Assembly: GCA_020831635.1 (NCBI GenBank)
Contig: JAFIGC010000046.1
Location: forward strand, 1 to 34,843
DNA from: Verrucomicrobiota bacterium
GTDB taxonomy: Bacteria > Verrucomicrobiota > Kiritimatiellia > SS1-B-03-39 > UBA6053
Direction of reading: 5' to 3'
Length of the DNA stretch: 34,843 bases
Shown here piece after piece: positions 1 through 34,843 of the stretch. Position 1 is the stretch's first letter; every line of letters begins with the position of its first letter. Both the position numbers and the translations under genes were made by a program. The notes below the pieces were generated by a model. It was not told the origin of the DNA. It was given only the letters and a program-made list of their open reading frames with translations, and ran no database searches.

Positions 1-119
1 CCCCCCCCCCACCCCCCCCCCCCGGCCCCCCCCCCCCCCACCCACCCCCCCCCCCCCCCCCGCGGCCCGCCCCCCCCCCCCCCCAACAACCCCCCCCCCC
101 CCCCGCCCCCCCCTCCCCC
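1..119. repeat. Poly-C low-complexity end
   Basis: This stretch is almost all C with scattered A, G and T and shows no coding or structural signal. Composition changes abruptly to normal genomic sequence near base 120. It is most likely a sequencing or assembly artefact at a contig end, not a biological element. Confidence 0.85.
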
Positions 120-170
120 ACGGAGGGATATTCAAATTTGAAATTAAGAGAAATTTACATTATTCGTCCG

Positions 171-250
171 CTCTGTGTCTCCGTGCCTCCGTGGTAGGAA
201 CAAACCACCCGCTTCGCTGGAAGCTCGGAGACACGGAGATCAATTCAAAT
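171..250. repeat. GxxExxY-flanking dyad repeat, copy A
   Basis: This ~80-bp unit consists of iterated CCGTGTCTCCGTGCCTCCGTGG, a spacer containing CCACCCGCTTCGCTGG, and a right arm with CGGAGACACGGAGATC. The left and right arms are imperfect reverse complements, so the unit can fold as a long hairpin. A near-identical direct copy lies at 661-740, on the other side of the GxxExxY gene. The left half overlaps an alternative GTG start for that gene, but the ATG at 269 just after the repeat is the better start. Confidence 0.8.
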
Positions 251-268
251 AAGAAAGGTGTACCAGAC

Positions 269-652
269 ATGAATGAAAACTTGATTGAGAGTGATTTAAC
301 CCGGGAGATTATCGGTGCGGCAATTGAGGTGCACCGATACTGGGGGCCGGGACTGATCGAAAGCATTTACGAAAAAAGTCTGGCGGTGGAACTGGAAAGA
401 AGAGACATCCCCTTTCAGAGGCAAATGAAGCTGAACCTGACCTACAAAGGCATTGATTTGCATGAGGATTTTCGGCTCGATCTGATCGTCGGCGACAAGG
501 TGGTTGTTGAACTGAAGGTTGTCCGGGAACTGGCTCCGATTTTTGAGGCTCAACTTTTGTCGTACATGCGCCTCACACAATGCCGTGTCGGTCTTCTCAT
601 CAACTTCAATGTTCCGGTATTAAAAGATGGTATCAAACGCCTCGTTCTCTAA
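269..652 (+). CDS. GxxExxY family protein
   Basis: A 127-residue protein of the GxxExxY family. The name-giving motif is G28-L-I-E31-S-I-Y34 after a helical start (TREIIGAAIEVH). A later segment, with D71 and then E81-L-K83, has the D...ExK layout of PD-(D/E)XK nuclease-like folds. The role of the family is unknown; a nuclease-like activity is inference only. The length is usual for the family. The ATG at 269 was chosen because an AAAGG ribosome-binding site lies about 10 bases upstream and the longer GTG-started form would be translated from inside the repeat. Direct repeat copies flank the gene (171-250 and 661-740), giving it the look of a repeat-bounded cassette. It lies on the same strand as the helicase gene, with 150 bp between them. 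Confidence 0.85.
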   Translation: MNENLIESDLTREIIGAAIEVHRYWGPGLIESIYEKSLAVELERRDIPFQRQMKLNLTYKGIDLHEDFRLDLIVGDKVVVELKVVRELAPIFEAQLLSYMRLTQCRVGLLINFNVPVLKDGIKRLVL

Positions 653-660
653 TCTCTTTA

Positions 661-740
661 CCTCCGTGCCTCTGTGCCTCCGTGGTAAAAAACCACCCGC
701 TTCGCTGGAGGCACGGAGACACGGAGATCCATTCAAAATT
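661..740. repeat. GxxExxY-flanking dyad repeat, copy B
   Basis: Direct copy of the unit at 171-250. Left arm 662-681 and right arm 707-726 are reverse complements with two mismatches over 20 bases, enclosing the CCACCCGCTTCGCTGG spacer. It starts within 10 bases of the GxxExxY stop codon, so as RNA it could act as a 3' hairpin. Confidence 0.8.
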
Positions 741-770
741 AAAATGAAGCAATTCTTTCTTTATCCTTCT

Positions 771-800
771 TCTCCGTGCCTCCGTGCCTCCGTGGTAAAA
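771..800. repeat. Partial dyad repeat, copy C (left arm only)
   Basis: Only the left arm (TCTCCGTGCCTCCGTGCC then TCCGTGGTAAAA) is present. It ends two bases before the ATG of the helicase gene, so the repeat forms that gene's immediate leader and supplies no real Shine-Dalgarno sequence. Confidence 0.75.
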
Positions 801-802
801 TC

Positions 803-3529
803 ATGATCCGCCGCTACAGCTCCAGAACCGAAGCGCTTGACAAGGAATTCCTTGCCAAGGCCTTGGACGGCGCCTCGAAGTATTACCGCATCGCGGGGTA
901 TTTCCGGAGTTCGATTTTTGAGCTGATCGGGGAGGAGATTTCAAAAATTCCCGAGGTGAAGATCGTCTGCAATTCCGAGCTGGATGCGATGGATTTTCAA
1001 GTCGCATCGGGACGGGCCATGGCGATCAAGGAGCGGTGGAACCAGGTGGATATTGAATCGGAGGCCCTGATTCTAAAGGAACGCTATGTGCGGCTGGATC
1101 AGTTGCTGAAAAGCGGCAACGTTGAGATTCGGGTGGTCCCCCGCGAGCGGCTGTTTTTGCATGGCAAGGCGGGGTCTATTCATTATCCGGACGGGAGCAA
1201 AAAGGCGTTTATCGGCTCGGTGAACGAATCGAAAAGCGCCTTTGCACACAATTATGAATTGCTGTGGCAGGATGAGGATGCGGACGCGTCGAAGTGGGTG
1301 GAAGATGAGTTTTGGGCGCTTTGGAAAGACGCGGTGCCTCTGCCCGACGCGATACTTGCTGAAATCAGCCGGGTGGCCAATCGGCAGGAAGTCACGGTGG
1401 AGGCCCTGGCGCCAAAGGCGATTCCCGCCGCCGCCATGGCGGAAGCCCCGATCTACCGTGGAGGCGAGCAACTGCAACCCTGGCAGCGGTCCTTTGTCAC
1501 CCTCTTCCTCGAACATCGCGAAATCTACAAGCGGGTGCGTCTGCTGTTGGCGGATGAAGTCGGAGTGGGCAAAACGCTCTCCATGGCTACCAGCGCTTTG
1601 GTCAGTGTTCTTTTGGGCGACGGCCCGGTGTTGATTTTCGCGCCCGCAACCCTGACCTTGCAGTGGCAGGTGGAAATGAAAGACAAGCTGGGCATTCCCG
1701 CCGCCGTCTGGTCGTCGCAAAAGAAAGCCTGGCTGGGCACCGAGGGGCAGGTGCTTTCGCCCAGAGGGGACTTTGCCCAGATCGGCCGCTGTCCGCACCG
1801 CATCGGGATTGTCTCCACGGGCATCATCATGCACCAGCGGGAGGACCATGACTTTGTCCGCGAAGCCGGGGAATTGCTGAAGAACCGCTACGGAATGGTG
1901 ATTCTGGATGAAGCCCACAAAGCCCGCTCCGCCTGCTTTCCGGGAAAGCGAACCCCCGAACCCAACAACCTGCTCATTTTCATGCGGGAAATCGCGCAAC
2001 GCACCAAGCATCTGATTCTGGGCACGGCCACGCCGATTCAAACCCGGGTTTCGGAATTGTGGGACTTGCTCGGCATTCTCGGCCACGGGGCGGAGTTTGT
2101 TCTCGGCGATTCGCTCTCCCCCTGGCGGGAGATTGACAGCGCCGTGGAACTGCTCACCGGCCGCTATCACCCGGCGGACACCGAGGAGGCCTGGAACTGG
2201 ATCCGCAATCCATTGCCACCGGCTGAAGACGATCTCCTGTTCAGCAACATCCGGGACGAACTCGGACTTGCAAAGAGCCGCTTCCATTGCTCCCACCTGT
2301 ATGAAGACCTGAGCTACATGATGCAGGAAATGTGGTTGCCTTCCGCTTTGGATCAGAATTACTTTCGACAAAACAACCCGCTGGTCCGTCATGTGGTGTT
2401 GCGCAAACGCAAAGAATTGGAGGAGATGGGGCTGCTGGACCGCGTCGGAGTCCATACCCATCCCATGCCCGAAAAAACGCACCTGTACCAATCGCGTTTT
2501 GTGTCTCTCGGGATCAGCACCAACACCCCGTTTGAAGTGGCTTATGCGCAGGCCGAGGAATTCTCCCGTCTGCTTCGGAGTCGCACCAAGTCGGCGGGAT
2601 TCATGAAATCCCTGCTCCTGCAGCGGATCTGTTCAAGCTTCGCCTCGGGTCTGAGCACCGCCCGCAAGATGCTGTCACGCGCGTTTCCCGATGACGACGA
2701 TGAGCAGGCGGCCAACCAGGCGGATTACATTCTTGCCGAAATGACGGATGCGGAAATTAACTGCCTGCGGGAGATCGTGACCCAGCTCTCGCGGCCCGAG
2801 GCCGTCGATTCGAAGCTGGATACCGTGAAGTGGTTTCTCACAGAGTTTCACAGCGACGGACGCTCCTGGCTGGAGCATGGCTGCATCGTGTTCAGTCAGT
2901 ATTTCGACACCGCCAACTGGGTGGCCAAGGAATTGGCCCTGGCCTTTCCGAACGAAGTCGTGGCCGTGTATGCCGGGGCCGGCAAGAGCGGACTCTATCG
3001 GCATACCGCCTTCAACGCGGTCGAACGTGAGTCCATCAAGAAAGCGGTGAAATCACGCGACATCCGTCTCGTCGTGGCCACCGACGCCGCCTGTGAAGGG
3101 CTGAACCTACAGACACTCGGCACCCTGATCAATGTGGATTTACCCTGGAATCCTTCAAGGTTGGAACAACGCCTGGGCCGCATCAAACGGTTTGGTCAGG
3201 CCCGGAAAAACGTGGATATGCTCAATCTCGTGTACGCCAACACCCAGGATGAGCGCATCTACAACGTGCTTTCAAGCCGGTTGAAAGACACCTACGATAT
3301 TTTTGGGTCCCTTCCCGACACCATCGAAGATGATTGGATTCAGGACGAAGAAGCCCTCCAAGAGCGCATGGACGAATACATGCACGAGCGGGAACGGGCC
3401 ACAAACGCCTTTTCCGTCAAATACAAAGCCACCGTCGATCCCCATCAAAACAAGTGGGAGCTGTGCGAAAAAGTCCTCTCAAGACGCGACATCATCGACA
3501 AACTCAGCGAACCTTGGCGTCAAACATAA
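803..3529 (+). CDS. PLD-like nuclease / SNF2-type helicase fusion
   Basis: A 908-residue superfamily 2 ATPase with an N-terminal phospholipase D-type domain. The PLD half has one HxK...GSxN motif (H120-G-K122, then G138-S-V-N141). The helicase core shows motif I DEVGVGKT (251-258), motif II DEAH (369-372), motif III GTATP (407-411) and motif VI Q789-R-L-G-R-I-K-R-F-G-Q799. This is the SNF2/RapA arrangement, in which DNA-dependent ATP hydrolysis drives translocation or remodelling. PLD-helicase fusions often occur in restriction or phage-defence settings such as DISARM-like loci, so DNA defence or repair is a fair inference. No methyltransferase or DUF1998 partner is present. The ATG at 803 gives a natural N-terminus; an upstream GTG at 776 lies within the repeat. 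No clear ribosome-binding site is seen. Confidence 0.88.
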   Translation: MIRRYSSRTEALDKEFLAKALDGASKYYRIAGYFRSSIFELIGEEISKIPEVKIVCNSELDAMDFQVASGRAMAIKERWNQVDIESEALILKERYVRLDQLLKSGNVEIRVVPRERLFLHGKAGSIHYPDGSKKAFIGSVNESKSAFAHNYELLWQDEDADASKWVEDEFWALWKDAVPLPDAILAEISRVANRQEVTVEALAPKAIPAAAMAEAPIYRGGEQLQPWQRSFVTLFLEHREIYKRVRLLLADEVGVGKTLSMATSALVSVLLGDGPVLIFAPATLTLQWQVEMKDKLGIPAAVWSSQKKAWLGTEGQVLSPRGDFAQIGRCPHRIGIVSTGIIMHQREDHDFVREAGELLKNRYGMVILDEAHKARSACFPGKRTPEPNNLLIFMREIAQRTKHLILGTATPIQTRVSELWDLLGILGHGAEFVLGDSLSPWREIDSAVELLTGRYHPADTEEAWNWIRNPLPPAEDDLLFSNIRDELGLAKSRFHCSHLYEDLSYMMQEMWLPSALDQNYFRQNNPLVRHVVLRKRKELEEMGLLDRVGVHTHPMPEKTHLYQSRFVSLGISTNTPFEVAYAQAEEFSRLLRSRTKSAGFMKSLLLQRICSSFASGLSTARKMLSRAFPDDDDEQAANQADYILAEMTDAEINCLREIVTQLSRPEAVDSKLDTVKWFLTEFHSDGRSWLEHGCIVFSQYFDTANWVAKELALAFPNEVVAVYAGAGKSGLYRHTAFNAVERESIKKAVKSRDIRLVVATDAACEGLNLQTLGTLINVDLPWNPSRLEQRLGRIKRFGQARKNVDMLNLVYANTQDERIYNVLSSRLKDTYDIFGSLPDTIEDDWIQDEEALQERMDEYMHERERATNAFSVKYKATVDPHQNKWELCEKVLSRRDIIDKLSEPWRQT

Positions 3530-3629
3530 CCATTTGGACATGCGGTGGTGATCACCCGGCGAAACGAAACCGTGTGCTACCTCCTCTCTACGGAGCGAGT
3601 GGAAGTGATTCTTGAAACGAAGTTTTTGA

Positions 3630-3703
3630 TAACCGCTAATCGATGCTAATATGAACCTTATCTGTATTTTTATTCGCGTAGGATAAGCGAAGATAAGCGG
3701 TTA
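3630..3703. repeat. Degenerate inverted repeat (GCTAATC/GATAAGC type)
   Basis: Outer arms TAACCGCTAATC (3630-3641) and GATAAGCGGTTA (3692-3703) are reverse complements with one mismatch. The interior carries further GATAAGCG / GCTAAT iterations. It resembles a decayed copy of the iterated dyad repeats typical of this kind of genome. It lies between the helicase stop and a pair of palindromes. Confidence 0.65.
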
Positions 3704-3710
3704 AAGATGT

Positions 3711-3756
3711 TTCCGAACGTCGGAAAGAATTTTCGAGGGTCTTCCGAGCGTCGGAA
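3711..3756. repeat. Tandem 15-bp palindrome pair, locus 1
   Basis: TTCCGAACGTCGGAA at 3711-3725 and TTCCGAGCGTCGGAA at 3742-3756: 6-bp arms around a 3-base loop, start to start 31 bp. They sit in the gap between two convergent genes, just past the 3' end of the anti-sigma gene, so bidirectional termination is possible. The same pair with the same 31-bp period recurs at 23575-23620. Confidence 0.85.
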
Positions 3757-3766
3757 ACATTGGCTT

Positions 3767-4501
3767 TCACCACATTTCGTCCAGCCGGCGGGTGTCTCCG
3801 CGGGTGGCCACGGCCAGCAGAAGTCCGTCCCGTTCCATGGCGCGGAGGTTCCAGTCCCCTTCCCGCTGCCAGGTGTGGGTGGGAAGGGTGGCATAATGGC
3901 GGGTCTGCTCGTCAAAAACAAACACATGCACCATTAGACCGTTCAGTTCGAAGCAAAGCATGCTGACAACATTGCCGGCATCGTCCTCGTAGAGCTTGCA
4001 GCCTTGACTGCGGGCGGCCAGTAAAAGCTCGGGAACTGTATCCGGCGCCGGGGCGCCCCGGTCTTGGAGCCATTGGCGGACTTCCACCATGTTATCGGCT
4101 TCGAAATCCAAGGGACGTCGATCGGCGGAAAGCCGGGCGACCAGTTCCGAACCGGGTTCCCAAATCACCGGGTGCGGACGAAGGGCCGAGAATAAAAACA
4201 GGCCAATCACCAGCATGGCGGCGATCGGCAGCACCCACAGGCTCCAGCGGCGCATGAAGGCGTGATCGCGCACGCCCATCGAGGCGGTGGAGAGCACCTC
4301 CTCTTTGCCATTGGCTGGCGGGGTGATTTCGCCGAGCGCCTGCATCATCCGGCGGTCAAAGTCCCGTTCGGCGTCGAACCAGTCCCGCAATTGGGGGTCG
4401 GCGGCGCATTGATCCAAGGCGGGTTCGAACAGCGGATCGGCGCTGTCGGCTCCGTTGGGTCGATACGCGGAAAGAATATTTTGGGCGGTGGCATTATCCA
4501 T
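3767..4501 (-). CDS. Anti-sigma factor, single-pass membrane protein
   Basis: A 244-residue protein with a cytoplasmic N-terminal part (about 1-85), one transmembrane helix near 86-107 (SLWVLPIAAMLVIGLFLF) and a C-terminal extracytoplasmic domain of about 135 residues. This layout and the position directly behind an ECF sigma gene mark it as the cognate membrane anti-sigma factor. No ZAS zinc motif (HxxxCxxC) is visible, so it belongs to a non-zinc type. The start ATG overlaps the sigma-factor stop by eight bases (ATGGATAA), so translation is probably coupled and the two proteins made in fixed ratio. The sensed signal cannot be read from sequence. The repeat-palindrome pair lies just past its stop. 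Confidence 0.75.
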   Translation of the reverse strand: MDNATAQNILSAYRPNGADSADPLFEPALDQCAADPQLRDWFDAERDFDRRMMQALGEITPPANGKEEVLSTASMGVRDHAFMRRWSLWVLPIAAMLVIGLFLFSALRPHPVIWEPGSELVARLSADRRPLDFEADNMVEVRQWLQDRGAPAPDTVPELLLAARSQGCKLYEDDAGNVVSMLCFELNGLMVHVFVFDEQTRHYATLPTHTWQREGDWNLRAMERDGLLLAVATRGDTRRLDEMW

Positions 4502-5078
4502 GGCGGGCCTCCCTGGGAAAGGGAATGGTTTGGAGAGGGGTTTGGGAATTGTTGGCTTGGTTGGAAGTTTCGAGTTCCTCCATGCGTTCACGGAGACGGT
4601 CTTTGGCCCGGCGAAGGCGGGACATGACCGTGCCGATGGGAATGTTCAAGACTTCGGCGATTTCTTTGTAGGAGAGTTGTTCCAGATAGAAAAGGGTGAG
4701 CGGTGCGCGGAAAATGTCGTCCAACTCGCCGAGCATCCGCATCATGACCTTGGCATCGTGGGAAAGTTGGGCGTCCCGTCCGCCGTGTCGCGACGGCTCG
4801 GGCACGGAATCCAAAGAGGTCGAGGGATAACGGACGCTTCGACGGTATCCGTCCACAAATTCGCGGTACAACACGCTGAAGAGCCAGGATTTCGTCTTGG
4901 TGGCATCCCGCAAGGTGGCGTGTTTGCGGGCCAGTTTGTGAAACGCGTTCTGCGTCAAATCCTGGGCATGATCCACGTTTTGGCACAGGGACAATGCGAA
5001 ACGGTAAAGCGGGTCATACCACTCGTGGACCGCTTGGTTCAGATGTTGTTGGGTGGCATTCATGTGAGTTGGACGCAT
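4494..5078 (-). CDS. ECF-type RNA polymerase sigma factor
   Basis: A 194-residue sigma-70 family protein with only regions 2 and 4. Region 2 covers about residues 18-82 (core-binding helix around D36-HAQDLTQNAF). Region 4 covers about 112-165, ending in the helix-turn-helix YKEIAEVLNIPIGTVMSRLRRAKDRL (137-162). It directs RNA polymerase to a small regulon when its membrane anti-sigma partner, encoded by the overlapping downstream gene, releases it. Two in-frame ATGs (5078 and 5063) are possible starts; neither has a good ribosome-binding site. The target genes are not evident in this window. Confidence 0.9.
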   Translation of the reverse strand: MRPTHMNATQQHLNQAVHEWYDPLYRFALSLCQNVDHAQDLTQNAFHKLARKHATLRDATKTKSWLFSVLYREFVDGYRRSVRYPSTSLDSVPEPSRHGGRDAQLSHDAKVMMRMLGELDDIFRAPLTLFYLEQLSYKEIAEVLNIPIGTVMSRLRRAKDRLRERMEELETSNQANNSQTPLQTIPFPREARHG

Positions 5079-5190
5079 TCATGAACACTTTATTCCCGAC
5101 CCGGAGAAAAATCCACCGGAGAGTTTGTGTGAGAAATTTTGGGTCAGGGAGCATGAAGAACCAGAAGGAGAGAAGGAAAGAGGGAGAGTG

Positions 5191-5319
5191 GCATCCCGTT
5201 GGGATGCAAATCCCGGAATGGGTCCTGATTCCTGAACGACCCCAACGGGGTCCCACTCGTCAGACCGGGGCAACGCCCCGGAAACACCCATACACATATT
5301 TGACGACTCCAACGGGGTC
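5191..5319. repeat. Cluster of four REP-like hairpins
   Basis: Four short palindromes follow one another: GCATCCCGTTGGGATGC (5191-5207), GACCCCAACGGGGTC (5238-5252), CCGGGGCAACGCCCCGG (5265-5281) and GACTCCAACGGGGTC (5305-5319, one mismatch). Each has 6-7-bp arms around an AAC or GTT triloop, although the arm sequences differ. They fill most of the 424-bp gap (5079-5502) between the divergent sigma-factor and arsM genes. No gene is visible in the gap. They look like REP-type extragenic palindromes. Confidence 0.8.
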
Positions 5320-5382
5320 ATACCCCTTCCTTTCCTCATCCCAACAAACCATCCATTCGTGAATTTTGATTTCCCGAAAAAC

Positions 5383-5396
5383 GATTCGTACGAATC
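5383..5396. promoter_or_regulatory. Perfect 14-bp palindrome upstream of arsM
   Basis: GATTCGTACGAATC is a perfect palindrome 106 bp upstream of the arsM start, with a related half-like site ATTCGTGAAT at 5354-5363. It could be a dimeric regulator's operator for the arsM operon. No regulator gene is nearby, so the role is inference. Confidence 0.35.
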
Positions 5397-5502
5397 CGCA
5401 GGTCGGCGAAGCATCCGCAGGTTCAAAAAAACAAAATGCCGGGAATAAAGTCAAGGTTCCTTTCGTCAAACGATCAATACCAAACTCAACCCGGAGCCCT
5501 TG

Positions 5503-6561
5503 ATGACACAAACGCTATCCCCGCCTGAAAATGATGTGCAAAGCTATTACGGCGAGGTGCTGCAAAGCAGCGCCGACCTGAAAACCAACGCCTGTACCTG
5601 CGATCTCGATGCCGCCAGTCCCGCGGTCAAGGCCGCGCTTGCGGAGATTCATCCTGAAATCCTCAACCGCTTTTATGGTTGTGGGTCTCCTTTGCCGCCT
5701 CTTTTGGAAGGATGCACGGTTCTGGACCTGGGTTGCGGTACCGGACGGGATGTGTTTGTGGCCGCCAAGCTCGCGGGACCCGCGGGACGGGTGATCGGGG
5801 TGGATATGACCGAAAATCAAATTGCGGTCGCCCGGAAACATGCGGAATCCCAAGCTAAGCGTTTTGGGTTCCCCTCCCCCACCACCGAGTTTCTTTTGGG
5901 CCCCATCGAGGATCTGGCGGCGCTGGACATCGCGGACAACAGTGTGGATGTGGTCATGTCCAATTGCGTCATCAATCTCTCCGCCCGCAAGGATGAGGTG
6001 TTCCGGGAAATTTTTCGAGTGTTGAAATCCGGCGGGGAATTGATTTTCTCGGATGTGTTTGCGGACAGAAGAATTCCAATGGAATTGCGCCGGGACCCGG
6101 TGCTATTGGGCGAATGCCTTTCCGGAGCGCTTTACTTGGAAGATTTCCGGCGTTTGTTGGCCGAATTGAATTGCCCCGATTATCGGGTGGTTTCCCGTGC
6201 GTCTCTGGACATTGGGGACGCGGCCATCGAAGCGAAAATCGGCTTCGTGAACTTTGAATCCCTCACGGTACGGGCCTTCAAGCTCGATTCGCTGGAGGAC
6301 GCCTGCGAGGATTACGGTCAAATCGCCACCTATTTGGGGACCCTTCCCGATGCGCCCCACGCATTTTCGTTGGACACCCAACACCGCTTCCCCACCGGGA
6401 AGCCCATACCCGTGTGCGGAAACACCGCCGCCATGCTGAGTGAAACCCGCTACACGCCGCATTTCCGGGTGCACGGAACCCGTGGCCGCCACTTCGGACT
6501 TTTTCCCTGCGTACACCCGCAACCCGCGCCCGCCTGCCCCACCGCCGGAAGTTGCTGTTAA
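5503..6561 (+). CDS. arsM: Arsenite S-adenosylmethionine methyltransferase
   Basis: A 352-residue class I SAM-dependent methyltransferase that methylates As(III) stepwise. The SAM-binding loop is LDLGCGTGRD (74-83), the acidic post-loop is GVDMTENQ (99-106). Cysteines lie where ArsM proteins bind arsenic: C31/C33 (ACTC), C155 in MSNCVINLS and C205 in LLGECLSGALY. The C-terminus is cysteine-rich (SCC), as in many ArsM. The ATG at 5503 has a GGAG site 6 bases upstream; a TTG lies directly before it. It is the first gene of a compact operon with a DinB-like and an NRDE gene. No arsR, arsB or arsC accompanies it in the window. Confidence 0.92.
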   Translation: MTQTLSPPENDVQSYYGEVLQSSADLKTNACTCDLDAASPAVKAALAEIHPEILNRFYGCGSPLPPLLEGCTVLDLGCGTGRDVFVAAKLAGPAGRVIGVDMTENQIAVARKHAESQAKRFGFPSPTTEFLLGPIEDLAALDIADNSVDVVMSNCVINLSARKDEVFREIFRVLKSGGELIFSDVFADRRIPMELRRDPVLLGECLSGALYLEDFRRLLAELNCPDYRVVSRASLDIGDAAIEAKIGFVNFESLTVRAFKLDSLEDACEDYGQIATYLGTLPDAPHAFSLDTQHRFPTGKPIPVCGNTAAMLSETRYTPHFRVHGTRGRHFGLFPCVHPQPAPACPTAGSCC

Positions 6562-6580
6562 CCCCTTACCCCCATTGGCC

Positions 6581-7105
6581 ATGAACGACACCGAAATCCG
6601 AATCTCACTGAAGTTTCTCCTGCATCAGGCCGAGGAACTGCTGGACGCGGTGGAGGACCGGGAATACAATCGCGGCGAGCCCCTGGCCATGAACGCGACC
6701 CTCGGCGGACATCTCCGTCATGTGTTGGAACATGTTGAACCGATTATGGACACCCCCGAAAACGGCGTGCTGGACTACGATGCCCGTCCCCGCGATCATG
6801 AAGTGGAAACCTCCCCCGTTGCGGCCCGACAGCGGGTGGCGCAACTCTGCGAACGTTTGGACGCCCAACCCGACGGCTGGGAGGCGCACGGACTTCGGGT
6901 CCGAAACCGTGTCGCCACCGGGGATGGCGGTTCTCCCGTGGTGCGCTCCTCACGGGCCAGGGAACTGATGTACGCCGTGGCCCATACCGTCCACCACTAC
7001 GCGCTCATCCGGGTGATGTGCGGACTGCGGGGCATTGAGCTGTCCCGAGATTTCGGATATGCCCCCTCCACCCTTCAACACCGTCAAATGGCGGGGCGCG
7101 ACTGA
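6581..7105 (+). CDS. DinB-superfamily protein
   Basis: A 174-residue, mostly helical protein. The histidine pattern H44/H47/H51 (GGHLRHVLEHVE) and H135-TVH138-H139 fits the metal-binding four-helix bundle of the DinB/YfiT superfamily, whose members include thiol-dependent transferases. The substrate cannot be told from the sequence. The start ATG at 6581 is 19 bases after the arsM stop, and its own stop overlaps the next start by one base (TGATG), so it is clearly in the arsM operon. A link to thiol or arsenic chemistry is only suggested by the neighbourhood. Confidence 0.7.
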   Translation: MNDTEIRISLKFLLHQAEELLDAVEDREYNRGEPLAMNATLGGHLRHVLEHVEPIMDTPENGVLDYDARPRDHEVETSPVAARQRVAQLCERLDAQPDGWEAHGLRVRNRVATGDGGSPVVRSSRARELMYAVAHTVHHYALIRVMCGLRGIELSRDFGYAPSTLQHRQMAGRD

Positions 7106-7791
7106 TGTGTACGCTTTCCCGGGCATTGCTTCCCGATGGCGTGGAGATTTTCTTCAACCGGGACGAACAACGCAGTCGCCCGAAGGCCCTGCCACCCACA
7201 ACGGATGCGAATGGAATCTTGGCGCCGATGGATCCCCAGGGCGGGGGGCCGTGGATTTTTGCAAAACCCAATGGCATTTGCGGGGCGTTGTTGAACGCTT
7301 ATCATCTAAAGCCTCTGCCCGTACCGTCGGATGGATTTCGAAGCCGGGGACTACTGATGCGTGATCTAGCCGAGGTCATCACGGCGGACAACGTGATGCA
7401 GGTCCTGGGGGAAATGTTGACGCGCCACCCCTACCCGCCCTTTTTCTTTGCCCGCATCACGCGGCAAAACATCCGCGCCTGGCATTGGAACGGGGAAAAA
7501 CTTGCCGACAAGCCCCTTGCCTTTCCCATGTTGACCACCTCCGCCTTCAAGCCGGAAATCATCGTGCCCCTCCGCATTCGGCGTTACTGCGGGTGTACCG
7601 CCATCCCGGAAAATCCGGAAGTCCCGGAACTGGAACGATTCCACAATTGGCACGAACCTGAGATGCCCGAAGTCTCCACACTGATGTCACGCGCGGATGC
7701 CCGCACCGTCAGTTTCACTCGGGTGTCTATCCGAGAGGGCGAGTCACCCCGCATGGTCTACACGGACAATAGCCCCCAACAAACTGGTTAA
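7105..7791 (+). CDS. NRDE family (TANGO2-like) protein
   Basis: A 228-residue protein beginning MCT, with the family's N18-R19-D20-E21 motif (FFNRDEQR) and an early Cys2 that could serve as an N-terminal nucleophile after Met removal, as in Ntn-hydrolase-like folds. A GGGPWIFA segment follows near 46. Its role in bacteria is not established; eukaryotic TANGO2 is linked to heme and lipid handling. The start overlaps the DinB stop (TGATG), so it is translated in the same operon. Its stop overlaps the convergent permease gene by four bases. Confidence 0.8.
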   Translation: MCTLSRALLPDGVEIFFNRDEQRSRPKALPPTTDANGILAPMDPQGGGPWIFAKPNGICGALLNAYHLKPLPVPSDGFRSRGLLMRDLAEVITADNVMQVLGEMLTRHPYPPFFFARITRQNIRAWHWNGEKLADKPLAFPMLTTSAFKPEIIVPLRIRRYCGCTAIPENPEVPELERFHNWHEPEMPEVSTLMSRADARTVSFTRVSIREGESPRMVYTDNSPQQTG

Positions 7792-9494
7792 ACTCGAAAC
7801 AAGGCCCCGAGTTTTTTGCCAAGCAGAAGGCTGCTGCCGACGATGGTGACGGCGAGGAAAAGCATGGCCCAGACCCCAAGGGCGCTGGCCAGGTATTTTC
7901 CGGTCCCGATCAACTGGAAGAGTTCATAGATGGTTTTGGTGATGGGATAGAAATCTTCGCGCTGGGCCAGCATCAGGCTGTCGGACACTTCCAGCATGCT
8001 GAAGGCAAAGGCCAACAGGGCGCCGGCGATGAGGTTGGCGGTGATCAAGGGCAGGGTCACCCGGCGCAGACTGACCATGGGCGAAGCTCCCAAATTGGCG
8101 GCGGCTTCTTCGAGTCCGGCGCTGGTTTGCTGTAGACCGGCCACGGCGGAACGGACCATGTAGGGCAGACGGCGAATGCCATAAGCCATGACCAGAAACA
8201 AGGTGGGGTTGGTTTTGACGTCAAAGAGATTCAACAATGCCGGGGAGTTGCGCACCAGTTCGCTGTTGGAAATTTGGGAGCTGAAAGCCAGATATCCTGA
8301 GGCCATCACCAGACCCGGAACCGCCAGGGGCATCATCGCGAGTCCGTCGAGCACACCGCGCACCCGAATGGTGGAACGCACCACGACAAAGGCGATGCCA
8401 ATGCCGAAGACGAGGTTGAACATGACCGCGAGGGTGGAGAAAAACAGACTGTTGCGAATACTGCTCACGGTCATGTTGTGTCCGAGGGCCTCCACATAAT
8501 TGCCGGTGGTGTAAACTTCGGGCAAAACGCTGCGATACCAGCCGCCTGGCGCGGAAAAACTGGTCAGGATCACTCCGGCATGGGGCAGCAAGGCCAGGAA
8601 AATCACCAGCAGAAACGGCAACAGCGCCAAACCCGCCCGCCAACCGGTGAGCCGGGTTTCGGTGAAGGTGGTCGCGGCCTTGCTCTGCATGGCGTAGGCC
8701 TTGCCGCCAAACATGATTTTGCTCAGCAGGTAGAGGCTGACGCTGACCACGAGCATGACAAACACGAGCGCGAAGGGAAAGGGATTGCCCCCGATCTCTT
8801 TGAGGGCGTCGTAGACCTGCACCGACGCCACCCGGGTATAGTTCATGATCAGCGGGGTGCCGAGTTCGGTAAAGGACCAGATGAACACGATGGTGCCACC
8901 CGCGAACAGGCCGGGGGCCATGAGCGGCAGGGTGATGCGGCGGAATTTGGTGAAACCCGTGGCCCCGAGATTCTCGGCGGCCTCGTCCATGGCGTGGTCA
9001 ATGTTGGCCAGGGCCGCGGAAACGTTCAGGTACATGATCGGATAGAGGGACAGGGACTGAAGCAAAATCACCCCGACCCAGCGACCGCGCCCCAACCAAT
9101 CCACGTCCAGCCCCAGCAAGGCGTTAAGGGCGCCGTATTGTCCGAGGATTTGTTGAAACCCGATCGCGCCCACGAACGGCGGCAAAATCATGGGCACCAG
9201 CACCAGGGCATTGACCCAGACCTTGCCCCTGAAATGGTAGCGGTTGGACAGCCAGGCCAAGGGCAGGGAAAGACAGGTGGCCAGCAGGGTGGTCCCGACC
9301 GCGAGACGCAGACTGTTGCGCAGACCTTCCAGATAGATCGGGTTTTGAAACACCCCGAACAAATAGCGGAACGTAAACTGTCCGTCGGGGGAAATGAAGC
9401 CATTGCGCACCACCAATAAAAGCGGAAAAATGAAGCCGACCAGAAACACGGCCATGGTCACGCCAAAGACAATCCAAGCTGATTTTTTACGCAC
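7788..9494 (-). CDS. ABC importer permease, two fused domains (Fe3+ family)
   Basis: A 568-residue inner-membrane protein made of two homologous permease halves of about six helices each, like FbpB/ThiP. Each half has the EAA loop that docks with the ATPase: DEAAENLGATGFTKFRRITL (170-189) and EEAAANLGASPMVSLRRVTL (462-481). The start is GTG at 9494 and overlaps the binding-protein stop by eight bases (GTGCGTAA), implying coupled translation. With the ATPase and binding protein it forms a complete importer of the iron(III)/phosphonate/thiamine class. The substrate is not determinable here. Confidence 0.9.
   Translation of the reverse strand: MRKKSAWIVFGVTMAVFLVGFIFPLLLVVRNGFISPDGQFTFRYLFGVFQNPIYLEGLRNSLRLAVGTTLLATCLSLPLAWLSNRYHFRGKVWVNALVLVPMILPPFVGAIGFQQILGQYGALNALLGLDVDWLGRGRWVGVILLQSLSLYPIMYLNVSAALANIDHAMDEAAENLGATGFTKFRRITLPLMAPGLFAGGTIVFIWSFTELGTPLIMNYTRVASVQVYDALKEIGGNPFPFALVFVMLVVSVSLYLLSKIMFGGKAYAMQSKAATTFTETRLTGWRAGLALLPFLLVIFLALLPHAGVILTSFSAPGGWYRSVLPEVYTTGNYVEALGHNMTVSSIRNSLFFSTLAVMFNLVFGIGIAFVVVRSTIRVRGVLDGLAMMPLAVPGLVMASGYLAFSSQISNSELVRNSPALLNLFDVKTNPTLFLVMAYGIRRLPYMVRSAVAGLQQTSAGLEEAAANLGASPMVSLRRVTLPLITANLIAGALLAFAFSMLEVSDSLMLAQREDFYPITKTIYELFQLIGTGKYLASALGVWAMLFLAVTIVGSSLLLGKKLGALFRV
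7791..7817 (+). terminator. Candidate terminator of the arsM operon
   Basis: AACTCG (7791-7796) pairs with CGAGTT (7808-7813), followed by a run of six T at 7812-7817. This is a small rho-independent-like hairpin right after the NRDE stop, lying inside the last codons of the opposing permease gene. Confidence 0.4.
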
Positions 9495-11181
9495 GGGCGG
9501 CCTCCTCTGCCAATTCGCGCGCCAGACGGTATTGGGCGCGGAAAAACAACACCCACTCGCGCATGTATTCCATGCGCCGCGCGGAACTGTACCGTTCGCG
9601 ATCCAAAGCTCCGCTCCAGGTCAGGCCCTCCGGCAAGGCAAACAGGGCCTCCATGGCTTCGGGTACGGCTTCGGGTCCACCGGCGCGGGCAATGGCCGCC
9701 CATGCGGCGCTCAATTCGTCCCCGGCGTCCAGACACATGGCCCGAATCAAATTGCGGTGGATGGAAAAATGCCGTCCCGTCCACATGGACACATATTCAA
9801 ACTGGGAAGCAAGATGGTACGGGTTCACGGTTTCATCGCTGAGATCATCCGAGGTATGCGGCGCATGGGACTCAAAGGCGGCCTGAATGTCGGGCGCGTC
9901 CCCTGGATAGAAATCGCGCCGAATGGGCAGGCGACGCAAGGCGAACTTGTCCGGCCCGCCGAGGGTTCCGGGTTTGTAGTTCCACAAACGCTGTCCGGCC
10001 TCGCTCACGGAAAATTCAATGAACCGCACCGCCAACTCACGGTTGGGGGCGCCGCGAATGAGGCTGACGGGATCGCAGCTCACGCTTGACCCGCCCACCG
10101 GGGTCACATAACGCATCCGTTCCCGCCCCGTCACCGGATCGCGGCTGGTCTCGGCCTGATAGCGTCCGTAAAAATCAATGGCCAAGCCCACGGCCGCGTT
10201 CCCGGTGCTCACGTCGATGGGCACCTTGCCGGCGCTGTCGGTGAAATAGCGGGCGTTGGCGCCAATCAGGCGCACCAGGTTGATCCCGCTTCGCCATCCC
10301 TCTTCAACCGCATCTCGGTAGGCTTCGGGCCATTCATCCTCCACGGGGCCACCGTCTTGCCAGGTGAAACCAGTGGCCTCCACCGCCGAGTTGATTTCCT
10401 GGTGGATGATCATTTCAAAGGCTTTGGCCACGGAACCGCTTTTGGTGGGGTCGGCAACCCCGAGCTGACGATGGAAACGCGGATCGGTCAGATCCCGCCA
10501 GGTGGACGGCGGCTCGGAAATGCCCAGGTCTTCGAGTCGGTCGTAGTTGTAAATAATGCCGAAGGTGCTCAGGGCGGTGCCCATAAAACCTTCCGCCCGC
10601 CAGGTTTCGCCACTGAGCCGCTCTGGAATCACTTCCGTGCCCGCTTCATTGTGCACCACCGCGTACGGAATACCTTCCGGCCATGGGTTCACGGTCAGCC
10701 CCTTGGCAAAGGCGAGGGAATGATCGTATTCCCCGCCTCCGAAGAACAAATCCAGGCCAGTGCCGAAGGCCGTGAAATCGTCGGTTTCCCGCAAGGCGCG
10801 GTGAATGGCCATCAACTCCGGTTCCTCGCTGTTGAAGCGGTGATTGGTGAGTTCAAACGTGCCCCCGCGTGGCCAACGATTGCCTTGGGGTCCCGTCCAC
10901 CAGGCCCGGAACGCGGCTTGGGTTTCGCCCTCCATGTAGCGCCCGATTTCCGAAGTACCCCCAATGGTACGCCAATCGATTTTCACCGGACTTCCGTGAT
11001 GTTCGATATGCCAGCGGTTGAAGGCGCGGCCAAATTCGTAGCGAATGGCTTCGTTGTGGGGCGAAATCACCACCAACACCGGATCCCCGGGAGACCATTG
11101 CTCTTCTTCAGCTTCCTGACGAAACAGAAACGGCAGGGCGATCACCAAGGCGGCAACGAGAAGGACGGAAAGGTTTTTCAT
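9487..11181 (-). CDS. ABC importer extracellular binding protein (long form)
   Basis: A 564-residue solute-binding protein with an N-terminal export or anchor helix (about 1-20, MKNLSVLLVAALVIALPFLF), no lipobox cysteine, and a periplasmic body starting PVLVVISPHNEAIR near 34. The pattern (SPHNEAIRYEFGRAFN, GGTSEIGRYM) fits Fe3+/spermidine-type binding proteins, normally about 330-350 residues. This one is some 200 residues longer, with extra sequence inside the body and a helical C-terminal extension. The start ATG overlaps the ATPase stop (ATGA), with GGGAG about 9 bases upstream. The ligand is unknown; I did not see a clear iron-binding tyrosine pair. Confidence 0.8.
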   Translation of the reverse strand: MKNLSVLLVAALVIALPFLFRQEAEEEQWSPGDPVLVVISPHNEAIRYEFGRAFNRWHIEHHGSPVKIDWRTIGGTSEIGRYMEGETQAAFRAWWTGPQGNRWPRGGTFELTNHRFNSEEPELMAIHRALRETDDFTAFGTGLDLFFGGGEYDHSLAFAKGLTVNPWPEGIPYAVVHNEAGTEVIPERLSGETWRAEGFMGTALSTFGIIYNYDRLEDLGISEPPSTWRDLTDPRFHRQLGVADPTKSGSVAKAFEMIIHQEINSAVEATGFTWQDGGPVEDEWPEAYRDAVEEGWRSGINLVRLIGANARYFTDSAGKVPIDVSTGNAAVGLAIDFYGRYQAETSRDPVTGRERMRYVTPVGGSSVSCDPVSLIRGAPNRELAVRFIEFSVSEAGQRLWNYKPGTLGGPDKFALRRLPIRRDFYPGDAPDIQAAFESHAPHTSDDLSDETVNPYHLASQFEYVSMWTGRHFSIHRNLIRAMCLDAGDELSAAWAAIARAGGPEAVPEAMEALFALPEGLTWSGALDRERYSSARRMEYMREWVLFFRAQYRLARELAEEAARA

Positions 11182-12281
11182 GGGGCCGGAACTCCCTTTC
11201 CGGCTGCGGGCAATACCACCACGTCCGAGGGGTCCACCCAAACCCGCGCGGCTTCCTCGCCGTCGCGGGCGATAATGCGAGGATTCAAATCAAAGACTTT
11301 CAGATTCATGGGTTTGTCGCCGCCCACCCGCACCTGATGCTGGGCGACCTCGCCCAGGTACACGGAATCGTGTACAATGCCGTCCAACTGATTGGGCGCG
11401 GAAGCGGCGGGGGTATCCAGCCGCAGCGTTTCCGGACGCAGGGAAATCATCACCGCATCCCCGACCGAAAAACCGGACATTGGGGCCGTGGACACGAATG
11501 TCCCCAATTCGGTGTCGATGGTGACCCGCTCCCCTTCCCCGCCCTGGAAAACCCCGGGAATAAAGTTGGTTTCGCCAATAAAACTGGCCACAAACATGGA
11601 GACCGGACGCCGGTACACTTCGCGCGGCGCTCCGCACTGTTCCACCACGCCCCCGTTGAGCACCGCCAGGCGGTCGGCCACGGACAGGGCTTCCTTTTGA
11701 TCGTGGGTCACGTAGATGGCGGTCAGCCCCGCCTCCTTGCAAATGCGGCGGATTTCGGTGCGCATTTCCAAACGGAGTTTGGCATCCAGATTCGAGAGCG
11801 GTTCGTCGAGCAACAAACATTGGGGATGAATCACCAGGGCCCGCGCCAGGGCCACGCGTTGTTGTTGTCCGCCGGAGAGCTGATTGGGCTTGTGGGTGGC
11901 CCGGTCGCTCATTTTTACCATTTCAAGGGCTTCTTGCACGCGCTTTTGGGTTTCGGCCTTGCCCAGCTTGCGCATTTCCAAACCAAAGGCCACGTTTTGG
12001 GCCACGCTCATATGGGGCCAAAGGGCGTAACTTTGGAACACCATCCCCGTGTCACGCTTGTGCGGCGGCAGCTTGGTCACATCCCGGTCCCCGATGAGAA
12101 TTTGTCCGCCATCGGGTTCATTGAACCCCGCAATGGCGCGCAAAAGCGTGGTTTTGCCACAGCCGGAAGGCCCCAGGAGGAAAAACAGTTCTCCGGGTTC
12201 GATGGTGAGGCTAATGTGGTCCACGGCACGAATGTTGCCAAACACCTTCACCAAGTCATTCAATTGTACGGTTACAGCCAT
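11178..12281 (-). CDS. ABC importer ATPase (PotA/FbpC type)
   Basis: A 367-residue ATP-binding subunit with Walker A GPSGCGKT (37-44), signature LSGGQ (135-139), Walker B LLLDEP (156-161), H-loop H193 and a C-terminal TOBE-like regulatory domain containing ISLRPETLRL. This is the layout of the PotA/FbpC/UgpC subfamily. It energises uptake through the fused permease. ATG 12281 has AGGAG seven bases upstream; an in-frame extension further upstream is unlikely. It is the first gene of the three-gene importer operon, with ATGA coupling to the binding-protein gene. Confidence 0.92.
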   Translation of the reverse strand: MAVTVQLNDLVKVFGNIRAVDHISLTIEPGELFFLLGPSGCGKTTLLRAIAGFNEPDGGQILIGDRDVTKLPPHKRDTGMVFQSYALWPHMSVAQNVAFGLEMRKLGKAETQKRVQEALEMVKMSDRATHKPNQLSGGQQQRVALARALVIHPQCLLLDEPLSNLDAKLRLEMRTEIRRICKEAGLTAIYVTHDQKEALSVADRLAVLNGGVVEQCGAPREVYRRPVSMFVASFIGETNFIPGVFQGGEGERVTIDTELGTFVSTAPMSGFSVGDAVMISLRPETLRLDTPAASAPNQLDGIVHDSVYLGEVAQHQVRVGGDKPMNLKVFDLNPRIIARDGEEAARVWVDPSDVVVLPAAGKGVPAP

Positions 12282-12381
12282 GTAGAAACTCCTGATTAAG
12301 CCCACAACCTGAACGCTTATCGCAAAAAGGTCAACCCTCTTTCCGTTGTGAAACGAATTTCTCACGAAAATTGACAGAAAT

Positions 12382-12688
12382 GTGATCCTCTTGTTCGGGA
12401 GGGTCTCTTCGGCCAAACGGGTGGACAAGGCGCTTCACGGCGATTGGTTCCACGGCCCCGACGGTTCCCCGCCCTGGCATCAATTTCGGGACAACTACGA
12501 CGAAATGCGGACCACTTTCCTGCACGCGCTCCGCAAAATGCGCCAGGACCTCGGGGTGCCCGCGGATCATACGGTTACCGTGTCCTTGACCGGGGCATAC
12601 ACGACGCGGAGAGATTTACGACACCGTGAAAATGATTGCCCGGAACATGTTTTACCTGCGCCTGCATCAATTCCGGGGCCATTTGTAG
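12382..12688 (+). pseudogene. Frameshifted gene remnant, family unknown
   Basis: Two reading frames carry protein-like sequence that joins into one. The first frame (about 12382-12606) includes HGDWFHGPDGSPPWHQFRDN and LRKMRQDLGVPADHTVTVSL. After a +1 shift near 12605 the second frame reads EIYDTVKMIARNMFYLRLHQ and ends at a TAG (12686-12688). There is no convincing start or ribosome-binding site, so the 5' end is probably also missing. I do not recognise the family. The rest of the gap between the ABC operon and the antitoxin (12282-12801) holds only the two promoter regions. Confidence 0.5.
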
Positions 12689-12801
12689 AATAATTTGAGG
12701 TCTGGGGTAAGGCCAATCATCGCAATGGGGTGAAATGACTCGGGTGATTTTTCAGACAAAAAAAATTGCAAAAACATCTAAAATAGCTAAATTGGATAAT
12801 T

Positions 12802-13152
12802 ATGAAATACCCCTACTCCAGTTCCCATTCATATCCCAAAGTGCGGGAGATGCCGCCGGTTACGGCCACTGCGCTGAAAAACCATACCGCGGACATCCTC
12901 GATCAGGTCAACACGCAAGGCTCCGTCGCCATCACCCGGCACAACAAGCCCCGCGCGGTACTCATCCCCATCGAGCTGTACGAACAATTGATGGGCGAAG
13001 AACCTACCTGGCTGGCGGATTTGCGTGAGGAGTGTCAGGACATGCTGGAAGACATGCAGGACCCGAAGCAAAAAGAAGGGGCCGAACGGGCATTTAACGC
13101 GACCCCTGAAGAATTGGGCAAGGCGGCAGTCGCTGCGGCTCTTCGTGAATAG
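12802..13152 (+). CDS. Phd/YefM-family antitoxin
   Basis: A 116-residue protein whose central part (about 20-64, ATALKNHTADILDQVN then TRHNKPRAVLIPIELYEQL) is the DNA-binding Phd/YefM fold. The C-terminal tail (about 70-116) is acidic and helical, as expected for the toxin-binding part. It should neutralise the kinase encoded 11 bp downstream and repress the shared promoter. The upstream 100 bp is strikingly A-rich against a GC-rich background, consistent with an autoregulated promoter. ATG 12802 gives a slightly long N-terminus; M17 (12850) is an alternative start. Confidence 0.85.
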   Translation: MKYPYSSSHSYPKVREMPPVTATALKNHTADILDQVNTQGSVAITRHNKPRAVLIPIELYEQLMGEEPTWLADLREECQDMLEDMQDPKQKEGAERAFNATPEELGKAAVAAALRE

Positions 13153-13163
13153 ATCCGGGTCCA

Positions 13164-13820
13164 ATGACTGCATCCAGTCCCAATAAGCCGACCCTCTATG
13201 TTCTTGCCGGTGTCAATGGAGCGGGGAAATCCAGCATTGGCGAGCGGATATTTTCTTCAGAAGAATCAAAAGTTTTTAACCCCGACACCATCGCTTCGAA
13301 AATCCGGGCGTTACGCCCGGATATATCGCTGGCTTTGGCCAACGGCCATGCTTGGCAGATCGGAAAATCTTTGCTCGAACAGGCGATGGAGGCGGGCAAG
13401 GATTACCGCTTTGAAACCACGCTTGGCGGACGCAGCATCACGCGATTGTTGCAACAAGCGGCGCAGGGCGGACATCGGCTGAACATCTGGTTTTGCGGAT
13501 TGGAAAGCCCGGCGCTTCATCTTCGCCGGGTGCGGGCACGGGTCAAAAAAGGCGGACACGACATTCCCGAAGACAAAATCCGCGAACGTTGGAACGGCAG
13601 CCGGGAAAATCTCATTCGCCTGCTCCCCCACATCCATCACCTGCGGGTGTATGACAACTCCACCGAAGGCGATCCGGCCAAGGGTCACCCGCCCCACCCC
13701 GTCTTGGTGCTGGAAATGCAATGCCAAACCATCACTGCCCCCGCCGACCTTTCCCACGCGCCCGACTGGGCACAGCCGATTGTCGCGGCGGCGATCCACC
13801 TGCATCGGAGGGGAAATTAG
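13164..13820 (+). CDS. Zeta-toxin-family P-loop kinase
   Basis: A 218-residue kinase of the zeta toxin family. It has Walker A GVNGAGKS (16-23), an NPD segment (39-41) corresponding to the family's (N)xD site, the FETTLGG substrate-loop motif (83-89) and the arginine-rich lid RRVRARVKKGGHDIPEDKIR (121-140). Characterised zeta toxins phosphorylate UDP-N-acetyl sugars and block cell-wall synthesis; this activity is inferred, not shown. It lies 11 bp after a Phd/YefM antitoxin instead of an epsilon-type one, which makes the pair a hybrid TA module. Its stop overlaps the convergent GH28 gene by four bases. No obvious truncation. Confidence 0.85.
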   Translation: MTASSPNKPTLYVLAGVNGAGKSSIGERIFSSEESKVFNPDTIASKIRALRPDISLALANGHAWQIGKSLLEQAMEAGKDYRFETTLGGRSITRLLQQAAQGGHRLNIWFCGLESPALHLRRVRARVKKGGHDIPEDKIRERWNGSRENLIRLLPHIHHLRVYDNSTEGDPAKGHPPHPVLVLEMQCQTITAPADLSHAPDWAQPIVAAAIHLHRRGN

Positions 13821-15301
13821 TTCAGGATCACTTCAGCAAATTCATTTATCTTCATCAAAGGATGGAGGGAAGGATCAAAGGGGTGTCCCTCCCATGAGAC
13901 CCCGTGGAATCGGACCCCGGTAATGTTATGCGCCGGGCCGCGACCCTGGAGGTGGCATTCCCCGTTCGCGCCCTCAATCCCGGTTACCGCGAAATCAACG
14001 TTGGCGACTTCGATCTCCTCCAAGCGGGAGAAACGGGTTTGGTTTTCCTGCCCTTCGCGGGAAATGATCCAGAAATCAAAAGGACGATTGCATCGGTGTA
14101 CGCGGATGTTGCGGAAGGCAAGCCGCCGTCCGGTCGCACCGTCTTTCATGTCCGCCGCAAAGGCGCGGGAAGCCTGCACAATGTCGATGTCCTCGAAAAC
14201 GATATCCTCCATGAATCCACCCAGGGTTTCGGTGCCGATTTTGCAGGCGGTGGTGGAGCAGCGCATCAGTCCGCCCCGCACATGGATACGGCGCACGTCC
14301 CGCAACTCCCCGCGCCAAGTGGAGGTGTTCTTGATGGGCACACAATCGTCCCCGGTGTGGAACACGCAATTCAGAATCTCCACATCCTGACTGGAATCGG
14401 GATTGATCCCGTCCGCATTGTTCCAGACCGACTGCGAATCCGCCTTTTGAAAGCGGTCCCAGCCTTTGGGCGGAATTTCGCTGATGAGTTTTACCCGGTC
14501 GAAACGAAGTCGTTCCGACAAAATCGCGTGCACCGTCCAAAATTCACTGTCCCGCAGTTCCACGCCCTCGATGCGGATGTTTTTGCAGTTCACCAACCGC
14601 ATCAGGTTCATCATCAGCCGCCGACCCGGCATGAGGCGGTGCCGCCAAGCGGAGCCATTGGCGCTGATCACCCCTCGTCCCACGATGCCGGCGTTTTCCA
14701 CACTCTGAAACAACACCAGCCGACGAGTCGCCCCGGGGATCAGCGACCGGGGCAGATTGCGGTTCACGTTTTCCTCCGGCTCCACCGGAAAATCCTCTGC
14801 GTTGTCCGAAGCCAGCAAGACCGCACCCGCCTCCAGATGCAGGTTCACTCCGCTTTGCATGAAAAGCGTGCCGATCCGGAACACGCCCGGACCCACCACC
14901 AGGGTTCCCCCACCCTCGCGAGACAACTTCGCCATGGCCTCGTTGAGTATCGGGGCTTGATTGTCAGGCGAATCGGACTTCAATGGAATCCGAACCGCAT
15001 CCGCGGACACCGGCCAAGCGGTCGGGTCGTCCAGAAACACAAAAACCGGAGGCTGATCCGGGTGAAAGAGCATCCAGTCTCCCGGACGGGAGGCGCGGAA
15101 ACGAAACCCGTCTCCGTCCGGGACAATCTCCGCATCCCGTTCGGGAAACACACGGGTTTCCGGGTGAAATTCTCCCAGGGGAAACTCCAGATCCGCGCGC
15201 CAGTCCGTGCGCAGGATCCGTACCGGATTCCGGGGATAGCGGTACACCGGGTCTGGTGAAAAAAGGGTTTCGTCGCGAAGTTTTATAGGTAATGAGATCA
15301 T
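13817..15301 (-). CDS. GH28-family (polygalacturonase-like) enzyme
   Basis: A 494-residue right-handed beta-helix protein. The GH28 active-site signatures are present as NNADGINPDSS (294-304), TGDDC (316-320) and CKIGTE (353-358). The canonical GHG motif is not obvious (the corresponding area reads IHVRGGLMRC), so activity or specificity may be altered. An N-terminal domain (1-105) precedes a pectinase-type start near 115-150. No signal peptide is present, suggesting an intracellular enzyme acting on imported oligosaccharides. ATG 15301 was taken as the start; a TTG lies three codons upstream. It is downstream of the DUF1961 gene on the same strand with a 222-bp gap, so it may have its own promoter. 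The gap shows nothing else convincing. Confidence 0.8.
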   Translation of the reverse strand: MISLPIKLRDETLFSPDPVYRYPRNPVRILRTDWRADLEFPLGEFHPETRVFPERDAEIVPDGDGFRFRASRPGDWMLFHPDQPPVFVFLDDPTAWPVSADAVRIPLKSDSPDNQAPILNEAMAKLSREGGGTLVVGPGVFRIGTLFMQSGVNLHLEAGAVLLASDNAEDFPVEPEENVNRNLPRSLIPGATRRLVLFQSVENAGIVGRGVISANGSAWRHRLMPGRRLMMNLMRLVNCKNIRIEGVELRDSEFWTVHAILSERLRFDRVKLISEIPPKGWDRFQKADSQSVWNNADGINPDSSQDVEILNCVFHTGDDCVPIKNTSTWRGELRDVRRIHVRGGLMRCSTTACKIGTETLGGFMEDIVFEDIDIVQASRAFAADMKDGATGRRLAFRNIRVHRCNRPFDFWIISREGQENQTRFSRLEEIEVANVDFAVTGIEGANGECHLQGRGPAHNITGVRFHGVSWEGHPFDPSLHPLMKINEFAEVILN

Positions 15302-15523
15302 GCAAGACAACTACCGTTGGGATTTCCTGAATCAAACATACTTCAAAAAGAAAAAGGTTTACGGTTAGATGATTCCCTTTCCGATCTTAATGACGATCTG
15401 GATTCAGGCGTGCTCATGACCCTTTCCCCGGACTGGGAAAAGACTTGGTTACTTTGTTTTGATTTGGCCCGGGCTCATGCCGCTGCGACGGGTTGCCGGA
15501 CCTTGGACACACTACACTGGTCT

Positions 15524-16936
15524 TTACAATCCGCGGTTCCAGACGCGGAAGTTGCGAAAGGCCATTTCGGTGCGGGCCATGGTGCGCAGGGCGATGCGTC
15601 CGCAATTGAGTACGGGTCCGTTGTTGCAGTGGGGATCGTCGCGCAGATCGAGCACGCAGTCTCCGTCCACCACCGCGCGCAGCCGGTTGCCCTCCTGTAG
15701 GAATTGAACCTTGTGCCAGGTGTTGAGCGCGTAGTGTCCGCGCCGGGTGGAAAAGCCCATGGTGCGGTGCCAGGGGTTTTTGATCATGCCGTGGGAGATG
15801 CGGTCGTTGCGCACGTCATTGATTTCCCGGAAATATTCCCAATGATAATTGCGCACGTCTTCCCAACAGACCATGCTCATCGATCCGGTGGTGCGTCGCG
15901 GATAACAGGCCATGAAATCTTCTCGCTGCATGCCGGAGGCTTGCAGGATCAACAGACTCAGCCCGCCCCGCGCCAAGGGCATGAATTCGTATTCGACGTA
16001 GAGGTCTCCGTCGAAAAATTCCTCCGTCCAGAGATAGAGGTGTTCTTCGGCGAAGCGGGCGTGGTCCGGCAACGGGCCGCCGCCGGTGTGAATCTCCAGC
16101 ACGCCGTTCGTCACTTGTGCGGCGGCGGCGTTGCCTTGGAGATAGAATTTCTCCAGATCCGCGGCATCCCGAAAATCGGCTTGAAAACGAAGTTTCCAGG
16201 CCGCGTCGGGTTCGAAGGAAAACGGATTGGGAACCTCCCGGTCATACAAGGCTTTTAGCGCGGCGGTCCGTTCGGGGTTCACATCCGAGGTTGAAAGTTC
16301 CTCGGGAGACAAGACCCGGGTCCAGCCGGTGACAGCTGCAAAGGCGAGGGCGGAGTTGCCGAGATAGAGATGTTGTCCGGGAGCATCCACCTGGAACTTC
16401 CCGCCAAAATGATGGATCAGGGTGTCGGAAGTCCCCACCAGCACCCCGTTGGCGTAGAGTCGGTAGTCCATGGCCGGGTGATCCCAGGTAACGGTGACCT
16501 CGATCCATTCGTTGGCGTGGAAGGCGAAATGGCCGGCCCCGGCGAAGGCGCGGGCGGGGGTGTTGTGGATTTCCCAGGGCTCAAAGCCGGCCGCGAATTT
16601 GACCATGAGGTTCGGATGCCAATAACAGTCCCAGGCCAGCGCGAAATGGGCGGGACCGGGGTCGGCTTCCGGCTGGTCGGAAAGCAGCCGATAGCGGCCG
16701 GCCCGAGGCAGGTGTTTGTTGTGCTGGGGCAGGCGTTGACAGGTGTCCAAATCCTCCAAGGGCAACAGACGCAGGGTGAGGGTACCCGTCGTTGAAGCCA
16801 GGATGTCGCCGGGAAGTTCGACGGCGTTTCCGGGGGCGTTGGCCACCCAGCCGGTGCCATTGGCGCGGGTCAGGAGTCGGCCCCCGGGGGCTTCCACGGC
16901 GGTCCAAGTCAGGGTGGGTTTCGTATCAGTCGTCAT
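15524..16936 (-). CDS. LamG-like plus DUF1961 (YesU-type) protein
   Basis: A 470-residue protein with two concanavalin-like beta-sandwich parts. Residues about 1-250 look LamG-like and end in the typical LYLGNSALAFAAVTGWTRVL pattern. Residues about 275-470 resemble DUF1961, including SLLILQASGMQREDFMACYP and WHKVQFLQEGNRLRAVVDG. DUF1961 is found in Bacillus YesU, in the rhamnogalacturonan-use cluster, which fits the GH28 neighbour. There is no signal peptide. The ATG at 16936 has GGAGG six bases upstream and overlaps the preceding GH-A gene by 11 bases, so the two are coupled. Function is probably carbohydrate binding or hydrolysis; a precise role is unknown. Confidence 0.75.
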   Translation of the reverse strand: MTTDTKPTLTWTAVEAPGGRLLTRANGTGWVANAPGNAVELPGDILASTTGTLTLRLLPLEDLDTCQRLPQHNKHLPRAGRYRLLSDQPEADPGPAHFALAWDCYWHPNLMVKFAAGFEPWEIHNTPARAFAGAGHFAFHANEWIEVTVTWDHPAMDYRLYANGVLVGTSDTLIHHFGGKFQVDAPGQHLYLGNSALAFAAVTGWTRVLSPEELSTSDVNPERTAALKALYDREVPNPFSFEPDAAWKLRFQADFRDAADLEKFYLQGNAAAAQVTNGVLEIHTGGGPLPDHARFAEEHLYLWTEEFFDGDLYVEYEFMPLARGGLSLLILQASGMQREDFMACYPRRTTGSMSMVCWEDVRNYHWEYFREINDVRNDRISHGMIKNPWHRTMGFSTRRGHYALNTWHKVQFLQEGNRLRAVVDGDCVLDLRDDPHCNNGPVLNCGRIALRTMARTEMAFRNFRVWNRGL

Positions 16937-19436
16937 GTGTGCCTCCAAGAGATGCGGTTCGATAAAACGTGAAGCCGTGCGGAACCTCCGCGGCGGCATT
17001 GCCAAAAAGATCGCGCCAACCGGAAAAGCCCGGATCCCGCGGCGGCAGTTCGGGGGGACCGTTGGAGAGAAAAACCTGCGTTGAATCCCCCGCATTGTTG
17101 CTGAAGGTGATCAGCCGTCCGTCATTCAGCGTTTCGCAGGCGGTCACGTCCCGTCCGTCGATCATGCGCGCCAGGACCGCGAAGGCGGCGGCGGCGGGAT
17201 GTGGCGAGCCGTCCGGCGCCAGCAGCACCGTGAAGCTGTTGTCCTCGCCAAGGCCATGGAAGTTGTGCATCGTGTAGAGAAAAATCTTTTCCACCCCTTC
17301 CACGCGCTGGGCCAGAATCGAACGCGCCTGCCGCTCGGCTTCGTCCCAGATCGTTTGCAGATTCTCCGGCTCTTCCGGCAGAAGGCGGCGGAAGAATCCG
17401 GACGACAAGCCTTCGGGTTGCGCCGATCCCTCGGTGTTCCAAACCGACTGTTTCAAACCGCCCTTTTCCAACAGCGGACCCAGGGCGAAGCGGAAGGTTT
17501 CGCGGGACAAGTCAAACTGACGCAACGGATCGGCGGCGGAGCTGTAATCGTGATAACTCAGCAACTGTACCGCCTCCAAGGCCCCGCCCGCTTCGGCTTT
17601 GCGGGTCCATTCATCGCCGTCCATCCATCCGGTGATGTTGCGGTTGGTGGTGGTGTTGAGTCCGATAAGGGGCATCCGGCCATCCACGGCTTCGGACGCA
17701 AGCCGGCAGAGGGTCGCGTAGGCGGCCACCGGGTCGGCGGGACGAGGATACACCGCCTTGCCCTGCGAATCCCGCACCACTGCGTGGCTGAAAAATTTGT
17801 CCAACCAGGGCTCGTTCCAGACCTCGTACACCGGAATATCCGCGCCATACCGCGCCACGGTTTCCCGCACATAGTGTTTCCACCCGTCCAGATCCCGAGG
17901 CGCGACGAACATATCGAAATAACTGTGAATGCGCTCCGTTTGACCCGAGGCCCAGCGCGGGGCGGTGGTGAGTTTGCCCAGCACCGAAAACCCCGCTTCC
18001 CGATAACGCGCCAACAGTTCGGGACGGAACATCCACGCCCCGCGTTCCGGTTCGACATTGTACCAATAGCAAATTTCCGCCCCCGGACCGTGCAGACGGG
18101 CCCAGTTGATCCCCAGCCGTTTGGCCATCCTGAGATGACGGGCCGTGGGCAGCAGGTGCGTGCCAAAGCAGGACTCCGGATTTTCCCGTCCCTGCGGTGT
18201 GATCGCTTCGGGAATACGGTGAAGCACCCACTCGGTCACGCCGGAGCAAACCTTTCCGTCCGCATCCTCCACCCAGGCTTCGAGCCGATAGGAACCCAAA
18301 GCGGACACACCGCAATCGTCCAGTGTCCAGGGAATTGGATTCGCATCGGGACCGATGACGGGCATTCGTCCGTAAATTTGGTGGTCATAAAGATCTGAAA
18401 GCGACCAGACCAGCGCGTCCCCTGCCGAAACCGTCCCGCTGATCCAGCATTTGAGCATCAGCGGCTCACCTTCCGTGAACAACCCATCCGGGACCTGCGG
18501 AACCAGAGAAATTCCGGCCCGTCCTCGCTCCCCGTATTCCATTGAAGCGCCCGGCGGGGCCACGCGCAGAGAATCCAGGTGGACGAAGATCGATTCCTTC
18601 CAAGAAATTTCGAGGGAATAAGGCGTGAACGCATCCGCCGGCAGAAAGGGAAGGCTGACGAAACGTCCCTCCGCGTCCGCGATAAGTTCCGTCTGCGCCA
18701 GTTCCCGCTTGTTGGAACGGACCGCCAAACGCAGGGTCCCCCTGCCCTTCAGCCAAAGTGAGGCGGTGTGACCACCTTCGCCCCAAGCCAGCATCGGCGG
18801 CGAACGCAACCATCCTTCCCGCTCCGCAGTCACGGGCAACGTCGGACAGCCGGAGGGCCCGATAACGGCTTCATCCCTGGTCACAAAAACGGTTTCAGGC
18901 GAGTGGGAACGCTCCAGGGTCCACCCCTGCGGCAACCCCAACGGAAAACACCCGGCGGGCAGCAGATTTGCGGGAACCGGCAGTTCGGAGCGGCGCATCA
19001 GCTCCCCCCGCAATCCCTCGCGATCCAATGGACGCAATGTCAGCGTCGCCACATCCCATACGCCCCTTTCCGGGATATCCAACCTCAGCGAGAGGGTGGG
19101 AAGATCCGGGGGAAGCTCAAGCCGCAGTTTCCGCCATTCGGTGGAGGGTTGCAAGGTTTGCGTCAGCCTCGGCTCTTCCGTCGCATCCAGCACCGAAAGC
19201 TGTCCCGCCAACATGCTGCGGTCACGGTAACGAAGGGTCACTTCGCCATCCACGGGCAAAGGCAAAACGTGGCGGCCCGGCGCCAGGCGAAAAAAAAGTT
19301 CGCCGCTCAAATTGCGCTGGTCCACCCACTCGCCCCGCAATCCTTGCGGGACGGGATCCCCCAACAAATCCAAGGCCTCCCCGAGAAAATCTTCCCGGTG
19401 AAGAAAGAATGGAGGTGGCGATGCTACAGATTTCAT
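16926..19436 (-). CDS. Clan GH-A glycoside hydrolase with N-terminal beta domains
   Basis: An 836-residue multi-domain enzyme. The first ~400 residues are beta-rich accessory modules; the C-terminal part is a TIM-barrel of clan GH-A (GH5/GH39-like). The acid/base Glu is E542 in YEVWNEPW and the nucleophile is probably E669 in VWNTEGSA. No signal peptide is visible. The ATG at 19436 overlaps the heparinase-gene stop (ATGA), and an ATG two codons earlier (19442) is also possible. Its stop lies inside the start of the DUF1961 gene. The substrate is unclear; the neighbours suggest pectic or other uronic-acid polysaccharide. Confidence 0.8.
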   Translation of the reverse strand: MKSVASPPPFFLHREDFLGEALDLLGDPVPQGLRGEWVDQRNLSGELFFRLAPGRHVLPLPVDGEVTLRYRDRSMLAGQLSVLDATEEPRLTQTLQPSTEWRKLRLELPPDLPTLSLRLDIPERGVWDVATLTLRPLDREGLRGELMRRSELPVPANLLPAGCFPLGLPQGWTLERSHSPETVFVTRDEAVIGPSGCPTLPVTAEREGWLRSPPMLAWGEGGHTASLWLKGRGTLRLAVRSNKRELAQTELIADAEGRFVSLPFLPADAFTPYSLEISWKESIFVHLDSLRVAPPGASMEYGERGRAGISLVPQVPDGLFTEGEPLMLKCWISGTVSAGDALVWSLSDLYDHQIYGRMPVIGPDANPIPWTLDDCGVSALGSYRLEAWVEDADGKVCSGVTEWVLHRIPEAITPQGRENPESCFGTHLLPTARHLRMAKRLGINWARLHGPGAEICYWYNVEPERGAWMFRPELLARYREAGFSVLGKLTTAPRWASGQTERIHSYFDMFVAPRDLDGWKHYVRETVARYGADIPVYEVWNEPWLDKFFSHAVVRDSQGKAVYPRPADPVAAYATLCRLASEAVDGRMPLIGLNTTTNRNITGWMDGDEWTRKAEAGGALEAVQLLSYHDYSSAADPLRQFDLSRETFRFALGPLLEKGGLKQSVWNTEGSAQPEGLSSGFFRRLLPEEPENLQTIWDEAERQARSILAQRVEGVEKIFLYTMHNFHGLGEDNSFTVLLAPDGSPHPAAAAFAVLARMIDGRDVTACETLNDGRLITFSNNAGDSTQVFLSNGPPELPPRDPGFSGWRDLFGNAAAEVPHGFTFYRTASLGGTHDD

Positions 19437-21679
19437 GGCCATTCAAAGACCTGAACACGCCCATCCTCAAGAACCTCCACGCGTCCGGGACTCACGCCTA
19501 CCTCCGCCTCGAAGCCGGAATCACAGCTCAGTGTGAACGTGTAATGGCCGGGCTGTTCGCCTTCGCGCATTTCCACCCGTCCGGTGCGGGTCTGGCCCGC
19601 AGGATCGGCGGTGAGGAACAGCGCCTGGGCGGCGGGGAGTCCGGGCAACTGACGCTCAATGCGCAAGGTCGGGATGGGAATGGCCCGATTGCCTTCGTTC
19701 ATATTCGCAAAGCGCCAACCCAGCAGTTCGGGTTCGGTCTGACCCCTGACCACATCGGCGACGGCTTCGCCGCTGCCTGCCCAGGCGAAGTGAAGCCGGG
19801 GCGCGTCGGCATTCCCGAGGTGCAGGCCCTCGGGCTCGGGGGGCGTGTGGGGCAGATCCGTGAGTTGAAACAGGGAGGTCGCGGTCTCGGGGCGGGTCGG
19901 ATTCGGACCCAGCCGGTCCGGCGGCGTGGCCGGGTGGATCTCACGGGGCGAAAACACATCGACCACCAGCCAGCGATCCGGCTTGAACCAGACGATGTGC
20001 CGACGATGCTGCACGAATTTGAATCCTTTGTCGGCCAGATGGAAAAACTCCTCCGGATTTTCTCCAAACGCGCCGGAGGTGAAAGCCACGGCATCACGGT
20101 CTTCGAAGAGGAAGCCTTCCGCCGGACCCTCGGCATGGTTCAGACGTCCGTCCTGCCACCAACGGCGCGACTGACCCAAGCCGTCGAACAGCACGGTGCT
20201 GTGCGCGGTGGGTCCGACGTTGAAGCGGCGCTCCGGGGATTCGCCATACGCGGCGCGGCCGGTATCGATGATCATGGGCTGTCCGTGGGCGTAGAGCAGA
20301 AACCCGAGTTTGTCCTCGTGGGCGTGGCCTCCGAAGGGACCCGCCTCGAAGAAGAGCGCGTTGGCGGCGGCGCTCCAGTTTTCGCGCAGGATGCCCCAAC
20401 CGGCGTAAGGCATGGCCACGGAGGTGTGGGCGGGAGCTTCTCCCCGGGCGCCGAAGCTGGCGACATGGTCGAAATCTGGACGATTGAACCGCCGCGCGGC
20501 GGGGCGCAAGATCCAGTCGGCGGACAGCGTGTCGGCATCGTTCACCTGCGGCAACCGTCCTTCCGGCATGCGGGCATTCATCACCCCTTCCGTCATGCGT
20601 TCCAGGGCCTGTTCGACCTTCGGATCCGGGGTCAGCCCGGTTCGGTAGGCCAAATCGAGCATGGAAACCAACGCGGAGCGAACGGTCTCCTGATACCAGA
20701 AGGTCAGTTCCTGATAGGCTCCATCGGGATACACGTTCCGCGCGAGATCCTCGGAAACGCGCGACCAGGCGGTGTCGGCCCAGACGCGGGCGCGGGGGAA
20801 TTCCGGGAAAAGCGCCGCCGTGGTGAGCAGTCCCTCGGATTCGATGTACATCCAGTTGTCGGGGCCGGAAAATTCGACCAGGAAATCGGCCTGCCGCACC
20901 ATGGCCGCCACCATGCGAACCAGTGTCGCATCGTCCAGATCCGGACTTTTCAGCAGACCAGCGAGTACACGCGGCCAGGCGGCGCGGAGTCGCTCACCGG
21001 TTTCGATGGTCCGCCAAGCCGGGGCAAAGGGGCGGCGGTGTCCCCGCTCGCGCGGGATAAGAGCCGCTTGGGCGCGGACCAAACTGTCCGGGATCCGGGC
21101 CTGCTCAAGCCAGGAAACGAGTTGCGCTTCGAAGGCCGCGACGTAAGCGGGATTGCCGGTTTCCCGGTAGGCTTGGGCCAGATCGACCCAGTGACCATGC
21201 CGATTCAACAGCAGCGGCCAATCGGAGAATGTCGTTGGATTCTCCAGCCACTGAATGCTTTCCCCGTAGTTGTGGGTGTGACCCAGCAGGCGAACCTGCC
21301 CCAGACGCGCCGCCTCGCCCGCGGGCGTGGTCCCCTCTCCCGCCGGAACCGCGGCGGAGGGTTGCAGGGCGCCGCCCCAGTCTTTGCCTCGTAGAAACTC
21401 GGCATAGGCCGCCAAGGCGGCTTCGGGATCCTCTTCGGACACCGCGCGCGCCACCCCGGCCAAATCTTCACGCTCCAAATCCAGGGCACGATAAAAAGCC
21501 AGTCCCGGGAATGGATCGGTCAACGATACCCTCACCGGCGGCGCCGGGGAGTAAGGGACCGTCTCGGGTGCCGGGGTGGGGATGGCTTTAGACGGCTTCA
21601 CTTCATCCGCATCCTTGCGCTGCCCCACGCAAGCCGTGAGTCCCAGCATCATCAAGATCGTCAACCATGTTTTAGTCAT
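19433..21679 (-). CDS. Heparinase II/III-type polysaccharide lyase, lipoprotein
   Basis: A 748-residue protein with a lipoprotein signal (MTKTWLTILMMLGLTAC, lipobox L-T-A-C17), so it should be membrane-anchored on the outside of the inner membrane or in the outer membrane. An alpha-toroid of alpha/alpha repeats covers roughly 60-420, followed by a beta-sandwich. The GGHAHEDKL motif (450-458; H452/H454) is the heparinase II/III signature. These lyases cleave uronate-containing glycans (heparin, alginate, others) by beta-elimination; the exact substrate is not readable. The start overlaps the upstream gene's stop by eight bases, and its stop overlaps the next start (ATGA). Confidence 0.85.
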   Translation of the reverse strand: MTKTWLTILMMLGLTACVGQRKDADEVKPSKAIPTPAPETVPYSPAPPVRVSLTDPFPGLAFYRALDLEREDLAGVARAVSEEDPEAALAAYAEFLRGKDWGGALQPSAAVPAGEGTTPAGEAARLGQVRLLGHTHNYGESIQWLENPTTFSDWPLLLNRHGHWVDLAQAYRETGNPAYVAAFEAQLVSWLEQARIPDSLVRAQAALIPRERGHRRPFAPAWRTIETGERLRAAWPRVLAGLLKSPDLDDATLVRMVAAMVRQADFLVEFSGPDNWMYIESEGLLTTAALFPEFPRARVWADTAWSRVSEDLARNVYPDGAYQELTFWYQETVRSALVSMLDLAYRTGLTPDPKVEQALERMTEGVMNARMPEGRLPQVNDADTLSADWILRPAARRFNRPDFDHVASFGARGEAPAHTSVAMPYAGWGILRENWSAAANALFFEAGPFGGHAHEDKLGFLLYAHGQPMIIDTGRAAYGESPERRFNVGPTAHSTVLFDGLGQSRRWWQDGRLNHAEGPAEGFLFEDRDAVAFTSGAFGENPEEFFHLADKGFKFVQHRRHIVWFKPDRWLVVDVFSPREIHPATPPDRLGPNPTRPETATSLFQLTDLPHTPPEPEGLHLGNADAPRLHFAWAGSGEAVADVVRGQTEPELLGWRFANMNEGNRAIPIPTLRIERQLPGLPAAQALFLTADPAGQTRTGRVEMREGEQPGHYTFTLSCDSGFEAEVGVSPGRVEVLEDGRVQVFEWP

Positions 21680-22427
21680 TGGTCGACACCATGAAAAAGT
21701 CGGTCAGGAGCCGTGCGGCATCCTTTACGCGGGTGGTGCCACTGGTGGTGAAAAAGAACCCCACCTCCGTGACCTGGTCAAAATTCGGCTGCGCGGGTTC
21801 GCGGTCCCCGGCGATCCGGGCCGTGCCGTCCACGGTGGCAAGTTTGGTCCAAGCCACGGTGCGCGGATCCTCGATGATCAGGGTCTTTTCGCCCCAATCG
21901 CCCTCGGTATCACGGGTATAGGACATGGGGGGACCCACATAGCGTTCCCCTTCCGCCATGACATAAAAATAGACCCAGCCCTCCTGATCCGGGATGTAGC
22001 CGGTGTAGGTGCGGAGCACCATGGCTTTTTCACGCGCCAAGGAAATCGGTTGGTTCGTATGGGGCGCTGCAAAGGATTCCATGGTGAAAATGACCGCGCC
22101 GTACATCACGTCCACCGTGCCCATGCCCCCTTCGGTGAAGCCCAACATGTCCAAGCCATAGGGGCCGGTATTGTTGTCGATTTCCGCACGATCCACGCTG
22201 CCGTGCGCGGAACGGCCATATCCACCGAAAAACCGCGGTCCCCGATATCCTTCCGCGGGCGAAAGCGGGGTTTCGAGGCTCAGACCGCCCGTCTCTTTCA
22301 TGAAAAGCAGGGGGGTGCGTTCCTCCACCAGATCCGCGCCCCCAAAGGTCAACACGGCCTCCGCAAAGACGGTGCAAGCGGAACTCAGTAAAACAAACAG
22401 ACAAACAAAGATTTTTTTCATGATCAT
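21672..22427 (-). CDS. Secreted protein of unknown function
   Basis: A 251-residue protein with a classical signal peptide (MIMKKIFVCLFVLLSSACTV, cleavage likely after VFA at about 22). The rest is beta-rich and has no motif I recognise; the C-terminal half (VGFFFTTSGTTRVKDAARLL) resembles a carbohydrate-binding-type beta-sandwich only loosely. ATG 22427 was preferred over 22421 because GGAG lies six bases upstream. It is the first gene of the minus-strand polysaccharide operon and overlaps the heparinase start by eight bases. A surface-bound or periplasmic glycan-binding role is inference. Confidence 0.65.
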   Translation of the reverse strand: MIMKKIFVCLFVLLSSACTVFAEAVLTFGGADLVEERTPLLFMKETGGLSLETPLSPAEGYRGPRFFGGYGRSAHGSVDRAEIDNNTGPYGLDMLGFTEGGMGTVDVMYGAVIFTMESFAAPHTNQPISLAREKAMVLRTYTGYIPDQEGWVYFYVMAEGERYVGPPMSYTRDTEGDWGEKTLIIEDPRTVAWTKLATVDGTARIAGDREPAQPNFDQVTEVGFFFTTSGTTRVKDAARLLTDFFMVSTND

Positions 22428-22452
22428 CAAGAACTCCTTTCGGTTTGTGCAG

Positions 22453-22482
22453 ACCATACACGAGAGATTGATCCCGCGACAA
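22453..22482 (-). promoter_or_regulatory. Candidate promoter of the polysaccharide operon
   Basis: On the minus strand TTGTCG (22482-22477) and TATGGT (22458-22453) are spaced 18 bp, putting the start of transcription about 20 bases before the first ATG. The LacI-type palindrome at 22504-22516 lies just upstream. The hexamers are imperfect. Confidence 0.3.
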
Positions 22483-22503
22483 CGTGAAAGCGCGGTCAAA
22501 TGA

Positions 22504-22516
22504 TTGTAACGTACAA
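22504..22516. promoter_or_regulatory. Candidate LacI-type operator, divergent promoter
   Basis: TTGTA-ACG-TACAA is an odd palindrome between the divergent polysaccharide operon and LacI-family gene. Its 11-base core TGTAACGTACA recurs, inverted, at 23640-23652. Position and symmetry suit binding by a LacI dimer that controls both directions. Confidence 0.55.
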
Positions 22517-22559
22517 CGGGAACTTGACCCGAAGGAAGAAATGCATACAGACCCGTTCC

Positions 22560-23570
22560 ATGAAGCGGGTCACCATTAAAGAAATTGCCCGGGAAGCGGG
22601 CGTATCGGCCATGACGGTCTCGTATGCGCTGCGCAACAACCCCAAGATCAGCGAGGACACCCGCGAAAAAGTGCGGGCGGTCGCGGAACGGCTGGGATAC
22701 CGTCCCGATCCGGAGATCAGCAAACTGATGCGGCACCTGCGGGATCCTCGCCGCACCGCCTTTTCACACAGCCTCGCCTTTGTGAACTCCTGGCCGGACA
22801 AAGACGAATACCGCAAGGGCTACGTCGGCGGGATCTTCAAGGGCGCTTTGGCGCGCGCCGAGGCACTGGGCTTCAAATTGGAGCCGTTCTGGCTGGGAGA
22901 CTACCGGGGAAGCGAAGCAAAACTCTCCGCCGTCCTGCATCACCGGGGCATTCCCGGGCTACTGCTCCCCCCCTGGCATCAACCGGACACCGCGCCGGCC
23001 TTCGTCTGGGAACACTTCGCGGCCGTCACCACCACCCTTTCCATCCACGAACCCAAACTCAACCGAGTGGCCAACCATTTTCACCATAACATGGAACTGG
23101 CGCTCAAAATTCTCGCGCAACGGGGGTACGGGCGCATCGGCTTTGTGGAGACGGCCGACTTTCATCTCCGCGAGGAAAGCATGGCTTCAGGAGCCTACCA
23201 TAACTACGCCGCCGCTCAGCCCTCCCGACGCCGCCTCCCGCCGCTGGTCTTCTCGCCCGAGGACCCCCAATCCCTCTTCGACTGGTACGACAAGCACAAA
23301 CCCGACGCCATCATCGGTTCCCTCAAACGGCCCCACGATTTGCTCGCCGAACGCGGCGTGAACTTTCCCGAAGACTGCGGGTTTCTTTGTCTGGACGCCC
23401 TGCAGCATCCCCATCTCGCCGCCGTGGATACCCGACCCGAAGATCTGGGCCACGCCGCCATCGACAACCTCGTCGCCCAGATTTTCCGCAACGAATCCGG
23501 CCTCCCGCCCCTCCCCAAGTTGACCCTCATCGAAGGGCGCTTCCGCGACGGATTTTCCATCCGCTCCTGA
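22560..23570 (+). CDS. LacI-family transcriptional regulator
   Basis: A 336-residue regulator with the LacI helix-turn-helix at residues 4-26 (TIKEIAREAGVSAMTVSYAL) followed by the hinge (SEDTREKVRAVAERLGYRP) and a periplasmic-binding-protein-like ligand domain (about 60-336). It probably senses a sugar and represses the divergent polysaccharide operon and itself. ATG 22560 starts the usual KRVTIKEIA N-terminus; there is no strong ribosome-binding site. A GTG-started extension upstream would run through the operator and is rejected. A hairpin pair follows four bases after its stop. Confidence 0.93.
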   Translation: MKRVTIKEIAREAGVSAMTVSYALRNNPKISEDTREKVRAVAERLGYRPDPEISKLMRHLRDPRRTAFSHSLAFVNSWPDKDEYRKGYVGGIFKGALARAEALGFKLEPFWLGDYRGSEAKLSAVLHHRGIPGLLLPPWHQPDTAPAFVWEHFAAVTTTLSIHEPKLNRVANHFHHNMELALKILAQRGYGRIGFVETADFHLREESMASGAYHNYAAAQPSRRRLPPLVFSPEDPQSLFDWYDKHKPDAIIGSLKRPHDLLAERGVNFPEDCGFLCLDALQHPHLAAVDTRPEDLGHAAIDNLVAQIFRNESGLPPLPKLTLIEGRFRDGFSIRS

Positions 23571-23574
23571 GTCT

Positions 23575-23620
23575 TTCCGACGGTCGGAAAGGGGTATAAT
23601 TTTTCTTCCGAGCGTCGGAA
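23575..23620. repeat. Tandem 15-bp palindrome pair, locus 2
   Basis: TTCCGACGGTCGGAA at 23575-23589 (arms extend to 8 bp, CTTTCCGA/TCGGAAAG) and TTCCGAGCGTCGGAA at 23606-23620. Start-to-start spacing is again 31 bp, as at 3711-3756. The pair begins four bases after the LacI stop and could terminate its transcript. Confidence 0.85.
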
Positions 23621-23639
23621 GCCCATATTTTTCACTGAA

Positions 23640-23652
23640 GTGTACGTTACAC
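23640..23652. promoter_or_regulatory. Second LacI-type operator, upstream of the PEP-CTERM gene
   Basis: GTGTACGTTACAC is the inverse of the palindrome at 22504-22516 with two terminal bases different. It lies 11 bp upstream of a possible -35 (TTTACG, 23664-23669), which is spaced 18 bp from a -10 (TATCTT, 23688-23693). Confidence 0.5.
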
Positions 23653-23663
23653 CTTCGAAGCGG

Positions 23664-23693
23664 TTTACGAACCCGGTCCTTCCGTTGTATCTT
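23664..23693 (+). promoter_or_regulatory. Candidate promoter of the PEP-CTERM gene
   Basis: TTTACG (23664-23669), 18-bp spacer, TATCTT (23688-23693). The gene's ATG is 45 bases downstream of the -10, with GGAG before it. Confidence 0.35.
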
Positions 23694-23737
23694 TTCTCCA
23701 ACAGACGAATTCCCGTCTGCACGATACGGAGAATATA

Positions 23738-24544
23738 ATGAACAGCCCCACAAAATTCTTAACAGTGTTCTTGATGAACAGCGCGGTTTTTGCCGCGACC
23801 CTTTCTTACGAGGGATTTGATTATGCCCAAGGTGATCTTGCCGGAAACGGCGGAGGCGTTGGTTTTACCGGAAACTGGTCTGTAACAACAGGAAGTTGGA
23901 ACGTCGTTGCCGATTCTTTGTCATACGCCACGCTGGAAACCACCGGCAACAAAGTCGTTGCTCAAACAGGCGGAACAAATATTGCCGCGCGATCCACGGG
24001 TTCTCAACCCGATTCCGGAGAATTCTGGGCCAGCATCTTGGTGGATAGCTTGTCCTGGAATGGCGGAGGGCTAACCTTTAGTGCCAATACCAGCAACTTG
24101 AATCTCAACGCCGGGGATTTCGATAATCGGGCTCGGTTTGGGTTTGGTATCAATGGTTCAAACTATGTGTACACACTGGATGGTCGAACGGGTACACCTG
24201 TTTCCGGCTCTGTCGCTGGAGCCCCGGAGGGTACGGTTTTTCTCGTTGCAAAATTTGATGTGACCAATGGATTGTTTAGCATGTGGGCAAACCCTGATCC
24301 AGGTGGCAGTTCCCCCACCGGGGGTAACCTCATCGCGGAGAATGTCTCCTTCACCCGCACCGGATCTGACTTTGCCAACGATATCCAGTTTGCAGGACTA
24401 TTCACCAACTGGAGCGGTGTTGGACTGGACGAAGTCCGTCTCGGCACGGATTTTGCCAGCGTCGTCATCCCCGAGCCCTCGACACTGGTCCTGTTCGGCA
24501 TTGCCGGGCTGGGCGCGGGTATTTTCGCGCGCCGTCGTCGCTAA
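23738..24544 (+). CDS. PEP-CTERM sorting-domain surface protein
   Basis: A 268-residue exported protein with an N-terminal signal peptide (about 1-19, ending VFA), a beta-sandwich-like body (YEGFDYAQGDLAGNGG near 24-39, many G/N/S/T residues) and a C-terminal PEP-CTERM tail: V-IPEPST (243-249), a short hydrophobic helix and the basic end ARRRR. The tail targets the protein for exosortase-type processing and surface or EPS attachment. ATG 23738 has GGAG seven bases upstream. The LacI-type palindrome upstream suggests co-regulation with the polysaccharide operon. A good terminator follows (24560-24606). Confidence 0.9.
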   Translation: MNSPTKFLTVFLMNSAVFAATLSYEGFDYAQGDLAGNGGGVGFTGNWSVTTGSWNVVADSLSYATLETTGNKVVAQTGGTNIAARSTGSQPDSGEFWASILVDSLSWNGGGLTFSANTSNLNLNAGDFDNRARFGFGINGSNYVYTLDGRTGTPVSGSVAGAPEGTVFLVAKFDVTNGLFSMWANPDPGGSSPTGGNLIAENVSFTRTGSDFANDIQFAGLFTNWSGVGLDEVRLGTDFASVVIPEPSTLVLFGIAGLGAGIFARRRR

Positions 24545-24559
24545 TTCCAACAAACCACT

Positions 24560-24606
24560 CCCCGGGACCTCCCGCACGCGAGGCGGGTTCCCGGGGAAAG
24601 TTTTTT
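24560..24606 (+). terminator. Rho-independent terminator of the PEP-CTERM gene
   Basis: CCCCGGGA (24560-24567) pairs with TCCCGGGG (24589-24596), with an inner CCCGC/GCGGG stem, followed by a run of six T at 24601-24606. It separates the PEP-CTERM gene from the following oxidoreductase. Confidence 0.8.
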
Positions 24607-24623
24607 CATTCATCGAAAACGTT

Positions 24624-25745
24624 ATGTCCACCACACCCATCCTTCGTCTCGGGGGCCTCGGCTTGGGGGAAGGCCGCAGTGTGATTTCCGCAGCCCTTTC
24701 CGCGCCGGAGTGGGAGATCGGCATGATCTGCGATCTTGACGAAGGGTTGTGCCGTGAGCGTTGTCGCGAGTTTGGGGAGATGCCCTGGACGAGGAACTAT
24801 GCGGAAATGCTGGGGCGCGATGACATCGATGTCATCGCCATCTACACCCCCGATCCCCTGCACGCCCCCCACATGCTTCAGGCCTTGGAGGCGGGCAAAC
24901 ATGTGATCTGCACCAAACCGCTGCTCGACGATCTCACCCCCGGGCCGGCTCTGCTCCAGGCGCAACGCGCCTCCGGCAAACGGGTCATGGTGGGACAAAG
25001 CACCCGCTTCGTCGAAAGCATGATGCGTCAACGCGCCGATTTCGAGGCGGGCCGCTTCGGCAAGCTCGTGAGCGTGGAAGCCAAATACATCCACGATCAC
25101 CGAAACTACATGAACGGCAAATGGGGTCCCGAACTGACCAAAACCATGAACTGGGTGTACCTCGGCCTCAGCCATCCCGTGGATTTGGTGCGCTGGTACC
25201 TGCCGGAGATCGAAGAAGTCTTCGCCTACGGGCTTCTCTCCCCCTTTGCCGCGAAGGCGGGCTTGCAAAAAGCCGACAGTCTTCACGCCGTTCTCAAATC
25301 GGCCGACGGCGTGATTGCCCAAGTGACAGGCATCTACGGGGTGCCCGAACATCATCCCGACCGCGACGCGCTGAAAACCTGCACCCTGCGCGGCACCTGC
25401 GGCACCTCCACCTCCGACTATCCACAACTCCGGTACAGCCGAAACCTGGATGGACACCAACCCGAGTGGATCGCCTTTCCCGAATTGAACGATTATTACT
25501 ACCGCTTTGGCGGATACATGCATCATGCCGGGGAGTTCGAAAATTATCTCCGCCATTTTGCCCAAGCCCTCGCCCGCGGCGAGTCCCCACAACCCGACCT
25601 CGAGGACGGTCTGCGCACCGTCGCGGTCATGAAGGCCCTCGAACGTTCCGTTGAATCCGGCACACCGGTCCGGGTCGCGGAAATCCTCCGGGAATACAAT
25701 GTTTTCTGCACATATCCGACCAATGATTTCACCCTGGATCCGTGA
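24624..25745 (+). CDS. Gfo/Idh/MocA-family oxidoreductase
   Basis: A 373-residue NAD(P)-dependent sugar oxidoreductase. An N-terminal Rossmann fold (GGLGLG at 10-15) is followed by AGKHVICTKP (90-99), where the family's EKP lysine is present but the Glu is Thr (T97-K98-P99). The C-terminal alpha/beta substrate domain covers about 125-373. Such enzymes often oxidise or epimerise sugars and uronates in verrucomicrobial polysaccharide loci. The ATG at 24624 was chosen because a longer upstream extension would read back through the PEP-CTERM gene. Its TGA stop lies within the left arm of a 14-bp hairpin. Confidence 0.85.
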   Translation: MSTTPILRLGGLGLGEGRSVISAALSAPEWEIGMICDLDEGLCRERCREFGEMPWTRNYAEMLGRDDIDVIAIYTPDPLHAPHMLQALEAGKHVICTKPLLDDLTPGPALLQAQRASGKRVMVGQSTRFVESMMRQRADFEAGRFGKLVSVEAKYIHDHRNYMNGKWGPELTKTMNWVYLGLSHPVDLVRWYLPEIEEVFAYGLLSPFAAKAGLQKADSLHAVLKSADGVIAQVTGIYGVPEHHPDRDALKTCTLRGTCGTSTSDYPQLRYSRNLDGHQPEWIAFPELNDYYYRFGGYMHHAGEFENYLRHFAQALARGESPQPDLEDGLRTVAVMKALERSVESGTPVRVAEILREYNVFCTYPTNDFTLDP

Positions 25746-25782
25746 GATATTAGCAAAGAAGGCGTGCAAATATCTCACGGAT
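25738..25782. repeat. Perfect 14-bp-arm hairpin over the oxidoreductase stop codon
   Basis: ATCCGTGAGATATT (25738-25751) is perfectly complementary to AATATCTCACGGAT (25769-25782), enclosing 17 bases. The stop codon TGA (25743-25745) lies within the left arm. The right arm is the core of a 24-bp repeat that recurs inverted at 34770-34793. Confidence 0.85.
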
Positions 25783-25789
25783 TCAGGTT
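25766..25789 (+). repeat. 24-bp dispersed repeat, copy 1
   Basis: This copy is perfectly reverse-complementary, over all 24 bases, to 34770-34793. It carries the ATATCTCACGGATTCAGG core. Both copies are intergenic. It may be a REP-like or small mobile element end. Confidence 0.8.
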
Positions 25790-25810
25790 AACCCCAACAG
25801 AGGAGTCCCC

Positions 25811-26515
25811 ATGAAAGCGCAAAAACAGAACAACACAGGTTTCACCCTCATTGAAATGCTGGTGGTGATCGCGATCATCGCCCTCCTGATCGCCATTATC
25901 GTGCCCACGGTCAGCCGCGGCTTGGAAAGCGCGAAGCGCGCGCAGTGTACCTCCAATTTACGCCAAGTCGGCATCGCCATCACCGGGTACGCCATGGACA
26001 ACAACACCTACCTCCCCACGGTGCGGAGTGAAGGATGGGGTGCGGGTATCCACTGGATCGAGCAAATTTCCCCATATTTGGGGCAAGAAGTGACGGATAT
26101 TCGAACCGGTGAAACGGTGGCCGGCATCACCCGAGGCTGCCCCTCATGGCGGGACGATCTGGGCCCCACCAAACCCGGATTCGGCATGAACACGCATCCA
26201 ATGGCCTATTCCACCCGCTTTCCCACCGGAATGGGCTGGGATAATTTTGGTAGAAATGACCCTCACAATCGAAATCGCGTATTCCAACTTACCGATCTGG
26301 ACAGCCCAAGCCGAACCATCCTGGTGGGCGACAGTGTGGATTGGCATTTGTTTATTCAAAACGGCAACTGGGTGACCGGAAACAATGCGTATGGATATAC
26401 CTCCGGTCATCCCGACCGTCATGGAAAGGTGGCCAATTACTTGATGGCCGATGGTGGCGTGGTCCCACTCACCCCGGCGGATGCGCTGGCACGCCTGAAC
26501 AATCCGAATCAGTAA
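25811..26515 (+). CDS. Prepilin-like protein with H-X9-DG motif
   Basis: A 234-residue type IV prepilin-like protein. The cleavage/methylation site is G10-F11 with E15 (+5) and a hydrophobic helix (about 11-32, TLIEMLVVIAIIALLIAIIV). The C-terminal half contains the H-x9-DG motif (H-G-K-V-A-N-Y-L-M-A-D-G) typical of the abundant pseudopilin-like proteins of Planctomycetes, Verrucomicrobia and Lentisphaerae. It is probably exported and assembled, or sits in a secretion machine; no pilus genes are nearby. GGAG lies seven bases before ATG 25811. Its stop overlaps the convergent oxidoreductase by seven bases. Confidence 0.88.
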   Translation: MKAQKQNNTGFTLIEMLVVIAIIALLIAIIVPTVSRGLESAKRAQCTSNLRQVGIAITGYAMDNNTYLPTVRSEGWGAGIHWIEQISPYLGQEVTDIRTGETVAGITRGCPSWRDDLGPTKPGFGMNTHPMAYSTRFPTGMGWDNFGRNDPHNRNRVFQLTDLDSPSRTILVGDSVDWHLFIQNGNWVTGNNAYGYTSGHPDRHGKVANYLMADGGVVPLTPADALARLNNPNQ

Positions 26516-27468
26516 CCCCGCTTCGCCCGGATGACCCAGCGGGTGGGACGAATCTCCTCCTCCAGGCTGTAGGGGACTAACGTCTTATTCTGCTCAATCT
26601 CATCCAGAAACAGTTCAAAGAGATCCTGATCCGAACCTGAAAAATCCAAGCGCTGCGGTTCACGCCCCTCCAACAGCAAACGGCCGCTTTGTCCGCCGTC
26701 CAAAGCCTCCACAAACCCCTTTTCGCCAAAAATAATCAGGGATTCGTACCCCCAAGGTTCCGGGAACTTCCGGGCGGGGCAACAATAATTCGCCACCCCG
26801 CTGGCGATGCCGCCGTTTTCGAGGGTCATGAGCAGGGAGACCGCGCGACGGCAATCGCTGTTCGGGATCTCGTTGCCGAGTTGAGTCTCGCGCAGTTGAA
26901 TGGATGCAATTTTCTCGCCGGCCACATGCTCGACAAAGCGGGTGAGGTACACGCCCGCTTGCAGGGCCAACCCACCGTCGATGCGCTCGTCCTTCGGACG
27001 CCATTCCGTCCAGAGATAGGATTTCTGGCCCGTGACCTGAATCACCCGCCCCAATACCCCGGATCGCACAATGTCCCGCAGGGTCGCATAGGGTTGCATC
27101 AAAGCCGTGCCGCCCATCTCGTGGAAACGCATGCCCATCAGGCGGGACGCGGCGATGATGCGATCCAGCACCTCTTCATCCATGCAGCAGGGCTTTTCCG
27201 CATAGACGTGTTTGCCGGCTTCAAGGCATTTGATCACCAAAGGCCCCTGCTCATCTTTCCGGGGCGCGCAAACCGACACCAATTGCACCTCCGGGTCAGA
27301 CAACACCGCCTCCAAATCCGGATAAACGCGCACATGCGCACACGACTCCGGGGGTACCTCAAACCCACAAATCCCCCGAATTTCCGCGCGGGGATGATTC
27401 GCCAGTTGCCGGGTAATCTGATGACCGGTGGTGCCATAAAGCGCGATTTGGATTTTTGGGTGCGTCAT
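26509..27468 (-). CDS. Gfo/Idh/MocA-family oxidoreductase (second)
   Basis: A 319-residue oxidoreductase with N-terminal Rossmann fold (LYGTTGHQ at 10-17), the canonical AEKP (90-93) and a substrate domain including GGTALMQPYATL. It is only distantly similar to the protein at 24624 and on the opposite strand. The length is short for the family but complete. ATG 27468 begins the gene. Its 3' end overlaps the prepilin gene tail to tail. It is likely part of sugar or uronate metabolism, but specificity is unknown. Confidence 0.82.
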   Translation of the reverse strand: MTHPKIQIALYGTTGHQITRQLANHPRAEIRGICGFEVPPESCAHVRVYPDLEAVLSDPEVQLVSVCAPRKDEQGPLVIKCLEAGKHVYAEKPCCMDEEVLDRIIAASRLMGMRFHEMGGTALMQPYATLRDIVRSGVLGRVIQVTGQKSYLWTEWRPKDERIDGGLALQAGVYLTRFVEHVAGEKIASIQLRETQLGNEIPNSDCRRAVSLLMTLENGGIASGVANYCCPARKFPEPWGYESLIIFGEKGFVEALDGGQSGRLLLEGREPQRLDFSGSDQDLFELFLDEIEQNKTLVPYSLEEEIRPTRWVIRAKRGY

Positions 27469-27678
27469 ATCGCGTGAGTGTGCAGCATTCAGATCATCCT
27501 GTAAAGATCCAATGGCCTCGCCGTTCCTGAATTTACGGCTGATTCATTCATGATGTATTGGGGCTTGGGTTATGAGAAAATTTTGAACAGGTTGTGCGAA
27601 TTCCTTCGCAGCGGGGGAATATCCCGGCATCATTTCCCTCGACAGGGTAAAAGTTGATTGGCTATAGAAAATTTCATC

Positions 27679-28140
27679 ATGACCTACCAAAAACTGCTGA
27701 CAATCCCCGAAACGTTCATCAAAACCGAAATTCAAGGCAAAGATGCTTTTCTGGCAAAACAAGTATTGGCCTCGATTCGAACCGCCCAATGGCTGGTGAA
27801 TGCCACCCTTGTCATTGCGGCAGTGTCCATACTGATTTCAGTGGCCATTTTCATGAAGACGAACCTTCAGGATATGTTTTTCTTTCCATTCTGGATACTC
27901 TTGGCAGGCATTGCCAGTTCGTTGATCCCCTTTTTCGTTGCCCGTCTCTATTTACTTCATCTACACAGAGCTTTTTGTGGAAGAGTGTATGAGATTCAGG
28001 TGTCGGAGAGGGAAATCATCACTCCGGCCCCGCCGCCCGAAACGAAAATTCCTGATTTCGAGTTTTGTCATCATTGCGGGACGGAAATTATGGATTCCCC
28101 AGCCGTCTGCCCGCATTGCGGAAAAAACATCTCGAAATAA
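27679..28140 (+). CDS. Two-TM membrane protein with C-terminal zinc ribbon
   Basis: A 153-residue protein: an N-terminal soluble segment (1-36), two transmembrane helices (about 38-59 and 66-93), a short loop and a C-terminal zinc ribbon of CxxC...CxxC type (C130-HH-C133, C144-PH-C147). I do not recognise the family; the ribbon suggests a protein- or metal-binding role on the cytoplasmic side. ATG 27679 has a poor ribosome-binding site. The stop is 12 bases before the next gene's start, so the pair may be coupled. The 27469-27678 gap shows no other gene. Confidence 0.65.
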   Translation: MTYQKLLTIPETFIKTEIQGKDAFLAKQVLASIRTAQWLVNATLVIAAVSILISVAIFMKTNLQDMFFFPFWILLAGIASSLIPFFVARLYLLHLHRAFCGRVYEIQVSEREIITPAPPPETKIPDFEFCHHCGTEIMDSPAVCPHCGKNISK

Positions 28141-28152
28141 CCAGGAGACCCT

Positions 28153-29373
28153 CTGAAACCAAAACCGTCGATATACTGGGTGGGTGACAGCATTTCCATT
28201 CAGTTTCACCCCTTTTTAAAACCGCTGCTGGCGGATCATTATGCCTACCGTCGCAAAGGCGGACTCGCCGCCGCCCACGCGAATCTGGATGTGGTCCAGG
28301 GCGCGAACGGGGGCGATTCCTCCTGCGTGCTCAACCATCTCCGCGGGATGCTGGACGCGGGTTTGGCGGAAACCGTGATCGCGGTCAATTGCGGACTCCA
28401 CGACATCAAACGCTCCGCCGACTCCGGCGAAATTCAGGTGTCGCCCGAACAATACCGCGCCAATTTACAGGAGATCGTCCGCCTGGTTCGGAGCGCCGAC
28501 AAAACTCTGATCTGGATCAACACCACCCCGTTGGACGAGGAACGTCATCTGCGCTGCAATTCCTCCTTTCACCGGCGGGAGGCCGATCTTGCCGATTACA
28601 ACCGCATCGCCGCAGAGGTGATGCGGGAAGCGGAGGTTCCCCTCCTCGACCTGCATGGATTCACCGCCGCGCTGCCGGGTGAACTCTACAAGGATCACGT
28701 GCACTTTTTGCCGGAGATCAGCCGCGCCCAAGCGGGATTTCTTCGACGCGAATTCGACCGTCTCCTCAGACCGGGCCTGCCGCCCCTGCAAACGTTTCTG
28801 GGGGACAGCATCACCGACGCTTCCCGTGAACGGAACGATCCCGCCTCGTTGGGCAATGGATATGTTTCACGGCTGGCCCAACAATGCCCCGGCCACCGTT
28901 TCCGCAATCTCGGCGTCAGTGGCAACCGCCTCTCGGATTTACGCGCCCGCCTCGACGAAGTCCCCCTTGAAAGCCACTCCCTGACCCTCTACGGCGGCAT
29001 CAATGATGTCGTGCATCTCTTCAAACGAAATCGTCCGCAAAGCTTGGAAGCATTCGAAGCGGACGCCGGCGACCTGCTGCACTCGGCCCGCCGTCTCGGC
29101 ATCCCCGTGCGGGTCATGACCCCTTTTCTCTGCGAAGCCAAACCCGTGAAAGCCGCGGAAGACTGGTGGCCGCTCCCGGGAGAACGGCACCGCGCCTGGC
29201 GCAAAGCCCTCGAACCCCGCCTCGACATCTTGCGAAGGCTTTGTGAAGCCCACGCCCTTCCCTGCATCCAGCTCGATCCCCTCCTGGGCCCCCTGCCCCA
29301 CGTCAGTGAGGACGGCGTGCACCCCAATGACGAGGGCCATCGGCTGATTGCGGAAAAGGTCGCCCCCTCATAG
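28153..29373 (+). CDS. Tandem SGNH/GDSL hydrolase, apparent CTG start
   Basis: A 406-residue protein with two SGNH (GDSL) hydrolase domains in tandem. Domain 1 has GDSIS (11-15, Ser13), an N-to-H-type GLHD motif and DHVHF near 168. Domain 2 has GDSIT (217-221, Ser219), a GVSGN motif, GGIND and DGVHPNDEGH. These are esterase or acetyl-hydrolase folds, commonly used on acetylated glycans. The start is unusual: no ATG, and the first GTG (28180) would delete the first beta-strand before GDS. A CTG at 28153 with AGGAG five bases upstream gives M-KPKPSIYWVGDSIS, so CTG initiation is the best reading. Confidence 0.78.
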   Translation: MKPKPSIYWVGDSISIQFHPFLKPLLADHYAYRRKGGLAAAHANLDVVQGANGGDSSCVLNHLRGMLDAGLAETVIAVNCGLHDIKRSADSGEIQVSPEQYRANLQEIVRLVRSADKTLIWINTTPLDEERHLRCNSSFHRREADLADYNRIAAEVMREAEVPLLDLHGFTAALPGELYKDHVHFLPEISRAQAGFLRREFDRLLRPGLPPLQTFLGDSITDASRERNDPASLGNGYVSRLAQQCPGHRFRNLGVSGNRLSDLRARLDEVPLESHSLTLYGGINDVVHLFKRNRPQSLEAFEADAGDLLHSARRLGIPVRVMTPFLCEAKPVKAAEDWWPLPGERHRAWRKALEPRLDILRRLCEAHALPCIQLDPLLGPLPHVSEDGVHPNDEGHRLIAEKVAPS

Positions 29374-29382
29374 TATCCCCGC

Positions 29383-29841
29383 CTATTCCACCGCGTCACG
29401 ATACCAGTCGGGCACCTTGACTTCCGGGTTTTCAAACCACTTGGGCACGTCGGGGATCGAGTGGAGCGCGATGTTGCCCCAGGGATTGAAGGCACCGGTG
29501 CGAACGATGTATTTCGCTTTGTGCACGAGGTCCGTCATGATCGAGGCGTGCGGCACGTATTCGAACGTGATCCCGGGAAAAATACGGACCAACTCTCGGT
29601 TGAGAGGTTCATTGTAGTCGCGGACCTCTTCCCCGACGGTGATTTTTTCGAAGATGCATTCGGCGGCAATCGCTTCGAGGACGGGTTCCAGCGGCGGGAG
29701 ATCGCGGCAGACGGCGAGGTCGATGCGTCGGGCGTCACAGGGCACGGGAAACCCGGCGTCGCAGACCATGAGCATGTCGCCGTGTCCGAGGGCGGCGATG
29801 GCGGCGGACAACTCGCGGTTGAGAATTGTGGATCGTTTCAT
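29383..29841 (-). CDS. rbsD: RbsD/FucU-family sugar mutarotase
   Basis: A 152-residue protein of the RbsD/FucU (D-ribose pyranase/fucose mutarotase) family, which interconverts pyranose and other forms of sugars. Recognisable segments are the N-terminal SAAIAALGHGDMLMVCDAGF (12-31, with His20 and Asp28) and the C-terminal VRTGAFNPWGNIAL, close to the family's RTGEx(T/S)PxxN. The Glu of RTGE is Ala here. The start ATG overlaps the aldolase stop (ATGA). It is the last gene of a three-gene operon with a ribokinase-like and an FSA-like gene. The natural sugar may not be ribose. Confidence 0.85.
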   Translation of the reverse strand: MKRSTILNRELSAAIAALGHGDMLMVCDAGFPVPCDARRIDLAVCRDLPPLEPVLEAIAAECIFEKITVGEEVRDYNEPLNRELVRIFPGITFEYVPHASIMTDLVHKAKYIVRTGAFNPWGNIALHSIPDVPKWFENPEVKVPDWYRDAVE

Positions 29842-30509
29842 AAGGCGTGGGGATAGGTGGTGAGGGTTTGTTCCCAGTCCCGCTCGAAGGCTTCCAGGGA
29901 GGCATGGGAGACGGGATGGGAGCAAAGGGCGCGAAAAACCTCGTCGAAGACGATTACCCCCGTGGCCCCGGCGCAGAGGGCGGCTTCCGCCTGGGCGACA
30001 GTGCGGATGCTGGCGGGCAAAATTCGCGTCGGGGCGTCGTGGGCAAGAAACAGTTTGGACACCCGCTGCAAAAATCCGGCGGCATCCTCTCCGCTCTGGT
30101 CGAGGCGCGCATAATAGGGACAAATGGCGGACACCCCGGCGGCGGCACAAAGATACGCCTGGCTTACGGAGCAAACGGTGGTGACGAGGGTCGTGCGGCC
30201 TTGTCGCTCCAACGCGGCGGCGGCGGCAATCCCTTCGGTGGTGGAGGGCAGTTTGGGAAGGATGCGGGGGGAAATTCCTTCAAAATGTTCGGCTTCCCGC
30301 AAAAACCCGTCCGTATCGGGTCCACGCAGCTGAATATACAGGGGCAGATCGGTTTCCGCGAGAATCTGTCGCGCAATTTCCTCGATGGGCCGTTGGGCCG
30401 CGGTGGTCCATTCGGCGACTACGGTGGGATTGGTGACGATGGCGGAGGGGATGCCGGTTTGGGCGGCGGCTATCACTTGGGGGACGGTTCCGGCGATCCA
30501 AAGTTTCAT
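29838..30509 (-). CDS. Transaldolase / fructose-6-phosphate aldolase-like enzyme
   Basis: A 223-residue class I aldolase of the FSA/TalC transaldolase type. The Schiff-base lysine is K86 in ILPKLPST, and the start KLWIAGTVPQVIAA matches the FSA N-terminal strand. It should cleave or transfer C3 units of phosphorylated sugars; length is typical. AAGGA lies seven bases before ATG 30509, and that start overlaps the ribokinase stop (ATGA), so the operon is translationally coupled. With ribokinase and RbsD it suggests a route for a phosphorylated ketose or deoxy-sugar. Confidence 0.85.
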   Translation of the reverse strand: MKLWIAGTVPQVIAAAQTGIPSAIVTNPTVVAEWTTAAQRPIEEIARQILAETDLPLYIQLRGPDTDGFLREAEHFEGISPRILPKLPSTTEGIAAAAALERQGRTTLVTTVCSVSQAYLCAAAGVSAICPYYARLDQSGEDAAGFLQRVSKLFLAHDAPTRILPASIRTVAQAEAALCAGATGVIVFDEVFRALCSHPVSHASLEAFERDWEQTLTTYPHAL

Positions 30510-31423
30510 GGATGTTCCTTGAGAAAGTTGTGGAGTTGTTCGGCAGTGGGAATGGCCGCGATGGTGCCAAAACATTGGGTGGCATACGCGCCGGCGCGGG
30601 TGGCGCGGTGGATCGCGTCATCGAGCGGCAGCCCGTCGGCCAGCCCTGCCGCGAGCACGCCGTTGAAGGTGTCCCCCGCGCCGGTGGGGTCAACCGCATT
30701 CACACATGCGGAGGGAATGCGGCGGGCCCCGCGCTCATCCATCCGCAGCGCCCCGTCCTCGCCCAAGGTCATCACCACCCGGGCCACGCCCAGATCACGC
30801 AGGCGCGTCGCCAAAACCTCGGGAGGCGAAGGATCGTCGGGGGGCAGACCCAACAGCAAGCGGGCCTCGGTGCCGTTGGGGGTCAGCACGTCGATCAGCG
30901 GGAACAGTTCCGTCGGAAGGGGTTGGGCGGGTGCGGGATTGAGGATGTTGAGACAACCGTGCCGACGTCCGAGTCGAAAAGCCTCCACCACGCAAGCCAT
31001 CGGCACTTCCAGTTGGGCCAGCACAATGCCGGAGCCCGCAATGACGGTTTCCGCGGCTCGCACATCTTCCGGCCCCAACCCGAGATTGGCCCCGGCATAC
31101 AACGCGATCTGGTTCTCTCCATCCACCACGGTGACAATGCCGCAGCCGGTCTGTTCCCCGGGGAGCACCCGCAACAGTTCCTTGGAAAGACCCTCACGAT
31201 CCATCAACGCCAGCGCCGTACGCCCGAAAACATCATCGCCAATGGCCGCAAGCAGCCGTACGGATGCGCCATGCCGCGCCGCCGCCACCGCCTGGTTCGT
31301 TCCCTTGCCCCCTTCGCTGAAGTTGAAGGAGTCCCCCATCAGGGTTTCGCCCGGCAACAGCCATCGGGGAACACGCACGGTGACGCCCACAACGTAACTG
31401 CCCATGATAAAAATAGTTTTCAT
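30506..31423 (-). CDS. rbsK: Ribokinase-like PfkB-family sugar kinase
   Basis: A 305-residue PfkB-family kinase. The first signature GGKGTNQA is at 38-45 and the catalytic signature DPTGAGDTFNG at 245-255, with base D251. It phosphorylates a sugar (ribose or a related pentose/hexose) with ATP. M1 at 31423 starts the usual KTIFIMGSYVVG beta-strand; the longer GTG/TTG extension is not supported. It opens the operon with FSA-like aldolase and RbsD downstream. The ribosome-binding site is weak. Confidence 0.85.
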   Translation of the reverse strand: MKTIFIMGSYVVGVTVRVPRWLLPGETLMGDSFNFSEGGKGTNQAVAAARHGASVRLLAAIGDDVFGRTALALMDREGLSKELLRVLPGEQTGCGIVTVVDGENQIALYAGANLGLGPEDVRAAETVIAGSGIVLAQLEVPMACVVEAFRLGRRHGCLNILNPAPAQPLPTELFPLIDVLTPNGTEARLLLGLPPDDPSPPEVLATRLRDLGVARVVMTLGEDGALRMDERGARRIPSACVNAVDPTGAGDTFNGVLAAGLADGLPLDDAIHRATRAGAYATQCFGTIAAIPTAEQLHNFLKEHP

Positions 31424-31545
31424 ACCATGGAAGATACCCGAAAACCGTCGCTTTGTCTGTGACCCTGGGAGCGGTTCTTGTATCGAATTATGACAAATCA
31501 ACTTCGGTTGTCACAATTTATTTTCAACCTTGGCCCTTTGCGCCA

Positions 31546-32511
31546 TCACACCCGAGCGTCTCCATTTGACACATTCCCAACCACGGATCGGAAATATTCG
31601 ATGGTCCGCTGAAGGCCCGCCTCCAAATCCACGGTGGGTTTCCATCCGAGTTTCTCTTCCGCCAGAGAAATGTCGGGCCGTCGCTGTTTGGGGTCGTCCT
31701 GCGGCAGGGGACGGTGGACGATTTTGGCCTTGGACCCCGTGAGCCGGATCACAGCCTCCGCAAGTTCCAGCATGGTGAATTCCCCGGGATTGCCAATGTT
31801 GACCGGACCTGGAAAATCGGCGGGACCTTGCATCATGCGGCGAAAGCCTTCGATCAAATCGTCCGCATAACAAAAGCTCCGCGTCTGGGACCCGTCGCCA
31901 TAAATCGTGAGATCCTCGCCCCGCAGGGCCTGGACAATAAAGTTGGACACCACCCGCCCGTCGTTGGGATGCATCCGGGGCCCGTAGGTGTTGAAAATGC
32001 GAACGACCTTGATGTCCACCTGATTTTGCCGGTAATAGTCAAAGAAAAGCGTCTCCGCGCAGCGCTTGCCTTCGTCGTAACAACTGCGGATGCCGACGGG
32101 GTTGACCCGTCCCCAGTAGCTCTCCACCTGGGGATGGATTTCGGGGTCTCCATACACTTCGCTGGTGGAGGCCTGCAGGATGCGGGCTTTGGTTCGCTTG
32201 GCCAACCCCAACATGTTGATGGCGCCATGGACGCTGGTTTTCGTGGTTTGCACGGGATCGAACTGATAATGCACCGGACTCGCGGGACAGGCCAGATTGT
32301 AAATCTCGTCCACCTCGCAAAAATACGGCAAAGTCACGTCGTGACGCACCAGCTCGAAATAGGGGTTGCCGATCAAATGGGCGATGTTCTCCTTTTGCCC
32401 GGTGAAAAAATTGTCCATGCAAATGACATCATAACCTTCCGAGAGCAGGCGGTCACAAAGATGACTGCCCAAAAAGCCGGCGCCACCGGTAACCAAAGCG
32501 CGATTTTTCAT
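31546..32511 (-). CDS. uxs: UDP-glucuronate decarboxylase
   Basis: A 321-residue short-chain dehydrogenase/reductase (extended) with nucleotide-binding GGAGFLG (9-15), serine region STSEVYG (115-121) and catalytic Y145-x3-K149 (YDEGK). These features and the overall sequence ([32 protein letters not shown]) match UDP-xylose synthase, which makes UDP-xylose from UDP-glucuronate for cell-surface glycans. ATG 32511 has AAGGA eight bases upstream; a longer in-frame start is unlikely. It stands alone on its strand. Confidence 0.93.
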
Positions 32512-32656
32512 AAATGATATCCTTGTAAATCTTGGTTGAATAAATTTCATGGCTATTGCCCATTGAATGCCTTCAAGTCAATTCTCCTCTTTTCATTTGG
32601 CCGGTTTTGTGTTTAGATCAAAATTTCAGAATATTCACTCGAACCCTTGATAGATC

Positions 32657-34726
32657 ATGACAACAGAATCCGAACCCATCTCTTTCGCCTGTCCCGAATG
32701 CAACGCCGTGTTGGAAGCCCAGCCTCACGCGGCCGGAAGAATCATCGAATGTCCGGAATGCGGCGCGGGCATGGAAGTGCCCCAACCGGAGGTCTCGCCG
32801 GAAACCGGTAACGTCTCCGGGCGGAAAGTCATCAAACGGAGTAAAAGCCAATTGCGCCGCAGCGGAGCCTCCCCTTCCCAAGCGGGCCGCCGAAGCGGGC
32901 CTTCTCCGTCCATAACCCCAACGGGCATCCGGAAACCCCAAAAAAGCCCCATGGGCAAAATTGTTGTCATCCTGTTGTTGCTGTTGGGCAGCGCGGGTGG
33001 ATATTATTATTACACGAACCAACAGAATGGCGAAGGCGGGCGATTTGGAGGCTTGTTGGCCAGAAACACGGGCGGAAGCGGTGGAGGTGGAGGACGCCGC
33101 CTGCGGGCCGGTGGCCCCATGGGCCCCCAAACCCAGCCCCCGTCCGCAAATCGCTGGAACGTCAACGAAAGGGCCAATGTCACCGCCTACCAATGGGGCG
33201 GCAGCGGCAACGATCGCCCCGCCCACATGGTCGCACGGGCCAACGGCAACATGGTGATCGTCGGCACCTTGGCCAGCCGTGACGCCATTCCGTCCGCCGC
33301 CGGACAGCGGCACACGCTTTTCGACGACCAAGGCGACGAACACTTCGGGTTTGTGGCCGAAATTTCCGCCGACGGCCAAAACATCCTTTGGCATTCCACT
33401 TTTGGCGGCAATATCATCCGGCCCACCACCGTGGCCCTTTCGCCCGAGGGAGACATCCTCATCGGCGGTCAGATCTTGGAACGCGGACGCGGTCACCGGG
33501 ACATTGAAGGCGATTTCAGTGGACGTCAGGCCGGGATCGGCAGAATTGCCGCCGATGGATCGCGCGTCCTCTGGATGCGCGAGGGCGGTCCCAACCAAAA
33601 TCACGTGACCAGCATCGCCACCGATGAACAGGGGCGCATTTATTATACCGCCGGGGGACGCGGCCAGGGCCAAACCGCCTATGTTCTGCGATTGAAGCCC
33701 GACGGCACCTCTTCGAATTTCCCCCGGGGAAATGCCGATGGGTCCGAAGTCTGGGGTTTGTATTTCGACGTGCGCCACGAAACCTTCAAAGCCGAAGGCC
33801 AAATCGGCGCCTTTTATGCCAAAGGGACGCAAGGCGCCGGATATGATTATGACGGTCCCGACGGTCCCTGGGGTCCGGTCCGCTTTTTCCTGCACGGCAT
33901 CCGCGAGGGCGGTCAAATCGTCTTTCTCCCCGACGGGGATTTCGTGGTCACCGGCACCCTGCAATACGATTTCCGCGAAGGAAGCAACCGCAGATTTCCC
34001 GCCTTCGATCTGATCATGGCTCGCTACACCCAGGAAGGCCGATTGGTCTGGAGCACGAATCTCTATCGGGAGGGCGACAGCATCCACACCCCCGACCAGA
34101 AATCGCGCCATCTGGTCTACAACCCCCACAATGGCGACCTCTACGTGCTCGCCGTGCAACACGGCTCCAACATCTACAGGTTCGTCGGGGAACTTCTGGG
34201 CGACACCGGGAACCTCATGATCACCTGGATTGGACGCGTGGATGCCGAAAACGGCAACCTTAAGGCGGGCTGGTACTGGCAAAACAACCGCAATGGCCAA
34301 TACAATGACCGCGGCAGCCCCCGTTCCCCGCCCCATCCCCGCTTGGCCGGGAACAGCCCCGGATCGCTGGCCGTGGACGACCAAGGCCGCATTTACATGG
34401 CAGGCAGTGCCGGTGCCCAGGCCTTTACCACCCCCACGGCTTGGAAAGACTGGCCTTCCGCCCAAACCGGCGGCGGCAACCCCGCCCTGGTGATTCTCTC
34501 CCCCGAACTCGACCGCATTCACTATGCCACCATGATCCGCGGCGAAAACCACGACAACGGTGGCGGCGAGGCCGTGATTGTGAATGACCACGGCGTCTGG
34601 GTCACCGGCAACAACGGCACCCGCGGCTTCCCCGCCGGCAATGCCCCCGATTGGTCAAACGCACAACCCGCGGGCGACCGCGACTTGTTCATGGTCAATT
34701 TTCGGTTTGACTCGCGGGCACCTTGA
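32657..34726 (+). CDS. Zinc-ribbon, single-TM, beta-propeller-like repeat protein
   Basis: A 689-residue protein with three parts. Residues 12-35 form a zinc ribbon (C12-PE-C15 ... C32-PE-C35), followed by a basic linker with many R/K/S/P residues (50-99). A transmembrane helix lies at about 101-118. The rest (about 160-689) is a beta-rich extracytoplasmic domain with recurring short blocks such as SPEGDILIGGQIL, LPDGDFVVTGTL and DDQGRIYMAGS, the pattern of SBBP-like beta-propeller repeats. The topology (ribbon inside, propeller outside) suggests a sensor or surface protein; the exact function is unknown. ATG 32657 has no strong ribosome-binding site. No gene follows in the window. Confidence 0.7.
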   Translation: MTTESEPISFACPECNAVLEAQPHAAGRIIECPECGAGMEVPQPEVSPETGNVSGRKVIKRSKSQLRRSGASPSQAGRRSGPSPSITPTGIRKPQKSPMGKIVVILLLLLGSAGGYYYYTNQQNGEGGRFGGLLARNTGGSGGGGGRRLRAGGPMGPQTQPPSANRWNVNERANVTAYQWGGSGNDRPAHMVARANGNMVIVGTLASRDAIPSAAGQRHTLFDDQGDEHFGFVAEISADGQNILWHSTFGGNIIRPTTVALSPEGDILIGGQILERGRGHRDIEGDFSGRQAGIGRIAADGSRVLWMREGGPNQNHVTSIATDEQGRIYYTAGGRGQGQTAYVLRLKPDGTSSNFPRGNADGSEVWGLYFDVRHETFKAEGQIGAFYAKGTQGAGYDYDGPDGPWGPVRFFLHGIREGGQIVFLPDGDFVVTGTLQYDFREGSNRRFPAFDLIMARYTQEGRLVWSTNLYREGDSIHTPDQKSRHLVYNPHNGDLYVLAVQHGSNIYRFVGELLGDTGNLMITWIGRVDAENGNLKAGWYWQNNRNGQYNDRGSPRSPPHPRLAGNSPGSLAVDDQGRIYMAGSAGAQAFTTPTAWKDWPSAQTGGGNPALVILSPELDRIHYATMIRGENHDNGGGEAVIVNDHGVWVTGNNGTRGFPAGNAPDWSNAQPAGDRDLFMVNFRFDSRAP

Positions 34727-34769
34727 AACAGTCGGGTAAGGATTCTGTTCTTCCGAAACCTTTGTCTTG

Positions 34770-34793
34770 AACCTGAATCCGTGAGATATTTGC
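34770..34793 (-). repeat. 24-bp dispersed repeat, copy 2 (inverted)
   Basis: Perfect reverse complement, over all 24 bases, of 25766-25789. It is intergenic, 43 bases downstream of the last gene. Here the partner hairpin arm is not conserved. Confidence 0.8.
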
Positions 34794-34843
34794 TGTGAAT
34801 CCGCACAATCTCATGGGCTACAAGGGATTGTCGGGAACACTCG

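Follow-up and report, generated by a model that had tools for sequence, protein, structure and literature searches.

A conserved pair of palindromic sites suggests co-control of secreted enzymes and a PEP-CTERM protein by a local LacI-family regulator

Two short sites in inverse orientation, O1 and O2, lie on either side of a lacI-family gene in the window, the 34,843-nt stretch of DNA that was analysed. They are best read as a private operator pair of the LacI protein encoded between them, which would co-control a divergent operon of secreted enzymes and a PEP-CTERM gene (probability about 0.72, judged from sequence). Behind this reading stand the observations that the sites are unique, conserved and palindromic, the synteny of the locus, a terminator-like hairpin and a genome-wide pairing of regulator and PEP-CTERM genes. 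Such local co-control is, taken alone, ordinary biology, and the interest of the locus comes from the systematic regulator-PEP-CTERM pairing. The features of the locus are as follows, with ortholog identities referring to a sister species of the same genus:

15524 to 17095, minus strand: DUF1961/YesU-like, 3-keto-disaccharide-hydrolase-like protein (PF09224, PF06439; 1oq1 YesU; 86% ortholog)
16926 to 19442, minus strand: 838-aa protein of the same divergent operon (no Pfam or PDB match; 80% ortholog)
19433 to 21679, minus strand: heparinase II/III-like lyase (PF16889, PF07940; phmmer matches to heparinase III structures; 84% ortholog)
21672 to 22421, minus strand: small protein, predicted to be secreted, from the gene that opens the divergent operon (no Pfam match; 76% ortholog)
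22504 to 22516, plus strand: O1, candidate LacI operator TTGTAACGTACAA, between the divergent lacI gene and secreted-enzyme operon; kept in the sister species
22560 to 23570, plus strand: lacI-family regulator, 336 aa (PF00356, E 5.3e-19; PF13377, E 4.8e-7; each above its cut-off; 87% ortholog)
23640 to 23652, minus strand: O2, candidate LacI operator (GTGTACGTTACAC on the plus strand), upstream of the PEP-CTERM gene; kept in the sister species
23738 to 24544, plus strand: PEP-CTERM protein, 268 aa (PF07589, TIGR02595, AlphaFold2 model)
24559 to 24606, plus strand: intrinsic-terminator-like hairpin and U tract (-30.1 kcal/mol, z -4.3), directly 3′ of the PEP-CTERM gene
24624 to 25745, plus strand: Gfo/Idh/MocA oxidoreductase, whose gene closes the conserved block (PF01408; 89% ortholog)

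The regulator carries an N-terminal LacI helix-turn-helix and a periplasmic-binding-protein-like sensor domain (Peripla_BP_3), the make-up of the LacI family. Its open frame begins at 22500 and covers O1, and the conserved start is the ATG at 22560. The PEP-CTERM protein consists of an N-terminal hydrophobic leader, a predicted beta-sandwich, and a C-terminal sorting motif with the Pro-Glu-Pro, hydrophobic helix and basic end of the family (PF07589, 27.8 bits against a cut-off of 20.7; TIGR02595). The strong hairpin and U tract that follow the gene have a similar counterpart in the sister species (z -2.5), so that the gene is probably transcribed alone.

The 13-base sites and their shared core, described in an earlier note on this DNA, were confirmed: both contain the 11-base core TGTAACGTACA without mismatch, inverted at O2. 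The core is a palindrome, with TGTA and TACA arms flanking ACG. The outermost bases form a complementary pair at each site, yet differ between the two (T..A versus G..C). The lacI ATG follows O1 at a distance of 44-56 bp, and on the other side the divergent operon begins 83-95 bp from this site. O2 precedes the PEP-CTERM ATG by 86-98 bp. A pattern search of the whole genome (6,008,866 bases) returned two exact copies of TGTAACGTACA, O1 and O2. The enrichment upstream of other glycan genes that the earlier note had proposed to look for in a genome scan did not materialize, there being no further exact copies and no excess of one-mismatch matches. A dispersed (global) LacI regulon was accordingly rejected, since matches with one mismatch allowed numbered 12 in total for TGTAACGTACA (exact ones included) against 39 for the reversed control pattern, and 19 against 25 for the pattern TGTAWCGTACAM. 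Sorting the ten one-mismatch TGTAACGTACA loci into genic and intergenic by open frames is unreliable, because even O1 and O2, though truly intergenic, both sit inside long open frames.

The possibility that a short palindrome is common to two neighbouring intergenic regions by chance was evaluated by simulation. An exact 11-mer was shared in 35 of 2000 first-order Markov resamplings of both intergenic regions (p about 0.02), and in-window shuffles with two mismatches allowed gave similar counts, so that the coincidence within one genome, taken alone, is modest. Both sites are, however, kept in the sister species (G003; Verrucomicrobia MAG contig JAFIGD010000003.1), as GTGTATCGTACAA at O1 and TTGTACGTTACAC at O2, and all four intergenic regions of the two species share an 11-mer when up to one mismatch is allowed. 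None of 150 four-region simulations gave such an 11-mer, a result that is somewhat overstated because both species were treated as independent; this bias is limited at O1, where the surrounding DNA is poorly conserved, and not at O2, where the DNA from the site to the PEP-CTERM start codon is well conserved. Chance is thus disfavoured and regarded as very improbable.

The sister locus maintains a block of seven genes at 76-89% identity, in the order DUF1961/YesU-like, 838-aa protein, heparinase II/III-like, small secreted protein, LacI, PEP-CTERM, and Gfo/Idh. A scan of GTDB genomes for further orthologs of the locus returned only this sister MAG, and the orthologous locus is known in two species only. 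Neither the GH28 gene (13817-15310) nor the prepilin-like gene was found in the 38 kb of the sister genome that was compared, and GH28 is not part of the conserved block. The pectin-type substrate proposed in the earlier note is not supported: GH28 lies outside the block, and the conserved enzymes are heparinase II/III-like and YesU/DUF1961-like, with an 838-aa protein that has no Pfam match.

The sites could also belong to a different regulator of the genome, which encodes 30 LacI and 68 AraC proteins, the assignment to the local LacI being drawn from sequence. Exact matches to TGTAWCGTACAM were found twice in the source genome and twice in the sister genome, every one at the lacI locus, while a search of seven other relatives gave a single, unrelated exact match (G007). 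The confinement of the exact sites to this locus in both genomes fits a private, locus-bound regulator, and a different owner is considered quite unlikely. Being locus-unique, kept in the sister species and palindromic, O1 and O2 are read as operators of the neighbouring LacI. Since they look like local LacI operators, co-control of the enzyme operon and the PEP-CTERM gene, as the earlier note had proposed, stands as the best reading.

No consensus sigma-70 promoter was found at O1 or O2. Beside O2, where the earlier note saw a plausible promoter, only a weak conserved TTTACG...TTGTAT was recognized by eye in the two-species alignment. Judged by weak conserved hexamers in this alignment, O1 and O2 would each lie upstream of the likely -35 region, and both repression and activation are possible for this reason. 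Upstream of lacI (22504-22560), neither species shows a clear Shine-Dalgarno sequence ahead of the ATG, and just upstream lies a conserved TTGACC together with a TAC(A/G)GA hexamer; on these grounds, the lacI transcript may be leaderless.

In the co-control model, a LacI dimer would bind O1, adjoining the lacI promoter and that of the four-gene secreted-enzyme operon, and would also bind O2, ahead of the probably monocistronic PEP-CTERM gene. A sugar set free from the glycan would probably act as the LacI effector and alter binding, such that enzymes, regulator and surface protein would respond together. We infer that LacI acts as a repressor, the usual mode of the family, with activation as a possibility.

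A second set of palindromes beside O2 was ruled out as extra operators. Palindromes of the type TTCCGANNNTCGGAA occur at 3711-3756 and 23575-23620 of the window and belong to a genome-wide repeat with about 290 such palindromes (586 two-strand matches versus 2 for the reversed control), in which they are paired, in most places at a spacing of 31 bp, with several copies inside open frames having 32 bp. The sister locus lacks the copy found between lacI and the PEP-CTERM gene, which suggests that this TTCCGA element is mobile, and it looks like a REP/BIME-like element. Near the corresponding place in the sister locus (L014, about 2570-2610), a different short direct repeat, GGATGAACAC, is found. 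Three TTTTCCAAGGCTTGGAAAA-type palindromes with 31 bp spacing, possibly related to the TTCCGA element, lie upstream of a LacI gene in another genome (G017, locus L018).

Many relatives of the window's PEP-CTERM protein adjoin LacI genes, and the co-control reading is strengthened by a genome-wide pairing of LacI and AraC genes with PEP-CTERM genes. The source genome contains 113 PF07589 matches, from which an exosortase (EpsH) is likely to be encoded, along with the 30 LacI and 68 AraC (PF12833) genes. With gene ends estimated from open frames, and under a uniform null that ignores contig edges, a PEP-CTERM gene is found no more than 400 bp from 14 of the LacI genes versus 1.6 expected (p 8e-11), and from 35 of the AraC genes versus 3.6 expected (p 9e-27); divergent orientation accounts for 40 of these 49 pairs. 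Sulfatase genes, used as a control for the clustering of glycan genes, showed no excess (2 of 30 near a PEP-CTERM gene; Fisher p 9e-4 versus LacI and 1e-5 versus AraC). In the single-contig genome of another genus of the family (G008), at least 11 of 23 LacI and at least 8 of 33 AraC genes are paired (rotation null 3/5000 each), these counts being lower bounds that rest on 81 of 100 PEP matches. The sister species gives a pairing count of at least 6 of 17, and a few LacI loci in other families of the class (L021, L031 and L036) also have a nearby PEP-CTERM gene. No paper on this pairing was found in the literature searched, which covered few subscription papers; among papers that mention PEP-CTERM with LacI or AraC, none concerned the pairing by title or abstract, and the matches in PMC12078418 lay in its reference list.

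The pairing also bears on the proposal that LacI uses both sites for its own control only, with O2, some 1.1 kb distant, in an auxiliary or looping role and the PEP-CTERM gene as a bystander. O2 does sit between lacI and the next gene, and the lac system offers known examples of distant auxiliary operators. However, a mostly divergent, genome-wide LacI/AraC-PEP pairing would not be expected of a bystander gene, the DNA between O2 and the PEP start codon is well conserved, and the PEP-CTERM gene ends in its own terminator-like hairpin. Control of lacI alone is therefore considered unlikely.

Other LacI-PEP loci point to private operators as well. The best palindromes in 25 divergent LacI/PEP-CTERM intergenic regions, which include a few orthologous pairs and are thus not fully independent, were longer overall than those of resampled sequence (Fisher p 7e-6), and mostly differed in sequence from region to region. 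One of this set, TCACTAAGCACGATTAGTGA, is identical in both sister species. An operator motif common to the LacI paralogs was not found, the paralogs having either individual palindromes or none. Six tandem LacI-PEP loci other than that of the window were also compared. One of them, from another genus (G005), has a clear two-site motif: AGTAGACAGTCCACT precedes lacI and AGTAGACTGTCCACT precedes the PEP gene, which repeats the two-site design with a different sequence. Of the remaining five, one has a borderline direct repeat, three lack such a motif, and the result for the last is unreliable, its reading frame having been cut short. At two further loci (L197, 745-1509, and L226, 1917-2750), the LacI orthologs are 80% identical and share the same operator, and the PEP-CTERM signal peptides are near-identical. 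The ectodomains differ, one containing CBM96 and the other a different domain, which looks like an ectodomain swap.

Pfam searches of the window's PEP-CTERM protein revealed no domain beyond the sorting motif. The AlphaFold2 model, of moderate confidence (pLDDT 72, pTM 0.75), is a beta-sandwich whose PDB matches include lectin or lectin-like, SPRY, and calreticulin domains at low TM-scores of about 0.3-0.45, which suggests a lectin-like fold for the ectodomain. Two other paired PEP-CTERM proteins contain CBM96 and laminin-G domains, and together with the predicted fold, these make glycan binding by the window's protein plausible. In a scan of 20 flanking proteins, picked by length and position and several without a CAZyme match, some pairs were found near GH67 and glucuronyl esterase, GH31, GH3, DUF1961, beta-helix, or heparinase-like genes. 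One tentative generalization, which we hold to be possible but somewhat doubtful, is that the PEP-CTERM proteins of the family are substrate-specific glycan-capture proteins of the cell surface and functional SusD counterparts, each with its own LacI or AraC sensor, a private operator, and an exchangeable ectodomain.

PEP-CTERM proteins are numerous, and their roles are mostly unknown. Their systematic pairing with sugar-type one-component regulators suggests that they are switched on for particular carbohydrates; it provides a likely inducing condition for many of them and makes their function testable. The pairing also hints at a possible means of polysaccharide capture in this bacterial family at loci that lack SusC/SusD-type genes.

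Local LacI-family sugar regulators are auto-regulating and flank catabolic genes. The present regulator resembles them in being a one-component protein, with a LacI helix-turn-helix and a periplasmic-binding-like domain, divergent enzyme genes, and nearby palindromes, but differs in that one of its candidate operators would serve a PEP-CTERM surface-protein gene. Unlike usual LacI operators, the core has an odd length of 11 bases and an off-centre CG, and the hinge of the protein is PDPEISKLM rather than the usual NAVARSL type. In Proteobacteria, the PEP-CTERM/exosortase system is under PrsK/PrsR/sigma-54 control, and further regulators and motifs for PEP-CTERM genes were named in 2006 as yet undiscovered (PMC1569441). 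As in that system, the PEP-CTERM gene here appears to be a single transcription unit with a candidate regulatory site in the preceding intergenic DNA, whereas the neighbouring regulators are one-component LacI or AraC proteins with locus-specific sites. Anabaena ZepA is a Zur-controlled exoprotein for nutrient capture, described in a paper that also discusses PEP-CTERM (PMC10957091); it likewise pairs a nutrient-responsive regulator with an exoprotein, but it is a single case involving zinc and Zur, whereas sugars, LacI or AraC, and a genome-wide pairing are implicated here. As in the SusC/SusD polysaccharide utilization loci of Bacteroidota, a sensor, secreted enzymes, and a surface protein are gathered in one locus; unlike in those loci, no SusC/SusD-type Pfam match was found among the conserved block genes scanned, and a PEP-CTERM protein stands in place of SusC/SusD.
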